NCBI GenBank assembly: GCA_025359215.1
Contig: JANYHE010000049.1
Span: 1 to 64,000 of the forward strand
DNA from: Hyphomicrobiales bacterium
Lineage (GTDB): Bacteria > Pseudomonadota > Alphaproteobacteria > Rhizobiales > Aestuariivirgaceae
Reading direction: 5' to 3'
Length of the DNA: 64,000 bases
Part shown: piece by piece, positions 1 to 64,000 of the stretch
Position numbering within the stretch: the first letter of the stretch is position 1
Layout: each line of letters starts with the position of its first letter
Notes under the pieces: model-generated
Database searches by the model: none
What the model saw: the letters and a program-made list of their open reading frames with translations, nothing else
What the model was told of the DNA's origin: nothing
Program-made: the position numbers and the translations under genes

Positions 1-433
1 CCACTTTGAGGCCAAACAGCGCTGCAATGGAACCAATGGCCCCATTGGGTGCATAGATAGCTGAAAGTGCAATTCCAGCAACGGCGGTGGGCAAAGCAAA
101 AGGCAAATCCACCACAGCATCGACGATGCGCTTGCCGGGAAAATCATATCGCACCAAAACCCACGCCACCAACAAACCAAACACCGCATTGATAAGGGCC
201 GCAATAAAAGCTGCACCAAAAGACAAGCGCAATGCCGCCAGCACGCGCGCATCTGTAGCGATGTGCCAGAATGCTGAAGGACCAATGCTGAAGGCTTTTA
301 ACATAAGCGCCGCAAGTGGAAGCAACACAACCAAACTCAGAGCCAATACGGTAAAACCAAGTGTCAGCCCAAAACCGGGCATGACACTTGGTTGTCGAAA
401 GGCTTTGACGTGGAATGAGGAGGACAGGCCCAC
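1..433 (-). CDS. cysT: Sulfate ABC transporter permease CysT (CysU), 3' part outside the window
   Basis: This is the N-terminal 144 residues of an inner-membrane permease of the CysTWA sulfate/thiosulfate importer; the gene runs off the left edge. The first transmembrane segment follows a PGFGLTLGFTVLALSL stretch typical of CysT. A later VRYDFPGKRIVDAVVDLPFA region matches the start of the conserved permease core, with ALPTAVAGIAL in the next helix. The GTG at 433 is chosen as start: the Sbp TGA stop lies 9 bases upstream and a GAGG ribosome site overlaps that stop. ATG at 382 is an alternative. The gene is in an operon with sbp and is probably controlled by the Rrf2 regulator upstream. The family call is secure; sulfate rather than another oxyanion rests on the Sbp neighbour. 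Confidence 0.9.
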   Translation of the reverse strand, partial: MGLSSSFHVKAFRQPSVMPGFGLTLGFTVLALSLVVLLPLAALMLKAFSIGPSAFWHIATDARVLAALRLSFGAAFIAALINAVFGLLVAWVLVRYDFPGKRIVDAVVDLPFALPTAVAGIALSAIYAPNGAIGSIAALFGLKV

Positions 434-442
434 GTCCAAACC

Positions 443-1477
443 TCAGTTCGTTGGCTTGTAGAGTTGGTCGAAAATTGCACCATCTGCAAAATATGTAGCC
501 TGTGCTTTTTTCCATCCACCAAATGCATCATCTATATTTACAAGCTCAACCTTGGGAAGTTTTGCAAGGTCTGCTGGGTCTGCTGCAGTTGTGTCGCTGG
601 GGCGATAATGTTGGTGGGCCGCAATTTTCTGCACTTCTGGGGTGTAAAGAAAATCCAGATAGGCTTTGGCCACTTCTTCATTGCCGTTAGCTTTTGCGTT
701 TTCGTCAATCACAGCAACCGGAGTTTCAGCGTTGATCGAAAGTGAAGGCACCACAATCTCAAATTTGTCAGCCCCGAATTCATCAAGTGCCAAGAAGGCA
801 TCACTTTCCCACGAGATCAGAACATCACCAATGCCACGCTCAGCAAATGTTGTTGTGGAGCCACGCGCACCTGTGTCAAGAACCGGCACATTCCGGTAAA
901 GATCCGCGATAAAGTTCTTAATCTTCGCTTCATCGCCACCATTGGCTTTGCTGGCCCAGGCCCAAGCAGCCAGATAATTCCAGCGTGCCCCGCCAGAGGT
1001 TTTCGGGTTGGGTGTGATCACCTGCAGCCCTTGCTGGGTGAGATCACCCCAATCCTTAATCGCTTTTGGGTTGCCCTTCTTCACCAGAAAAACGATGGTT
1101 GAAGAATACGGCACGGAATTATGCGGCAAGCGCTTGGCCCAATCCTCTGGCAGCAATTTACTTTTGGCGGCGATGGCGTCAATGTCACCTGCCAAAGCAA
1201 GTGTCACCACATCAGCCTTTAGGCCATCAATAACGGCCCGCGCCTGCTTGCCCGAACCGCCGTGCGATTGGTTGATGGTGACCACTTCGCCATTGTGTTT
1301 GGCCTTCCAATCGGCGGCGAAGGCTTCGTTGATGGCCTTATATAATTCGCGTGTTGGGTCATAGCTCACATTCAGAAGTGTTTTATCGGCAAAAGCCGGT
1401 GCCACAGAAACAGAAGACGCAAACACAACGCTTGCAACAGCGCCTATCAGGCTGCGACGGAGAAGAGAGACGGTCAT
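443..1477 (-). CDS. sbp: Periplasmic sulfate-binding protein
   Basis: This is the periplasmic receptor that captures sulfate (or thiosulfate) and hands it to the CysTWA permease. The 344-residue length is normal. It begins with a Sec signal peptide of about 30 residues ending in APAFA, followed by the family signature [13 protein letters not shown]. The ligand-contact motif [12 protein letters not shown] lies near residue 68. Conserved stretches [15 protein letters not shown] and the C-terminal [18 protein letters not shown] also fit Sbp/CysP. An AAGGAG ribosome site precedes the ATG. The stop codon is 9 bases before the cysT GTG, so the two are translated as a unit. Sbp and CysP cannot be told apart with confidence from sequence alone. 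Confidence 0.93.
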
Positions 1478-1500
1478 GAGATACTCCTTTTGTTGAATAA

Positions 1501-1555
1501 CCTATTAATACACCAGTTTAGTATAGATTCAACAAGTTTGTTCGTTTTAAAGAAC
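1501..1555 (-). promoter_or_regulatory. Candidate sbp promoter and operator
   Basis: Read on the minus strand, TTGAAT (1527-1532) and TATTAA (1505-1510) are separated by 16 bases and sit just upstream of the sbp ribosome site, a plausible sigma-70 promoter. Just upstream is an imperfect palindrome, GTTCGTTTTAAAGAAC (1540-1555). The -10 region GGTGTATTAATAGG resembles GGTGGTATTAAATCC in front of the Rrf2 gene. This is inference from pattern only. Confidence 0.35.
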
Positions 1556-1585
1556 GATTTTTAGTTTTCGTTCTTTTTCAAGGTC

Positions 1586-2029
1586 TTATTGTTGGAAAAC
1601 TGAACCAGAAAGCGCCGGATTGGCAATCAGTTGGGCCAGTGTGGTGGCTTCAAGTCGCGCCAGATAATCGGCATAGGGCTTATCAAAGGCACGACGAATC
1701 TCACAGGTTGCTTCATCCCGGCAATCATCGCATTTGCGGTAAGCAGTTCGCGAAAGGCAGGGCAAAGGCGCAATTGGCCCATCAACCAAGCGTAAAAACG
1801 GCCCAATATGAATAAGATCGGCAGGTTTCAACAACTCATAGCCGCCATCCCGGCCACGGCGGCTGGAAATATATCCCGCCGTTCTGAGTGATGATAATAT
1901 CTGCTCGATAAACTTGCGCGGCAGCTTTTCCTGTTCGCACAATTCCCGAATGTTCATGCCCTGCCCTGGCTTGGCGCGAGCCAAGGCGACAATAGCTTTG
2001 AAAGCATAACGGGCGCGCTGAGAAATCAT
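1586..2029 (-). CDS. Rrf2-family transcriptional regulator, probable control of sulfate uptake
   Basis: This is a 147-residue Rrf2-family repressor (IscR/CymR/NsrR group). The N-terminal winged helix opens with MISQRARYAFKAIVALA, and the wing carries the usual SSRRGRDGGYEL. The effector region has four cysteines, C91, C100, C103 and C109; IscR uses three in this region to hold a [2Fe-2S] cluster, so a cluster or thiol sensor is plausible. The gene is directly upstream of sbp-cysT on the same strand with a 108-base gap, which suggests control of sulfate import in response to cysteine or Fe-S status. The ATG at 2029 lacks a strong ribosome site, but the N-terminus matches the family start. The target and the ligand are inferred. 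Confidence 0.87.
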   Translation of the reverse strand: MISQRARYAFKAIVALARAKPGQGMNIRELCEQEKLPRKFIEQILSSLRTAGYISSRRGRDGGYELLKPADLIHIGPFLRLVDGPIAPLPCLSRTAYRKCDDCRDEATCEIRRAFDKPYADYLARLEATTLAQLIANPALSGSVFQQ

Positions 2030-2073
2030 ATCAATACCATAGACTTTAAACAGAAATACTCAACTTTGAAATC

Positions 2074-2088
2074 GGTGGTATTAAATCC
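2074..2088. promoter_or_regulatory. Candidate Rrf2 operator upstream of its own gene
   Basis: The plus-strand sequence GGTGGTATTAAATCC lies 45-60 bases before the Rrf2 start. It resembles GGTGTATTAATAGG (minus strand, 1501-1514) in the sbp promoter. A shared GGTG-TATTAA core at both genes would fit a self-regulated repressor. The match is short and unproven. Confidence 0.25.
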
Positions 2089-2259
2089 GAAAAATGGAGT
2101 GTGAGGAATCTATCACCCTCGTTCGCTATCACACCACCACACCTCTGATTAACTATAAGAATTTAGTCAAATTTGATTTTTTAACATTATCACTCAATCA
2201 AAGGTAGATCGAGTGTGGGAGTCAAATCGAACGTCCTCTCTCGAACCTGAGTTCAACTT

Positions 2260-2280
2260 TCCGAACTTTATGTGTTCGGA
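2260..2280 (+). other. Hairpin in the 5' leader of the TPR gene
   Basis: A perfect inverted repeat, TCCGAAC-N7-GTTCGGA, ends 5 bases before the GAGGAG ribosome site (2285-2290) of the GTG-started gene at 2298. It could be an operator or an RNA hairpin that affects translation. No T-run follows, so it is not a terminator. Confidence 0.45.
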
Positions 2281-2297
2281 TACTGAGGAGAAATAGT

Positions 2298-3017
2298 GTG
2301 AAAAAGATTTCGCAGGCCCTTGTTGTGTTATCAAGCTTCTATTTGACGCTGCCCGCCGCTTCTGTGGCGCAGACGTTAGCTGGCGGGCAGTTCTGCACAC
2401 TGCAACAAGTCAAGAAAAACGCAGCGTCCGCAATTGATATGTGCAAACTGCAGGCAAATTCTAACCAGCTCTCCGCCTCTGAAAAATCCAATGCCCTGTT
2501 CACATTGGGCTATGGCTATATGTTGGTTGATCTGCAGCAAGAAGGCTTTTCGATCAACAATCTGGGACGCACAATTGCCACCTGGCGCATGGCCACAGCC
2601 ATTGACCAAAGCAATATGAAGCCATTGTTAGCACTTGCCAGCCTTAACCGCATTTTCATGCGGCCACAGGAAGCAGAATTAATTTATGCCGAGATTGAGC
2701 AACGCGCACCGGAAAACTGGCAGGCCTATACCCATCATTCCCTCAATCTGCGTTCAATCGACGAGCCATCTACCCCAACACGCCTCGCCCTTTCCGAAAA
2801 AGCCGTTGCATTGCAGCCTCAGGAACCCATGGCCCACTATGCGCTTGGCATGGCTCTCTTGGCCAATCATCAACAAGAGGAAGCCATAACGCAGTTGCGC
2901 CTTGCAGAGCACAATTTCGACGCCCAACAATTTGATGAAGCAGGCCTCATGCCACTTGAAAACCCATCCCAAGTCATGGCCTCAATTGTTCAAGTGACAC
3001 CCACAGCTTCAGAATAG
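2298..3017 (+). CDS. Exported TPR-repeat protein of unknown function
   Basis: I do not recognise a specific family. The 239-residue protein starts with a Sec signal peptide (MKKISQALVVLSS ... SVAQT), so it should be periplasmic. Residues from about 90 to 215 form helical tetratricopeptide-like repeats, for example MKPLLALASLNRIFMRPQEA, ENWQAYTHHSLNLR and PMAHYALGMALLANHQQEEA. Such repeats usually bind partner proteins. The start is GTG at 2298, supported by GAGGAG eight bases upstream. A perfect hairpin precedes the ribosome site. The gene stands alone between the divergent Rrf2 gene and a tRNA on the other strand. A short ACCTGC-AAC-GCAGGT hairpin follows the stop (3025-3039). Confidence 0.8.
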   Translation: MKKISQALVVLSSFYLTLPAASVAQTLAGGQFCTLQQVKKNAASAIDMCKLQANSNQLSASEKSNALFTLGYGYMLVDLQQEGFSINNLGRTIATWRMATAIDQSNMKPLLALASLNRIFMRPQEAELIYAEIEQRAPENWQAYTHHSLNLRSIDEPSTPTRLALSEKAVALQPQEPMAHYALGMALLANHQQEEAITQLRLAEHNFDAQQFDEAGLMPLENPSQVMASIVQVTPTASE

Positions 3018-3071
3018 GCACACCACCTGCAACGCAGGTACTGAAACAATTTGGATTGGAATGGAATAAAC

Positions 3072-3146
3072 TGGTGCTGCTGGGCAGGATTGAACTGCCG
3101 ACCTCATCATTACCAATGATGTGCTCTACCACTGAGCTACAGCAGC
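3072..3146 (-). tRNA. tRNA-Thr (anticodon GGT)
   Basis: On the minus strand the acceptor GCTGCTG pairs with CAGCAGC, followed by discriminator A and an encoded CCA. The D-arm has AGCTCAGTGGTAGAGC, the anticodon stem CATCA/TGATG encloses TTGGTAA (anticodon GGT, reading ACC/ACU), and the T-loop is GTTCAATCC. The length is 75 bases with CCA. Confidence 0.97.
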
Positions 3147-3295
3147 AACGTTGATGCGTTCCATACAAAATCAACTCGTGAGCTGCAAGCTCCAATTTTG
3201 GTTTAAATTTGACCGCATCTTCCGCCAAAAATTCCTGCCACCACAAAATAGTTTAAAAACCGTGGAACGTTTATCGTGCACGCTCGTTTAAGAAC

Positions 3296-4273
3296 ATGAA
3301 AATATTCACTTTATGTTTTAGCGCTTTATCGATTGTTTTCGCCACCGCCAGTTTTGGCCAAACCCCCATCACCACTGATGACATTAACGCTGCGGAATTT
3401 TCGAGCGCCCTGCCCGAAGGCGTGAGCCCCCTCACTGTGAAGCTGCAAGTGTTGCTGGACCGAGCCGGAGCAAATCCTGGCGTGATTGATGGCATCGCCG
3501 GCGAGAATGTTACACGGGCGATTACGAATTACGAAGAAATGCGCGGGCTGGTCCCCGATGGCACAATGAACCCAGCACTATGGGAAAAATTACGTTCAGA
3601 AAGTCCAACATCTAAAGCATACACCATCGCCCCTAAAGATGTCGAAAAGCTTGTAGGCAGCATTCCTTCTGACTATGCGGAAATGGCAAAAATGGAATGG
3701 CTTGGCTACACATCGGGGGCGGAAGCACTAGCCGAAAAATTTCACATGGATCAGAAATTGTTGACTCTGCTGAATCCCAGTGCACAGTTTGTGGCAGGCG
3801 AGACAATTATTGTGGTCGATCCAGAAACGCAGGCCCCGATTGCGATAAGTCGCATGGTTGCTGATAAAGCCAATGAAAGGGTGCTGATTTTTGGACCAGG
3901 TGACACCCCCCTCATCATTTATCCAGCGACAATCGGCAGTGACTCGACGCCGTCCCCGCATGGAACCCATGAGGTTAAATCTGTGGCAGAGTTCCCAACT
4001 TATGCCTATAATCCCAGCATCAATTTCCAGCAGGCAGCAAACACTGAAAAGCTAACAATTCCACCAGGCCCCAATGGACCAGTAGGCGCAGTTTGGATTG
4101 ATTTGACAGAGCCAACCTACGGCATTCATGGAACGCCAGAGCCATCAAAGATTTCCAAAAATTCTTCGCATGGCTGCGTTCGGCTAACAAATTGGGACGC
4201 AACTGAACTGGCAAAAATGGTGAAGCCTGGAGTTCCGGTAATTTTTATCGAGGCGGCGAAGTCTATTTATTAA
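3296..4273 (+). CDS. L,D-transpeptidase (YkuD domain) with peptidoglycan-binding domain
   Basis: This is a periplasmic enzyme that makes 3-3 cross-links in peptidoglycan or attaches proteins to it. It has a signal peptide (MKIFTLCFSALSIVFATASFG). A PG_binding_1 type helical region spans about residues 45-95 (KLQVLLDRAGANPGVIDG). A LysM-like stretch covers about 150-175 (AEKFHMDQKLLTLLNPS). The C-terminal YkuD domain runs from about 190 to 320. The catalytic motif is visible: HGTPEPSK near 276-283, then SSHGCVRLTN with the nucleophile Cys near 294. The 325-residue length fits the alphaproteobacterial subgroup. The gene is monocistronic. Confidence 0.93.
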   Translation: MKIFTLCFSALSIVFATASFGQTPITTDDINAAEFSSALPEGVSPLTVKLQVLLDRAGANPGVIDGIAGENVTRAITNYEEMRGLVPDGTMNPALWEKLRSESPTSKAYTIAPKDVEKLVGSIPSDYAEMAKMEWLGYTSGAEALAEKFHMDQKLLTLLNPSAQFVAGETIIVVDPETQAPIAISRMVADKANERVLIFGPGDTPLIIYPATIGSDSTPSPHGTHEVKSVAEFPTYAYNPSINFQQAANTEKLTIPPGPNGPVGAVWIDLTEPTYGIHGTPEPSKISKNSSHGCVRLTNWDATELAKMVKPGVPVIFIEAAKSIY

Positions 4274-4365
4274 AACTATTTGCGCCGAATTTTTGGAACA
4301 AAAACCTAAATCACTCAGTTTTGTAATTCACAAGAAGGTTGCGCTGCGCCAGCTGCTAACGAGTA

Positions 4366-6171
4366 ATGAGAGATCCAATGCGACCTTTGCCAGTGAAGAT
4401 ATTTGACGAAAACATCGTCGCGCGGTCATTGAATCAACACATCGTCAATGGACTTATTATTTTTCTCTCAATCTGTGCCATTCTCTATTTTGGCCAGCAA
4501 ATACTAATCCCCATCGTTTTAGCAATTTTGTTGTCATTTCTGCTCTCGCCACTGGTGAGAGTTTTGCAGAAAATGAAAATTCCCAAGTCCCCTGCTATTG
4601 TTGGCGTTGTACTTGTAGCATTTGCCTTACTGTTTGGCGTAGCCGCCGTAGTTGCCACCACCTTGACCAACCTTGCAGGTGACCTGCCACAATACGAAAG
4701 CAATTTGCGAGAAAAAGCACGGAGTTTGAAGTTCGCCACATCGGGCGGAAATACAATTGAAAAAGCCGCGAATGTGCTGAAGGATCTTCAAACAGAACTT
4801 CAGAAGCCAGATCAAGCATCGGGCATTTCAACACTGACTGTAAAACCAATTACAGTGGAATTGCGTCAGACAAGTTTTGGTCCTCTCGATCCTGTTATAT
4901 CTGTGGTCTCAGTCCTAATCCATCCCATGACGCAATTGGGAATTGTAATCTTGATGGTGGTCCTTATTCTTTTCAACAAAGAAGATTTGAGAAATAGATT
5001 GATCCGTCTGATCGGAACTGGCGATCTGAACCGCACCACTCAGGCCCTTGACGAGGCTGGCCTTCGCCTGAGCAAGTTATTCACCGCGCAGATTCTCATC
5101 AATGCTTCAACGGGAGCATTCATTGGCGTAGCACTCGCGTTAATCGGCATTCCCGGGGCCATTCTATGGGGAGTTCTCACAGCAATACTGCGCTTTGTGC
5201 CCTATGTTGGCACGTTGATGTCGGCGGTTTTTCCCATCATTATTGCGATAGCCATTGGCAATGGCTGGACATTAGCGCTTCTGACGATTGGTGTTGTGGT
5301 CATCGTAGAATTTGTCGTGGGTCAAGTATTGGAACCTCTGTTCTTCGGCAAAATGACAGGTCTATCGCCTGTGGCCATCGTTGCCTCGGCTGCATTCTGG
5401 GCTGCACTATGGGGGCCTATTGGTTTAATTTTGGCAACCCCACTGACGATTGGACTGTTAGTGATAGGCCGCAACATTGAGTCTCTAAGCTTCTTTGAAG
5501 TTTTACTTGGTAGTGAAGCCGTGCTGGCCCCTGATCATGCTTTCTATCAGCGCATGCTGGCATCCGATCCGATCGAAGCGGCAGAGCTCGCCGACGACTA
5601 TGTAAAAGCAGGACGGATTGAAGAGTATTTGGTTGAAGTTGCCATTCCAGGACTAATGCTGGCAAATAATGATCAATTGCGAGGCGTGCTTTCCACCGAA
5701 CGCCAAACCACCATCGCATCAACTTTCTCTGAAATGCTCGATGAGATTCTAGCTGATTTTGACAAGGACGAAGATATTGCACCGCCCATGCTTTTGGTAT
5801 CAGCGCCGGGCGCGCTAAATTTTGCAGCAACGTTAGCGTTCTCAGGCCTTTTAAAATTTAAAAACGTACCCCACACGATGATGGCCCAAGATGCAATTTC
5901 GCCGGGCAAACTAGTTGAAACAGATATCACCAACGTTGAATATTTGTGCCTGTGCTACTTAACAGCGCCTAGCGAGGCAAAGCACAAATATTTACTACGA
6001 CGCGTAACCATGCTGGCTCGCAACGCCAAAACGATCAGCGTGGCTTGGTCTGTTTCGAGCGACAATATACAGGTGCAAAACCCAGCAAGTGCCATTTCAA
6101 TACTTCCAAAATTGAACCCCGCAAAATCGGAAGTTTTAACCGCAGTAAAAACCACTTCATCTGAAAACTGA
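4366..6171 (+). CDS. AI-2E family transporter with long C-terminal cytoplasmic extension
   Basis: This is an inner-membrane permease of the AI-2E/PerM family (PF01594). The membrane part covers about residues 25-370, with helices such as LIIFLSICAILYFGQQILIPIVLAILLSF split by loops. The family signature region ALDEAGLRLSKLFTAQILINASTGAFIG is followed by IPGAILWGVLTAILRFVPYVG and PLFFGKMTGLSPVAIVASAAFW. Typical members are about 350-370 residues; this one is 601. The extra 230 residues are soluble, starting at APDHAFYQRMLASDPIEAAE, and end in an alpha/beta-looking segment (PPMLLVSAPGALNFAATLAFSG). Such long forms occur in alphaproteobacteria to my knowledge. The substrate is unknown, and AI-2 export should not be assumed. 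Confidence 0.88.
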   Translation: MRDPMRPLPVKIFDENIVARSLNQHIVNGLIIFLSICAILYFGQQILIPIVLAILLSFLLSPLVRVLQKMKIPKSPAIVGVVLVAFALLFGVAAVVATTLTNLAGDLPQYESNLREKARSLKFATSGGNTIEKAANVLKDLQTELQKPDQASGISTLTVKPITVELRQTSFGPLDPVISVVSVLIHPMTQLGIVILMVVLILFNKEDLRNRLIRLIGTGDLNRTTQALDEAGLRLSKLFTAQILINASTGAFIGVALALIGIPGAILWGVLTAILRFVPYVGTLMSAVFPIIIAIAIGNGWTLALLTIGVVVIVEFVVGQVLEPLFFGKMTGLSPVAIVASAAFWAALWGPIGLILATPLTIGLLVIGRNIESLSFFEVLLGSEAVLAPDHAFYQRMLASDPIEAAELADDYVKAGRIEEYLVEVAIPGLMLANNDQLRGVLSTERQTTIASTFSEMLDEILADFDKDEDIAPPMLLVSAPGALNFAATLAFSGLLKFKNVPHTMMAQDAISPGKLVETDITNVEYLCLCYLTAPSEAKHKYLLRRVTMLARNAKTISVAWSVSSDNIQVQNPASAISILPKLNPAKSEVLTAVKTTSSEN

Positions 6172-6230
6172 TATGCATGCGCGCCCCGCAAGCAGGATGA
6201 AGAGTCGAATTGCAAATGTATCTTAAAGAA

Positions 6231-6306
6231 TGGTGCCCGAGACCGGAATCGAACCAGTGACACGCGGATTTTCAATCCGCTGCTCTACCAACTGAGCTAC
6301 TCGGGC
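6231..6306 (-). tRNA. tRNA-Phe (anticodon GAA)
   Basis: On the minus strand the acceptor GCCCGAG pairs with CTCGGGC, followed by A and an encoded CCA. The D-arm is AGCTCAGTTGGTAGAGC. The anticodon stem GCGGA/TCCGC encloses TTGAAAA (anticodon GAA). The T-loop is GTTCGATTC. The length is 76 bases. Confidence 0.97.
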
Positions 6307-6390
6307 ATCTAAACAATTTCTTCTTGATGAAATTGTCTCTTGGTGAAGCGCTGTATAAGAGATCAACAGCGCCGTTGCAACCACTCAAAA

Positions 6391-6421
6391 CACAAAAAGA
6401 AACCCCGCCAAAAAGCGGGGT
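6391..6421 (-). terminator. Rho-independent terminator of the MHS transporter gene
   Basis: ACCCCGC-N6-GCGGGGT forms a 7-bp GC-rich stem (6402-6421). On the minus strand it is followed by a T-rich run (TTTCTTTTTG). It lies 19 bases after the stop of the gene at 6440-8266. Confidence 0.88.
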
Positions 6422-6439
6422 CTCCAAAGTCTTAACCTA

Positions 6440-8266
6440 TCAAACGTCAGAAATATCGACGTCTTTGGTGTCTTTGAGGAACAAGAACCCAATCACCACC
6501 GTAATCAAGGCAATCACCACAGGATACCAAAGCCCAGCGTAAACATTGCCGGTGAAGGCCACGATAGCCGTTGCCAGCAATGGCAACATGCCACCAAACC
6601 AGCCATTGCCAATATGATAGGGCAAAGACATGGATGTGTAGCGAATAGCAGTGGGGAACAATTCCACCAGAAACGCAGCAATAGGACCATAAACCATGGT
6701 GACATAAATCATCATGGCAAAAAGTATGGCAATCGCTGCGGGCCAGCTGATCTTAGCTTTGTCAGCAAAACCTGCAGCCACTTCGCTCACAGTGGCTTTG
6801 GCGGTGCCGTCGGCAGCCACATCCACTTTGTCGATGTTGGTAACATCAGCCAATTTCTTGGCTGTTGCATCAAGCGCCATCCGGGCTTCTGAAAGCACAG
6901 CCATTGCATCAGCTGGCTTTTTGTCCGTCTGTGCTGCAGCCACCTTGTCAGCTTGCTCTTTGGTGAGAGCAATTTCTGAAGTGGCAATTTTCAGGTGAGG
7001 ATAGCCTGAATCAGCCAAGGCCTTGCTCCACGCAAAAGGCGAGAAGCCTTCAAGCTTGGTGCCATTCACATCCAAAGACGCAACCGTGCCTGCGGCTGCC
7101 TCCGTAGACTTAAACGACAATCCGGCCTTGGTCATAAAGTCCTTTGCCTTGTCACAATCACCAAATTTTGACCATGGACCAACAAACACATTGAAGTGAC
7201 ATTGGGCAGGATCAACCGTCACGGTCAGTGCGGTTTTTGCAGTGTAATCGGAAAGATCAGGATTAACCGCTTTGGCAAGATAACCAAACAGTGGGAAATA
7301 TGTGAGTGCGCCAAGCAAGCAGCCCGCCAAAATAATCTTCAGGCGACCGATTCTGTCCGATAGCGAGCCGAAAATCACAAAGAAAGGCGTGCCTAAAAGC
7401 AGCGCAATGCCGACCAGATAATAGGCCGTCATATAATCCACTTTTTGCGTGATGGTGAGGAAGAACAGGGCATAGAATTGACCTGTGTACCAAATAACAC
7501 CTTGGCCCATGGTGGCACCCAAAAGCGCCAGCAGAACGAATTTGTTATTAGGTGATTTCAAAAAGGAATCAGTTAGCGGCGAAGACGAGCCTTTGCCTTC
7601 TGATTTCATTTTTTGGAAAACTGGTGATTCATTAAGCTTCAACCGAATCCAAATTGAGAAGATCAACAGGAATGCCGAAACAATAAACGGAATACGCCAG
7701 CCCCAAGTGGCAAAGTCTGCCGCGGCCATGTTTGTGCGCGCCAAACCAATCACTAAGAGTGACAAGAAGAAGCCAATGGTCGCTGTTGTTTGAATCCAAC
7801 TGGTGAAATAACCGCGTTGGCCGTGCGGAGCATGCTCGGCCACATAAGTGGCAGCACCGCCATATTCACCGCCCAGTGCCAAGCCTTGCAACAATCGTAA
7901 GCTCACGAGCAATAGTGGAGCAAACCAACCAATTGTTGCGAACGTTGGCAAAAGGCCAACAGCGAACGTTGCAAAACCCATCACCAGCATGGTGACGAGG
8001 AATGTATATTTCCGTCCAACAATATCGCCAAGACGGCCAAACACTAAGGCGCCGAACGGGCGCACCAGAAAGCCAGCAGCATAAGTTGCGAATGCCGCCA
8101 ACAAAGCTGCCGTATCATTGCCTTTTGGAAAAAACAGGGCCGCAAAAAATGGGGCCAAAGTTGCATAGAGATAAAAGTCATACCATTCGAAAACGGTACC
8201 TGTTGATGATGCGAAGATGACGAATTTCTCGTCCCTCGACATTGCTGTGTTAGGTGTAGTTGCCAT
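6440..8266 (-). CDS. MHS-family (metabolite:H+ symporter) MFS transporter with a large periplasmic loop
   Basis: This is an inner-membrane proton symporter of the MFS MHS subfamily (ProP/ShiA/KgtP relatives). Family signatures include FEWYDFYLYATLAPFF near residue 27, RPFGALVFGRLGDIVGRKY near 69-87 and LRLLQGLALGGEYGGAATYVAEHAP near 123-146. The C-terminal half has FLVELFPTAIRYTSMSLPYHIGNGWFGG. Length is 608 residues against about 430-450 for most MHS proteins. The excess lies at about 335-505, between predicted helices 9 and 10, so it should be periplasmic. It is alanine- and lysine-rich and contains two cysteines (C356, C371). A strong GGAGGGGG ribosome site precedes the ATG. The substrate is unknown. 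Confidence 0.9.
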   Translation of the reverse strand: MATTPNTAMSRDEKFVIFASSTGTVFEWYDFYLYATLAPFFAALFFPKGNDTAALLAAFATYAAGFLVRPFGALVFGRLGDIVGRKYTFLVTMLVMGFATFAVGLLPTFATIGWFAPLLLVSLRLLQGLALGGEYGGAATYVAEHAPHGQRGYFTSWIQTTATIGFFLSLLVIGLARTNMAAADFATWGWRIPFIVSAFLLIFSIWIRLKLNESPVFQKMKSEGKGSSSPLTDSFLKSPNNKFVLLALLGATMGQGVIWYTGQFYALFFLTITQKVDYMTAYYLVGIALLLGTPFFVIFGSLSDRIGRLKIILAGCLLGALTYFPLFGYLAKAVNPDLSDYTAKTALTVTVDPAQCHFNVFVGPWSKFGDCDKAKDFMTKAGLSFKSTEAAAGTVASLDVNGTKLEGFSPFAWSKALADSGYPHLKIATSEIALTKEQADKVAAAQTDKKPADAMAVLSEARMALDATAKKLADVTNIDKVDVAADGTAKATVSEVAAGFADKAKISWPAAIAILFAMMIYVTMVYGPIAAFLVELFPTAIRYTSMSLPYHIGNGWFGGMLPLLATAIVAFTGNVYAGLWYPVVIALITVVIGFLFLKDTKDVDISDV

Positions 8267-8374
8267 GTGTTTGCCCCCTCCCAGAAGCTTAGTATTTGCG
8301 TGCTTCAGATCTGCGGCTGATTACACAGTTACAAATCAAGTATAGGCATGATCTCCGCAAAGGTCGAACACGAA

Positions 8375-8560
8375 TTATTGTTCTCCAGAACTTTCGTCGG
8401 GTTCGCTTTCTGAAGCGGGTATCACGTAATTTCCACCCAACCAGCGGTTCAAGTCGATTTGCGTGCACCGGTTTGAGCAGAACGGGTGAAATTTGGGCTG
8501 CGATGGTTTTTTGCAAATGGCGCACGGCTTGCGGGGGTGAAGGATAATAGGCTCTACCAT
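8375..8560 (-). CDS. yacG: DNA gyrase inhibitor YacG (zinc-finger protein)
   Basis: This is a 61-residue protein with the YacG zinc site C13-x2-C16-x11-C28-x3-C32, followed by the conserved QIDLNRWL segment. In Escherichia coli YacG binds GyrB and blocks gyrase from binding DNA. It ends an operon infA-maf-yacG, starting 8 bases after the maf stop. The infA-maf-yacG order is common in alphaproteobacteria. The acidic tail ([11 protein letters not shown]) is usual for the family. Confidence 0.93.
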
Positions 8561-8568
8561 GGCAGGCC

Positions 8569-9207
8569 TTAAATCATGTCAGAGGTTTGGGTCATCCAGT
8601 GATGATAAACCGGAAAACCAGCGCCCTGCAAAAGGGTCACGGTTTCATAAAGTGGCAAACCAATCACCCCAGAATGAGAGCCTGCTAAATAACGCACAAA
8701 GGCCTCAGCCCGGCCTTGAATGGCATAACCACCCGCCTTGCCGCGCCACTCTTCGCATTTGAGATAGGTTTCAATATCATCGCGCGATAGGCGCTTGAAG
8801 CGCACTTTAGTTTCTGAACAGCGTGTGTTTTTCTTGCCATCAGGCCCCAGCAAACACACAGCCGAATAAACCCAGTGCGACCGGCCAGATAAAAGTGCTA
8901 AACAATCCTTGGCATCTTGATGGGTTTCGGCCTTTGGCAAAATCCTGCGCCCAAGGCCAACCACAGTGTCAGCACCCAGAATGTAAACCCCATCGCCCAA
9001 ACCTTTAACCAAGGGCGCTTCTTTGGCTTTGTCAGCCTTGCCTTCAGCCAATCGAATAGCAAGCCTGCGGGGTGTTTCACGCTTTAGGGGCGTCTCATCA
9101 ATATCCGCTGGGTTAAGCAGATCAGGCGCTAGGCCGATCCGGTCAAGTAAAGAAAGCCTGCGCGGCGAAGCACTGGCAAGAACGAGTTTTGAACGGATTT
9201 CAACCAA
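8569..9207 (-). CDS. maf: Maf-like nucleoside triphosphate pyrophosphatase
   Basis: This is a cytoplasmic pyrophosphatase that hydrolyses non-canonical or normal dTTP/UTP/CTP-type nucleotides; Maf is linked to septum inhibition. The 212-residue protein starts with the hallmark [19 protein letters not shown] near residue 8. It continues with [19 protein letters not shown] (catalytic Asp of the GADT motif) and ends with [14 protein letters not shown]. It follows infA by one base and precedes yacG by 8, so the three are one operon. The exact Maf subfamily (YhdE or YceF type) is uncertain. Confidence 0.93.
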
Positions 9208-9208
9208 G

Positions 9209-9430
9209 TTATTTGAACCGGTAGTTGATGCGACCCTTGGTCAAATCATAGGGTGTCATTTCAACCATCACGCGGTCACCCGCCAACACGCGAATGCGAT
9301 TCTTGCGCATTTTACCAGAGGTGTGCGCAATAATCTCGTGCTTGTTGTGGTCCAACATCACACGAAACGTTGCGTTCGGCAGAAGTTCGGCAACTGTGCC
9401 TTCGAACTCCAGCAATTCTTCTTTCGCCAT
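9209..9430 (-). CDS. infA: Translation initiation factor IF-1
   Basis: This 73-residue single OB-fold protein binds the 30S A site during initiation. It opens with [20 protein letters not shown], contains [19 protein letters not shown] and ends with [12 protein letters not shown], all near-invariant in IF-1. The length is standard. It is the first gene of infA-maf-yacG and diverges from ccmF. The 161-base gap to ccmF must hold both promoters. Confidence 0.98.
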
Positions 9431-9591
9431 TAGGTACCTTTATTTAGAGTATAGTTTCTGCGCTCTCCATGGACCGGAATTCAGGCAAAATCAAGCAGGG
9501 TTTTGGGTGCCAGAACGCTGCCGCGCCAATCACCCGCATTGCACAAGCCCTGCCTCCCATGCCATTGAGCACCCATGGAAAACGCAATATC

Positions 9592-11538
9592 ATGATCGTC
9601 GAAATAGGCCACTTTGCACTTTTGCTGGCCTTGATGACCAGCATCATTCAGGCAACACTGCCGCTATATGGCGCGCATCGGCAAGACCGTGCCTTGATGC
9701 AGTTGGCCAGTGTGTGCGGTGTGGCATCGCTTATTCTTGTCACATTGGCATTCTCGTCATTGATCTATGCCTTTGTGACCGATGATTTTTCCGTAAAGCT
9801 CGTGGTTGGCTCTTCGCAACTGGCCAAGCCACTGATCTATAAAATCACCGGCGTTTGGGCCAATCATGAAGGCTCCATGCTGCTGTGGGTGCTCATATTG
9901 GTAATTTTCGCAGCAGCTATATCGCTCTTTGGTGTCAACTTGCCTTCACCTTTGAAGGCGCGCGTCTTGGCGGTTCAGGGCATGATCGCAACAGCGTTTC
10001 TTGCATTTTTGGTTTTCACGTCAAATCCGTTTGAAATATTGGCAGTGGTGCCACCCGATGGCAATGGCATGAACCCATTGCTGCAAGACCCTGGCCTCGC
10101 CGTGCATCCGCCTTGCCTCTATATGGGCTATGTGGGCTTCTCCGTGGCATTCTCATTTGCTGTGGCTGCCTTGATCGAAGGCAAGGTTGACGCCACATGG
10201 GCACGCTGGGTTAGGCCTTGGGTGCTGATTGCGTGGTGTTTTCTAACGTTAGGAATCACGCTTGGCAGCTTCTGGGCCTATTACATTTTGGGTTGGGGCG
10301 GTTGGTGGTTCTGGGATCCGGTTGAAAACGTCTCCTTAATGCCATGGCTTGCAGGCACCGCACTGCTGCATTCCGCATTGGTAGTCGAGCGCCGCCACGC
10401 GCTGGTGTCATGGACTATATTGCTCGCCATCCTCACTTTTTCGCTCAGCCTCATTGGCACATTTGTGGTGCGCTCTGGGGTTCTCACCAGCGTGCACAGT
10501 TTTGCAACCGATCCTGCGCGCGGCTCATTTATACTTCTGATCATCTCGCTGGCCACGGGCGGCGCATTGCTGCTTTATGCCTTGCGCATTCCCACAGTGC
10601 GCCAAGGTGCACCCTTTGCCGCCATCAGCCGTGAGAGCAGCCTATTGCTCAACAATGTGCTGCTGGTTGTGGCAACGGCCACTGTGTTCATTGGCACATT
10701 TTATCCGCTGCTGATTGATCTCATCGGTAAAGATAAAATTTCAATTGGTGCACCCTATTATAATCGCACTTTTATTCCGCTCTTCATCCCGTTGCTTATT
10801 GCCATGGTGATCGGACCATTTCTAAAATGGAAGCGTGATGATCTTTGGCCCGCTTTACAAAAACTCAAATCACCGCTCGTTGTCGCCCTCATTGTTGCTT
10901 TTGTGGTGGCCGTATTTTCATTCGGAAATAAAATTCTTTCAGCCAGCGCCATCGGTTTAAGTGTGTGGATTGTGGCCGGTTCCTTCTGGGTTTTGGCCAA
11001 GCGCGCCAAGCTGGGCAGCGTGCCCGCAGCACAATCCATGGCGATTCTAAAATCCACACCACGCGCTTATTTCGGCTTGCTGTTTGCGCATGTGGGCCTC
11101 GGCCTTGTGGTGGGCGCCATTGCCACCGTCACCACATGGCAACAAGAAAACATTCTTGCCATGAAGCAAGGTGACCAAACCACCATTTCCAGCTACGGCA
11201 TAAAACTCAACAAGATTGAGCAAGTGCCGGGCCCCAATTACACCGCCGAACGCGGCACTTTTGAGCTTTCATCGGCTGGCAATGTTTTCACTGTGCTCAT
11301 TGCGGAACGCCGTTTTTATCCGCTGCAGCAAAGCCTTTCCAATCAAACCGGCATTCGCACCAATTTGATTTCAAACATCTATATCGCCTTGGGCGAGGCC
11401 GATGCGAACGGCGCATGGACAGTGCGGATCTATTATCACCCCATGGCACCATGGCTTTGGATTGGCGGTTTCATTATGGCCTTTGGGGGCTTCATCTCAT
11501 TGTCAGATCGTCGTTTCCGCGTGGGAGCCCACGCATGA
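9592..11538 (+). CDS. ccmF: Cytochrome c heme lyase subunit CcmF
   Basis: CcmF is a polytopic inner-membrane protein that, with CcmH, attaches heme to apocytochrome c in system I maturation. The chosen start, ATG at 9592, gives MIVEIGHFALLLAL, the conserved CcmF N-terminus, and 648 residues. An in-frame ATG at 9469 would add 41 residues unlike the family. The WWD heme-handling signature WGGWWFWDPVENVSLMPWL is near residues 236-254. GVLTSVHSFATDPARG follows near 298. The C-terminal half has more helices. The stop overlaps the ccmH start (ATGA). ccmE, which normally precedes ccmF in rhizobia (cycHJKL order), is not present in the window. Confidence 0.96.
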   Translation: MIVEIGHFALLLALMTSIIQATLPLYGAHRQDRALMQLASVCGVASLILVTLAFSSLIYAFVTDDFSVKLVVGSSQLAKPLIYKITGVWANHEGSMLLWVLILVIFAAAISLFGVNLPSPLKARVLAVQGMIATAFLAFLVFTSNPFEILAVVPPDGNGMNPLLQDPGLAVHPPCLYMGYVGFSVAFSFAVAALIEGKVDATWARWVRPWVLIAWCFLTLGITLGSFWAYYILGWGGWWFWDPVENVSLMPWLAGTALLHSALVVERRHALVSWTILLAILTFSLSLIGTFVVRSGVLTSVHSFATDPARGSFILLIISLATGGALLLYALRIPTVRQGAPFAAISRESSLLLNNVLLVVATATVFIGTFYPLLIDLIGKDKISIGAPYYNRTFIPLFIPLLIAMVIGPFLKWKRDDLWPALQKLKSPLVVALIVAFVVAVFSFGNKILSASAIGLSVWIVAGSFWVLAKRAKLGSVPAAQSMAILKSTPRAYFGLLFAHVGLGLVVGAIATVTTWQQENILAMKQGDQTTISSYGIKLNKIEQVPGPNYTAERGTFELSSAGNVFTVLIAERRFYPLQQSLSNQTGIRTNLISNIYIALGEADANGAWTVRIYYHPMAPWLWIGGFIMAFGGFISLSDRRFRVGAHA

Positions 11539-11939
11539 AACGCCTGATCATTTTTCTGTTTTTGATCATCATGGAGAGCCCCAGCTTTGCGGTGTTGCCC
11601 AACGAGATTTTGAAAAATCCTGAGCTTGAAACCCGCGCCCGCAGCATCAGCCAAAACCTGCGCTGTCTTGTGTGCCAAAATCAATCCATCGATGATTCCG
11701 ATGCCAGCCTTGCCAAAGATTTGCGTGTGATCGTGCGAGAGAGATTGACGGCAGGCGATAGTGACGAGCAAGTTTTCAATTATGTGGTGGCCCGCTATGG
11801 AAATTTCGTGTTGTTGCAACCGCCTGTGCAATCCGACACGATGATTCTGTGGGCCGCACCATTTATTCTCATGGTTGTGGCGCTGGGCCTCGCCATTAAT
11901 TATCTGCGCAAGCAACCAACAATGGATGAAGAGACATGA
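11535..11939 (+). CDS. ccmH: Cytochrome c maturation protein CcmH (CycL type)
   Basis: This is a periplasm-facing thiol-disulfide protein that keeps the apocytochrome CxxCH cysteines reduced for ligation. The ATG at 11535 overlaps the ccmF stop and gives 134 residues with a signal anchor (MKRLIIFLFLIIME). The redox motif LRCLVCQNQSI has C44 and C47. A C-terminal membrane helix (MILWAAPFILMVVALGLAINYL) is near 104-125. This is the short CcmH form; the TPR part is the separate gene ccmI downstream. Longer upstream in-frame starts lie inside ccmF and were not used. Confidence 0.95.
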   Translation: MKRLIIFLFLIIMESPSFAVLPNEILKNPELETRARSISQNLRCLVCQNQSIDDSDASLAKDLRVIVRERLTAGDSDEQVFNYVVARYGNFVLLQPPVQSDTMILWAAPFILMVVALGLAINYLRKQPTMDEET

Positions 11940-13015
11940 TGCTCTGGCTTTTAATGATGATGCTGTGCAGCGCCACGGCGGTGGCTGTGGCTGTGCCGTT
12001 GATCCGGCGTTTCGATGCCGCACGATCGACCGATAAAAACGCGCTGGCCATTTATCAAGATCAGTTGCAAGAGATTGATCGTGATGTGCAAGCGGGCATG
12101 ATTAATGCACCCGAAGCAGCTGCAACAAAATTAGAAATTCAGCGTCGTTTGGCTCAAGCACAAAAAAACACTGTGGCCGGAAATCCAATATCGACGACCC
12201 AGCGCAATCTTTTTGCTGTTTTGGCTGCGGGTTTGGTCATCGTCGGTGGCATTTCACTTTACGGCAAGTTGGGCCATCCTGATCAGCCGCAAAAAGCAGC
12301 CACAATTGATTCAATGATACCCAAGATTCAAGCGCATCTCAAAGATGCTCCCAATGATGCTGAAGGCTGGCGCATGTTGGGCCTTGCTGAGTTCAACGAG
12401 CAAAATTTTAAAGACTCAGCAGCGGCCTATGCCAAAGCGTTGTCGCTTGATCCGCAAAACATCACTTACAAATCCGCCTATGCCGAGGCGCTGGTGCAAG
12501 TGTCGCAAGGCATCGTGACACCCGATGCGAAAATCCTTTTTGATGAAATCTTGACGAAAGACCCCAAAGAAGCCCGCGCCAGATTCTATCAAGCCATGGC
12601 GCAAGAGCAGGCAGGCGATCAGGCAGGAGCGCTGATAAAATGGCAGGCCCTTTTGGCTGATGCCCCAGCCGATGCGCCTTGGCGTTCCGCCGTTCAACAA
12701 CGCATTGCCAGTTTGAATGGTGGTGCTGTTCCCATAGCCCCGCAAATCTCGGCTGACCAGAAAGCCCAAGTGCAAAGCATGAGCCCGGCTGATCAAAACG
12801 CCATGATCGCCAGCATGGTGGAAAGACTGGCAGGCAAGCTCGCTGCAAACCCTGATAATGTGGAAGGCTGGATTAATCTGATGAAAGCCTATGGTGTTTT
12901 AGCCAAGCCCGACAAAGCCAAAGAAGCTTTGGCCAAAGCCTTGGCTGCCTTTGCCAGCGATCCCGCAAAAGCCGCACAAATCAAAGCCGCCGCAGGGGAC
13001 TTAGGCTTGAATTAA
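11936..13015 (+). CDS. ccmI: Cytochrome c maturation TPR protein CcmI (CycH)
   Basis: This is an apocytochrome c chaperone of the system I pathway. The 359-residue protein has an N-terminal membrane helix (LWLLMMMLCSATAVAVAVPL) and the family segment LAIYQDQLQEIDRDVQAGMI near 36. A second helix lies near 85-102 (NLFAVLAAGLVIVGGISLYG). A periplasmic TPR region follows from about 125 (GWRMLGLAEFNEQNFKDSAAAY, YAEALVQVSQG) to the C-terminus (GWINLMKAYGVLAKPDKAKEA). The ATG at 11936 overlaps the ccmH stop by four bases. Gene order ccmF-ccmH-ccmI is unusual compared with the rhizobial cycH-J-K-L. Confidence 0.93.
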   Translation: MMLWLLMMMLCSATAVAVAVPLIRRFDAARSTDKNALAIYQDQLQEIDRDVQAGMINAPEAAATKLEIQRRLAQAQKNTVAGNPISTTQRNLFAVLAAGLVIVGGISLYGKLGHPDQPQKAATIDSMIPKIQAHLKDAPNDAEGWRMLGLAEFNEQNFKDSAAAYAKALSLDPQNITYKSAYAEALVQVSQGIVTPDAKILFDEILTKDPKEARARFYQAMAQEQAGDQAGALIKWQALLADAPADAPWRSAVQQRIASLNGGAVPIAPQISADQKAQVQSMSPADQNAMIASMVERLAGKLAANPDNVEGWINLMKAYGVLAKPDKAKEALAKALAAFASDPAKAAQIKAAAGDLGLN

Positions 13016-13028
13016 ATCATTGTTGCAG

Positions 13029-13086
13029 CGCGGCACAAAGCCGCGACTCCACAACCTCTCAAAAGCGTAGAGAGGGCGTGGATTTT
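13029..13086 (+). terminator. Tandem hairpins between ccmI and hemA, terminator- or attenuator-like
   Basis: The first hairpin is CGCGGC-ACAAA-GCCGCG (13029-13045). The second is CCAC-aa-CCTCTC-N9-GAGAGG-gc-GTGG (13049-13081), followed at once by ATTTTTGGAG, a T-run that runs into the hemA ribosome site. It could end ccmFHI transcripts or act as a leader that controls hemA. Confidence 0.5.
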
Positions 13087-13100
13087 TGGAGCCGATTGCC

Positions 13101-14315
13101 GTGGATTTTGAATCGTTTTTTTCATCAAAACTTGAAGACCTGAAACTTGAAGGCCGTTACCGGGTGTTCATGGACTTGGAGCGCCAAGTGGGTGATTTCC
13201 CCCGCGCCAAGCGCCATGTGAACGGCACCACGCAAGACATCACCATCTGGTGTTCCAATGATTATCTGGGCATGGGCCAAAACCCAGCTGTGCTGAAAGC
13301 CATGCACGAAGCCTTGGATAAATGCGGCGCAGGCGCAGGTGGCACCCGCAACATTTCCGGCACCAACCATTATCATGTAGAGCTAGAGAGCGAACTGGCA
13401 AGCTTGCATGGCAAGGAAGCGGCATTGCTGTTCAATTCGGGTTACATGTCCAACTGGACCACACTTTCCACACTGGCTGCAGGCCTGCCCAATGCGATTG
13501 TGTTTTCCGATGGCGGCAACCATGCCTCAATGATCGAAGGCATTCGCCACAGCAAAGCTGACAAAGTTATTTTCAAACACAATGACATTAAAGACCTTGA
13601 GAAACATTTGAAAGCGGCATACCCCGCCCGCCCGAAAATCATTGCCTTTGAATCAGTTTATTCGATGGATGGTGATTTTGGCCGCATCGCCGAAATCTGC
13701 GACCTCGCCGAACACTATGGTGCCATGACTTATCTTGATGAGGTGCACGGTGTGGGCCTTTATGGTGAACACGGCGCAGGCCTTGCCGAGCGCGAAGGCC
13801 TGATGCACCGCGTCACTATTATTGAAGGCACCCTCGCCAAGGCTTACGGAGTAGTGGGCGGCTACATCGCAGGTTCGGCGGCGATGTGTGATTACATTAG
13901 AAGTTATGCGTCCGGCTTCATTTTCTCCTCCGCTTTGCCGCCCGCTGTTGCAGCAGGCGCCACTGCTGCCATCAAACATTTAAAGGCTAGCGAATTTGAA
14001 CGCGCCCAGCTGCGCCGCAATGTGGCCATGGTAAAAGCCGGGCTTGATCGTTTAGGTATTCCGCACATGGCAAATGATAGCCATATCGTTCCGGTGTTGG
14101 TGGGCGATGCCACCAAATGCAAATGGATCAGCGATTATCTGCTGGATCATCACGGCATTTATATTCAGCCGATCAATTACCCCACTGTGCCGCGCGGCAC
14201 CGAACGCCTGCGTATCACGCCAACCCCCTTGCACAGCGAGCAAGATATCGAAGTGTTGCTGCAAAGCTTGGATGGATTGTGGAAACAATGCGCGCTCAGC
14301 CGAGCAGTGGCTTAA
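13101..14315 (+). CDS. hemA: 5-aminolevulinate synthase (C4 pathway)
   Basis: This is a cytoplasmic PLP enzyme that condenses glycine with succinyl-CoA to 5-aminolevulinate, the first step of heme synthesis in alphaproteobacteria. GTG at 13101 is chosen: it gives [20 protein letters not shown], aligned with the usual ALAS N-terminus, and a GGAG site sits 9 bases upstream. A TTG at 13086 would add five residues. Key motifs are [49 protein letters not shown] (PLP-binding Asp) and [14 protein letters not shown] with the Schiff-base Lys near 245. There are 404 residues, the normal length. It follows the ccm genes, linking heme supply to cytochrome c maturation. Confidence 0.97.
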
Positions 14316-14376
14316 CTGCTTGCATCATGGAGCCCGGCGCATTACATCTGTAAAAATAACAGCTTAGAGGCCCATC

Positions 14377-14667
14377 ATGTTAAATCCGTTTATCTGGCTC
14401 TTGTTTCAGGTTATCGACATCTACTTTTACATTATCCTTGCCACGGTGATTATCAGCTGGCTGGCAGCCTTTAACATAATCAATTTTGGCAATCCTTATG
14501 TGCGCCAGATCAATGGTGTGTTGCGCCAACTCACTGAACCCGTGCTTGGCCCCATTCGTCGTATTTTACCAAATTTGGGCGGCTTAGATTTCTCGCCCGT
14601 GGTTGTGTTGCTGGGCTTGCAGTTCATTAAGCGCTTGATCTTGTCCTATGTTATGGGCGGCATGTGA
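14377..14667 (+). CDS. YggT-family membrane protein
   Basis: This 96-residue integral membrane protein has one YggT repeat. The helices are FIWLLFQVIDIYFYIILATVIISWL and FSPVVVLLGLQFIKRLILSYV, with the signature RQLTEPVLGPIRRILPNLGGLDFSP between them. YggT proteins are implicated in osmotic stress, and CCB3/SepG relatives in division or cytochrome assembly; the role is not settled. Its stop overlaps the start of the DUF167 gene, a pairing (yggT-yggU) conserved in proteobacteria. Confidence 0.9.
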   Translation: MLNPFIWLLFQVIDIYFYIILATVIISWLAAFNIINFGNPYVRQINGVLRQLTEPVLGPIRRILPNLGGLDFSPVVVLLGLQFIKRLILSYVMGGM

Positions 14668-14981
14668 CAAGCCCACTGCGGCACACATCCAAAGGCATTT
14701 ATCTACACATTCGCGCCACGCCCAAAGCGGGGCGCGATGAAATTTTGGGGCTAGTGGTCTCGTCCAATGGTGCCACATCGCTAGCCGTCAAAATCACCGC
14801 CATTCCCGATAAGGGCAAAGCCAACCAAGCGGTGATTGAACTTCTGGCCAAAACCATGCGCGTTTCAAAATCATCCTTCCGCTTATCCTCGGGACAAACT
14901 GCGCGTGACAAAGTTTTGGAAGTGGTTGCCAACGTGGCTGCCATAGAGGCTTTCCTCAACGCACTTTCCATGCAAACATAA
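14664..14981 (+). CDS. DUF167 (YggU) family protein
   Basis: This is a small 105-residue cytoplasmic protein of the YggU family. The conserved core is HIRATPKAGRDEILGL, then AVKITAIPDKGKANQAVIELLAKTMRVSKSSF and LSSGQTARDKVLEV. The GTG at 14664 overlaps the yggT stop by four bases, so the two are coupled. The molecular function of the family is unknown. Confidence 0.9.
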   Translation: MTSPLRHTSKGIYLHIRATPKAGRDEILGLVVSSNGATSLAVKITAIPDKGKANQAVIELLAKTMRVSKSSFRLSSGQTARDKVLEVVANVAAIEAFLNALSMQT

Positions 14982-14985
14982 GAGG

Positions 14986-15549
14986 ATGAAAACACTCATC
15001 GCATTATTATTGCTTGCAGGCACTGCCCAAGCTGAACCCATTACCAGTGTTTATTCTGATTTCGATATTGCCAAATGCAAAACCGTTTCAACGTCTGAAG
15101 AAGATGGCGGCGGCGTTTGGAAATGCAAAGGCATAAACGGCTTTGATGTAATCTACTCTGAGGGCGATTTGCGTGGCACTGTTGGCTTTGGCAAATATGC
15201 AGATGATCAATGCACATCCCACCAATCCTTCGGCCACTTCAATTCGCCCGGTACAAAAATTGAATGGCGCATGGAAAAAGGCAAACCCTTCGCCACCATC
15301 ATGCGCTGGTTTACTGATAATGGCGAACCAGATGGAAAACAAAATTGGTTGGTGGTGACAAAGCTTAATGGCAAGGATGCCTGCCGCACGGCCTTGATCG
15401 ATACCAAATATACAAATGCCAATGCTGTGGCCCAGCAAAAAGCAGAGTCGTCTAAAAACTTCAATTGTGAAAAAGATCTGCCAGAAGTGGTGGCCAGCAC
15501 CGCAATGAAGGCTGATGAAATTATGTCAGGAATACCCTGCACCCCATAA
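14986..15549 (+). CDS. Exported protein of unknown function
   Basis: I do not recognise the family. The 187-residue protein has a short signal peptide (MKTLIALLLLAGTAQA) and a mature domain with cysteines near positions 30, 46, 75, 127, 157 and 184 that could form disulfides. It contains VWKCKGINGFDVIYSEGDLRG and a WRMEKGKPFATIMRW segment. The C-terminus ends in MSGIPCTP. It starts 4 bases after DUF167 and is the last gene before a strong terminator, so it is probably co-transcribed with yggT-DUF167. Confidence 0.8.
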   Translation: MKTLIALLLLAGTAQAEPITSVYSDFDIAKCKTVSTSEEDGGGVWKCKGINGFDVIYSEGDLRGTVGFGKYADDQCTSHQSFGHFNSPGTKIEWRMEKGKPFATIMRWFTDNGEPDGKQNWLVVTKLNGKDACRTALIDTKYTNANAVAQQKAESSKNFNCEKDLPEVVASTAMKADEIMSGIPCTP

Positions 15550-15550
15550 A

Positions 15551-15590
15551 AAAAGCCCTCATTCGCTTTTCACAAATGAGGGCTTTTAAA
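15551..15590. terminator. Bidirectional Rho-independent terminator
   Basis: AAAGCCCTCATT-N10-AATGAGGGCTTT is a long perfect stem flanked by A-rich and T-rich sequence on both sides. It lies between the convergent ends of the 14986-15549 gene and typA, and can serve both. Confidence 0.93.
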
Positions 15591-15592
15591 TT

Positions 15593-17425
15593 TTATGCCA
15601 CAGCGTCTGCGTCTTTAGCGCGGCTCATGCGTTTGCGTTCGTTTGCATCAAGGTAAATTTTGCGCAAGCGAATAGACTTTGGCGTGATTTCCACCAGCTC
15701 ATCTTCGCCCACATAGGCCAAGGCTTTTTCCAGCGACATTTTAATCGGCGGCGTTAACACCACAGCTTCTTCTGCGCCCTTGGAACGCACGTTGGAGAGC
15801 TTCTTGCCCTTGATGACGTTGAGTTCAAGATCATTGCCACGCGTATGTTCGCCAATAATCATGCCCTCATAAACCTTGGTGCCATGCTCAATGAACATGG
15901 GCCCACGATCTTGCAGGTTGAAAATGGCATAGGCCACAGCTTCACCATCAGAGTTAGACAACAAGGCCCCGGTGAAGCGGCCAGGAATTTCACCTACATG
16001 CGGCGCATAAGCATGGAACAAGCGGTTCATGATGGCTGTGCCGCGTGTGTCACTCATCAGTTCGCCTTGATAACCAATCAGCCCGCGCGTTGGTGCATGA
16101 AACACAATGCGTTGACGGCCGTGGCCTGAAGGGCGCATGTCGCGCATTTCGGCGCGGCGTTCAGACAATTTTTGAACCACAATGCCGGTGTGTTCTTCAT
16201 CAACGTCGATCACCACTTCTTCAATGGGCTCTAACTTTTCGCCAGTGGCTTCATCCATTTTGAACACAACGCGTGGGCGGCCCACGGTGAGTTCAAAACC
16301 TTCACGGCGCATGGTTTCAATCAAAATGCCCAATTGCAATTCGCCACGGCCCGCAACTTCGAACGCGTCAGTTTCTGATTCCGAAGCTGATACTTTCAAA
16401 GCCACATTGCCTTCGGCTTCGCGCAACAAGCGATCCCGAATAACGCGTGACTGCACCTTGTCGCCTTCTTTGCCAGCCAAGGGGCCGTCATTGATGCGGA
16501 ACGTCATGGTGAGTGTTGGCGGATCAATTGGCTGCGCCTGAATAGCCTCAGAAACAGCAGGATCACAAATTGTGTCGGCCACAGTTGTCGTCACCAAGCC
16601 AGATATGGCCACAATATCGCCAGCGAAAGCTTCTTCAACAGGAATACGCTCCAACCCGCGGAACGACAGAACCTTTGAAACACGGCCAGTTTCAACAACC
16701 GTGCCATCACGCGCCAAAGATTTCACAGCCATGTTGGTTTTAACAGAACCAGACCGAATGCGACCTGTCAAAACACGGCCCAAGAACGGGTTAGCTTCAA
16801 TTGTTGTAACGAGCAGGCGAAACGGACCTGGCTCAATAACCGGTGGCTTGAAATGGCTAACAATCTCGTCAAACAAAGCCGACATATCATCAGCCTGCTT
16901 TTCCGGCGTGCGGCTCATCCAGCCCTGCTTGGCTGAACCATAGATGATCGGGAAATCAAGCTGCTCGTCGGTGGCTTCCAAAGCCGCAAACAAGTCAAAC
17001 ACTTCATTCACAACTTCAACATGGCGACCATCAGGCCGGTCAATCTTGTTGATCAAAACAATCGGTTTCAAGCCCAGTTTCAGGGCCTTTTGCAAAACGA
17101 ACTTGGTTTGCGGCATCGGGCCTTCGGCAGCATCCACCAAAAGCACGGCACCATCTACCATGTTCAAAATACGCTCAACTTCACCGCCGAAATCGGCATG
17201 GCCCGGTGTATCAACGATGTTGATGCGGGTGTCTTTCCAGTTCAGCGAAGTCACCTTCGCCAAAATAGTAATGCCGCGCTCACGTTCCAAATCATTGGAA
17301 TCCATGGCGCGTTCGGCCACTTTTTGGTTTTCACGGAAAGAACCCGATTGCGAAAGCAACCGGTCAATCAGTGTCGTTTTGCCGTGGTCTACGTGGGCAA
17401 TAATCGCAATATTGCGCAAATTCAT
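15593..17425 (-). CDS. typA: Ribosome-associated GTPase TypA/BipA
   Basis: This is a translation-factor GTPase related to EF-G and LepA that helps 50S assembly and stress or cold adaptation. ATG at 17425 gives MNLRNIAIIAHVDHGKTTLI, the standard N-terminus, and 610 residues. The in-frame upstream extension to 17482 is not family-like. The G1 motif HVDHGKTT is at about 10-17, ERERGITI (switch I) near 50, DTPGHADFGGEVER (G3) near 76 and NKIDRPDGR (G4) near 130. The BipA C-terminus contains PTRGLIGYQGEL and AKDADAVA. It shares a bidirectional terminator with the opposite gene. Confidence 0.97.
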   Translation of the reverse strand: MNLRNIAIIAHVDHGKTTLIDRLLSQSGSFRENQKVAERAMDSNDLERERGITILAKVTSLNWKDTRINIVDTPGHADFGGEVERILNMVDGAVLLVDAAEGPMPQTKFVLQKALKLGLKPIVLINKIDRPDGRHVEVVNEVFDLFAALEATDEQLDFPIIYGSAKQGWMSRTPEKQADDMSALFDEIVSHFKPPVIEPGPFRLLVTTIEANPFLGRVLTGRIRSGSVKTNMAVKSLARDGTVVETGRVSKVLSFRGLERIPVEEAFAGDIVAISGLVTTTVADTICDPAVSEAIQAQPIDPPTLTMTFRINDGPLAGKEGDKVQSRVIRDRLLREAEGNVALKVSASESETDAFEVAGRGELQLGILIETMRREGFELTVGRPRVVFKMDEATGEKLEPIEEVVIDVDEEHTGIVVQKLSERRAEMRDMRPSGHGRQRIVFHAPTRGLIGYQGELMSDTRGTAIMNRLFHAYAPHVGEIPGRFTGALLSNSDGEAVAYAIFNLQDRGPMFIEHGTKVYEGMIIGEHTRGNDLELNVIKGKKLSNVRSKGAEEAVVLTPPIKMSLEKALAYVGEDELVEITPKSIRLRKIYLDANERKRMSRAKDADAVA

Positions 17426-17495
17426 GAAGCGCCAACTCTCATTAAGCGTGAAGGAATGGGCGGCACTTAGCACGTGCAGCATGGATTAGCAAAAT

Positions 17496-18431
17496 TTAAG
17501 TTTCAAGGCCCATAAAGGCATCGAATGCCGCAAAAAACTTAGATCTGATGGCATTGCTTTCCATCAAAATTTCATGTCGGGAGTCTTCAATGGTGAGCAA
17601 ACTAAACCCCGCCGTGTTTTCCACAAAGCGCCGCGTGTCAAAATTCGACACAACGCGGTCTTGCCCCGCCATAATAATCATTGTGGGGCAGCTGGGGCCT
17701 TGGGCTTTAGGCCATGTGTGTAAAGCGTCCAAACTCTGCATCACGGCGCGCAGCCAGCCATAAGTGGCACCGCCAACGCCAAGCTCAGGATGCGCTTCCA
17801 AAGTTGTCATATCACGATTCCACCGTGTGCGGTCAGAAGTGAGCGGGTTGTTCGGAAACTCGGAACGTTTCATGGGCCCACGCCCATAGCCCGGCAAATA
17901 TGAACCGCTCAGCCCTAATAGCTTTGCACCCAAAGTTAAAATCCGCACAAGCGGCAAAGGCCATTTGCCAAAATGCAAGCCCAACAGTGGAGCAGAAACA
18001 ACAGCACGCTTAAACCAGTTTTGATCACGCAAAGCTCTTAGCAAAATATTGCCGCCCGTCGAATGTGCCAAAGCATAAAATGGTTCAGGAAAATCCAAGC
18101 GCCGCGCCAAACCGATGATGGCTTCCAAATCGCGATCATAATTTTTGAAGCTTTTCACATAGCCGCGCATCGGGTCTGAAAGCAGCCGTTGAGAACCGCC
18201 CTGCCCCCGCCAATCAAAACTCACCACCGCAAAACCGCGCTTCACCATGTCATTGATTGTTTCGAAATAGCGTTCGATATATTCGGCTCGCCCATTGAGA
18301 ATAAACAAAGTGGCCTTGGCATGTGTTTGGCGAGCGCTGAACGCGCGCAAATGCAAGCCATCGGATGTGGTTACATCATGGCACAAGCCGCCTTCAGGCA
18401 GGCGGTTTTCAAGCGTCGGATAAAGCTTCAT
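17496..18431 (-). CDS. Alpha/beta hydrolase, lysophospholipase (PldB) type
   Basis: This is a serine hydrolase of the monoglyceride lipase / PldB group. ATG at 18431 gives MKLYPTLENRLPEGG, as in related rhizobial proteins, and 311 residues. A TTG at 18467 would add 12 residues. FILNGRAEYIERYFETINDM near 40-60 and FDWRGQGGSQR near 72 match the family. The nucleophile elbow is AHSTGG (Ser near 130). The acid is in MAGQDRVVSNFDTRR and the His in IEDSRHEILMES. The real substrate is unknown; lysophospholipid or monoacylglycerol is the family default. It lies 70 bases upstream of typA on the same strand. Confidence 0.85.
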   Translation of the reverse strand: MKLYPTLENRLPEGGLCHDVTTSDGLHLRAFSARQTHAKATLFILNGRAEYIERYFETINDMVKRGFAVVSFDWRGQGGSQRLLSDPMRGYVKSFKNYDRDLEAIIGLARRLDFPEPFYALAHSTGGNILLRALRDQNWFKRAVVSAPLLGLHFGKWPLPLVRILTLGAKLLGLSGSYLPGYGRGPMKRSEFPNNPLTSDRTRWNRDMTTLEAHPELGVGGATYGWLRAVMQSLDALHTWPKAQGPSCPTMIIMAGQDRVVSNFDTRRFVENTAGFSLLTIEDSRHEILMESNAIRSKFFAAFDAFMGLET

Positions 18432-18479
18432 AAACAGAGGTTTATAGCCGAACGCTAATGATAACAAGAGCAGCTACAG

Positions 18480-19079
18480 TTACAGCTTTTTAACCGCTGT
18501 CAATTCGCCGCTGGTTGAACTCACTTGAATTTCAAAATTATTGCCGCTGCGTGTGGCCCCATAAACATAGGTTATGCCAACACAGCTTTTCGTGGTCACA
18601 CCTGAAAATCCGTAGCCAGATACAATCGAAGCGCCCTTGGTGCAATCAATAGACTTGGCGGCCGTATCGTTCTTGAAACGCTTCTCGATGGACGTCACTT
18701 GCCCCGGTGCAGCTTTCTGCACAACGGGTGCCTTGCTGGGAGGTGCCGGAACAACGGCATCCGGCACAGCAGATTGTATTACAATTTTCTTCTTAGGTTT
18801 TTGCACACGCGGGCGATAAACCGGGGGCTCCACCTGCGGATCATAATAAGTTTGATCATATTGCTTCACACGCTTGTTGCGGTGCATTTGCTGCATGTAA
18901 AGATCATACTGTTCTTGGTTAAACTGATCCTGAGCATAGGCATCTTGTTCAGCAGGGATGTCACTATAAATGTCGCTGGAAGGAACATCTTGTTGCCACC
19001 AGAAAACGCGACGTGCCTCAGCTGGCGTTCCAGCCAAAACCAAGCCCACAACAGTCAGTCCCACCATTTGCTTTAACAT
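18480..19079 (-). CDS. Exported protein with a C-terminal domain shared with the neighbour at 19187
   Basis: I do not recognise a named family. The 199-residue protein has a signal peptide (MVGLTVVGLVLAGTPAEA) and a low-complexity middle rich in Tyr, Gln, Pro and Lys (residues about 45-125). A C-terminal domain from about 140 has two cysteines. Its pattern C-x3-G-x8-GF-x2-V-x4-C-x3-Y-x2-GA-R-G-x2-F-x-V matches the C-terminal part of the protein at 19187-19582. The domain is probably small, disulfide-bonded and periplasmic. Proline and basic runs in the middle suggest an envelope-spanning linker. The two paralogues lie 107 bases apart on the same strand. Confidence 0.75.
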   Translation of the reverse strand: MLKQMVGLTVVGLVLAGTPAEARRVFWWQQDVPSSDIYSDIPAEQDAYAQDQFNQEQYDLYMQQMHRNKRVKQYDQTYYDPQVEPPVYRPRVQKPKKKIVIQSAVPDAVVPAPPSKAPVVQKAAPGQVTSIEKRFKNDTAAKSIDCTKGASIVSGYGFSGVTTKSCVGITYVYGATRSGNNFEIQVSSTSGELTAVKKL

Positions 19080-19144
19080 ATCATCAGTCCCGAATTACCT
19101 GAACGCTGTTCTGCCCATAAATCATAGCAAAATAACGGCATGAT

Positions 19145-19175
19145 TGCGGCAGAGAGGCAATGTCCCTCTGCCGCA
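19145..19175 (-). terminator. Probable terminator of the small secreted-protein gene
   Basis: TGCGGCAGAG-N11-CTCTGCCGCA is a 10-bp perfect stem just after the stop of the gene at 19187. The T-rich stretch on the minus strand lies some bases further on (GTTATTTTG), so termination is likely but not certain. Confidence 0.55.
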
Positions 19176-19186
19176 CATAAACTATA

Positions 19187-19582
19187 TTAGTATGTCGGGC
19201 GCACCGAAATAATGTCGCCTGAATAGCTCACTTTAACGCGGAAGAATTCACCGCCGCGCATGGCTTTGTAACCATAGGTTGGAGCGCTGCAATCATAAGC
19301 GCGCACATTGCGAAAACCGGCTTCACGAACGGCATTGCGGCCTTCGTCACAGCTCACGCCATAATCAGCAACCGGTGCTTCGTAAACGGGTGCATAATCA
19401 TGGAAACGATGATGGCGATAGCGGGGCTCATACACGGGATAATCACCGGGGTAGCCGTAACCGGAGTCAAAGCCACCAAAGCCGAGACCAATGGAAACGC
19501 TCGTATCAGCCTTAGCGGCTGTTGAGGCAAATGAAACAACTGATGCAACCGCGGCAACAGCGATAAGGGATTTTACAAACAT
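19187..19582 (-). CDS. Small exported protein, paralogue of 18480-19079
   Basis: This is a 131-residue protein with a signal peptide (MFVKSLIAVAAVASVVSFASTAAKA). A Tyr/Gly/His-rich middle segment follows (GYGYPGDYPVYEPRYRHH). The C-terminal cysteine domain starts near VSCDEGRNAVREAGF and ends with GDIISVRPTY. ATG at 19582 is preceded by AGGAG; the upstream in-frame start at 19621 would put extra residues before a good signal peptide. The C-terminal half aligns with that of the neighbouring gene, with both cysteines and the GF, Y and F positions kept. The function is unknown; a periplasmic or surface structural role is possible. Confidence 0.78.
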   Translation of the reverse strand: MFVKSLIAVAAVASVVSFASTAAKADTSVSIGLGFGGFDSGYGYPGDYPVYEPRYRHHRFHDYAPVYEAPVADYGVSCDEGRNAVREAGFRNVRAYDCSAPTYGYKAMRGGEFFRVKVSYSGDIISVRPTY

Positions 19583-19708
19583 GACATTCTCCTGAATGTT
19601 GCGATCAGTGCCACCCACCAATCTTCTATGAACCTGTGTCTAGTCTTGCCAACTTGAACGAAACCGGAAGGCTTCGTTCATCTGGCGTTCATGTTCATTG
19701 CAAAAGCT

Positions 19709-19736
19709 CTTGAAAGCCAAAAAACCCTCCCTATCT
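19709..19736 (+). promoter_or_regulatory. Sigma-32 (RpoH) heat-shock promoter of hsp20
   Basis: CTTGAAA (19709-19715), a 14-base spacer and CCTATCT (19730-19736) closely match the alphaproteobacterial RpoH consensus (CTTGAAA-N11-15-CYTATNT). It lies about 68 bases before the hsp20 start, an appropriate position. Confidence 0.82.
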
Positions 19737-19803
19737 CTGCTGCTGTGGATGCCATTCTGGGTCCATGACGTAAAAGTCTGTATTGCTTGAAGGAGAATAT
19801 GAC

Positions 19804-20259
19804 ATGTTAGATTACGCACCACTTTATCGTTCATCGATTGGTTTTGACCGCTTGTTCCGCTTGCTGGACGAAGCTGCCTCTGTGGAAACCAATTCTTATC
19901 CGCCCTACAATATTGAGCGTTTGGGCGAAGATGAATATCGCATCACCATGGCGGTTGCTGGCTTTGGCCCCAATGATGTGAACATTGAAGCCAAGGGCAA
20001 CACCCTCACAGTCACCGGTAAGAAAGCTGATAAGCAAGGCAACACCACTGAAGTGCTGCACCAAGGCATTGCGGCGCGTGGTTTTGAACGCCGCTTCCAG
20101 CTTGCAGATCATGTGGAAGTGAAAGGTGCTGATATGGATAATGGCCTGCTTCACATTGCCTTGAAGCGTGAAGTGCCAGAAGCTTTAAAGCCCCGCCAAA
20201 TTCCAATTGGCAGTGGCGTGACCAAGCTGAAGTCTATTGAGACAACGAAAGCCGCTTAA
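19804..20259 (+). CDS. Small heat-shock protein Hsp20 (IbpA type)
   Basis: This is an ATP-independent holdase that binds unfolding proteins in the cytoplasm. The 151-residue protein has the alpha-crystallin domain from about 35 to 130: PPYNIERLGEDEYRITMAVAGFG, then NTLTVTGKKAD and the strand RGFERRFQLADHVEVKGADM with NGLLHIALKRE. The N-terminal DYAPLYRSSIGFDRLFRLLD and the C-terminal RQIPI (IxI-like motif) are typical of class A rhizobial IbpA. ATG at 19804 follows an AGGAG site; ORF extension to 19783 has none. An RpoH-type promoter precedes it. Confidence 0.95.
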   Translation: MLDYAPLYRSSIGFDRLFRLLDEAASVETNSYPPYNIERLGEDEYRITMAVAGFGPNDVNIEAKGNTLTVTGKKADKQGNTTEVLHQGIAARGFERRFQLADHVEVKGADMDNGLLHIALKREVPEALKPRQIPIGSGVTKLKSIETTKAA

Positions 20260-20266
20260 ATAAGCA

Positions 20267-20297
20267 GGGGCGCTGTTGCAAAGCAGCGCCCTATTTT
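20267..20297. terminator. Rho-independent terminator between hsp20 and the MFS gene
   Basis: GGGCGCTG-N8-CAGCGCCC forms an 8-bp stem followed by TATTTTAT on the plus strand. It ends hsp20 transcripts and touches the stop codon of the convergent MFS gene at 20291. Confidence 0.85.
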
Positions 20298-21439
20298 ATC
20301 AATGCCGCCTCAGCTTTTGAAAAGGTTGCGATGATAATGATCAACGCCATCGTCGACACCATCGCGGTCACCACAAACACGGAGCTTAGACCATAGCTTT
20401 GCGCAGCAGCACCTAATATCCACGGCAATGCCACGCGCGGTGTTCCGCCAACCATGGCAAAATATCCCATCGCTGCCGCTTTATGATCAGGCACAAGCCG
20501 CGCTGCCATTGCAAACAAACAGGGGAAAACCACCGAAAGCCCAATGCCCACCGCAGCAAAGGCAAACACGGAAATCATAAAGCCAGGCGCAACGCTTAAA
20601 ATTACAAATCCTAAAATACCAATCGATAAGCAAATCATCATCACCAACCGGTCACCAAATTTTGCTCTGATGCGATCACTGAATAGCCGCATCACACCAC
20701 TGCAAAGGCCATAAAACGCTAAGCCCAAGCCAGAGTAAGCTGCAAGACTTGGCGCAACTGAATTGAGCAATTGCCCTGCCCATTGCACGCACGCCACTTC
20801 GCTGGTCACGCCAAACCCGGCGGCCAACCCCAAAAATGTCAAAAGCCTATAGGGCAGTGGTTGAGAGCCAACCGTCTCCTCGCGCCGCACTACATTTCCA
20901 TGAGGAATATTCACGTACACCGCGCCATAGGCTAGCGCCAAAGGAATTGCCGTAAACAACGTGACAAACCATGGCGCCAGTCCCACTGAAACAAGACTGC
21001 TGATGATTGCAAATAGCCCCATCATCAATGAAGCGCTGCCATGATAGGCACTAAAGATTGAATGCTTAAACTTCTGTTCAATCGCGGCCCCTTCGGCATT
21101 CATGAACAGGTCCATGGTGCCCAAACTCATGCTGAAGAAAATTGCCGATAACACGAAACTTAAAGGCGAAAACGCGAGCTGCGCAAACACCAAAGCACAA
21201 AATGAAATTGGCAATATCCACAACAACACTGTGCGGTGATCCGCGTGTCGGTTGATGAAGCCACCAATCGCCATCATGGCAATGTTGGCCAACATGCCCA
21301 CAGCGCCAATCAACCCGAACAGCCAGAGTGAAAGGCCCGCATTTTTAATGATGACAGGAAAAGCCCCCACATTGGTTCCAACCATCGCACCAAAACCCGC
21401 AAAAGTCAGAAGAATGGCGCCGCGCTCACTAATCTTCAT
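20291..21439 (-). CDS. MFS transporter at the end of the galactonate operon
   Basis: This is a 382-residue, about 12-helix MFS carrier (for example FGLIGAVGMLANIAMMAIGGFINRHADHRTVLLW near 40-75 with the loop 2-3 motif). It begins 3 bases after the SDR stop and is the fourth gene of a dgoK-dgoA-SDR-MFS run, so it probably imports the sugar acid or sugar that feeds the pathway. It is not the classic DgoT (ACS family); its sequence resembles small sugar-efflux or fucose-like MFS proteins. Import of galactonate or galactose is therefore inference from context. Confidence 0.8.
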   Translation of the reverse strand: MKISERGAILLTFAGFGAMVGTNVGAFPVIIKNAGLSLWLFGLIGAVGMLANIAMMAIGGFINRHADHRTVLLWILPISFCALVFAQLAFSPLSFVLSAIFFSMSLGTMDLFMNAEGAAIEQKFKHSIFSAYHGSASLMMGLFAIISSLVSVGLAPWFVTLFTAIPLALAYGAVYVNIPHGNVVRREETVGSQPLPYRLLTFLGLAAGFGVTSEVACVQWAGQLLNSVAPSLAAYSGLGLAFYGLCSGVMRLFSDRIRAKFGDRLVMMICLSIGILGFVILSVAPGFMISVFAFAAVGIGLSVVFPCLFAMAARLVPDHKAAAMGYFAMVGGTPRVALPWILGAAAQSYGLSSVFVVTAMVSTMALIIIIATFSKAEAALIK

Positions 21440-21442
21440 TAA

Positions 21443-22183
21443 CTAGCCACGACCCACCAAAGGCATCTTAGTGGCCATCACCGTCATCGTGAGGACATTT
21501 GAGTCGAGCGGAAGCGAGGCCATGAACACCACTGACCGTGCTACATCTTCTACATCCATCGTGGGCTCTGGTTTCACGCTGCCATCAGCTTGCGGCACCC
21601 CGCCACTCATGCGCGCTGTCATAGCAGAAGCCGCATTGCCAATATCAATTTGGCCTGCTGCGATATTATATTTGCGACCATCAAGCGAAGTTGATTTGGT
21701 CAACCCCGTGATGGCATGTTTGGTCGCCGTGTAAGGCGCTGAATTGGGCCGTGGTGCATGCGCCGAAATTGAACCATTGTTGATAATGCGCCCGCCTTGG
21801 GGCTCTTGCGCCTTCATAATTTTAAATGCTTCCTGTGTGCACAAAAATGGCCCCGTGAGATTGACATTCACAACATTTTGCCACTGCTCAAGTGTAAGAT
21901 CTTCAAGCATCACAGTGCCGGGCGCTCCTGTGCCGGCATTGTTGAACAACACATCCAGCCGCCCGAATTTTTCCTTGGTGGCAGCAAATAATGCAACAAC
22001 TGATTTTGCATCGGCCACATCCGTTGAAACACACAGTGTCTCCCCGTCCAAAGTCTTCGCCACCTCTTGCAGCGCTTCCAAGCGTCGCCCCGCCAAAACC
22101 ACAGCAAAGCCCGCCTTGCTCAAAGCCGCCGCACACGCTTTACCAATGCCAGAGCCGGCACCTGTGACCATTGCAATTTTCAT
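21443..22183 (-). CDS. SDR-family NAD(P)-dependent oxidoreductase in the galactonate operon
   Basis: This is a classical short-chain dehydrogenase of 246 residues. [15 protein letters not shown] is the Rossmann nucleotide-binding motif, NNAGTG the NAG motif, INNGSIS holds the active-site Ser and PYTATK the Tyr-x3-Lys pair. ATG at 22183 is chosen because it starts [10 protein letters not shown] and follows a GAAGGAAA site; the ORF extension to 22231 lies inside dgoA. Its start overlaps the dgoA end. The position suggests a sugar or sugar-acid dehydrogenase that feeds 2-keto-3-deoxygalactonate formation, for example galactose dehydrogenation, but the substrate cannot be read from sequence. Confidence 0.85.
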
Positions 22184-22184
22184 A

Positions 22185-22817
22185 TTATATTTCCTTCGCA
22201 ACCATCCAAGCTGAAACCAATTTGCCAGCACCTTCTTTCACCGCAGCAGCACTCATGCCGGGTTTGAAAATGCTAGAACCAATGCCAAAACCCGAAGCCC
22301 CAGCCACCAACCAATCACTCATATTATCAGGGGTCACACCACCCACGGCATAGATCTTCACGGCCTTTGGCAAGACCGCCTTCCACGCTTTAATCACAGC
22401 AGGACTGGCCGCCTCCGCTGGAAACAACTTGAGATGCGTGGCCCCGACCCTAATAGCCGAAAATGCTTCCGTGGGTGTGAACACACCGGGCAGAGGCACC
22501 ATGCCAAGTTCGACCGCCCGCGCGATCACTGATTCATTGCAATCGGGCGAAACTGAAATTTCACCACCCGATGCCTTTAACATATTCACATCTTGAAGGC
22601 TCAAAACTGTGCCAGCCCCCACAATCATGCGGCCTGCAAATGCTTTGGCTATTTTCTCGATGGAAAGAAATGGCTGCGGCGAATTCAGGGGCACTTCCAC
22701 CACGCGAACGCCTGCTTCATAAAGTGCGGTGGAAACATCCACCACTTCGTCAGGGGTCACACCCCGCAAAATTGCAACAATCCCGCATGCTTCTAAAGCT
22801 TCATCTAAAGTCATCAA
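22185..22817 (-). CDS. dgoA: 2-dehydro-3-deoxy-6-phosphogalactonate aldolase
   Basis: This class I aldolase splits KDPGal into pyruvate and glyceraldehyde 3-phosphate in the De Ley-Doudoroff pathway. The 210 residues form one TIM barrel. [15 protein letters not shown] near 11 carries the catalytic Glu region. [19 protein letters not shown] near 36 is typical of KDPGal rather than KDPG aldolase. The Schiff-base Lys is in [25 protein letters not shown] is the phosphate-binding loop. It overlaps dgoK by four bases (ATGA) and is followed by the SDR gene. Confidence 0.93.
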
Positions 22818-23707
22818 ATCACTCCTGCTTCATGCGCTATTGCGGCTTCACCTTTAGTCACAGCCAACGGATCACCCATCACGGCATCAAGCCCTGCATG
22901 GGTCATGGCCAGCACATATCGCGCTCCAATGCCTGCCGAGGCCAGAATCATATATTTAGCAGCCTTATCATTATTCAAAGTGGCATGAGCGATTTCTGTT
23001 CCAATCACAATGCCAGATAAGTAGGAGGCCAGTTGCTCTCCGCGCATATCATCAAACAACCCCAATGTTCGCGCCGAAAATATGGAATGCAAGAAACCAG
23101 AGGGATCCGCCAGCGCTTTATCAACGCCCTTCAGGAAAGCGCCTTCATCATCAGTATCAGACATCATTAATCGACCAAGAATAGACTGATTGCGAAGCAA
23201 GGCAAAAACTTCACCCGTCATATAAGATGAAAATCGAATGATTTTATTGTGAGCAACGTCAATCCATTTGCTGTGAGTGCCGGGAGCAACGAAGTGATGA
23301 GCACCGCTTTCCAGCGATCCAAAAACTTGCGTCTCTTCACCGCGCATCACATCGTGGCCAATCGAAGCGCTTTTATAATGCATGCCTGTAATGAAGTGGA
23401 TGGTGCGACCAGAAGCCGTGGTGTGCACTTTGATGTGCGAGGCCAAATCTGAAAGCCCGGCGGGGCATTCAGCATAAGCCAGTTCAATCCAACCCTGCCT
23501 GCTGGTAATCATACCCGATGCCACAACGGGTAAGGTTTTATCCCAGCCGCCAATATGGCTTTCCAGCACGGCTTCAAAACCTTGATCTTTAACCGCAAGA
23601 ATGCCTTCAGGGCTGGCGAATTGATCTTTCACCGCTCCATTGGCACCCACCAAATAAGCGCGGAATGATGTTGTGCCCCAATCCAGAGCAATAAAACTTT
23701 TATGCAT
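22814..23707 (-). CDS. dgoK: 2-dehydro-3-deoxygalactonokinase
   Basis: This kinase phosphorylates 2-keto-3-deoxygalactonate with ATP to give KDPGal, the substrate of dgoA. The 297-residue protein starts with FIALDWGTTSFRAYLV, the ASKHA-type phosphate-1 motif of DgoK. It contains ASGMITSRQGWIELAYAECPAG and the conserved FVAPGTHSKWIDV near residue 140. It is the first gene of the four-gene operon. No dehydratase, lactonase or regulator for the pathway lies in the window. Confidence 0.93.
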   Translation of the reverse strand: MHKSFIALDWGTTSFRAYLVGANGAVKDQFASPEGILAVKDQGFEAVLESHIGGWDKTLPVVASGMITSRQGWIELAYAECPAGLSDLASHIKVHTTASGRTIHFITGMHYKSASIGHDVMRGEETQVFGSLESGAHHFVAPGTHSKWIDVAHNKIIRFSSYMTGEVFALLRNQSILGRLMMSDTDDEGAFLKGVDKALADPSGFLHSIFSARTLGLFDDMRGEQLASYLSGIVIGTEIAHATLNNDKAAKYMILASAGIGARYVLAMTHAGLDAVMGDPLAVTKGEAAIAHEAGVI

Positions 23708-23732
23708 AAAACAGTTCCAGTAAAATCAAAGC

Positions 23733-23763
23733 GGCTCGCTAAAAGTCATACAATTAGCGAGCC
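23733..23763 (-). terminator. Terminator downstream of the GS-like gene
   Basis: GGCTCGCTAA-N11-TTAGCGAGCC is a 10-bp perfect stem just after the stop of the gene at 23777. On the minus strand it is followed by CGCTTTGATTTTACT. It separates the ligase/aminotransferase pair from dgoK. Confidence 0.72.
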
Positions 23764-23776
23764 TACCATCATTTGA

Positions 23777-25156
23777 CTAGACTGTTCGCAAATACCACTC
23801 GAAATCACGAATGGTGGGCTCAGCAAAGAACCTGTCGGCTTCCACTTCTTTGAGTGTTGCAAATGTATCGACAAACTCTTTGCCGAAATAATCCTTCAGA
23901 ATTGAAGCGCGGAAAAACGCATCAATCGCTTCAAACCAATTGCCCGGAATGTGCTTGGCGCGGCGCTCATAGCCATTGCCAGTGATTGGTGCACCCGGAT
24001 CAATTTTTTCAGTAATGCCATAATGCATGCCCGCCAAAATCGCACCCATCACCAGATAGGGATTGGCATCCGCACCTGATGGACGATGTTCAATGCGGCA
24101 GGAATTGGCATTGCCAGCAGGCACCCGCAACGCCACCGTGCGGTTGTTAATGCCCCAAGTTGCTGCAACCGGCGCATAAGACGAACGGCGGAAGCGGCGA
24201 TAGGAATTGGCGTTAGGAGCAAAAATCAACATGGATTCCGCCATGGTCACTTTCAACCCGCCAATCGCATTGAGAAGCAATTCATTCTGCGTTGGATCAT
24301 CAGCAGCAAATAAATTCTTGCCGTCTTCACCCTCTAAGCTCACGTGAATGTGCATTCCTGAACCAGTCCAATCGGCATAGGGCTTGGCCATAAATGTGGC
24401 GCACAGGCCATGCTTTTCGGCGGTCGCTTTGATCAAGCGCTTCAACATAATGCCCTCGTCACACGCATCTAAAATATCAGTGCGGTGCCGCAACACAATT
24501 TCCATCTGGCCGGGGCCATATTCCGAAATCAAAGTTTTGGCAGGCAAATCTTGAATTTCGCAGAAGGCATAAAGGTCTTTGAAGAACGGCGCAAAATCAT
24601 CTGTATCTTGCAAATGATAGGCTTGATGATGCTTCGGGCGATGCTCATTGATCAAAGCCTTTGGTGATACAGGAACACCTTCCAAAGCACTCTTGCGGTC
24701 CATCAAATAAAACTCAAGCTCAACAGCACCCACCGGGTTCATGCCCAACTCTTCTTTGAAGCGCTTCACAATGCGCTGCAATGCATTGCGCGGGTCAGCA
24801 TAATGCGGCGTGCCATCAAGATCATGCACGTGTCCGGTATATTGCGCCGTTGGTTCTTCAAGCCATGGCACACGCACAAATGTGCCGGGCACAGGCCACA
24901 GCACCATGTCGCGGTCACCTTCGTCAAACACAAGTCCCGTTTCGGGAACGTCCTGTCCGGTCACGTCTAAAACCAGTGCGGAGATTGGCAAGAACCGTCC
25001 ATCATTCCACGCCGGAACAACTTCATCGCGGCGCAGAACTTTGCCGCGGATTACACCGCACATATCAGTCCAGATCACCTGCACAGATACAATATCAAGA
25101 TTTGCCTCAAGAAATCTTTGCGCTTCGGCTCCAAGCTTTGGCGTTACGATTGGCAT
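23777..25156 (-). CDS. Glutamine-synthetase-like gamma-glutamyl amine ligase (PuuA type)
   Basis: This is a 459-residue GS-fold enzyme, likely ATP-dependent gamma-glutamylation of an amine such as putrescine or another polyamine. Metal- and substrate-site motifs are present: VELEFYLMD, EYGPGQMEI, GSGMHIHVSL, NSYRRFRRSSYAPV, NNRTVALRVP and RIEHRPSGADANPYL. The N-terminus QVIWTDMCGVIRGKVL is as in PuuA-like proteins. The adenylylation-site region of true GlnA is missing. The gene starts 3 bases after the aminotransferase stop, so the two form an operon. Real GlnA is unlikely; the amine substrate is unknown. Confidence 0.88.
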   Translation of the reverse strand: MPIVTPKLGAEAQRFLEANLDIVSVQVIWTDMCGVIRGKVLRRDEVVPAWNDGRFLPISALVLDVTGQDVPETGLVFDEGDRDMVLWPVPGTFVRVPWLEEPTAQYTGHVHDLDGTPHYADPRNALQRIVKRFKEELGMNPVGAVELEFYLMDRKSALEGVPVSPKALINEHRPKHHQAYHLQDTDDFAPFFKDLYAFCEIQDLPAKTLISEYGPGQMEIVLRHRTDILDACDEGIMLKRLIKATAEKHGLCATFMAKPYADWTGSGMHIHVSLEGEDGKNLFAADDPTQNELLLNAIGGLKVTMAESMLIFAPNANSYRRFRRSSYAPVAATWGINNRTVALRVPAGNANSCRIEHRPSGADANPYLVMGAILAGMHYGITEKIDPGAPITGNGYERRAKHIPGNWFEAIDAFFRASILKDYFGKEFVDTFATLKEVEADRFFAEPTIRDFEWYLRTV

Positions 25157-25159
25157 TTT

Positions 25160-26518
25160 TTAGTCTCCAGTTTTGGTCAGCTCTGAAATGCAATGATCAA
25201 GTTCATTAATCAGTGTGCTGACATTTAACTCAGTTGTCGCAGGACAAATGAGCATCATATTATGAAACGGTGTGATCACCACACCGCGGTTGAGAAGATA
25301 GTGATGCACAGCTTCATCAATAGGCTGGTGGATCACTTTTGAAGCCTCATAGCCATTTCTGGGCGGGGCTTCGCAACACATAAACTCCACGCGGGCTCCC
25401 ACGCGGGTCATATGCCATGGCAAATCATATTTGATGATAACTTCGGCAATTCCCCGTTCCAGCCTGCGCGCCAGAACGATAAGGGAAGCAAAAGTCTCCT
25501 CAGTGAAAAATTCTTTCAACACGGCTTTAATCAAGGCCAGTTGAATGCGGGAACCTGAAAGCGTGGTGCCAATGCCAGAACGACCATCACCACGGCGTTT
25601 CAGATAATTTTGAATGCGCGAAGCAACCTCTGCGCTGAAACCATAAACCGCCGCCGGAATTCCGCCCGCAATGGGCTTGCCAAACACCAGCCCATCTGGC
25701 TTCAAACCAAAGGAATATCCGCGCGGTCCAGATGATAATGTATGCGTCTCATCAAAAATCAACAATGTGCCAGTTTCAATCGTCAGTGCACGGAGCGTTT
25801 CTAAGAATCCTACATCTGGCAACACCATGCCCACATTGGTCATAATCGGCTCAGCCAACACGCAAGCCACATCACGATCTTTCAGCGCCGCTTCAAGCGC
25901 TGCCACATCATTAAACTCAACCACTTTGGTGTGCAGTGTCAGGTCGCGCGGCTCCCCTACCAAACCATCAACCATGGTCACCACACCATTATCAGCCGTG
26001 ACAAACGTGTCATCCACGCAACCATGATAGCAATGATTGAAAACGAGAATCTTGGAGCGCCCCGTCACAGCGCGGCACCAGCGCAACACAGCGCGATTGG
26101 CATCCGAGGCCGTTGCTGTCACCTGCCAGAACGACAGACCAAAGCGGTCCTCTAACAACTCGCCAACTTCAACGGCATCGGCTGAAGGCAGCATTGTCGT
26201 AAAGCCATTCTGCGCTTCTGCGGCCAGCACATCAGCCACAGCATTGGGCGCATGGCCAAACATGGCCCCCGTGTCACCTAAACAGAAATCAGAATAATCG
26301 TGGCCATCAACATCGGTGAGTGTGGCCCCTTGCGCCTTTTCCACAAACAGCGGGAACGGCAAACCCCAATCCACCATCCAGTGCATAGGAACACCACGCA
26401 GCCAATGGTTTGAAGCCTTCACGGAGAGCGCCTGAGATTTGGGGTTACGTTGAACATAGAGCTTGGTTTCCTGCTCCAACATGGCCTTAATGGCACTGTC
26501 CGTTATTTTTGACTTCAC
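25160..26518 (-). CDS. Class III (PLP) aminotransferase, GSAM-like
   Basis: This is a 452-residue fold-type I PLP enzyme of aminotransferase class III. It contains SDFCLGDTGAMFGHAPNAV (near 76), FNHCYHGCVDDTF (near 180), LIFDETHTLSSGPRGYS (PLP Asp near 255) and GLVFGKPIAGGIPAAVYGF with the Schiff-base Lys near 281. The layout resembles glutamate-1-semialdehyde aminomutase, but true HemL is not expected with a C4 HemA in this genome. It shares an operon with the GS-like ligase, which suggests transamination of an amine or of its semialdehyde. The substrate is not predictable. Confidence 0.85.
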   Translation of the reverse strand: MKSKITDSAIKAMLEQETKLYVQRNPKSQALSVKASNHWLRGVPMHWMVDWGLPFPLFVEKAQGATLTDVDGHDYSDFCLGDTGAMFGHAPNAVADVLAAEAQNGFTTMLPSADAVEVGELLEDRFGLSFWQVTATASDANRAVLRWCRAVTGRSKILVFNHCYHGCVDDTFVTADNGVVTMVDGLVGEPRDLTLHTKVVEFNDVAALEAALKDRDVACVLAEPIMTNVGMVLPDVGFLETLRALTIETGTLLIFDETHTLSSGPRGYSFGLKPDGLVFGKPIAGGIPAAVYGFSAEVASRIQNYLKRRGDGRSGIGTTLSGSRIQLALIKAVLKEFFTEETFASLIVLARRLERGIAEVIIKYDLPWHMTRVGARVEFMCCEAPPRNGYEASKVIHQPIDEAVHHYLLNRGVVITPFHNMMLICPATTELNVSTLINELDHCISELTKTGD

Positions 26519-26615
26519 GGGTAACCTTGCGCGTTATTGACGATGCCCTTGCTTGTAGCTGCCCGCACAGGCTAAACCAACCCCCAAGCTTCGCACTGCA
26601 CCATAAGGGGTTAAA

Positions 26616-27458
26616 ATGAGCCGCATCGCCTATGTAAATGGACAATACTTGCCGGAAGACCAAGCCAAAGTTTCCATCTTTGATCGCGGCTTTCTGTTCG
26701 CCGATGGCGTCTATGAAGTCACCCCCGTGGTGAATGGCAAACTGGTCGATCACGATGCCCATAACGAGCGCTTGGACCGCTCACTCAGCGAATTGCAAAT
26801 GGCCTGGCCCTGCAGCAAGGAAGAATTAACCACAGTCCACACTCAATTGATCGCGAAGAACAACCTTAAGGAAGGTATAATTTACATGCAGGTGACACGT
26901 GGTGTTGCCGACCGCATGTTCAACTTTCCAAAAGATATAAAATCGTCGCTGGTGGCCTTCCCGCAAGTAATGAACCTCGTCGACAACCCCAACGCCAAAA
27001 CCGGCGTGAAAGTGGTAACCACGCCAGATATCAGATGGCTGCGCCGAGACATAAAATCCATAATGCTTCTGGCCCCCGTGCTGGGCAAACAAGACGCTTA
27101 TGAAAAAGGTGCCGCCGAAGGTTGGATGGTGGAAGATGGCTACATCACTGAAGGCACAAGTTCGAATGCTTATATCGTCGTCGGCAATAAAATTATCACA
27201 CGCCCGTTGAGCAACCGCATCTTAGCCGGCTGCACCAGACGCGCCCTGTTCCGCATGGCATCCGAGCACGGTGTGGAAATCGAAGAACGCCTGTTCACAC
27301 CAGATGAAGCCTATAAAGCCGATGAAGCCTTTTTAACAAGCGCCAGCCAATTCGTAATGCCCATCACTGAGATTGATGGCCACAGAATAGGCGGCGGACA
27401 GGTTGGACCAGTGGTGCGCAAGATGCGAGAGTTGTTCTTGGAAGAGGCGACGCGGTAG
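26616..27458 (+). CDS. D-amino-acid transaminase (class IV aminotransferase)
   Basis: This fold-type IV PLP enzyme interconverts D-alanine and D-glutamate with 2-oxo acids. The 280-residue protein begins MSRIAYVNGQYLPEDQA. FDRGFLFADGVYEVTPVVNG is the D-AAT hallmark, and IMLLAPVLGKQDAYEKGAAE carries the Schiff-base Lys near 150. EGTSSNAYIV binds the phosphate. It diverges from the class III aminotransferase, with 97 bases between them. The branched-chain aminotransferase and aminodeoxychorismate lyase branches are less likely given the FDRGFLFADGVYEV pattern. Confidence 0.9.
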   Translation: MSRIAYVNGQYLPEDQAKVSIFDRGFLFADGVYEVTPVVNGKLVDHDAHNERLDRSLSELQMAWPCSKEELTTVHTQLIAKNNLKEGIIYMQVTRGVADRMFNFPKDIKSSLVAFPQVMNLVDNPNAKTGVKVVTTPDIRWLRRDIKSIMLLAPVLGKQDAYEKGAAEGWMVEDGYITEGTSSNAYIVVGNKIITRPLSNRILAGCTRRALFRMASEHGVEIEERLFTPDEAYKADEAFLTSASQFVMPITEIDGHRIGGGQVGPVVRKMRELFLEEATR

Positions 27459-27479
27459 AGCAGTATTTCTTTTTCTATT

Positions 27480-27513
27480 GTCATCCCGACGAAAGTCGGG
27501 ATGACCAGTTTTT
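27480..27513 (+). terminator. Palindromic terminator, REP-like
   Basis: GTCATCCCGAC-GAAA-GTCGGGATGAC (27480-27505) is an 11-bp perfect stem with a GAAA tetraloop, followed by CAGTTTTTG on the plus strand. It can end transcription of the D-amino-acid transaminase. The core resembles scattered extragenic palindromes seen in many proteobacteria; a related GC-rich palindrome is at 35793-35810. Confidence 0.82.
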
Positions 27514-27548
27514 GATTACGCATTTTAAATGCTGATTTTAATTGACCC

Positions 27549-27998
27549 CTAATTCAACCACCAAATGCTAGCATTCAGAAAACCTGCAAAACTCACCCAC
27601 GCCAGATAAGGCACCAGCAGCCATCCGGCTCTGCGATCAATTTTCCAGAAGCCAAGCAGTGTCGCCAATATTGCAAGCCACATGGCAACAATCTCAATCA
27701 ACGCAAGGCCCGGTGCTTGCTGATTGAAAAATAAAAACGTCCATAGAAAATTCAAAGCCAGCTGCACATAAAACAAAACCAGTGAGCCTTTGCGCAGCCA
27801 CACCAGCCACGCGGCAATGGCCATCATGATGTAAAGCACGGTCCACACCGGAGCAAAGAGCCATGAGGGTGGATTAAACCAAGGCTTCACCAAAGTGGGA
27901 TACCACGTGACCACTGATTGCGCCGTCATATAGCCAGCAAGGCTTCCCACCGCCAAACACAGCACCACCAATAAAGCTAAAACCAACCATTTATTCAT
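27549..27998 (-). CDS. tspO: TspO/MBR family membrane protein
   Basis: This five-helix membrane protein binds tetrapyrroles and other ligands and is a regulator or transporter in alphaproteobacteria. The 149-residue protein has the family core YPTLVKPWFNPPSWLFAPVW followed by TVLYIMMAIAAWLVW. The C-terminal region has VPYLAWVSFAGFLNASIWWLN. ATG at 27998 overlaps the NicO stop (TGATG); a GTG codon just upstream at 28001 is an alternative start. It is the last gene of the run znuA-DUF1007-NicO-tspO and so may respond to zinc through the Zur box upstream. Confidence 0.93.
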   Translation of the reverse strand: MNKWLVLALLVVLCLAVGSLAGYMTAQSVVTWYPTLVKPWFNPPSWLFAPVWTVLYIMMAIAAWLVWLRKGSLVLFYVQLALNFLWTFLFFNQQAPGLALIEIVAMWLAILATLLGFWKIDRRAGWLLVPYLAWVSFAGFLNASIWWLN

Positions 27999-29053
27999 CA
28001 CAACATCCCACTGTTTCGACCAAGTGAACCCAAAAACAAAATAGCGCCCATGAAGGCTACGACCACACCACCGCCCAACCGTAAGACACTTACGATTTGC
28101 GATAAACTTCTGCTATCCCCACCTGCAAATCTCAGTGCGAAATTTTTACCGTAAACGGTGATTGTCGCAATCATCGCTACGGTGAGGAACACGCCAAACC
28201 CCATGGCCAAAGTTGAGGCGATGCCCGCCCAATAGAGCCCCAGTGCATTGGCAGAAAGCAAAACTAAAATTGCCCCCGTGCATGGCCGAAGGCCCACAGC
28301 AATTGAAAGTGTGAGCGCTTTTTTTAATGACCAATCATCACCGCGCACCTCTTGCGGGCTGGGTGCATGGGCATGGCCGCAATTGGCATCGTGAACATGA
28401 CCCGCATTACCGTGGGCATGATCAAAATGTGGATTGACAATTTCAAATTTAATTTCGGCAGCAGGTTTTTTAAACCACCCACGAGTGGCCAAATAAATCA
28501 TATAAAGGCCCAACCCAAAAATCATCGCATAACTGGCCGATTCCAAATAACCGGTGATATCGCGCACCACAGCACCCACACTGGCCACCAGCAACAGCAA
28601 AACGCTCACCACAGTAATTGCCGTGAGTGCTTGAAAAAGCGAGCTTAAAAATGCCACCAAAAGCCCGCGCTTCAAATCATTCTCACTGGCCAGCAACCAT
28701 GATGAAATCACCACTTTGCCATGGCCCGGGCCAGCGGCATGAAACACGCCATAGCCAAAACCCAGCACCAGCAATGTCCATGCTGCAGCAACTGATGATC
28801 CTGATTTTAAAACCCGCAATGAGGAATTAATCGTGCCATAAAATGCCTGCTGTTGGTCGCGGGCCCACAGCACCGGATCTTCCCAAAATGAGGTGATGAT
28901 AATGTTGCCATTGGCATCGCGCGGTTGCACCAGAAGTTGCCGCTTTTTGATCACCATATTGGGTGCCACTTCCGGTGTTGCTTGCGCCTGCACGGGTGCT
29001 GCCACAGCGAACATCAATAAAAACAAAATAGCAATGCGGATGATCACTTGCAT
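27998..29053 (-). CDS. NicO/RcnA-family metal permease
   Basis: This is a 351-residue inner-membrane protein of the NicO family (PF03824), usually Ni/Co transport. It has a signal peptide-like N-terminus (MQVIIRIAILFLLMFAVAAPVQA) and the family motif GFGYGVFHAAGPGHGKVVISSWLL near 99-122. A cytoplasmic loop near 215-240 is His-rich (FDHAHGNAGHVHDANCGHAH), as expected for metal binding. The second signature is ALTLSIAVGLRPCTGAILVL near 250. It overlaps the DUF1007 gene by 10 bases. Context with ZnuA and a Zur box raises the possibility that it carries zinc. Confidence 0.9.
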   Translation of the reverse strand: MQVIIRIAILFLLMFAVAAPVQAQATPEVAPNMVIKKRQLLVQPRDANGNIIITSFWEDPVLWARDQQQAFYGTINSSLRVLKSGSSVAAAWTLLVLGFGYGVFHAAGPGHGKVVISSWLLASENDLKRGLLVAFLSSLFQALTAITVVSVLLLLVASVGAVVRDITGYLESASYAMIFGLGLYMIYLATRGWFKKPAAEIKFEIVNPHFDHAHGNAGHVHDANCGHAHAPSPQEVRGDDWSLKKALTLSIAVGLRPCTGAILVLLSANALGLYWAGIASTLAMGFGVFLTVAMIATITVYGKNFALRFAGGDSRSLSQIVSVLRLGGGVVVAFMGAILFLGSLGRNSGML

Positions 29054-29691
29054 GAAATAATCACCGGTTGCGCAAACAGCGCACCAAAATCTTCACCATT
29101 TTCGGGCTTCCACGATTTATCTTTGGTGGCCAGCATGGCCAATGTGGAATTAAGTTCAGCATCAGTGGGCACAGGCTTCAAACTATAAGTGCAATCTGCT
29201 GGCATCCCATCCTGCATCCCCACCGGGTCTTCTTTATTATAATCAAATTCAATAAAAAATTCGGGGTCATAGATTTTATAAGAGAAATCATTTTTGTGCG
29301 GGTCGTAAGGCACCTTCAATGGAATTTCAAAATGCAGTTGCAGTTTTTTTCCATTGTAAGTTTGCCCAGCATTAATGGGTGGTGCCGTTTCTAAAAATTT
29401 GTCGCCCGCTTTGGGAAACACAAAATATTTATAATCTTTCAGTGAATCCAAATTTTCTTTGGTCAGCGGGGCCAACTCAGCTTGGCTATATTCACCGTCT
29501 TTATTGGTGTCCATGCCATCCAGCGCTTCAGCAGCATAACCATCATCAAAGGTCCACTCCATATCAATGCCTGCAATTTTGCCATCTGCCGTGAACACCA
29601 CATCACTGTGCATATCCACCCACACATGCGGGTGGGCCTGCGCCAAGGCAGGACCCATAGCAATAAAAAAAAGAGTATATTTAAGCACCAT
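29044..29691 (-). CDS. DUF1007 periplasmic protein, companion of the NicO permease
   Basis: This is a 215-residue exported protein of the DUF1007 family (PF06226). The signal peptide ends in QAHPHVWVDMHSDV, so the mature N-terminus starts with a His-x-His metal-binding motif, a family hallmark. An EF-hand-like loop DTNKDGEYSQAEL is near 61-73. MEWTFDDGY is also typical. DUF1007 genes usually sit next to NicO permeases and are thought to be periplasmic partners that deliver metal. It lies 56 bases after znuA and overlaps NicO. Confidence 0.9.
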   Translation of the reverse strand: MVLKYTLFFIAMGPALAQAHPHVWVDMHSDVVFTADGKIAGIDMEWTFDDGYAAEALDGMDTNKDGEYSQAELAPLTKENLDSLKDYKYFVFPKAGDKFLETAPPINAGQTYNGKKLQLHFEIPLKVPYDPHKNDFSYKIYDPEFFIEFDYNKEDPVGMQDGMPADCTYSLKPVPTDAELNSTLAMLATKDKSWKPENGEDFGALFAQPVIISCK

Positions 29692-29747
29692 TCATCCTTC
29701 GAATCTTGAAGGTGAATGATGCTATATTGCGGCAAAAGAGTGAAGCT

Positions 29748-30653
29748 CTAGCCGCCTAAACAATCTTTTAGGTTCTTGGTCACATCGCGCAGCAATTCAA
29801 AATAGGCTTGGGCACCAGGGGCAAGTTTAGCGCCAATAGGATCAAGCACGCCGAGCTTGGCCGCACTTCCCTCGGTCACCACCGAAACCGCAGCATCTGA
29901 AAATTGCGGCTCCCGAAACGCACACACGGCATTGCTTGATTTAATTTTATTGCGAATGACTTCCAGCCGCGCCGCTGATGGCGGCGTTGCTGTGTAGTCT
30001 GAAATGCTGCCCACTGCCGTCATGCCAAAGCGCCGCTCAAAATATTGGTAAGCATCATGGAACACAATGAAGGGCTTGCCTTTGTCAGGTTCCAGCGTGA
30101 CTTTAATTTCAGTTTCAAGGGCATCCAACGCGGCAATTTCCTTCTCGGCATTTGCGTTATAAATGGTCGCATTGCCAGCATCGGCTTGCGACAGCGCTGC
30201 CGCAATCGCTTTTGTCATCGCCTTAGCATTTTCAGGATCAAGCCATATATGCGGGTCCACGGTGTTGCCGGTGGCGGGTTCGTCACCATCCACCTCCCAA
30301 GTGCCCCCTTCACGAATGTGATGTTTGATCACACCCTCGGCCAAATTCATCTTCACAAATGTCTTGCCATTCACAGCATCTGTGCCGCTAATTTCACCCA
30401 GCTTCACTTCCAAATTATCACCAATAATAAACACCACATCCGCATGGCCAAGATCAGCAATCTGCTGCGGTGAATAACTCGCCTGATGCTCAGAGTTCAC
30501 ACCCTTCAACAAAAGTTCAGGCTCCCCCACACCCTCCATCACGCTAGCCACCAAACTGTGCAACGGCACAATGGTGGCAACAACTTTTGGAGCAGCCAGT
30601 GCTGAAATGCTGGTTGATAACAATAAGACGGCGGCAAATAGGGTTCTGTTCAT
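29748..30653 (-). CDS. znuA: Periplasmic zinc-binding protein ZnuA
   Basis: This is a cluster A-I solute-binding protein for high-affinity zinc import. The 301-residue protein has a signal peptide (MNRTLFAAVLLLSTSISALA). Zinc ligands are visible: PLHSLVASVM (first His near 32), DPHIWLDPENAK (His near 139), FHDAYQYFERRFG (His near 203) and the C-terminal Asp region. The central His-rich loop of ZnuA is replaced by a short acidic stretch (REGGTWEVDGDEPATGN). A near-perfect Zur palindrome lies 16 bases upstream. znuB and znuC are not adjacent; the downstream genes are DUF1007, NicO and tspO. Confidence 0.93.
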   Translation of the reverse strand: MNRTLFAAVLLLSTSISALAAPKVVATIVPLHSLVASVMEGVGEPELLLKGVNSEHQASYSPQQIADLGHADVVFIIGDNLEVKLGEISGTDAVNGKTFVKMNLAEGVIKHHIREGGTWEVDGDEPATGNTVDPHIWLDPENAKAMTKAIAAALSQADAGNATIYNANAEKEIAALDALETEIKVTLEPDKGKPFIVFHDAYQYFERRFGMTAVGSISDYTATPPSAARLEVIRNKIKSSNAVCAFREPQFSDAAVSVVTEGSAAKLGVLDPIGAKLAPGAQAYFELLRDVTKNLKDCLGG

Positions 30654-30668
30654 GGGTCTTTCCTCAAC

Positions 30669-30690
30669 ATGTAATGTTATAATATTACAT
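30669..30690. promoter_or_regulatory. Zur box (zinc uptake regulator operator) upstream of znuA
   Basis: This 22-bp palindrome has perfect ATGTAAT and ATTACAT ends around a central GTTATAAT core, very close to the Zur consensus (TGTTATAWTATAACA). It sits 16 bases before the znuA start on the minus strand, between znuA and the divergent ccdA. This strongly suggests Zn-dependent repression of znuA and the genes behind it. Confidence 0.9.
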
Positions 30691-30771
30691 ACAAAGCCAT
30701 GTCAAGCGTTTGTGATCGTCGCGACGAAGAGTTGCATTGCGCGTGGCAACCACCCCTGCCAATGGAAGACA

Positions 30772-31515
30772 ATGGCAATAGATGTTTCAATTGGTGCTGC
30801 CGCCTTTGCCGGTGTGATCAGCTTTCTCAGTCCCTGCGTTCTGCCGCTGGTGCCGCCCTATTTGGTTTTCATCAGTGGCGTTTCGCTGGATGATTTGAAA
30901 TCGTCTCAGAACGAAGAGAAAGCAGGCAATTATAAGCGGGTTCTTATCGCCTCGTTTTTCTTCGTGCTGGGCTTCACCACAGTGTTTGTGGCACTGGGGG
31001 CAACGGCATCTTATTTCGGCCAAGCCGTGCGTTCGCAATTGCCGCTGCTGTCACAGCTGGCAGGCGTACTCATTATCATCATGGGTTTGCATTTCTTGGG
31101 TGTCTTCAAATTAGGCTTTCTCAGCCGCGAAGTGCGTTACCATCAGGATAAAAAGCCGCTCAGCCTGATTGGGGCCTATTCGGTGGGCTTGGCCTTTGCC
31201 TTCGGCTGGACTCCTTGCATCGGCCCTGTTCTCGCCGCCATATTATCAATCGCCGCCAGCACCGAAAGTGTAACCAAAGGTGCAGCCCTCCTCGCTATAT
31301 ATTCTCTCGGCCTTGGCATTCCGTTCATGATTGCCGCTGCCAGTGTGAATGTGTTTTTGGGTTTTTTCGCAAAATTCAAATCCAAACTCGGCCTTGTTGA
31401 AAAATTCATGGGCGCTTTGCTGGTGCTCACGGGTGTGATGTTCCTCACCGGATCAATGCAAACCCTTTCCTATTGGCTCATCCAAAATTTCCCTAGCCTT
31501 GGCACCATTGGCTGA
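30772..31515 (+). CDS. ccdA: CcdA-type thiol-disulfide transmembrane protein
   Basis: This short DsbD-family protein moves electrons from cytoplasmic thioredoxin to the periplasm for cytochrome c maturation. The 247-residue, six-helix protein has active cysteines in FLSPCVLPLVPPYL (C22) and GWTPCIGPVLAAIL (C149). ATG at 30772 is used because it gives the standard MAIDVSIGAAAF start; the ORF extension runs back over the znuA promoter. Together with ccmF-H-I at 9.6-13 kb it supplies the reducing side of heme ligation. Its start lies 82 bases from the Zur box, so zinc control is not excluded. Confidence 0.93.
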   Translation: MAIDVSIGAAAFAGVISFLSPCVLPLVPPYLVFISGVSLDDLKSSQNEEKAGNYKRVLIASFFFVLGFTTVFVALGATASYFGQAVRSQLPLLSQLAGVLIIIMGLHFLGVFKLGFLSREVRYHQDKKPLSLIGAYSVGLAFAFGWTPCIGPVLAAILSIAASTESVTKGAALLAIYSLGLGIPFMIAAASVNVFLGFFAKFKSKLGLVEKFMGALLVLTGVMFLTGSMQTLSYWLIQNFPSLGTIG

Positions 31516-31529
31516 TTATTGTTCTCGCC

Positions 31530-32222
31530 ATGGCGGGCGATCTCTTTAAAAAATTGGAAGGCATTCAAGCGTGCGTGTTTGATGCTTATGGCACGTTGTT
31601 TAATGTGGCCACTCCCGTTGAAAAACTAGCCAACACCATCGGCGAAAAAGCCCCCGAGATCGCCAAGCTCTGGCGGCAAAAGCAATTGGAATATACATGG
31701 TTGCGCAGCCTTATGGGAACCCACGCTGATTTCTGGACCGTGACGCGAGATGCGCTGGATTATGTTTTAGAGTTCCACAACATCACCGAGCCTGATCTTG
31801 CTGATGAATTGATGACGCTCTATTTGAAGCTCGATGCCTATGATGACGTGGCAGCAACACTGCAGGCCCTGCGCGCCAAAGGAAAACGCTGTGCCATTCT
31901 CTCCAACGGCAGCCCTTTAATGTTAGACTCTGCGGTGCGCCATGTGGGCCTTGATAAATTATTTGAGCATGTGCTCTCGGTTGAAGAAGTGGGCATCTAT
32001 AAACCCAGCCGAAGGGTCTACCGCCTCGCCATGCAAAAGCTGCACATTCAAGACACGCCCTCTATTTGTTTCATCTCAGCCAACAGCTGGGACGCCCAAG
32101 CTGCCGCGCAATTTGGTTTTCAAGTGGTGAAAATCGCACGAAGCCCCAGCGTAAACGACCACATCCCCGGCAAACCAGCGGCAACAATTGATAGCCTGAG
32201 TAAGTTGCCCGATTTGGTCTGA
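31530..32222 (+). CDS. Haloacid dehalogenase, type II (HAD superfamily)
   Basis: This 230-residue protein has the (S)-2-haloacid dehalogenase layout. CVFDAYGTLFNVATPVEK near 15 carries the nucleophile Asp, and SNGSPLMLDSAV near 129 follows. IYKPSRRVYRLAMQKL carries the Lys near 161, and ICFISANSWDAQAAAQFG holds the type II signature Asn-x-Trp-Asp. It lies 14 bases after ccdA on the same strand. The natural substrate may be another 2-halo or phosphorylated acid. Confidence 0.88.
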   Translation: MAGDLFKKLEGIQACVFDAYGTLFNVATPVEKLANTIGEKAPEIAKLWRQKQLEYTWLRSLMGTHADFWTVTRDALDYVLEFHNITEPDLADELMTLYLKLDAYDDVAATLQALRAKGKRCAILSNGSPLMLDSAVRHVGLDKLFEHVLSVEEVGIYKPSRRVYRLAMQKLHIQDTPSICFISANSWDAQAAAQFGFQVVKIARSPSVNDHIPGKPAATIDSLSKLPDLV

Positions 32223-32224
32223 AG

Positions 32225-33541
32225 CTACTGCTTCAAAATAATGCTGCTCATCAGGCGTTGTTCGTCATAGTTGCCTGTGCCGCTGCCTGCTGTGAACCAT
32301 GTTCCTTGATAGGTGATGCCCGCTGTCATGTTGGGGTTCACTTTCCAATCCAGGCCCAATTTAGCAGTGGTGGTTCGATCAGTGGTGTTGCTAATATTTT
32401 GCAAAGCCACTGATGTTCCAACCAAAAGATCAACATTTTCACGAAGCGATTGTGTGAGATCTAAAGTGCTGGTCCAATTTTTGCTGGCTGAAACATTCTG
32501 TGTGGCCACATCATCAAGCGAAAGTCCGGTTGTCGCTAAAATTGTGGTCAGCGTTGTTGGCCTCCAACTCACATTCGCGGTCAAGCCCACTGCATTGGCT
32601 GTGTCTAAAGCAGCATCACTATAGCTGCGGCGCAAATAGGTGAGTGCCATCTCACCCGTCCAAATCGGGCCATCATCAAAAGTCACACCTGCTGAAAGGG
32701 CCAGCCCTCGCGAGTCGCGCTTTTGTAAATTACGGTCCAAAGTCTGGTCATGAAAGCGCGGAGTGTAAGAGGCCTCAACAAAGGGCCGCAGAGGCGCGTT
32801 GGAATAACCCAGCACGCCACGAAGGCTGAGTGTGGGTTCAAAATAGTTGCGGTCGGTATTGCTTTCCGTGCCGCCGCCTACCAAAGCCACATCATCATAA
32901 ATGCCACGCACCAAGCCCAATTTGGCAGTCGTCTCTAACCCACCAAAATCATGGGTCAAAGCCGCTGATGTTGCAAAATTGTAATCGCGCCTGGCACTGG
33001 CCGCAGTTTTTGGCACTTGACTGTTTTCAACGCCGGTTTGGTTTGCCGTAAAGCTGGTTTTAAAATCAGCATGGGTGGTGTGGCGAATATCAAGGCGAAA
33101 AGCCGTTTCGGCAGCCCCTGTCAGGGTTGAAAGATCATCTTCATTTTTGAAGCGCTGCCAATCCGCCGTGGCAGAGCCTGTCCAACTGTGGCGCGACCAA
33201 TCGCTTTCAAAGCGCAGACTAGGCTTTAAATTCAACCCGATATCAGCTTTTTTAGTGCCAGCAGATTTTGCAGCATTGGTTGAAAACACAGTGCCAATTT
33301 CAAGCGATGGAAACAGCCGAAGCCCCCCAGCGTCAACGCCAATTGCGGCATAAGAATCTGTTTTCGCACGTTTTTTAACAACCGGAACAGGTTCATCTTG
33401 GGCCACGGGAATACTGTTCATCACAGTCGTCACCGGAACATCAGCCTCTTGGCCCAATGCCTGTTGCACATGGGCAAGATTGGCACTGCTAACAAGCAGT
33501 GCCACCGCACACACACCACGCATGGTTCTCAACAGACGCAC
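32225..33541 (-). CDS. Outer-membrane beta-barrel protein (BBP2 type)
   Basis: This 438-residue protein has a signal peptide (MRLLRTMRGVCAVALLVSSANLA) and a Val/Pro-rich linker. About 330 residues of alternating beta-strands follow (for example TTAKLGLVRGIYDDVALVGG, LRPFVEASYTPRFHDQTLD, EMALTYLRRSY), ending in Ile-Ile-Leu-Lys-Gln. This is the outer membrane beta-barrel family PF10082, often tied to polysaccharide export or surface structures. It diverges from kdsD, with 99 bases between them, so both may share control. It ends 2 bases from the convergent dehalogenase gene. A substrate is not predicted. Confidence 0.78.
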   Translation of the reverse strand: MRLLRTMRGVCAVALLVSSANLAHVQQALGQEADVPVTTVMNSIPVAQDEPVPVVKKRAKTDSYAAIGVDAGGLRLFPSLEIGTVFSTNAAKSAGTKKADIGLNLKPSLRFESDWSRHSWTGSATADWQRFKNEDDLSTLTGAAETAFRLDIRHTTHADFKTSFTANQTGVENSQVPKTAASARRDYNFATSAALTHDFGGLETTAKLGLVRGIYDDVALVGGGTESNTDRNYFEPTLSLRGVLGYSNAPLRPFVEASYTPRFHDQTLDRNLQKRDSRGLALSAGVTFDDGPIWTGEMALTYLRRSYSDAALDTANAVGLTANVSWRPTTLTTILATTGLSLDDVATQNVSASKNWTSTLDLTQSLRENVDLLVGTSVALQNISNTTDRTTTAKLGLDWKVNPNMTAGITYQGTWFTAGSGTGNYDEQRLMSSIILKQ

Positions 33542-33640
33542 AAAACAAAACTCCAGTCAAATTGCACCCTGCCAAAACATGGTTAATGGAGTCTTTCTCT
33601 GGTCTTGCCCTTTTTGCCTGCTCCGCACTATGATTGACCG

Positions 33641-34636
33641 ATGAAAACCCAAATTCCCCCTGCCCAACAACGCGCCAAATGGCGTGCTTCAGCCACGCGT
33701 GCACTTGAAATTGAGCGCGATGGTTTGGCCAGCCTCACAGCAGCCAGCACACAAGAATTAGGCGAGGCCATAGCCGATGCTGTGGACATGATCACAAAGG
33801 CCCAAGGCCGGGTGATTGTTTCTGGCATGGGAAAATCGGGCCATGTGGGCCGCAAAATCGCATCCACCTTAGCCAGCACAGGAACCCCTGCAAATTTCGT
33901 CCACCCCGCCGAAGCCAGCCACGGCGACCTTGGCATGATCACCCCACAAGATGTGGTGTTGATTTTATCAAACTCCGGCGAGTCGGCTGAGCTGCGCGAT
34001 ATGTTGGATTACACGCAGCGCTTTTCAGTGCCCCTCATCGCCATCTGTTCAAAGCCAGAAAGTGCACTGGCTAAAGCCGCTGATATTTTATTGCAAACGC
34101 CAAAAGCCCAAGAAGCCTGCCCCATCGGCATGGCCCCCACCACTTCCACATTGTTGCAACTGGCCTTAGGTGATGCGCTGGCCATAGCCCTTCTCGAAGA
34201 CAAGGGCTTCACCCCACAAGATTTTCGTGAATTTCATCCCGGCGGCAAACTGGGCGCGCAGTTGAAGCATGTGTCAGATGTGATGCACGGCCAAGCGGCC
34301 CTGCCCTTGGTTGAAGCAGGTTCAGCCATGAGCGACGCACTGGTGGTAATGTCGAGTAAATCATTCGGCTGCATTGGCGTTGTGAACACTACTGGAAAAT
34401 TAATCGGCATCATTACCGATGGCGATTTGCGCCGCCATATGAGCCCGCAATTGTTGCAGCAAAAAGTCGATGACATCATGACTGCAGATCCGAAAACCAT
34501 CACACCAGATATGCTTGCCAGTGAAGCTCTGGAACGCTTGAACGCCGCAAAAATCACATCGGTGTTTGTTGTCGAAAACAGCAGGCCCACAGGTCTTGTT
34601 CATATCCACGATCTTTTGCGCATTGGCGTGGGTTGA
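33641..34636 (+). CDS. kdsD: Arabinose-5-phosphate isomerase (KpsF/GutQ family)
   Basis: This enzyme converts D-ribulose 5-phosphate to D-arabinose 5-phosphate for KDO of lipopolysaccharide. The 331-residue protein has a SIS domain (about 45-180) with GRVIVSGMGKSGHVGRKIASTL, HPAEASHGDLGMI and LSNSGESAEL. Two CBS domains follow (about 210-331: VSDVMHGQAALPLVE, VDDIMTADPKTITPDM). The catalytic His region DFREFHPGGKLGAQL is typical of KdsD. It is divergent from the outer-membrane protein gene. Confidence 0.94.
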   Translation: MKTQIPPAQQRAKWRASATRALEIERDGLASLTAASTQELGEAIADAVDMITKAQGRVIVSGMGKSGHVGRKIASTLASTGTPANFVHPAEASHGDLGMITPQDVVLILSNSGESAELRDMLDYTQRFSVPLIAICSKPESALAKAADILLQTPKAQEACPIGMAPTTSTLLQLALGDALAIALLEDKGFTPQDFREFHPGGKLGAQLKHVSDVMHGQAALPLVEAGSAMSDALVVMSSKSFGCIGVVNTTGKLIGIITDGDLRRHMSPQLLQQKVDDIMTADPKTITPDMLASEALERLNAAKITSVFVVENSRPTGLVHIHDLLRIGVG

Positions 34637-34716
34637 AAACGTGCAAATCGGAGGTTGTCGCTGGAGATGTCACAGTCTATTAAAAGAGCCGCGGAATCAG
34701 TAGTCGAGACAATGGA

Positions 34717-35748
34717 ATGAAAACCAAAGTGGTATTATGTGGGGCAATTACTCTGTCATTGTTCTCGACAGCAGCATGCGCAGACCAGTCGGCCTTTGAT
34801 ATTTCGAAGATTTCTCAGTTTGAAAAATTTCCGACATTTGCCGATGTTTCAACAAGCGTGAATTTGCCGTCACCTCCACCTTATCTTATAGAGCCTGCCG
34901 CCTTTTCTGAGCCCGGTGAAGGCCGCATCCATTTTGCCCTGCGGCGCATTGAAACCCCTGATATTGGCCCTTATGGCTTCGACACTTTTCTTGATCAAAG
35001 TTCTCTGGTGTCGTTGGATCTGATCGGCATTTTGGGGCTTAATGTTTATTATGGCACAAGCAGTTTTGGCTGGGGCCAAAAATCATTCCATTTTTCCAAT
35101 GAAGGATGGTTTGGTTCAGACACTTATGCTTTGGGCATGGATAAATTAGGCCACGCATATTCTACTTATTTATATGCCGACTATTTCACCCAACGCATCG
35201 CCCACTCAACCGATAATCTAACAGGTGCTGCGGTCACGGGCGCATTGCTGGCTTTTGGCGTACAATCCTCAGTAGAAATTTTTGATGGCTTTTCTTCAGA
35301 CTATGGATTTTCAAAAGAAGATCTAATAGCTGATGGCATTGGCGCTGGCTTTTCAGTGCTGCGCAACACAGTGCCACAACTGGCCAACAAACTTGATTTC
35401 CGCATGGAATATATCAACAAAGGTAGCTTGTCAGATTTTAACATGTTCAATGATTATGAAGGGCAAAAATATGTTTTGGCCCTCAAGCTCAGCGGCTTTG
35501 AACAATTTGAAAAAACACCGTTACGCTTTGTAGAGTTGCAAGCCGGATATTTCGCGAGAGGTTTTTCACCTGCTGAAAAAGCAGCCGGCGCAGAGTTGCG
35601 CCGCGAGCCATATTTTGCCATTGGCCTGAATTTGCAGGAATTGCTGGATGCAACGCCTTTAAAGGAAACCACAGCAGGCTTGGCTGCGCATCGCACACTT
35701 GAATATATTCAACTGCCTTACACTTATGTGGGCACGACCCAGAATTAA
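34717..35748 (+). CDS. Exported DUF2279 (YfiM-like) protein
   Basis: This 343-residue protein has a signal peptide (MKTKVVLCGAITLSLFSTAACA); the final AACA resembles a lipobox but lacks a clean Leu-x-x-Cys. The DUF2279 domain lies about 105-215: GWFGSDTYALGMDKLGHAYSTYLYADY and SVEIFDGFSSDYGFSKEDLIADGIG, with conserved Asp, His and helical faces. The C-terminal part contains FVELQAGYFARGF, hinting at a beta-rich or outer-membrane association. Function is unknown. It follows kdsD by 80 bases in the same direction and may share its transcript. Confidence 0.82.
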   Translation: MKTKVVLCGAITLSLFSTAACADQSAFDISKISQFEKFPTFADVSTSVNLPSPPPYLIEPAAFSEPGEGRIHFALRRIETPDIGPYGFDTFLDQSSLVSLDLIGILGLNVYYGTSSFGWGQKSFHFSNEGWFGSDTYALGMDKLGHAYSTYLYADYFTQRIAHSTDNLTGAAVTGALLAFGVQSSVEIFDGFSSDYGFSKEDLIADGIGAGFSVLRNTVPQLANKLDFRMEYINKGSLSDFNMFNDYEGQKYVLALKLSGFEQFEKTPLRFVELQAGYFARGFSPAEKAAGAELRREPYFAIGLNLQELLDATPLKETTAGLAAHRTLEYIQLPYTYVGTTQN

Positions 35749-35792
35749 GGTGTTGGTTGCTCAAGAAAACCAAAATTTCCCTCAAACTGTCA

Positions 35793-35810
35793 CCCCCGCG
35801 CAGGCGGGGG
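35793..35810. repeat. Short GC-rich extragenic palindrome (REP-like)
   Basis: CCCCCGC-GCAG-GCGGGGG is a perfect 7-bp stem with a tetraloop, 44 bases after the DUF2279 stop, preceded by GTCA. It resembles the palindrome at 27480-27505 in shape and flank. No T-run follows on the plus strand. Confidence 0.7.
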
Positions 35811-35853
35811 CCGGGCTTCTGGTTGATTCTGATCCCGTGATTAAAAGACCTCT

Positions 35854-35971
35854 TCTCCCTCCCCTACTTCAGAGGGGAGGGCGGGGTGGGGCTCGTTCAG
35901 CGAGTCACATTTTCAAACATTGCGGATGATCCGCCAACCCCACCCTGCCCTCCCCTGAAAAAGGGGAGGGA
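35854..35971. repeat. Structured intergenic repeat with long arms and two inner hairpins
   Basis: The outer arms are about 35 bases each: TCTCCCTCCCC..AGAGGGGAGGGCGGGGTGGGG at the left and CCCCACCCTGCCCTCCCCTG..AGGGGAGGGA at the right; read inverted they match nearly end to end. Between them lie two palindromes: CTCG-TTCAG-CGAG (35892-35904) and GCGGAT-G-ATCCGC (35922-35934). The whole can fold as a clover-leaf. It fills the gap between DUF2279 and nfeD. It is a MITE or large-REP type element, or an RNA; copies elsewhere cannot be checked here. Confidence 0.75.
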
Positions 35972-36009
35972 AAGTTATTCGGTTTGCATCTTTCAAAAAT
36001 GACCCAAAT

Positions 36010-36456
36010 CTAAAGCGCTTCCACAACAAGCCGCAAACCTTGCACACCAATCACTTTCACGCGTGATCCTGCGTCAAGATCGGGTCCGTCAACATCCCAT
36101 AAGGCGTCTTCAACTTTAATTTTCCCGCTGCCATGCACAATCGCTTTGTCTAAAATAAATGTGCGCCCCACAAATCCGTTATGTTTTTGGTTGAGGTGCG
36201 GACTGTCAGATAAGGCATGGCGGCCCGACATCACGAAACGCCATGAGCCCAGCACCGAGATGAAACTAAATGCCGCGAAAGAAAAAACTTCGCCCACCCA
36301 ACTCAAATGAAAAGCATAATCAGCCAGCGCCGTCAGCGCCGCAGCAAAGGCCAGCCACAACATGAAAAATCCGGGCATGGTCATTTCGGCAATCAGCAGA
36401 AGGCCTGCCGCTACCCACCAAAAATAGCCGCCCAAAACGGGAAAAATCTGTTCCAT
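36010..36456 (-). CDS. NfeD-family membrane protein
   Basis: This is a 148-residue short NfeD protein. It has membrane helices (YFWWVAAGLLLIAEMTMPGFFMLWLAFAAAL, VFSFAAFSFISVLGSW) and a C-terminal OB-fold (about 90-148: FVGRTFILDKAIVHGSGKIKVEDALWDVDGPDLDAG). It begins 8 bases after the SPFH gene and is presumably its membrane partner; NfeD proteins help SPFH-family proteins form membrane microdomains. The pair is conserved in bacteria. Confidence 0.93.
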   Translation of the reverse strand: MEQIFPVLGGYFWWVAAGLLLIAEMTMPGFFMLWLAFAAALTALADYAFHLSWVGEVFSFAAFSFISVLGSWRFVMSGRHALSDSPHLNQKHNGFVGRTFILDKAIVHGSGKIKVEDALWDVDGPDLDAGSRVKVIGVQGLRLVVEAL

Positions 36457-36464
36457 GTGAAATC

Positions 36465-37406
36465 CTATTTTTTCTTGGGCAGCTCAGAATTGCCAAAGGC
36501 TTCCTTGGCAATTTCAGCAATGCCGCCAATCGATCCTAAAATGGAAGTGGCATCAACCGGCAACATCAAAACTTTTTGATTGGGCGCAGAGGCTAAAGCT
36601 TCCAGTGCTTTCACATAGTTATTTGCCACAAAATAATTGATCGCCTGCACATTGCCTTTGGAAATAGCGTCACTCACCAATTGCGTGGCTTTGGCTTCAG
36701 CTTCGGCACTGCGCTCGCGCGCCTCAGCTTCGCGGAAAGCTGCTTCCTTGCGGCCTTCGGCTTGCAGCATGATCGATTGCTTTTCGCCTTCCGCTTTTAA
36801 AATAGCAGCGCTGCGATGGCCTTCAGCTTCGAGAATGTTGGCGCGTTTATCGCGCTCGGCTTTCATTTGTCGGCCCATGGATTCGACCAAATCGCGCGGC
36901 GGGTTAATGTCTTTAATTTCGATGCGCGTCATCTTCACGCCCCAGCCTTGCGTGGCTTGATCAACAACACCCAAAAGCTTGTGATTAATCTCATCACGCT
37001 GCGACAGCAGATGATCAAGCTCCATCGAGCCCATCACAGTTCGAATTTGGGTCATCACCATATTGAGAATGGCATTTTCTAATTCTGAAACTTCATAAGA
37101 AGCTTTTGCCGCGTCAAGCACCTGAAAAAATGCAACACCATCAACTGTCACCATCGCGTTGTCGCGCGTGATCACCTCTTGCGAGGGCACAGGTAAAACC
37201 CGTTCCATCATGTTCAGTTTATGGCCCACACGGTCCGTGAACGGAACAATCAAACCTAGGCCCGGGTGAAGGGTTCGAACATAGCGGCCAAACCGCTCAA
37301 CAGTGTAGTTATAGCCCTGTGGCACCATGCGGATGGAGCGCAACAGAAAGAACACGACAACTGCCGCAAAAACCAAAACCGAAACGCCGATACCGTCAAA
37401 ACCCAT
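36465..37406 (-). CDS. SPFH/band-7 (stomatin, QmcA-like) protein
   Basis: This 313-residue membrane-anchored stomatin-type protein has an N-terminal helix ([19 protein letters not shown]), then the band-7 domain: [43 protein letters not shown] and the conserved [17 protein letters not shown] coiled-coil region follows near 190-260, rich in Ala and Glu ([20 protein letters not shown]). ATG at 37406 gives [11 protein letters not shown] and follows a GAGGG site; the in-frame start at 37457 is not supported. Function is in membrane organisation or protease regulation, coupled with NfeD. Confidence 0.93.
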
Positions 37407-37476
37407 GATTCTCGCCCTCTTCTGCTGAACAAATAGGAAGTCTAAACTAAAAATCAAGATCTGTCAAGGTTTTAAT

Positions 37477-38505
37477 TCACAAAATATCTTTTAATTCCTC
37501 ATTAGCCAGTAAAGTGAGAAGTTTTATCGAGTGCGGGCTATCGTTCAAACACGGCGCAACTGAAAAATTAACACCGCCATTTTCGTGAAACGTCTCAGCC
37601 AAACCAATCGCCAATTCCTCAAGGGTTTCAACGCAATCTGATGCAAAACCGGGCGAAATCATCACAAGATTTTTAACACCCTGCTCTGGCAATGCCTCCA
37701 CAGTGTCTTGCGCATAGGGCTTCAGCCATTCGGCGCGGCCAAAGCGTGATTGAAAGACAATTTGTGCAAAATCAGCAGACAAACCCAATTTTTGCCGCAC
37801 CAATCGCGCCGTCTTTTGGCAATGGCAATGATAAGGATCACCCTTGTCGAGATATTCCCGCGGCAAACCGTGAAACGCGATAAGAATGCGATCAGGCTTC
37901 CAGCTTAACGTGGCCAAGTGCTCATTCAAGCTCGCCGCAATAGCATCGATATAAGCCGGGTGATCAAAATAAGGCGGCACGGTGCGAATGGCAGGCTGCC
38001 AGCGCATCTCTTTCAAAGCATCATAAGCCTTATCCAGCGCAGTGGCCGTGGTCGCCGCACTATATTGCGGATAGAGCGGAAACAACACAATCCGGTCACA
38101 GCCAGCGGCTTGCAAAGCTTGCAACTGCTCGGCCACAGGCGGCCTGCCATAACGCATGGCCCAACTGACAACCAATTTTTTCTGAGATGAAAAAGCCGCT
38201 GCAACTTTTTCAGCTTGAGACCGCGTAAAGGTTTTCAACGGTGATTCATTGCGTTCTTTATTCCAAACTTGCGCATAAGCATGGCCGCTTTTACTGGGCC
38301 TGAAGCTGAGAATAACCACATTCAGAATTAGCCACCACAACACCCTGTTCACTTCAATGACGCGAGGATCAGACAGAAATTCCTTCAAATAACGCCGCAT
38401 GGACCAATAATCTGTGCCCTCAGGCGTGCCGAGGTTCATGAGAAGCAATCCCACCTTGCGGGGCAAAATAGGAGGATGACCAGGGGGTAGAATAATTTCA
38501 GACAT
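37477..38505 (-). CDS. hemH: Ferrochelatase
   Basis: This enzyme inserts Fe2+ into protoporphyrin IX, the last step of heme synthesis; it is cytoplasmic or membrane-associated. The 342-residue protein has KVGLLLMNLGTPEGTDYWSMRRYLKEFLSD, SWAMRYGRPPV and IVLFPLYPQYSAATTATALD. The active-site block is LIAFHGLPREYLDKGDPYHCHC (His near 211). FQSRFGRAEWLKPY and the C-terminal SPGFASDCVETLEE follow. Length is normal. It diverges from the histidine kinase gene. Confidence 0.97.
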   Translation of the reverse strand: MSEIILPPGHPPILPRKVGLLLMNLGTPEGTDYWSMRRYLKEFLSDPRVIEVNRVLWWLILNVVILSFRPSKSGHAYAQVWNKERNESPLKTFTRSQAEKVAAAFSSQKKLVVSWAMRYGRPPVAEQLQALQAAGCDRIVLFPLYPQYSAATTATALDKAYDALKEMRWQPAIRTVPPYFDHPAYIDAIAASLNEHLATLSWKPDRILIAFHGLPREYLDKGDPYHCHCQKTARLVRQKLGLSADFAQIVFQSRFGRAEWLKPYAQDTVEALPEQGVKNLVMISPGFASDCVETLEELAIGLAETFHENGGVNFSVAPCLNDSPHSIKLLTLLANEELKDIL

Positions 38506-38612
38506 TCATAATCCAATCAGAACAGAGGCGCTTCTCTGACACAGGTTTGCAACAACACAATCAATTTAAAATAGCATATAGTTGCCTTTGATTCGTGGGA
38601 TGCGGCGGACCT

Positions 38613-40421
38613 ATGTTAGATAAACATTTGCTATATCACGAGCCAGAGCCGGGTCAGCTGTGGAACGTTGACACTGACTACAATACGACGTTTGGCCAAA
38701 AGCAGTTGCAAGAAACCATGCGACCTGTGCCAGTTTTGGTGCTTTTTCACTTCATTGCAGCCCTGACGATTCATGCGATTGCCGTAAAAACTACTTCCAC
38801 ATTGGTTTTAGCATTATGGCAAGCGTCCGTCTTACTGGCTGGTAGCGCGTTTCTCGCCATTTTTATGCGGTGGAATTCACCCATTAAGAAAACAGATCGC
38901 CACACCATTTTCTCAAAACAGATTTTTGCCGCTGCCTTTTTTTTGGCCATCGTATGGTCTGTGCCGCCTATCATCTTTAGCAAAACTACAACCGAAGGCT
39001 CAAACTTTATTATTTTTGGCATTGTGCTGGCAATGATGTCGGTGGGCATTTTGACTTTGCTCCGCCTTCCCGCCAGCGCCATAACCTACACTTCATTTCT
39101 AGCAGTGGTCATCAGCATATGTGTTTATCTCAGTCTGGCAGACCACAATCTCATCGGCGCGCTCATTTGCTTACTATTTGGTGCAGCACTTGTGACAATG
39201 ATTGTTGTGCTCCATCAGGAATTTCGCCGGACAGTCAAAATTGAAAATGCCCAACGAAAGCAAAATAAAACCATAAAACTTTTGCTCAATGATTTAGAAC
39301 GTGAAACCAGCAATTGGCTGTGGGAAACCAATCAGTACGGAGATATCACATATCATTCTCCCCGTTTGAATTCATTCCTCGGTCTGGCCAACGGCAGCCT
39401 GCTCGGGGAAAACCTTCACAACATTCTAGAGCCTGCCTTTGCGGCACAGGCCTTTGAAAATCTTGCCAAACACTTTGCTGAACAGAGTCAAATTATAAAT
39501 CTCGTTTTGACAACCCACTCAAGTGATCACCCAAACTATTGGCAAATATCGGCCCGCGCAAAATTCGATGATAACGGCCTCTTTCAAGGCCACGATGGCG
39601 TGTGCCGCGATATTACACAGCAACAGCTTTCAGAAATGGCGGTGCGCGCTGCAAAGGAAGCAGCAGAACAAGCAAGTTCAGCAAAATCACAGTTTCTGGC
39701 CGTTATCAGCCATGAGCTCCGAACGCCGATCACTGCCATCGTTGGCTTTAGCGAAGTTTTGAATGACAGTCATGGCGATGCCATCTCACCCAGCAATCGC
39801 AAGACCTATCTCGAAACGATTTTAGAAAGCGCTAAACAACTGCAAGGATTGATCAACGATATTCTCGATGCAACGCGCGTGGAGCGTGGCGTATTGCGTA
39901 TGACAGATCAAGATATTGACGTTGCCGAACTAATCGAAGCCTCGGTAAAAATCTGTCGCAACCAAGCCACAAAATCTGATATTTCCATCGTCGCGCGTGT
40001 TCAGGAAGATGTCAATCTCACAGGCGACCTAACGCGATTGAAGCAAGTTCTGGTCAATCTATTGACCAACGCTATAAAATTTTCGCCGGTCAAAACCATC
40101 GTCAACATCGACATGAAGCGCGGTCGTGATGATCAATTGCTGATCTCGATCCGAGACGCCGGCATTGGCATGAGTGCCGAAGATGCAGAACGCGTGTTTG
40201 AGCCTTTTGTCCAACTTGATGAAGGCAGCACAAGGCGCTTTAGTGGGGTGGGATTGGGCCTTTCCATTGCACGGCGCATTGCCAGGTTGCATGGCGGAGA
40301 TATTACTCTGAAGGGTGCGGAAGGGTTTGGCACTGAAGCCAGCCTCACCCTTCCGGCGGCACGCCTGCGCTGGCCAAGTTCCACTTCCAAAAATGAAATT
40401 CAGTCAGATGTTGCAGCTTAA
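38613..40421 (+). CDS. Membrane PAS-domain sensor histidine kinase
   Basis: This is a hybrid-less sensor kinase of about 602 residues. Six or so membrane helices cover about 35-205 (LVLFHFIAALTIHAIAVK, IIFGIVLAMMSVGILTLLRLP). A PAS domain spans about 222-345 (WLWETNQYGDITYHSPRLNSFLGL). HisKA carries FLAVISHELRTPITAIVGFSEVL with the phospho-His near 366. HATPase_c has LVNLLTNAIKFSP (N box), ISIRDAGIGMS (G1) and RFSGVGLGLSIARRIARLHGG (G2). No receiver or response regulator gene is adjacent. ATG at 38613 and GTG at 38595 are both possible starts. The signal is unknown. Confidence 0.9.
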   Translation: MLDKHLLYHEPEPGQLWNVDTDYNTTFGQKQLQETMRPVPVLVLFHFIAALTIHAIAVKTTSTLVLALWQASVLLAGSAFLAIFMRWNSPIKKTDRHTIFSKQIFAAAFFLAIVWSVPPIIFSKTTTEGSNFIIFGIVLAMMSVGILTLLRLPASAITYTSFLAVVISICVYLSLADHNLIGALICLLFGAALVTMIVVLHQEFRRTVKIENAQRKQNKTIKLLLNDLERETSNWLWETNQYGDITYHSPRLNSFLGLANGSLLGENLHNILEPAFAAQAFENLAKHFAEQSQIINLVLTTHSSDHPNYWQISARAKFDDNGLFQGHDGVCRDITQQQLSEMAVRAAKEAAEQASSAKSQFLAVISHELRTPITAIVGFSEVLNDSHGDAISPSNRKTYLETILESAKQLQGLINDILDATRVERGVLRMTDQDIDVAELIEASVKICRNQATKSDISIVARVQEDVNLTGDLTRLKQVLVNLLTNAIKFSPVKTIVNIDMKRGRDDQLLISIRDAGIGMSAEDAERVFEPFVQLDEGSTRRFSGVGLGLSIARRIARLHGGDITLKGAEGFGTEASLTLPAARLRWPSSTSKNEIQSDVAA

Positions 40422-40445
40422 CTTAAATCTCGGCACACTGCGGCA

Positions 40446-41369
40446 ATGACCACCACGCGCAAAATTCCAGCTTTTATGGGCACAGTTTCAGCCCGCACAC
40501 CAGCCAAAGCCAATCTGGCCGTGTTTGGCGCACCCCACGGCACGCCCTATAAAGGCATCGACAATCGCATTCATGCCAAAGCGGCCGATAGTTTCAGGCT
40601 TGCGCTTAAAGAAGACGCCGAATGGGCCCATCACTGGGATTATGATTTTGATGGCCCCCTCTTTCCAGATGCCACATTCAAAGCCGTGGATTTAGGCAAC
40701 CTCCCAACCAAAACGTCGGACGGTGCTGGCAATCGACAAAAGATCGAGGCAACCACGCGCAAGATCCTCAGCGCAGGCGCCGTTCCCATCATGTTTGGCG
40801 GCGATGATTCAACGCCCATCCCTTTTATCAAAGCCTTCTCAGGTGGGCCTCCCATCACGATTTTACAAATCGATGCGCATATTGATTGGCGTGAGGAGCG
40901 CTATAAGGAACGCAATGGTTATTCCAGCACCATGCGCCGCGCTTCTGAACAAGCACATGTTTGGCGCATAGTTCAAGCGGGCGCGCATGGCATTGGCAGT
41001 GCAAGGCCCGAGGAAGTGAAAATTGCTCAGGATTGGGGCGCCCATATTGTGCCCAGCAACACGATTCACAAACATGGAATTGAAAGCGTTATTCAGCACA
41101 TCGAGCTCGATTCAGATTGCCTGATAGCGCTGGATCTTGATGTGCTTGATTCATCTGTAATGCCAGCAGTCGCCCATGCTTCACCGGGCGGCCTCACCTA
41201 TCTGCAGGTGACCAACCTGATTGAAGCCGTTGCTGCCAAAGCACGCATTGCAGGGTTCAGCATGGTTGAATTTGTGCCCGCGCGAGATCACAACGGCGCA
41301 GCTGCAGTCACCGCAGCGCGCATCGCAACCCATGTGTTGGCCCGCGTTGCGAGACAGACAAAGTTTTGA
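40446..41369 (+). CDS. Ureohydrolase (agmatinase/arginase family) with a GGDDS motif
   Basis: This 307-residue protein belongs to the metal-dependent ureohydrolase family that splits urea from guanidino compounds. DAHIDWREERY near 147 and LDLDVLDSSVMPAVAHASPGG near 230 carry the metal-binding Asp/His and the Asp-x-Asp-x-x-Asp signature. The usual GGDHS motif is GGDDS here (near residue 118-122), so the first metal ligand His is Asp. SYSSTMRRASE fills the flexible substrate loop. Agmatine, guanidinobutyrate or another guanidine is possible. Its TGA overlaps the ATG of chrA, and puuD follows. Confidence 0.87.
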   Translation: MTTTRKIPAFMGTVSARTPAKANLAVFGAPHGTPYKGIDNRIHAKAADSFRLALKEDAEWAHHWDYDFDGPLFPDATFKAVDLGNLPTKTSDGAGNRQKIEATTRKILSAGAVPIMFGGDDSTPIPFIKAFSGGPPITILQIDAHIDWREERYKERNGYSSTMRRASEQAHVWRIVQAGAHGIGSARPEEVKIAQDWGAHIVPSNTIHKHGIESVIQHIELDSDCLIALDLDVLDSSVMPAVAHASPGGLTYLQVTNLIEAVAAKARIAGFSMVEFVPARDHNGAAAVTAARIATHVLARVARQTKF

Positions 41370-42643
41370 TGATGGCAACATTTGCCGAAGCTCGAAAGGT
41401 TTGGCTCCGCATCGGCCTTTTGTCATTTGGCGGTCCCGCCGGTCAAATTGCACTCATCCACCGCGAAGTGATTGATGAGCGCAAATGGATCGATGAGAAA
41501 GAATTTCTTCACGCGCTCAATTTCTGCATGTTGCTTCCGGGGCCGGAAGCCATGCAACTGGCCACTTATATTGGTTGGAAATTACATGGTCTAAAAGGCG
41601 GCCTTACTGCGGGATTGCTATTCGTGCTTCCGGGTGCGTTCACAATTTTGGCTCTCTCGATTCTTTATGCGACACTGGGAAAACTGCCCTTGGTCGAAGG
41701 CCTGTTTTGGGGTGTTAAGGCGGCAGTACTCGTCATTGTTTTAGAAGCTCTTTTGCGTGTTTCGAAAAAAGCCCTTAAAGGAAATCTTGATTGGGCTATC
41801 GCTGCATTTTCCTTCATTGCATTATTTTGTTTTGGCCTGCCCTTTCCACTGGTCATCGCGGTGGCCGCCGCACTTGGAATTTTCTTTCCTCACAAAAATC
41901 AACCACCTACCTCAGCACTCACGCAATTTCCCAATTGGCAATCAACAGTGAAAACTATTCTTGTGTGGTTGGCCATCTGGTTTGCCCCCCTGTTTTTGCT
42001 CAATGTAATATTTGGCAGTGCCCACACTTATCCGGCCTTGGCGGTTTTCTTCTCGAAACTCGCCGTGATGACCTTTGGCGGCGCCTATGCAGTGCTCTCC
42101 TATATGGGCCAAGATGTGGTGGAGCTTCATCACTGGCTGACAACTGCAGAAATGATGGATGGATTAGGCTTGGCTGAAACCACCCCGGGGCCGCTCATTC
42201 TGGTCGGGCAATTTGTGGGCTTCACCGCTGCAACCAAGGCGCAAGGCAGCCTGTGGGCCGGATTTCTCGGCAGCGTCATATTTCTGTGGATGACGTTTGT
42301 ACCCTGCTTCCTGTGGATATTTGCTGGTGCGCCTTATGTGGTCCACCTGCAAAACATGCCGCGCATGGCTTCGGCCCTTTCCCGCATCACTGCAGCGGTT
42401 GCCGGTGTTATCTTGAATCTCGCCATTTGGTTTGGCCTGCATGTGTTGTTTGTGAATGTCACCCGCCTGCAGGGCCCAATTCCGTTGTGGTGGCCAGACC
42501 CAAGCACCTTTGACGCCGCTGCCTTTGCAGTGTCCATCATTGCAGGGCTTGCATTGCTCTATGCCAAAATCGGAATCCCAAAAACCCTAGCAATCGCAGC
42601 CATCTTAGGGGTAATCTGGAAATTCATATTTCCACTGATTTGA
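41369..42643 (+). CDS. chrA: Chromate efflux transporter ChrA (long form)
   Basis: This is a bidomain CHR-family membrane transporter of 424 residues. The N-terminal repeat starts WLRIGLLSFGGPAGQIALIHREVID near residue 12, with FCMLLPGPEAMQLATYIGWKLHG. The second repeat is FFSKLAVMTFGGAYAVLSYMGQDVVE near 228 and ETTPGPLILVGQFVGFTAATKAQ. Each repeat has the CHR Gly-Gly pattern. ATG at 41369 overlaps the upstream TGA. ChrA exports chromate in known cases; in a cell with ureohydrolase and puuD around it, another anion is possible. Confidence 0.92.
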   Translation: MMATFAEARKVWLRIGLLSFGGPAGQIALIHREVIDERKWIDEKEFLHALNFCMLLPGPEAMQLATYIGWKLHGLKGGLTAGLLFVLPGAFTILALSILYATLGKLPLVEGLFWGVKAAVLVIVLEALLRVSKKALKGNLDWAIAAFSFIALFCFGLPFPLVIAVAAALGIFFPHKNQPPTSALTQFPNWQSTVKTILVWLAIWFAPLFLLNVIFGSAHTYPALAVFFSKLAVMTFGGAYAVLSYMGQDVVELHHWLTTAEMMDGLGLAETTPGPLILVGQFVGFTAATKAQGSLWAGFLGSVIFLWMTFVPCFLWIFAGAPYVVHLQNMPRMASALSRITAAVAGVILNLAIWFGLHVLFVNVTRLQGPIPLWWPDPSTFDAAAFAVSIIAGLALLYAKIGIPKTLAIAAILGVIWKFIFPLI

Positions 42644-42654
42644 AAGTGATGTGA

Positions 42655-43443
42655 ATGTCCAATGCCCTGCCCCTGGTCGGCCTGCCCGCTGACACTTATG
42701 AAAACTCCGGTTTTCTGTTTCATTCACTCGGCGATAAATATGTCCGCGCATTGGCCGAGGTTTCCCACGTTTTACCGGTGATGATCCCGTCAATGATTGA
42801 TGTGCTCAACCTCGATTCCTTGCTTGACCACTTCGACGGCATTCTCATGACGGGGGCTGTCTCCAATGTGCATCCGCCGCATTATGGCGAAAGTGCCTCA
42901 ACCGACCACGAACCCTATGACCATAACCGCGACGGCACCACGTTGAAGCTTATCCGCGCGGTCATCGATCGTGGCATTCCCTTATTTTGCATTTGCCGTG
43001 GCTTTCAAGAACTCAATGTGGTGATGGGCGGCAGCTTGGAAACAGAATTGCAACGGGGCGAAGGACGGCTCGATCATCGCGCTCAAAAATCTGACGATAC
43101 CGATGTGCGATATGCTGCCAGCCATGGTGTGAACATCACCAAAGGCGGATTTCTCAATCGCATTTTGGGCAAAACCGAAACGCAAGTGAACAGCATTCAT
43201 CGCCAAGGGGTTAAAACATTGGGTGACGGCCTGAACATTGAAGCTGTGGCCCCAGATGGAATTATTGAAGCCATTTCAGTGAAAGGGGCCACCTCATTTG
43301 CCTTTGGCACGCAGTGGCACCCTGAATATAAAGCAGCGCAAAATCCAGACTCTGCAAAATTGTTCAATGCCTTTGGCGATGCCGTGCGCGCCCATGCCCG
43401 TGAACGCTATGAAGTCTATGAAGGCGTAAGCCGCAGCGCTTAA
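42655..43443 (+). CDS. puuD: Gamma-glutamyl-gamma-aminobutyrate hydrolase PuuD (peptidase C26)
   Basis: This class I glutamine-amidotransferase-like hydrolase releases GABA from gamma-glutamyl-GABA in putrescine breakdown. The 262-residue protein has the nucleophile elbow FCICRGFQELNVVMGGSL (Cys near 109) and the catalytic His/Glu GTQWHPEYKAA near 221. The family start PLVGLPADTYENSG and DGILMTGAVSNVHPPHYG are present. It follows chrA by 11 bases, so it belongs to the ureohydrolase-chrA-puuD transcript. The stop codon TAA overlaps the galU stop on the other strand. Confidence 0.92.
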   Translation: MSNALPLVGLPADTYENSGFLFHSLGDKYVRALAEVSHVLPVMIPSMIDVLNLDSLLDHFDGILMTGAVSNVHPPHYGESASTDHEPYDHNRDGTTLKLIRAVIDRGIPLFCICRGFQELNVVMGGSLETELQRGEGRLDHRAQKSDDTDVRYAASHGVNITKGGFLNRILGKTETQVNSIHRQGVKTLGDGLNIEAVAPDGIIEAISVKGATSFAFGTQWHPEYKAAQNPDSAKLFNAFGDAVRAHARERYEVYEGVSRSA

Positions 43444-44429
43444 GACGCGACTTTTATATCCTGCTCAGGTTCTACGGCTTTCGGTTCAGCCTTTAAATCT
43501 TTCAAGATGGATGAAAGATCGTTGCTGGCGTTCCAACTTAAGAATCCATTATGGCTGGCCACCACCTCTTGCAGCACTTGCCTGAAGGCAGGGCCCAAAT
43601 CATCGCGCTCCAATGCAAAAGCCACATTGGCGGCAAGGAAACCGAGCTTATCACCGCAGTCATAAGTTTTGCCCTCAAAGCGCAAACCGTGAAACGGTTG
43701 CTGCTTCATCAGATTGATCATCGCATCGGTAATCTGAATTTCACCACCGGCACCGGGCTGTTGTTTTTCAATCTCAGCAAAAATTTCCGGCTGCAAAATA
43801 TAGCGGCCAGAGATGATTAAATTCGAAGGCGCATCAGCACGAGTGGGTTTTTCAACCATAGCATCAATCGTGAAATGATTGTCTTGCCAATCTTTGGGTG
43901 CCACCACGCCATAACGATGCACTTGATCCCATGGCGCTTCTTCAACTGCAATAACATTGCCGCCTCCACGCTCATCATAAACCGCAACCATTTGCGCAAG
44001 GCAGCTAGGCGTACTTTTAATGATCATGTCGGGCAGCAAAACTGCAAAAGGCTCATTGCCCACCAAATGCCGCGCGCACCAAATAGCGTGCCCCAATCCC
44101 AAAGGCTCTTGCTGGCGAGTAAAACTGGTTTCACCGGCTGCTGGCAAATCTTCTTCTAAAACCTCAAGTTGTATAGATTTTCCACGCTTGCGCAATGTGG
44201 ATTCAAGTTCATATTGCTTGTCAAAATGATCTTCGATCACACTTTTATTGCGACCGGTTACAAATATAAGATGTTCAATTCCGGCCTCGCGTGCCTCTTC
44301 CACCACGATTTGGATGAGGGGCTTATCAACCACCGTCAGCATCTCTTTGGGCATGGCTTTGGTGGCAGGTAAAAACCTTGTGCCAAGTCCTGCGACGGGA
44401 AATACAGCTTTTCTGATGGGTCTAATCAT
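43440..44429 (-). CDS. galU: UTP-glucose-1-phosphate uridylyltransferase
   Basis: This enzyme makes UDP-glucose from UTP and glucose-1-phosphate. The 329-residue protein has KAVFPVAGLGTRFLPATKAMPKEML near 8, the nucleotide-binding and catalytic loop, and HLIFVTGRNKSVIEDHFD. AEIEKQQPGAGGEIQITDA near 221 and the sugar-binding YDCGDKLGFLAANVAFAL follow. The length is typical. It diverges from galE; together they supply UDP-glucose and UDP-galactose for surface polysaccharides. Confidence 0.96.
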   Translation of the reverse strand: MIRPIRKAVFPVAGLGTRFLPATKAMPKEMLTVVDKPLIQIVVEEAREAGIEHLIFVTGRNKSVIEDHFDKQYELESTLRKRGKSIQLEVLEEDLPAAGETSFTRQQEPLGLGHAIWCARHLVGNEPFAVLLPDMIIKSTPSCLAQMVAVYDERGGGNVIAVEEAPWDQVHRYGVVAPKDWQDNHFTIDAMVEKPTRADAPSNLIISGRYILQPEIFAEIEKQQPGAGGEIQITDAMINLMKQQPFHGLRFEGKTYDCGDKLGFLAANVAFALERDDLGPAFRQVLQEVVASHNGFLSWNASNDLSSILKDLKAEPKAVEPEQDIKVAS

Positions 44430-44540
44430 GTAACGAAACCTTAACTATGGCAACGAGGAGTTGCATTCGCATATCTGATAGTAATTCACTTTAAACTAAA
44501 AGGTTCCATATTGATATTTCATTAAGATTTGGAGACGGCA

Positions 44541-45530
44541 ATGACGGTATTGGTTACGGGTGGCGCAGGCTATATTGGAAGTCACATGGTTTTGGCACTG
44601 ACAGATGCTGGCCAAGATGTTGTTGTGCTGGACAACCTGACTACAGGATTTGCTTGGGCCATTGCCCCGCAGGCCAAGCTGATCAAAGGCGATATCGGCG
44701 ATGAAGCTTTGGTTGAAAAAATAATCAAGGATCATAAAGTTGATGCCGTCATTCATTTTGCAGGCTCCATTGTGGTGCCCGATTCAGTGGTTGATCCACT
44801 GGGCTATTATTTGAACAACACTGTGAAATCGCGGGCTCTAATGGCTGCAGTGGTTAAAGCTGGTGTAAAGAATTTCATTTTCTCGTCCACAGCTGCCGTT
44901 TATGGCAACCCGCTCACGCAGCCGGTTTTTGAATCAGAAAAGCCTGCCCCCATTTCACCTTACGGCACATCCAAATTGATGACCGAGCTGATGTTGCAAG
45001 ATTCACATCTGGCTTATGGGCTTAATTATGTGGCTTTACGTTATTTCAATGTGGCAGGGGCTGATCCTAAAGGCCGCTCCGGTCAATCCACGCCGCGCGC
45101 CACGCATTTGATCAAAGTGGCCTGCCAGACCGTGCTGGGCCAGCGTGCTTCGATGGATGTTTATGGCACTGATTACCCAACCCCAGATGGCACCTGCCTT
45201 CGCGACTATATCCATGTGAGCGATTTAATTTCCGCGCATATGGATGCACTGGCCTATTTACGGCGCGGTGGCGAAAGCGGAATATTTAATTGTGGCTATA
45301 GCCAAGGCTATTCCGTGCTTGAGGTGATCAAGGCCGTCGAAAAAGCAGCCGGTCGCGCCGTAAACCACAAAATGGTTCCCCGTCGCGCTGGCGATCCTGC
45401 AGCCATTGTGGCTGGCGCAACAAGAGCCCGCGAAATTCTCGGCTGGACACCAAAACACGCTGACTTAGATTTCATCGTAGCCTCTGCACTTGCATGGGAA
45501 CAACATTTGCAAAGACGCAACGCGGCCTAA
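44541..45530 (+). CDS. galE: UDP-glucose 4-epimerase
   Basis: This NAD-dependent extended SDR enzyme interconverts UDP-glucose and UDP-galactose. ATG at 44541 is preceded by GGAG, giving MTVLVTGGAGYIGSHMVLAL and 329 residues; a TTG start at 44529 is less likely. The Rossmann motif, FSSTAAVYGNPLTQPV, the catalytic SPYGTSKLMTE (Tyr-x3-Lys) and VALRYFNVAGADPKGRSGQ are all present. GTDYPTPDGTCLRDYIHVSDL is the GalE signature. It is divergent from galU. Confidence 0.95.
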   Translation: MTVLVTGGAGYIGSHMVLALTDAGQDVVVLDNLTTGFAWAIAPQAKLIKGDIGDEALVEKIIKDHKVDAVIHFAGSIVVPDSVVDPLGYYLNNTVKSRALMAAVVKAGVKNFIFSSTAAVYGNPLTQPVFESEKPAPISPYGTSKLMTELMLQDSHLAYGLNYVALRYFNVAGADPKGRSGQSTPRATHLIKVACQTVLGQRASMDVYGTDYPTPDGTCLRDYIHVSDLISAHMDALAYLRRGGESGIFNCGYSQGYSVLEVIKAVEKAAGRAVNHKMVPRRAGDPAAIVAGATRAREILGWTPKHADLDFIVASALAWEQHLQRRNAA

Positions 45531-45612
45531 ACCACACCACAATTAGCAGTCTAATCTATCCCCTGATAAACAGATGCCATCACGATTCGTGCGGCAAGGA
45601 CAGGAGATTTGA

Positions 45613-46809
45613 ATGAGACAAAAATTGGCTACGGCTCTTCTGGCTTTTTCAATCTTTGCGCCAGCACAGGCTTTTGCTGAAGCGAAGTTTGAGGCCTTCA
45701 TTCAAACCTTATGGCCCAATGTGAAAGCCGCAGGCATTTCACGCGATCTGTTCGACAAGGCCTTTGCAGGCATCACCGAGCCTGATCCCGCTGTCTTAAA
45801 ACTGGCCAACACCCAGCCGGAGTTCACAACATCAACATCGGACTACATGGGCAAAGCCGTCACCCAAATTCGCATCGACACTGGCAAATCGATGGTCGCT
45901 GCCAACGGACCCCTGCTTGAAGCTATCGAGAAAAAATATGGTGTCGATCGTTATGCGCTGCTCGGCATTTGGGGCATGGAATCCAATTTCGGAAAGGACG
46001 AAGGGTCCATGAGCGTCATGCGTTCGCTGGCCACGCTGATTTATTCCGGCACCAAAAAGGACTATGCCCGCACCCAATTAATTTCCGCATTCAATATTCT
46101 GAAGCGCGGCGCACGCTCGCCGGAAAACTTCACAGGCTCTTGGGCCGCAGCCATGGGCCACACGCAATTTATTCCCTCTTCCTACATTTCATATGCCGTC
46201 GATTGGACAGGCGATGGCAAGAAAGACATTTGGGGTTCAAAGGAAGATGCATTGGCATCAACCGCAAATTATCTTGCAAAAGCGGGCTGGAAATCAGACC
46301 GCCCTTGGGGTTGGGAAGTCAAGCTGCCGCAAAATTTTGATCGTGGCTTGATTGGCCGCAGCCATTGGCGGCCCGTTTCAGAATGGATGAAACTGGGCAT
46401 CATGCCCGCCACAGCCAAAACCTTTAATGCGCCAAACGCTTCAGCCTTCGTGGTTATCCCGCAAGGCATTAATGGCCCCGTGTTTTTAGTCACACAAAAT
46501 TTCATGGCCATCATGGATTATAATCAATCGCATTCTTATGCTTTGGCCGTGGGCCATTTGGGTGACCGCATTCGCGGCATGGCGCCCATTCAAGCCACAT
46601 GGCCCGATGCATCGGTTGATTTATCGGTGCCGCAACGCAAAGAGCTGCAACGCCTTCTTAATGCCCGTGGCTTTGGCACAGGCGGTGCCGATGGCCGCAT
46701 TGGCGCTGCCACGTATGAAGCAGTTCTGTCATTCCAGAAAAAAGCAGGCCTGCCACTGGATGGCATTCCATCTGTGAAGGTGCTTGAGCAAATCCGCAAA
46801 CGTGGCTAA
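45613..46809 (+). CDS. Lytic murein transglycosylase (MltB type) with PG-binding domain
   Basis: This is a periplasmic enzyme that cuts the glycan strand of peptidoglycan. It has a signal peptide (MRQKLATALLAFSIFAPAQAFA) and an SLT_2 domain (about 25-315). VDRYALLGIWGMESNFGKDEG carries the catalytic Glu near 122. GSWAAAMGHTQFIPSSYISYAVDWTGDGKKDIWGS is conserved. A C-terminal PG_binding_1 domain (about 336-398) contains LQRLLNARGFGTGGADGRIGAATYEAVLSFQ. The 398-residue length fits. It lies 9 bases from the DUF459 gene that follows in the same operon. Confidence 0.94.
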   Translation: MRQKLATALLAFSIFAPAQAFAEAKFEAFIQTLWPNVKAAGISRDLFDKAFAGITEPDPAVLKLANTQPEFTTSTSDYMGKAVTQIRIDTGKSMVAANGPLLEAIEKKYGVDRYALLGIWGMESNFGKDEGSMSVMRSLATLIYSGTKKDYARTQLISAFNILKRGARSPENFTGSWAAAMGHTQFIPSSYISYAVDWTGDGKKDIWGSKEDALASTANYLAKAGWKSDRPWGWEVKLPQNFDRGLIGRSHWRPVSEWMKLGIMPATAKTFNAPNASAFVVIPQGINGPVFLVTQNFMAIMDYNQSHSYALAVGHLGDRIRGMAPIQATWPDASVDLSVPQRKELQRLLNARGFGTGGADGRIGAATYEAVLSFQKKAGLPLDGIPSVKVLEQIRKRG

Positions 46810-46818
46810 CTTTCATTC

Positions 46819-47853
46819 ATGATGAAGCGTGTCTACATTGGATTTGTCTTTGCACTCTGCTTGCCGCTTTATGTGCAGGCCCAAGACACAACGCCCTTGA
46901 TCGGCTCTCAAGCCGCAGAGCCTCAAACTGAACTGGTGGCGCAGGCACTCAGTGATGGTATTTACCGCATTTTGGTGATTGGCGATTCCATGGCGGGGGG
47001 CCTTGGCGCTGGCATCACGCGCATGGCCGTCGACGACGAAGGGTTTGAAGTGGTGAGCCGCTTCAATGAATCGTCCGGCCTGACCAGACCTGATATTTAT
47101 GATTGGGCCAGCGCTCTTCCCAAAGTGATGGAAGGCAAAAATTTCAATGCCGTTGTGGTGTTGATTGGCATGAACGATAGGCAAGACATTAGAACCGACA
47201 CAGCAACCTTAGCCTTCAACACCCCAGAATGGATCAAAGCCTATCAGGCCAATATCGATGCCATTGCAGATGCGCTTAAAGCACAAAATGTCAAAGTGTT
47301 CTGGCTGGGCGAACCACCCATGGGCGACCCCACCTATGATGCTGATATGAAAACCGTGGCCGCCATTCAAAAGGAACGCGTGACAGCCAAAGGATTGAAC
47401 TTCATTGATACGCGTCCTCTCTTGTCTGCCTCTGATGGCAGCTACATGGATTTTGGCCCTGATGACACCGGCGAAATGCGAAAATTGCGCCAGCGCGATG
47501 GTGTTACGTTTTTCAAACAAGGCAACAACAAATTCGGCCAGCTGATTTTGGCCGCAATCAAAGCCGATGCCAACGGAACGGCACCTGTAGCGCCCGCCCC
47601 CGTTGCCGCCGCGCAACCCACAGAAGTTGTGCCCAGCAGCCCGCTCTTCGGCCAAAGCGATGTCAGCGGCGCTGTCGTGATAGCCGACGCTAAAGAGGGT
47701 CTTGCACCCGCAAAGATTCCCGATACAACACTCAGCAAAAACGGTTTTGTTTCAGGAAGTGCGGCCGAAAAACTTTTCACCCAAGGCGAAGCCGCCGTGG
47801 CACCGCTTGGCCGCTTTGATGATTTCAGCTATGTGCCTCCCACCGCGAATTAA
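46819..47853 (+). CDS. Exported SGNH-hydrolase of the DUF459 family
   Basis: This 344-residue protein has a signal peptide ([21 protein letters not shown]). The SGNH-type core runs from about 50 to 255: [16 protein letters not shown] (Ser nucleophile), [13 protein letters not shown] (Gly/Asn) and [34 protein letters not shown] stands where the catalytic Asp-x-x-His normally lies. The C-terminal 90 residues are Ala/Pro-rich and probably unstructured. DUF459 proteins occur in rhizobia and may deacetylate or esterify envelope polysaccharide. It follows the lytic transglycosylase by 9 bases and its stop overlaps that of gltD. Confidence 0.85.
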
Positions 47854-49268
47854 CGCGGCAGACTTGTTTCACCCATCAAGAATTCATCCACTGCGCGCGC
47901 CGCTTGACGACCTTCACGAATGGCCCACACCACCAGTGATTGACCACGACGCATATCACCAGCGCTGAACACTTTATCGATGGTGGTTTTATAGTCTTTC
48001 ATGTTGGCTTCCACATTGCCGCGCGGATCAAGCTTTACACCCAAGTTTTTCACCATGCCGTCTTGAACCGGATGCACGAAGCCCATGGCCAGCAAAACGA
48101 GATCGGCTTTCAGATCAAATTCTGTTCCCGCCACTGGCTTGAAGTCTGGCCCTGAGCGCGCACATTTCAAAGTTTTCACAGTGCCATCTTCGCCTTCAAG
48201 CGAAAGCGTGGCCACGGCGAAATCACGAATAGCCCCTTCAGCTTGTGAAGATGATGTGCGCATTTTCATGGGCCAATTTGGCCAAGTGAGTTCCTTGTTT
48301 TCCTTCTCTGGCGGAGCCGGCATGATTTCAATTTGCGTTACACTCAAAGCACCTTGGCGAATGGATGTGCCAATGCAATCAGACCCCGTATCACCGCCGC
48401 CCACAACGACCACATGTTTGCCTGTGGCCAGAATGGGGCGATTATCGAGCGGGGATTCTTTGGAGTTACGGCGGTTTTGTTGTGGCAAGAATTCCATGGC
48501 AAAATGCACGCCAGACAATTCGCGGCCCGGAATAGGAAGATCACGCGGCTTTTCTGATCCACCGGTCAGAAGCACAGCGTCGAATGAATCCACAAGTTGC
48601 TTGGCATCCTGCGTCACACCAATATGGGCACCATAATGAAAGGTCACACCTTCGGCTTCCATTTGTGAAACGCGGCGATCAATCAGATGCTTTTCCATTT
48701 TAAAATCGGGAATGCCGTAACGCATCAAGCCGCCAGCGCTTGCGTTCTTCTCGAACAAATGCACATCATGGCCAGCCCGCGCCAGCTGTTGCGCAGCGGC
48801 GAGGCCCGATGGGCCAGAACCCACAACAGCTATTTTCTTGCCTGTCTTGTCGGAATTGATGATGGGCTTTACCCAGCCATTTTCCCACGCTTTGTCAACA
48901 ATGGCGCATTCGATGGATTTGATGGTGACGGGATTATCTTCGAGGTTCAACGTGCACGATGCTTCGCAAGGTGCAGGGCAAATGCGGCCTGTGAATTCTG
49001 GAAAATTGTTGGTGCTGTGAAGATTTCGCGATGCTTCTTCCCAGCGATTATTATAAACTAAATCATTCCAATCTGGAATTTGGTTATTCACCGGGCAACC
49101 ATTGTGACAATAAGGAATGCCACAATCCATGCAGCGCGAAGCCTGTTTTTTCGTGGCCTCATCGCCCAGCGGAATCATAAATTCCTTGTAATTGCGCACA
49201 CGGTCTGCCGCCGGATTATATTTCCGGTCCTGACGATCAACTTCCAGAAAGCCTGTGATTTTTCCCAT
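47850..49268 (-). CDS. gltD: Glutamate synthase (NADPH) small subunit
   Basis: This flavin and Fe-S subunit passes electrons from NADPH to GltB. The 472-residue protein has N-terminal cysteine clusters ([23 protein letters not shown] near 42 and [18 protein letters not shown] near 91). The FAD-binding [27 protein letters not shown] is near 148. [21 protein letters not shown] near 289 binds NADPH. It starts 2 bases after the gltB stop. The gltD stop overlaps that of the DUF459 gene by four bases. Confidence 0.96.
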
Positions 49269-49270
49269 GA

Positions 49271-53944
<4,674 letters not shown>

Positions 53945-53960
53945 GGCAATGATCTCCTAT

Positions 53961-53981
53961 TAGGTCAACTATACTGACCTA
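53961..53981. promoter_or_regulatory. Palindrome directly upstream of gltB
   Basis: TAGGTCA-N7-TGACCTA is a perfect 7-bp-arm inverted repeat centred about 27 bases before the gltB start. Its position near the ribosome site suggests an operator, for example of an AsnC/Lrp- or GntR-type regulator. No regulator gene is adjacent. Confidence 0.5.
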
Positions 53982-54064
53982 TAGATATGCCATTTTGAGG
54001 GTTCCGGCGCAAGTTAAGAATCATTTTTAAGGAAAAAACGAAATAATATTGCGCAAATCGGGAC

Positions 54065-54088
54065 GGCCAGCAACATAAGCTGCTGGCC
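54065..54088 (-). terminator. Hairpin after the CHRD gene
   Basis: GGCCAGCA-N8-TGCTGGCC is an 8-bp perfect stem 9 bases after the CHRD stop. No T-run follows on the minus strand, so it may be a Rho-dependent end or an RNA-stabilising hairpin. Confidence 0.45.
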
Positions 54089-54096
54089 TCTGTGGA

Positions 54097-54513
54097 CTAC
54101 TTCATCACTTGCCCACGAATTTCGCCCTTAGGATATTTCTCGGTATGAATATTAAGATACACCATTCCGCCTTGTAAATCCGCAAGCTTAGCATCGGTGA
54201 TAGGCGCAGAGCCGGAATCGATCATCTTAGAGATATCAATTTCAGGATCGGCATTGGCACCCACAGCAGCGGGGCCGTGGAAATGAGCCGCCGTTGCTGG
54301 ACCGGTAAGATCCGCGCTCTTAATGGTCCAGCTGATCGTTTTTGCGGCTGTGTCCACCGTAATATCAGCCGTTGCTGTGCCTTTTGAGTCCGTTGGAGGC
54401 GATTCACTAGCGGCATCTAATGTGGCCTTAAACTTCAGCATGTCGGCAAAGGCAGGTGCAGCTGTGAGCAAACTCGCAGTCAAAGCTACGGAAAGTAGAA
54501 GTGATTTTTTCAT
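54097..54513 (-). CDS. Exported CHRD-domain protein
   Basis: This is a 138-residue secreted protein. The signal peptide is MKKSLLLSVALTASLLTAAPAFA. The CHRD domain (PF07452) covers the rest: LKFKATLDAASESPPTDSKG, TAAHFHGPAAVGAN with the His-Phe-His-Gly motif, and GGMVYLNIHTEKYPKGEIRGQ. CHRD proteins occur in chordin and in bacterial exported proteins of unknown function; a His-rich metal site is possible. It stands alone, divergent from the SDR gene. Confidence 0.92.
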   Translation of the reverse strand: MKKSLLLSVALTASLLTAAPAFADMLKFKATLDAASESPPTDSKGTATADITVDTAAKTISWTIKSADLTGPATAAHFHGPAAVGANADPEIDISKMIDSGSAPITDAKLADLQGGMVYLNIHTEKYPKGEIRGQVMK

Positions 54514-54677
54514 CAGGAATTTCCTTTAATTTAAGCCGTCCGCTGCTTAAACGAGCTATTCAGCTTAAAGTTCATTCCGTTGTAGAATTTTGCCTATTAA
54601 TGACAAACGCAATGCGCAACGCCTTATTCATGTAAAAATAGCACCTATATGTGGGCTTCATACAATTGGAGCAACAC

Positions 54678-55430
54678 ATGAAAATCAACATTATCACCGG
54701 CGGCAGCCGCGGGCTTGGCCGCAGCATGGCACTAAATTTGGCAGACAAAGGCCAAGATTCAATTATAACTTATCATTCCAACAAATCCGCAGCCGATGAC
54801 GTTGTTAGATCTATCGAAACCAAAGGCCGTAAGGCTGTGGCGCTAAAGTTGGACGTTTCTAAAGTTGACACATTTGATGTGTTTGTGGCCGAAGCTAAAA
54901 AAGCGCTGACCACAACGTGGAAGAGGGAATCGTTTGATCATCTGATCAATAACGCCGGCACCGGCATTGGTGTCACTATTGATGCGACTACTGAAGTACA
55001 GTTTGATGAGATGATGAACATTCATCTCAAAGCGCCTTTTTTCCTCACGCAAAAACTTCTGCCCATGATGGCCGATGGCGGGCGCATTCTCAATATCTCA
55101 TCAGGCTTGGCGCGGTTCTCATTCCCGTCTCGTGCGGCCTATGCAATCATGAAAGGTGGGGTTGAAGTATTCACACGCTATCTCGCAAAAGAACTGGGAG
55201 CGCGCGGTATTACGGCTAATACTTTGGCACCTGGCGCAATCGCCACTGATTTTGGTGGCGGCAACACGCGCGACAATCCTCAAACCCGCACAATGCTCAG
55301 TGGCCAAACAGCTTTGGGCCGTGTGGGCGAAGCAGACGACATTGGAGCATTGGCAGCAGCCATGATGAGCGATGATTTCCGCTGGGTGAATGGCCAACGC
55401 ATCGAGGCAACCGGCGGCTTTATGCTTTAA
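54678..55430 (+). CDS. SDR-family oxidoreductase
   Basis: This classical short-chain dehydrogenase has 250 residues. ATG at 54678 follows a GGAG site and gives MKINIITGGSRGLGRSMAL; the in-frame ATG at 54651 is not needed. NNAGTGIG, LNISSGLARF (active Ser) and AAYAIMKGGVEVFTRYLAKELGARGI (Tyr-x3-Lys) are visible. The C-terminus ends GQRIEATGGFML. The substrate is unknown; related proteins include 3-oxoacyl reductases and sugar dehydrogenases. Its direction matches threonine aldolase 81 bases on. Confidence 0.87.
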   Translation: MKINIITGGSRGLGRSMALNLADKGQDSIITYHSNKSAADDVVRSIETKGRKAVALKLDVSKVDTFDVFVAEAKKALTTTWKRESFDHLINNAGTGIGVTIDATTEVQFDEMMNIHLKAPFFLTQKLLPMMADGGRILNISSGLARFSFPSRAAYAIMKGGVEVFTRYLAKELGARGITANTLAPGAIATDFGGGNTRDNPQTRTMLSGQTALGRVGEADDIGALAAAMMSDDFRWVNGQRIEATGGFML

Positions 55431-55511
55431 TTCTTCTCCATCCTGCTGTGGCGGCCACTTGTTTCAGCACACAGCGCAGACTAGTTTGCCGCCACAACAG
55501 GAGAGACTGAA

Positions 55512-56546
55512 TTGAATTTTGCATCTGATAATGTATATGGCGTTCATCCAAAAATTATGGACGCCATTGTTGCTGCCAATTCTGGAACTGATGTTTCTTA
55601 CCTGCATGATGAGGGCGCAAAAGAATTTGAGCGCCACCTTTCGACGATCTTCGAAAAAGATGTGAAAGTGTTCATGGTGATGAACGGCACGGGCGCCAAT
55701 AGTTTGGCGCTTTCAGCTTTGGTGCCATCCTATGGCGGCATTATTTGTCATGCCTCAGCTCACATCAACACCGATGAATGCAATGCGCCGGAATTATTCA
55801 CAGGTGGTGCAAAACTCATAACTCTTGAAGGCGAAGGCGCAAAACTCACACCCACCGCAATTTCATCAAGGCTCAAAACTTTTGTCCATGGCGAACACGG
55901 CGCAAAACCTCTGGCTATTTCCATCACCAATGCGACCGAACTTGGAACGGTGTATTCGGTTGCGGAAATTTCGGCGCTTTCCACAATTGCAAAGTCTCAC
56001 GGCATGAAATTGCACATGGATGGCGCGCGCTTTGCCAATGCACTGGTATCGCTAGGCTGCACGCCAGCGGAGATGACTTGGAAAGCCGGTGTTGATGTGT
56101 TGTCATTTGGCGGCACAAAAAATGGGGCCATGGTTTTAGAAGCCGTAGTGTTTTTTGATACGACGCTGGCGGAAGATTTTCTCTATCGGCGCAAGCGGGC
56201 CGGACAGCTTCTCTCCAAAGGACGCTATCTTTCAGCGCAGGCCAATGCCTATTTGAAAGATGGGCTGTGGTTGGAAAATGCTAAGCGTGCCAATGGTTTG
56301 GCGCAGATTTTGGCTGATGGCATTCGTAGTTCAAATGCCGTGCGCCTGAGCAACCCTGTGCAAGCCAATGAAGTGTTCTCAATCATGCCACGCAAGCTTT
56401 TTGAAAGTTTGACGCAAGCAGGTGCACATTTCTATGAGTGGCCTGTCGACGGTGTGGGCGATGATGAAGTTCACACGCGCTGCGTATTAAGCTGGGCCAC
56501 GCCAGAAAAAGATATCCAGCAGTTTTTGCAACTTATCAAAAATTAA
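55512..56546 (+). CDS. ltaE: Low-specificity L-threonine aldolase
   Basis: This PLP enzyme cleaves threonine to glycine and acetaldehyde. The 344-residue protein starts NFASDNVYGVHPKIMDAI at a TTG codon supported by AGGAGAG six bases upstream. EFERHLSTIFEKDVKVFMVMNGTGAN and MKLHMDGARFANALVSLG hold the PLP site, and VDVLSFGGTKNGAMVLEAVVF carries the Schiff-base Lys near 203. The last bases overlap the convergent UDG gene by 11. Confidence 0.93.
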   Translation: MNFASDNVYGVHPKIMDAIVAANSGTDVSYLHDEGAKEFERHLSTIFEKDVKVFMVMNGTGANSLALSALVPSYGGIICHASAHINTDECNAPELFTGGAKLITLEGEGAKLTPTAISSRLKTFVHGEHGAKPLAISITNATELGTVYSVAEISALSTIAKSHGMKLHMDGARFANALVSLGCTPAEMTWKAGVDVLSFGGTKNGAMVLEAVVFFDTTLAEDFLYRRKRAGQLLSKGRYLSAQANAYLKDGLWLENAKRANGLAQILADGIRSSNAVRLSNPVQANEVFSIMPRKLFESLTQAGAHFYEWPVDGVGDDEVHTRCVLSWATPEKDIQQFLQLIKN

Positions 56547-57117
56547 ATTTGGCTATTTGGTTTTTTAAAATGGGAATGACTTCAATTTCAAACCAAGGAT
56601 TTTTCTTCAGCCAGATATTATTGCGTGGGGATGGATGCGGTAACACTAAGTTGGTGGGCCAATAGGCTTTCCAGTTTTGCACTGTTCCCGTGAGCGTTGG
56701 TTTTTGGTTCTTGTTCAAATGCCAGTCTTGCGCATATCGGCCGATCACCAGAGTGAGTTCTATGTTGGGCATCAAGGCCAGCATCGTGGTTCGCCATTTA
56801 AGTGCACATTCGGGGCGCGGCGGCAGATCTCCAGATTTTCCGGTGCCGGGGTAACAAAATCCCATGGGAAGGATTGCAACTTTTGACACGTCGTAAAAAA
56901 TCTCCCGCGATACGCCCATCCATTTGCGCAAGCGATCACCACTGGGATCATTAAAGGGAATTCCGGTTTCATGCACGCGGATGCCGGGTGCTTGTCCCAC
57001 CACCAAAAGTCTGGCGCCTGGATCAATCTGAAAGACCGGGCGGGGGCCCAAGGGTAAATGCGTTGCGCAGATGTCGCAGGCTTTGGCAGCCCTGACGACA
57101 TCTGCAAAACGGCTCAC
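56536..57117 (-). CDS. Uracil-DNA glycosylase family protein
   Basis: This is a 193-residue member of the UDG superfamily (family 4/5-like, DUF-type). CDICATHLPLGPRPVFQ is followed by LLVVGQAPGIRVHETGIPFNDPSGDRLRKWMGV (catalytic motif A region). VAILPMGFCYPGTGKSGDLPP and LVLPHPSPRNNIWLKKNPW (motif B) are present. The Cys pair near the start lacks the full 4Fe-4S set. The GTG at 57117 follows directly on the ADH stop (TAG-GTG), so it is translationally coupled to the ADH operon. Its role may be uracil repair. Confidence 0.85.
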   Translation of the reverse strand: MSRFADVVRAAKACDICATHLPLGPRPVFQIDPGARLLVVGQAPGIRVHETGIPFNDPSGDRLRKWMGVSREIFYDVSKVAILPMGFCYPGTGKSGDLPPRPECALKWRTTMLALMPNIELTLVIGRYAQDWHLNKNQKPTLTGTVQNWKAYWPTNLVLPHPSPRNNIWLKKNPWFEIEVIPILKNQIAKFNF

Positions 57118-58278
57118 CTACAAATTACCAGTGACGCATTTCTTGGCGAGTGACTTATATTGCTTCACAGTGAATTGAATGGGGTTGCCGCCTGCTGAAG
57201 GATCGCGCACGGCCATTTCTGCCACTTCGTCGAGGCGTTTAGTATCGATGCCAATGTCTTTGAGTGTGTGAGGGATTCCAATTTCTTTGCGCAGCGCCAA
57301 AACCCATTTGAGGAAGCCATTGAAACCGCCTTTAATGCCAAGATAGGCAGCAGCGCGTTCAATGTCTTTTTCAATCTTCTTGCGATTGGCCACCAGCACA
57401 TAAGGCATGATAACGCCGTTCAGCATGCCGTGATGGGCGTCATACAATCCGCCAAACGGATGTGACAGTGCGTGAATGGCACCAAGCCCACGTTGAAAAG
57501 CGGTTGCCCCCATGGTGGAGGCCACCAGCATGTTGCCGCGCGCATCAATATCTTTGCCGTTCTTCACAGCCTTGGCTAAGTTTTCTTTCACCAGCAACAT
57601 GCCCTCCAAGCCCACACCTTTGGCGAGAGGATTATAGAACGGCGCACAATAAGCTTCGATGCAATGGGCCAGTGCATCCATGCCAGTGGCCGCTGTGAGT
57701 TTTGCTGGCAAGCCAACTGTGAGTTCAGGATCAAGAATTGCAACTTTTGGCATAATGTTGGGGTGGAAAATGATTTTCTTTTCGTGGCTTTCAGGATGCG
57801 TGATCACGCCTGCTCTGCCCACTTCAGAACCTGTGCCGGCTGTTGTCGGCACCGCAATGATTGGCGAAATTTTCGAAGCATCAGCGCGTGTGTACCAATC
57901 ACCAATGTCTTCCAAATCAAACACTGAAATTGTTTGGCCATGCATCAAAGCAATCATCTTGCCAATGTCGAGGCCAGAGCCACCACCAAACGCAATCACG
58001 CCATCATGCTTGCCTTTTTTATAGGCTTTCACACCTTCAATGATATTGGCCTCAACCGGGTTGGGCCGCACATCGGAAAACATTTCAATGGCGAGGCCCG
58101 CTTTGCGCACATCATCCACAATGGCCTTCACCATGGGCAGGGCAGCTAAGCCTGGATCAGTCACAAAGAGTGGTCGCATTATGCCATTGGCTTTGCAGTG
58201 ATCAGCCAATTCCTTAATGCGGCCCGCACCAAATTTAATAGCCGTTGGAAAATTGATGTTGCGATGTGGGATTGTCAT
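57118..58278 (-). CDS. Iron-containing alcohol dehydrogenase (group III)
   Basis: This is a 386-residue NAD(P)-dependent Fe-ADH. IKFGAGRIKELADHC begins the Rossmann-like half, followed by VIAFGGGSGLDIGKMIALM and PTTAGTGSEVGRAGVIT. The metal site is in ATGMDALAHCIEAYCAP (Asp and His near 200) and GAIHALSHPFGGLYDAHHG (two His near 267-281). It is the fourth gene of the FGase-GS-ALDH-ADH operon and overlaps ALDH by four bases (ATGA). It would oxidise a short-chain or substituted alcohol to the aldehyde taken by the ALDH. Confidence 0.92.
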   Translation of the reverse strand: MTIPHRNINFPTAIKFGAGRIKELADHCKANGIMRPLFVTDPGLAALPMVKAIVDDVRKAGLAIEMFSDVRPNPVEANIIEGVKAYKKGKHDGVIAFGGGSGLDIGKMIALMHGQTISVFDLEDIGDWYTRADASKISPIIAVPTTAGTGSEVGRAGVITHPESHEKKIIFHPNIMPKVAILDPELTVGLPAKLTAATGMDALAHCIEAYCAPFYNPLAKGVGLEGMLLVKENLAKAVKNGKDIDARGNMLVASTMGATAFQRGLGAIHALSHPFGGLYDAHHGMLNGVIMPYVLVANRKKIEKDIERAAAYLGIKGGFNGFLKWVLALRKEIGIPHTLKDIGIDTKRLDEVAEMAVRDPSAGGNPIQFTVKQYKSLAKKCVTGNL

Positions 58279-59666
58279 AGCGTGGTCCTCAAATGATAGC
58301 TCTTTGGTCTGGTCACGGCTTCATAGCCAATTTGTGAAAGTGTAGCGCCTCGGCCGGTGTTCTTAACGCCGGTCCATGTGAGTGCGGGATCAAGACTGTC
58401 GCAGCGATTCATAAACACGGTGCCGGTTTCAATTTCGTCGCCAATGCGGGCAGCAGCTTCAACATCAGAAGTCCAGATTGCGGCAGTCAACCCAAACTCT
58501 GAATCATTCATCAGCTGAATGGCCTCTTTATCGTCCGACACTTTCATAATGCCAACCACAGGGCCAAAGCTTTCATCGCGCATCACGCTCATCTGGTGGT
58601 TCACATTGGTGAGCACTTGGGGTGCCAAATAAGGTGTTCCGATTTTATTGGCTGCAAATAGCTTGGAATCAATATGGGCCGTGGCCCCTGCCCGTGTGGC
58701 CGCAACAATTTGCTTGCGCACAAAAGCTGCAGCTTCAGGCTTGATCATTGGGCCTAACGTGGTGGCTTCATCGAGGGGCGAACCCAATACATATTTTTTG
58801 GTGAGGTCGATGAAACCATCCACAAAATCTTTGTACAGCGATTTGTGAACGTAAATGCGTTCAATGCCACAGCAGCTTTGGCCGGAATTAAAAAATGCAC
58901 CGTCCACTAAATTCTCAATGGCATGGGCCAAATTTGCATCGCTGCGCACATAGGCTGGGTCTTTGCCACCCAGTTCCAAACCGACATTGAGGAAACGCCC
59001 AACCGCCGCCTGCTCCATGGCTTTGCCGCCGGGAACGGAGCCTGTGAAGCACACCATGTTCACAAGCCCACCCAAAATAATTTCAGTGGCTTGATCATGG
59101 CTCAACACAAGATGCTGAAACACACCCTTTGGTAATCCAGCCTTTTCAAAAGCCTGTTGAAAACGTTCGGCCACCAACAATGTGTGCGACGCATGTTTCA
59201 GCACCACGGCATTACCCGCCATTAAAGCCGGAATAATCGAATTCACCGCTGTGAGATAGGGATAATTCCATGGCGCAATGGTGAACACCACACCCACAGG
59301 TTCTCGCTTGATGTAACGTGTGAAGCCAGATTTTGCTTCGGGTTGAATGGGAGCCAGCGCTTTTTCAGCAATGCTGATCATATACCGAGCGCGCTCTTCA
59401 AACCCACGCAATTCGCCTGCGCCATACCGCACGGGCCTGCCCATCTGCAGGGCAAGCTCCGGCACGATCTCATCCTTCATCGCAAGCATGGCATCGACAG
59501 CGGCGGCGCAATATTTACCGCGCTCCGCAATGCTCAGGTTTTTCCAATCTTTCTGCGCCGCATGGGCTGCAGCAAATGTTACTGCAACATCTTTGCGCGA
59601 GGCAATTTTGCGTTTGGCCACCAAGCGGCCATCAACAGGTGAAAATGATGAAATGAGATTGGACAT
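58275..59666 (-). CDS. NAD(P)-dependent aldehyde dehydrogenase
   Basis: This 463-residue ALDH oxidises an aldehyde to the acid. ATG at 59666 gives MSNLISSFSPVDGRLVAKRK and lies one base after the GS TAA; a TTG at 59681 is possible. Motifs are IAPWNYPYLTAVNSIIPALMAGN, VCFTGSVPGGKAMEQAAVGR, LELGGKDPAYV (general base Glu) and FNSGQSCCGIERIYV (catalytic Cys near 284). It resembles succinate-semialdehyde and gamma-glutamyl-semialdehyde type enzymes. In this operon an omega-aminoaldehyde or gamma-glutamyl-amidoaldehyde is the likely substrate. Confidence 0.9.
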   Translation of the reverse strand: MSNLISSFSPVDGRLVAKRKIASRKDVAVTFAAAHAAQKDWKNLSIAERGKYCAAAVDAMLAMKDEIVPELALQMGRPVRYGAGELRGFEERARYMISIAEKALAPIQPEAKSGFTRYIKREPVGVVFTIAPWNYPYLTAVNSIIPALMAGNAVVLKHASHTLLVAERFQQAFEKAGLPKGVFQHLVLSHDQATEIILGGLVNMVCFTGSVPGGKAMEQAAVGRFLNVGLELGGKDPAYVRSDANLAHAIENLVDGAFFNSGQSCCGIERIYVHKSLYKDFVDGFIDLTKKYVLGSPLDEATTLGPMIKPEAAAFVRKQIVAATRAGATAHIDSKLFAANKIGTPYLAPQVLTNVNHQMSVMRDESFGPVVGIMKVSDDKEAIQLMNDSEFGLTAAIWTSDVEAAARIGDEIETGTVFMNRCDSLDPALTWTGVKNTGRGATLSQIGYEAVTRPKSYHLRTTL

Positions 59667-59667
59667 G

Positions 59668-61044
59668 TTAGTAACGTTCAAAACCGCGCTTCAATTCCAA
59701 ATCAGTAATGCGGCGGTCAAACTCAAACTGCTCCCACTTTGCAGTGTGAACATAATGATCCACCACATCATCACCCAAGGCTGAGCGCAGGAATTTTGAT
59801 TTGTCGAGAAGCTCTGTTGCATCACGCAAGGTTTTTGGAATCTCGCGCAGTTTTTGCGCTGCTGAATAAGCATCGCCAGCAAACACGGGCTCCAACTTCA
59901 TTTTCTTTTCAATTCCATCCAAACCAGCTGCAATGAGTGCTGCAAATGCGAGATAGGGATTAAGGTCAGCACCGCCCACGCGGCATTCCACGCGAATGGC
60001 CTTGGTATCTGCACCACAAAGCCTGTAACCCGCCGTGCGATTATCAAAACTCCACACAGCCTTTGTGGGCGCAAATGTGCCCACCATGAAACGCTTATAG
60101 GAGTTGATATAGGGAGCGAGGAAATAAGTAATTTCGCTCGCATGTTCCAATTGACCAGCCAGATAATGCTGCATCATTTCGCTCATGCCATGGTGGCCAG
60201 CTTTGTCGTGGAAGTGCGAGGTTTTGCCGTCAGCCGACCACAGTGATTGGTGGATATGCGAGCTATTGCCCGCCATGCCATAATCCCACTTGGCCATAAA
60301 GGTGATGGCTTTGCCAACATTATAAGCAATTTCCTTGGCACCGTTTTTAATGATCACGTGATTATCAGCCATCACCAAAGCTTCATCATATTTCACATTG
60401 ATTTCTTCTTGGCCTGGCCCCCACTCGCCTTTGGAATTTTCAACATAAATGCCAGCACCCGCCAAACCATTGCGCAAGGCGCGCATATAAACTTCTTCTT
60501 TAGAGGTCTGCAGAATTCCGTAATCTTCAATGTAATAGGCCGCGGTTTTCATATCACGGTAGCCCTTGGTGTTGCAGGTCTCGAAACTATCATCGAACAA
60601 GAAGAACTCTAATTCAGAAGCCATATAAGCTTTCATCTTCATGGCTTCGAGGCGCTTCAATTGCTTTTTCAAAATTGCGCGGGGCGAATGCGGCACGTCT
60701 TCATGGGTGTGATGATCCAGCACATCACATAAAACCAGAGCGGTACCGGGCAACCAAGGGGTGCGGCGCAGGGTGGACATATCTGGCTTCAAAACGAAAT
60801 CGCCATAGCCTTTTTCCCATGAGGTGGCTTTGTAGCCGGGCACGGGTTCCATTTCGATATCAACGCCCAGCAGATAATTGCAGGCATGGGTTTCTTCATA
60901 ACCGCCATCGACGAAGAACTGCGCGTGGAAGCGCTTGCCAATCAGGCGGCCTTGCAAATCTGTCATGGCCACAACCACGGTATCAATTGTTCCAGCTTTA
61001 ACTTCTGCTTTCAGCGCGTCGAGCGTCAACATGCCTGTGTTCAT
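59668..61044 (-). CDS. Glutamine-synthetase-like gamma-glutamyl ligase
   Basis: This is a 458-residue GS-fold enzyme. ATG at 61044 follows GGGAGAGAAGAA; the ORF extension to 61104 lies inside the preceding gene. ASELEFFLFDD (metal Glu), GEWGPGQEEINVKYD, NSSHIHQSLW (active-site His) and SYKRFMVGTFAPTKAVW are present. NRTAGYRLCG and RVECRVGGADLNPYLAF provide the phosphate- and Glu-binding residues. It is divergent in sequence from the ligase at 23777 and is not GlnA. It overlaps the FGase-like gene (ATGA) and is followed by ALDH. A role in gamma-glutamylating an amine or amino alcohol is inferred. Confidence 0.9.
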   Translation of the reverse strand: MNTGMLTLDALKAEVKAGTIDTVVVAMTDLQGRLIGKRFHAQFFVDGGYEETHACNYLLGVDIEMEPVPGYKATSWEKGYGDFVLKPDMSTLRRTPWLPGTALVLCDVLDHHTHEDVPHSPRAILKKQLKRLEAMKMKAYMASELEFFLFDDSFETCNTKGYRDMKTAAYYIEDYGILQTSKEEVYMRALRNGLAGAGIYVENSKGEWGPGQEEINVKYDEALVMADNHVIIKNGAKEIAYNVGKAITFMAKWDYGMAGNSSHIHQSLWSADGKTSHFHDKAGHHGMSEMMQHYLAGQLEHASEITYFLAPYINSYKRFMVGTFAPTKAVWSFDNRTAGYRLCGADTKAIRVECRVGGADLNPYLAFAALIAAGLDGIEKKMKLEPVFAGDAYSAAQKLREIPKTLRDATELLDKSKFLRSALGDDVVDHYVHTAKWEQFEFDRRITDLELKRGFERY

Positions 61045-61799
61045 TTCTTCTCTCCCAGTTTCGCCGCCGCTTGTTGTAATGGAATGGAAAGGCGTTGTGC
61101 CCATTGCTGCTGGCCGCGCTCACTTTCAATGAGGTCGTTGCGAATTTCAATCATCAAGTGATGCAAGGCACGCGGGGCGGCATGTAAATTCATCAAGTGC
61201 ATTACACCGTCTTTTGGTCCGTAGGGCTCATTCAACTGCGTGTTGAACCCCGGAAACGACTTTACTAAAAGATTGGCCAACCACGCATCACGGTCAAACA
61301 AAAGACCCAGTTCAACGCTGCGCTCTTTGCCTTTATACAACTTGGTAAAACTGTGAATGGAAACTGGAATAGCCCGCAGGTTGTGGGCGGCGCGATGATC
61401 TAAAAATGCGGCAATGGCATTTTGAAAGGGACGATAGATTTGGTTAACGCGCGCCAGTTTGGCCTCAGCACTCAGATTTTTATTACCCGGAATAGGTGTC
61501 ACTTCGCTTATTTCGGGCATTGCGCCTTCAGCTTCCGGCGGGCGATTGCAATCATAGGCCAAGCGCGAATAGCTTTGTAAAATCAGTGGCGCGTTAAGCA
61601 ATTTTGATAAAATGCGAGCTGTGTTCGCTGCGCCGATATCATAGGCAATGTGACGGTCTAAATCGGCAGCACTAAGGCCCAGATTTCCCAGCACTTCTGG
61701 CATGCGATTGGAAGCATGTTCGCAGATCAACACAAAGGGCGAGTTGCCCTCGGCATTAATAGTTTGAGGGGCAGCAGGTTCAGTTTTTGATAAAAGCAT
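61041..61799 (-). CDS. N-formylglutamate amidohydrolase family protein
   Basis: This 252-residue FGase-family protein (PF05013) hydrolyses an N-acyl-type amide bond; the known reaction gives formate plus glutamate in histidine breakdown. SPFVLICEHASNRMPEVLGNLGL starts the zinc site with Glu and His. HIAYDIGAANTARILSKLL, LQSYSRLAYDCNRPP and IPVSIHSFTKLYKGKERSVELGLLFDRD are conserved. HHLMIEIRNDLI follows. No hut genes are near; the neighbours are GS-like, ALDH and ADH, so the substrate is more likely a gamma-glutamyl amide. It is the first gene of that operon. Confidence 0.88.
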   Translation of the reverse strand: MLLSKTEPAAPQTINAEGNSPFVLICEHASNRMPEVLGNLGLSAADLDRHIAYDIGAANTARILSKLLNAPLILQSYSRLAYDCNRPPEAEGAMPEISEVTPIPGNKNLSAEAKLARVNQIYRPFQNAIAAFLDHRAAHNLRAIPVSIHSFTKLYKGKERSVELGLLFDRDAWLANLLVKSFPGFNTQLNEPYGPKDGVMHLMNLHAAPRALHHLMIEIRNDLIESERGQQQWAQRLSIPLQQAAAKLGEKK

Positions 61800-61869
61800 G
61801 AGGCATTCCTTATGCTTGCTATCATTCCAGAGAACGCGTGATCTGCCAAGTGTGCTGGCTGCCGCAAGC

Positions 61870-61903
61870 CACTCAAAGAGTGTCGCAAAAGCAATCGCTT
61901 TTG
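61870..61903. promoter_or_regulatory. Tandem palindromes in the divergent control region
   Basis: CACTC-AAA-GAGTG (61870-61882) is followed by CAAAAGC-AATC-GCTTTTG (61886-61903), two perfect inverted repeats. They lie 50-70 bases before the GMC gene and about 70 bases before the opposite operon. They are good candidates for an operator shared by both transcripts. No regulator gene is adjacent. Confidence 0.55.
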
Positions 61904-61952
61904 TTGTGCCAGCGTCCAGTAATCTGAAAACACTTTATTTACGGCGGCAATC

Positions 61953-63611
61953 ATGGCGGAAGCCTTTGACTTTATCATTATAGGATCAGGCTCTGCTGGC
62001 TCAGTGATGGCCAAACGTCTTTCGGAGGATGGCAAGAATACTGTGCTGGTTTTGGAATATGGCGGCACGGATCGCGGGCCCCTTATTCAAATGCCGTCAG
62101 CCCTTTCCTATCCCATGAGCATGCCGCTTTATAATTGGGGTTTTGAATCCGAACCGGAGCCCCACCTTAACAACCGCAAACTGGCAACGCCGCGTGGCAA
62201 GGTGATGGGTGGCTCATCCTCCATCAACGGCATGGTTTATGTGCGCGGCCATGCTCGCGATTTTGACACTTGGGCCGAAATGGGTGCAGCCGGATGGGGC
62301 CATGCCGATGTGCTGCCCTATTTCAAACGCATGGAAAATGTCGAGGACGGTGAAACAGGCTGGCGTGGCACTGATGGCCCACTTTTCGTAAAAAAAGGCC
62401 TGCGCAAAAATCCACTCTATCAAGCATTTATCGATTCTGGCCGCCAAGCGGGATACCCTGTTTCAGCGGACTATAATGGCCACCAACAAGAAGGCTTCGC
62501 AGCGATGGAAATGACCGTGCATAACGGCGTGCGCTGGTCGACTGCCAATGCCTATCTCAAGCCCGCGCTTAAATCCGGCAATGTCAAATTAATCAAAGGC
62601 GCATTGGCGCGGCGTGTTTTGCTGGAAGGCAAGCGCGCCACAGGTGTTGAATATGAGGTGGGCGGCGAAGTGCTCACAGCCACGGCACGGCGCGAAGTGA
62701 TCATTGCCGCCTCCACCATCAATTCACCTGCCATTTTGCAACGCTCCGGCATTGGTCCAGGCCAAGTCTTGAATGATGCTGGCATCCCGGTGGTTCATGC
62801 GCTTGCAGGTGTGGGCGAAAACTTGCACGACCATTTGGAAGTCTATTTTCAATTGCGCTGCCTGCAGCCCGTTTCGCTGAACCGTGATTTGGGCTTATTC
62901 TCAAAAGGCATGATTGGCTTGCAGTGGTTGCTTTTCAAAACGGGTTTGGGTGCCACCAATCACTTTGAATCTTGCGGCTTCATTCGCAGTAAAGCTGGCA
63001 TTGAATATCCCGATATTCAATATCACTTCCTGCCCGCCGCCATGCGTTATGATGGCAAGGCCGCTTTTGCGGGCGATGGATTTCAAGTGCATGTGGGGCC
63101 GATGCGCACCAAGTCTCGTGGTTTCGTCCGTGTACGGAGCAATGATGCTAAAGCTCATCCAAAAATCCTGTTCAACTATATGTCACATGAAGATGACTGG
63201 GAAGAATTCCGCGCCTGCATCCGCCACACCCGCGAGATTATGAAACAAGCTGCTCTTGCACCTTATGCCGGTGAAGAAATTCAACCGGGTGCTGAAGTCA
63301 TTTCAGACGAGCAGATTGACAACTTCATCCGTGAACATTGTGAAAGTGCCTATCACCCTTGCGGCACCAATAAGATGGGTAGCGTTAAAGATAAATTGGC
63401 GGTGGTGGACCCTGAATGCCGCGTGATTGGCATTCAAAATTTGCGCGTGGTGGATTCATCCATCATGCCGCAAGTGACCAATGGCAACCTCAACGCCCCC
63501 ACAATCATGATCGGTGAAAAAGCCAGCGACCATATTCTAGGCAAGCAAATGTTACCGCCTTCAAACTTGGAGCCGTGGATCAATCCGAATTGGAAAACGT
63601 CGCAGCGCTAA
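61953..63611 (+). CDS. betA: GMC-family oxidoreductase (choline-dehydrogenase-like)
   Basis: This is a 552-residue FAD-dependent alcohol dehydrogenase with the BetA layout. [22 protein letters not shown] binds FAD near residue 5. [32 protein letters not shown] is the GMC signature near 77. [18 protein letters not shown], the second GMC signature, is near 250. [23 protein letters not shown] near 468 and [20 protein letters not shown] provide the catalytic His region and C-terminal FAD site. Choline, glycine-betaine-aldehyde precursors or another amino alcohol are possible. It is divergent from the GS/ALDH/ADH operon. The symbol is by similarity; choline specificity is unproven. Confidence 0.85.
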
Positions 63612-64000
63612 CCCGCAAACCGCACCGCATAAATCTGGGGCAATGTTCCACTCACCTGCGCCCAGCTATCGCCCTGGTTTTCACTCACCCATAAATTGCC
63701 GGTGGATGAACCCATCACTAAAACATCTCCCGTTTCATCGATGGCTAAGCCATGTCGAAACACCACATCATAAGCATTTTTCTGCGGCAGACCTTTTTTC
63801 AAACTTTTAAAAGTTTTGCCGCCATCGCGCGTGCGCGTCACCACCAAAGCACCATCCACTGGAATGCGCTTCTCATCTTTGATGCCCGGTACAAACCATG
63901 CCGTGTCAGCATCTTTGGGATGCACCACCACACCAAAACCAAATGACGATGGCTTGGCTTTTACGCGAGTCCACTTCTTGGCTCCGTTCACAGATTTGAA
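63608..64000 (-). CDS. BNR/YVTN beta-propeller protein, C-terminal end, 5' end outside the window
   Basis: This is the C-terminal 130 residues of a beta-propeller (sialidase/glycosyl-hydrolase-like BNR) protein. It shows repeated Asp-box-type turns: [37 protein letters not shown], and [22 protein letters not shown]. The GTG at 63991 is probably internal, because the reading frame stays open to the window edge. Such proteins are often called exo-alpha-sialidase or photosynthesis-stability-type factors, but real activity is unknown. Its stop (TAG) overlaps the GMC gene stop by four bases. Confidence 0.82.

Follow-up and report, generated by a model that had tools for sequence, protein, structure and literature searches.

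In a 64,000-nucleotide stretch of DNA from a Hyphomicrobiales bacterium (the window), we found a four-gene operon that very probably represents a compact copy of the ethanolamine gamma-glutamylation pathway. It runs on the minus strand from position 61799 to 57118 and encodes, in this order, an FGase-family amidohydrolase, a GS-like ligase, an aldehyde dehydrogenase (ALDH), and an iron-type alcohol dehydrogenase (Fe-ADH), in genes that overlap or touch (Table 1). Seen directly were the gene set, the family membership of the products, the replacement of the ammonium-site glutamate in the ligase, and ethanolamine transporters in the conserved neighborhood of relatives. The four families brought together here, PF00120 for the ligase, PF00465 for the alcohol dehydrogenase, PF00171 for the ALDH, and PF05013 for the hydrolase, are those given in Table 2 of PMC9397018 for the steps of ethanolamine gamma-glutamylation in Chromohalobacter salexigens.

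Table 1. Genes of the operon and its immediate neighbors, with proposed roles
Product	Length	Position (strand)	Proposed role or placement	Family
FGase-family amidohydrolase	252 aa	61041..61799 (-)	putative gamma-glutamylglycine amidohydrolase (GGAH)	PF05013
GS-like ligase	458 aa from ATG 61044	59668..61044 (-)	putative ethanolamine gamma-glutamylase (gamma-glutamylethanolamide synthetase)	PF00120
Aldehyde dehydrogenase	463 aa	58275..59666 (-)	putative gamma-glutamyl-aminoacetaldehyde dehydrogenase	PF00171
Iron-type alcohol dehydrogenase	386 aa	57118..58278 (-)	putative gamma-glutamylethanolamide dehydrogenase	PF00465, PF25137
UDG-superfamily protein		56536..57117 (-)	abuts operon	PF03167
GMC enzyme, BetA (choline dehydrogenase) type		61953..63611 (+)	divergent	TIGR01810

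The initial annotation had described a tight four-enzyme operon with a divergent GMC gene, and both are present. All four products exceeded their Pfam cutoffs: 134.1 bits against 28.9 for the FGase, 328.8 against 24 for the ligase (Gln-synt_C), 401.9 against 23 for the ALDH (Aldedh), and 159.5 against 31.3 for the Fe-ADH, which also gave 140.2 bits with PF25137. As read from the sequence, an ATGA at 61044-61041 combines the FGase stop with the ligase start in a 4-nucleotide overlap, the ligase stop at 59670-59668 is separated by 1 nucleotide from the ALDH ATG, and an ATGA at 58278-58275 likewise holds the overlapping ALDH stop and ADH start. The listed ligase frame opens at 61104, within the FGase gene, and the start at 61044 is likely the correct one; for the ALDH, the mechanical frame begins at TTG 59681, and ATG 59666 was taken as the start.

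In this organism, the substrate, the reactions, and the sequence in which they occur would correspond to those of published homologous operons. In an ATP-dependent step, the ligase would couple ethanolamine, through its amine, to the gamma-carboxyl of glutamate, yielding gamma-glutamylethanolamide, the alcohol of which the Fe-ADH would convert to gamma-glutamyl-aminoacetaldehyde; with the amine masked by the glutamyl cap, a free aminoaldehyde would be avoided. The ALDH would then form gamma-glutamylglycine, and the FGase-family hydrolase would cleave its amide to glutamate and glycine, the glutamate being recycled. Homology supports the three activities envisaged in the initial annotation, namely, an amine-glutamylating ligase, the oxidation of an amino alcohol from alcohol to acid, and cleavage of the gamma-glutamyl amide by the FGase-family protein.

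The pathway, including its FGase-family last enzyme, has already been published, and the operon adds no new route; it does add, from a Hyphomicrobiales genus, a form of ethanolamine glutamylation that has neither a transporter nor a regulator linked to it. Vetting and coworkers are said to have described in 2015 an ethanolamine gamma-glutamylation operon of C. salexigens and Agrobacterium tumefaciens C58 with the same four roles in the same order. The operon of Phaeobacter sp. MED193 (GGAH, EtoVWX, ETAGA, GAADDH, and GETADH), as presented in PMC10132767, likewise has the same four enzyme roles and order as the window; Table 2 and the Fig. 5 legend of that source give the pathway proteins as raised on phosphorylethanolamine, and a Kd of 7.9 μM for ethanolamine is given for EtoX. 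Unlike that operon, the window operon has no adjacent TRAP transporter (EtoVWX) or RpiR regulator, its FGase and ligase genes share 4 nucleotides, and next to it lies a divergent GMC gene of the BetA type. The Streptomyces coelicolor GlnA4 cluster, as described in PMC6529630, has in common with the window an ALDH, a GS-like ligase with phenylalanine (F331 in GlnA4) at the E327 position, and an FGase-family hydrolase, SCO1615, proposed there for the final step on gamma-glutamylglycine. However, that cluster is actinobacterial, its regulator and gene order differ, and its orf2 is annotated as a short-chain dehydrogenase, where the window has an Fe-ADH. An FGase acting in place of PuuD, considered new in the initial annotation, was thus already in print as a gamma-glutamylglycine amidohydrolase in PMC10132767, PMC6529630, and PMC9397018.

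The ligase matched two PDB entries strongly, 11zs with 665 bits and 5dm3 with 582 bits, the other 36 matches reaching at most 181 bits, and its predicted structure had a pLDDT of 80.5. It does not look like a type I glutamine synthetase: its score with the GlnA model TIGR00653 was 258.8 bits, below the cutoff of 429.15, and it reads GTFAP at the E327 position, with phenylalanine replacing Glu327 of glutamine synthetase. Over 119 ligase loci, this position held phenylalanine in 115 and tryptophan in 1, with no motif match in 3, whereas the glutamate is retained in two further GS gene pieces from the window genome. The phenylalanine is not specific for ethanolamine, since GTFAP also occurs in a different GS-like gene (C104) of that genome. 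In the Puu putrescine pathway (PuuA, PuuB, PuuC, and PuuD), a GS-like first enzyme and an ALDH take part in a sequence of glutamylation, oxidation, and hydrolysis, and the window shares this logic and both of these enzyme types. A putrescine route was rejected, as the ligase scored 193.6 bits with the gamma-glutamylputrescine synthetase model NF045547, below the cutoff of 650, and no PuuB-type amine oxidase or PuuD-type hydrolase domain was found by Pfam among the eight proteins scanned in this neighborhood.

The only PDB sequence match to the FGase up to an E value of 1 was Atu2144 (2odf; 201 bits), deposited as a hypothetical protein and the closest solved structure, with 42% identity. An AF2 model of the FGase (pLDDT 93.4) gave Z scores of 38.5 to 2odf, 22.9 to the N-formylglutamate amidohydrolase 2q7s, and 13.3 to poly-gamma-glutamate hydrolases; the modeled fold is closest to FGases and next to poly-gamma-glutamate hydrolases. 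Residues H28, D83, N85, R86, H149, and E218 did not vary among 99 FGases from the operons or among 25 other FGases, the latter drawn from 31 loci by a motif filter that dropped 6. A tree separated operon FGases (50 of the 99 rows) cleanly from the 25 others, a split that is partly a product of the motif filter, with FGases of about 140 to 168 bits outside the operon left out. HutG (TIGR02017) was rejected as an identity for the enzyme, as neither that model nor any other NCBIfam model matched it at an E value of 0.001. The Pfam names of the two families would fit a true glutamine synthetase and a histidine-degrading N-formylglutamate deformylase that share a cluster with unrelated dehydrogenases, but the low GlnA score, the failure of HutG and the other NCBIfam models to match, the replaced ammonium-site glutamate, and the conservation of the operon as a set make this reading extremely unlikely.

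That conservation, which the initial annotation had proposed to check by gene neighborhood, was seen in two sets of loci, in most of which the gene set recurred beside ligase homologs. One set comprised 40 loci hand-picked from 91 places with ligase matches, including two from one genome (G128), of which one (L080) is a 44% paralogue lacking the gene set; the other comprised the best 80 of 590 confirmed stretches, largely from Rhizobiaceae, some of them on contigs cut off inside the operon. Judged by length, at least two contigs occur in both sets (L065/L089 and L044/L143), so that combined counts, and the 119 ligase and 99 FGase sequences, include a few duplicates. With partners counted on both strands and at any position of the retrieved piece, an FGase accompanied the ligase in 31 of the 40 and 68 of the 80 loci (9 of the 40 showing none), an ALDH in 27 and 68, and an Fe-ADH in 35 and 69, respectively. 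The grouping is not due to chance, because the partners recur in most loci while genomes hold only one to five FGase genes (61 genomes examined). Four loci (L057, L058, L139, and L146) had a ligase homolog without the other three enzymes in the piece.

Homologous operons in other Hyphomicrobiales often include an RpiR regulator and either an EtoX TRAP transporter or a permease. In L046, the ligase of which is 70% identical to that of the window, the order is RpiR, FGase, DctQ, DctM, EtoX, GS, ALDH, and Fe-ADH, and the EtoX scored 619 bits with PDB 4uab, which we take to be the C. salexigens EtoX, against 54 bits for its next match. Elsewhere, a permease occupies the slot of EtoX; that of L054 scored 351.7 on an ethanolamine-permease model, just below the cutoff of 381.75. 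Because an EtoX or ethanolamine-permease-like gene occurs in many homologous operons, the amino alcohol is most likely ethanolamine. The same chemistry could act on another amino alcohol, such as 1-amino-2-propanol, 3-aminopropanol, alaninol, or N-methylethanolamine, to give an amino acid other than glycine, as might be suggested by the lack of a linked ethanolamine transporter in the window genome, by an APC2-type permease in the transporter slot of 35 of the 80 loci in the larger set, and by the promiscuity possible in GS-like ligases. We consider this unlikely, given that the ligase groups with those found beside EtoX or an ethanolamine-type permease, being 60 to 71% identical to ligases of EtoX-carrying operons, and that both transporter types share one slot.

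For ethanolamine itself, no linked transporter or RpiR regulator was found beside the window operon; these companions are usual but not defining, and they vary among homologous operons. The window genome gave no convincing match to EtoX (best, 23% identity, E value of 6.6e-6) or to the EAT permease (best, 27% identity), and it has a single TRAP binding protein. Ethanolamine could enter by diffusion or be set free from phosphatidylethanolamine of the cell itself, either of which would suffice.

The GMC gene lies 153 nucleotides from the operon, and its product looks like a BetA-type choline dehydrogenase: it scored 823.1 bits with TIGR01810, above the cutoff of 732.1, and its best PDB match was an oxygen-dependent choline dehydrogenase (9lq0; 579 bits, the next being 340). 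The initial annotation had offered it as a possible pathway step, and it does adjoin the operon in 27 of 33 ligase-containing genomes of the genus (in two of these, just as fragments where the contig ends), the contig ending less than 2 kb from the ligase in the other 6. Choline oxidase oxidizes choline twice, to the acid, and a GMC enzyme working on gamma-glutamylethanolamide might do the same; the gene was seen in 15 of the 17 genus genomes whose operon lacks the ALDH, and the window genome has no BADH above the BetB cutoff (best, 469.8 against 668.6). This reading is quite improbable, and we rejected the GMC enzyme as a core step, since it passes the BetA equivalog cutoff, its orthologue has BetI and a choline-binding protein as neighbors in three related loci (L042, L047, and L053, with cutoffs tested in L053), and the gene persists in three of four genus genomes without a ligase match. 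It is also equally regular where the ALDH is kept, and most homologous operons have no GMC gene nearby (seen in 4 of the 80 and 15 of the 40 loci). The GMC enzyme is probably a neighbor of the ethanolamine pathway. Because the operon adjoins this choline dehydrogenase-like gene, a single locus may serve to process both common phospholipid head groups.

Besides having no linked transporter or regulator, the operon differs from published ones in that the ALDH is missing from it in 17 of the 33 genus genomes with the ligase, and the ALDH is therefore not indispensable in the operon within the genus. A close ALDH homolog elsewhere in the genome was not found in 15 of these 17, of which 4 are assemblies less than 90% complete. 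Some absences may be assembly gaps, because G023, which has no ligase match, carries a partial ALDH of 85%. Tentatively, about half of the genus might run the pathway without its own ALDH while keeping the FGase, ligase, and Fe-ADH; the ALDH would have been lost or gained repeatedly, with loss as the simplest account, and gamma-glutamylglycine would then have to come from a nonorthologous enzyme. This could be an ALDH encoded elsewhere or the neighboring GMC enzyme, which would oxidize the glutamylated alcohol in two rounds. Neither dehydrogenase of the operon reached a curated NCBIfam cutoff, the ALDH among the 25 families listed of 45 and the Fe-ADH among 17.

A scan for promoters and terminators returned fewer sites than in shuffled sequences. 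The UDG-superfamily gene (PF03167, 85.5 bits) has a GTG start immediately after the ADH stop and is possibly cotranscribed with the operon; it is not thought to be part of the pathway, and such a gene also lies 3' of the Fe-ADH gene in G005, G013, and G020.

The initial annotation had described an operon encoding an FGase-family hydrolase (PF05013), a GS-like ligase, an ALDH, and an Fe-ADH, divergent from a GMC gene, and this arrangement was confirmed. Each of the four proteins matched its Pfam family well above the cutoff, and along the operon the first and third junctions are ATGA overlaps, while the second is a gap of 1 nt; 153 nt separate the operon from the GMC gene. A UDG-superfamily gene, of a DNA-repair type, abuts the end of the catabolic operon and also lies 3' of the Fe-ADH gene in three relatives.

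We consider it very probable that the operon carries out ethanolamine glutamylation, and it is a new, slimmed-down copy of a known pathway. The available excerpts of PMC10132767 name four Phaeobacter MED193 enzymes, all up on phosphorylethanolamine, as an ethanolamine gamma-glutamylase (ligase), a gamma-glutamylethanolamide dehydrogenase (ADH), a gamma-glutamylacetylaldehydeamide dehydrogenase (ALDH), and a gamma-glutamylglycine amidohydrolase (FGase type), and they state that related genes of C. salexigens and A. tumefaciens C58 were shown to act in ethanolamine use. Excerpts of PMC6529630 describe the route in C. salexigens as an in silico prediction and propose that in Streptomyces gamma-glutamylglycine is handled by a protein of the FGase family. 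Table 2 of PMC9397018 gives PF00120, PF00465, PF00171, and PF05013 for the C. salexigens route. Because of these published family assignments, the FGase-family last step, which the initial annotation had supposed to be new, is already in the literature. In these excerpts, the support for that step consists of proteomics and a proposal, and no purified-enzyme assay of it was found in the portions of the three papers.

Among the matches listed, the solved structures closest to the ligase were PDB 11zs (665 bits) and 5dm3 (582 bits), the other 36 scoring at most 181 bits. We take 5dm3 to be Csal_0679 of Chromohalobacter salexigens, adjoining the ethanolamine-binding TRAP protein EtoX. In the excerpts of PMC10132767, Csal_0678 is EtoX. 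The ligase fell under the curated cutoffs of the type I GS, type III GS, and gamma-glutamylputrescine synthetase models. Where GSI carries its ammonium-site Glu327, the ligase has Phe (GTFAP), as do 115 of 119 homologous loci; one has Trp, and three gave no motif match. GYEAP is retained in two further GS gene pieces from the window genome, but a third, C104, likewise reads GTFAP, so the Glu327 change would be a mark of amine ligases and not of ethanolamine as such. The same Glu-to-Phe change is described for GlnA4 in excerpts of PMC6529630, where the loss of ammonium-site residues is considered consistent with a larger substrate, e.g., ethanolamine.

The other three enzymes recur around homologous ligases. 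We compared 40 loci picked from 91 ligase matches with the best 80 of 590 (at least two contigs in common), counting presence anywhere in the fetched piece. The FGase was found in 31/40 and 68/80, the ALDH in 27/40 and 68/80, and the Fe-ADH in 35/40 and 69/80. An RpiR regulator was present in 23/40 and 59/80, an EtoX-type TRAP protein in 12/40 and 17/80, an ethanolamine-permease-like protein in 3/40 and 12/80, and another amino-acid-type permease in 6/40 and 35/80. The EtoX of one locus, L046, matched PDB 4uab with 619 bits (next match, 54), and its gene order is that published for Phaeobacter. However, the fetched pieces L057, L058, L139, and L146 show the ligase but none of the other three enzymes. 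Neither an RpiR regulator nor a transporter lies beside the window operon, and searches of the window genome (3.02 Mb, 148 contigs) gave no close match to EtoX or to the EAT permease.

The only PDB sequence match to the operon FGase up to an E value of 1 was 2odf (Atu2144, deposited as hypothetical). The AlphaFold2 model of the operon FGase (pLDDT 93.4) superposed on 2odf with Z 38.5 (1.3 Å over 250 residues), on the N-formylglutamate amidohydrolase 2q7s with Z 22.9 (2.7 Å over 234), and on poly-gamma-glutamate hydrolases with Z 13.3 (2.7 to 3.1 Å over 166 to 173), followed by amidases and carboxypeptidases. A common fold is by itself no proof of function, but these neighbors cleave amide bonds, some of them gamma-glutamyl. 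Six residues (H28, D83, N85, R86, H149, and E218) do not vary across 99 operon FGases and 25 other FGases; a further eight (H50, D54, G56, A57, N106, R160, M216, and D222) are fixed in the 99, but at these positions another residue is the most frequent one among the 25. The second FGase gene of the window genome scored higher than the operon FGase against Pfam (229 bits) and below the HutG cutoff (101.5 versus 278.75).

The GMC gene had been proposed as a pathway step, and we instead read it as choline metabolism adjoining the operon. The protein exceeds the BetA equivalog cutoff (823.1 versus 732.1), and its best solved match is a choline dehydrogenase. In three loci, L042, L047, and L053, the orthologue is accompanied by BetI and a choline-binding protein (cutoffs checked in L053 only, both passed). 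The GMC gene is also present in three of four genus genomes without a ligase match, in one of them as a partial gene. Against the choline reading, no BetB in the window genome exceeded the curated cutoff (best 469.8 versus 668.6), and the GMC gene stands beside the operon wherever the genus contig is long enough (27/33).

A GS gene with 28 to 30% identity to the operon ligase lies 2.5 to 4.2 kb from the GMC gene in 13/33 genus genomes; in one locus, L061, it is the second GS-like gene of the window, with both transaminases. That gene has Tyr at the E327 position and so, from sequence, may encode another amine glutamyl ligase.

Features of the window and of related loci
Feature	Position	Strand	Remark
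Four-gene operon	57118-61799	minus	FGase, GS-like ligase, ALDH, Fe-ADH
UDG-superfamily gene	56536-57117		begins at ADH stop codon, no gap
GMC gene	61953-63611	plus	BetA type
Second GS-like gene	23777-25156	minus	abuts class-III aminotransferase
Class-III aminotransferase	25160-26518	minus	
D-amino-acid-type transaminase	26616-27458	plus	divergent, near second GS-like gene
Second FGase gene	C15:1474-2169 (L083)		5' of inositol-monophosphatase-like and adenine-deaminase-like ORFs (both named by eye)
PIN/VapC-like toxin ORF and partner	L224:8386-9359; L241:1913-2748		between ligase and Fe-ADH
ALDH-less genus loci	L061, L062, L065-L070, L221, L224, L225, L227, L230, L235, L237, L241, L245		

Within the genus, the FGase directly precedes the ligase in 30/33 genomes (match edges -2 to 48 nt apart); a permease takes that place in G014 and G015, and the G016 contig stops at the ligase. 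In 17/33 genomes the operon lacks the ALDH, four of these being assemblies less than 90% complete (G006, G008, G009, and G036). The presence or absence of the ALDH changes at least seven times on a 43-sequence ligase plus Fe-ADH tree, at least five being forced by starred branches. Outside the operon, 15 of the 17 genomes showed no ALDH homologue reaching an E value of 1e-80; G005 and G035 have one, with 53 and 57% identity. In two ALDH-less genomes, PIN/VapC-like ORFs, named from their translation, occupy the place of the ALDH in other operons.
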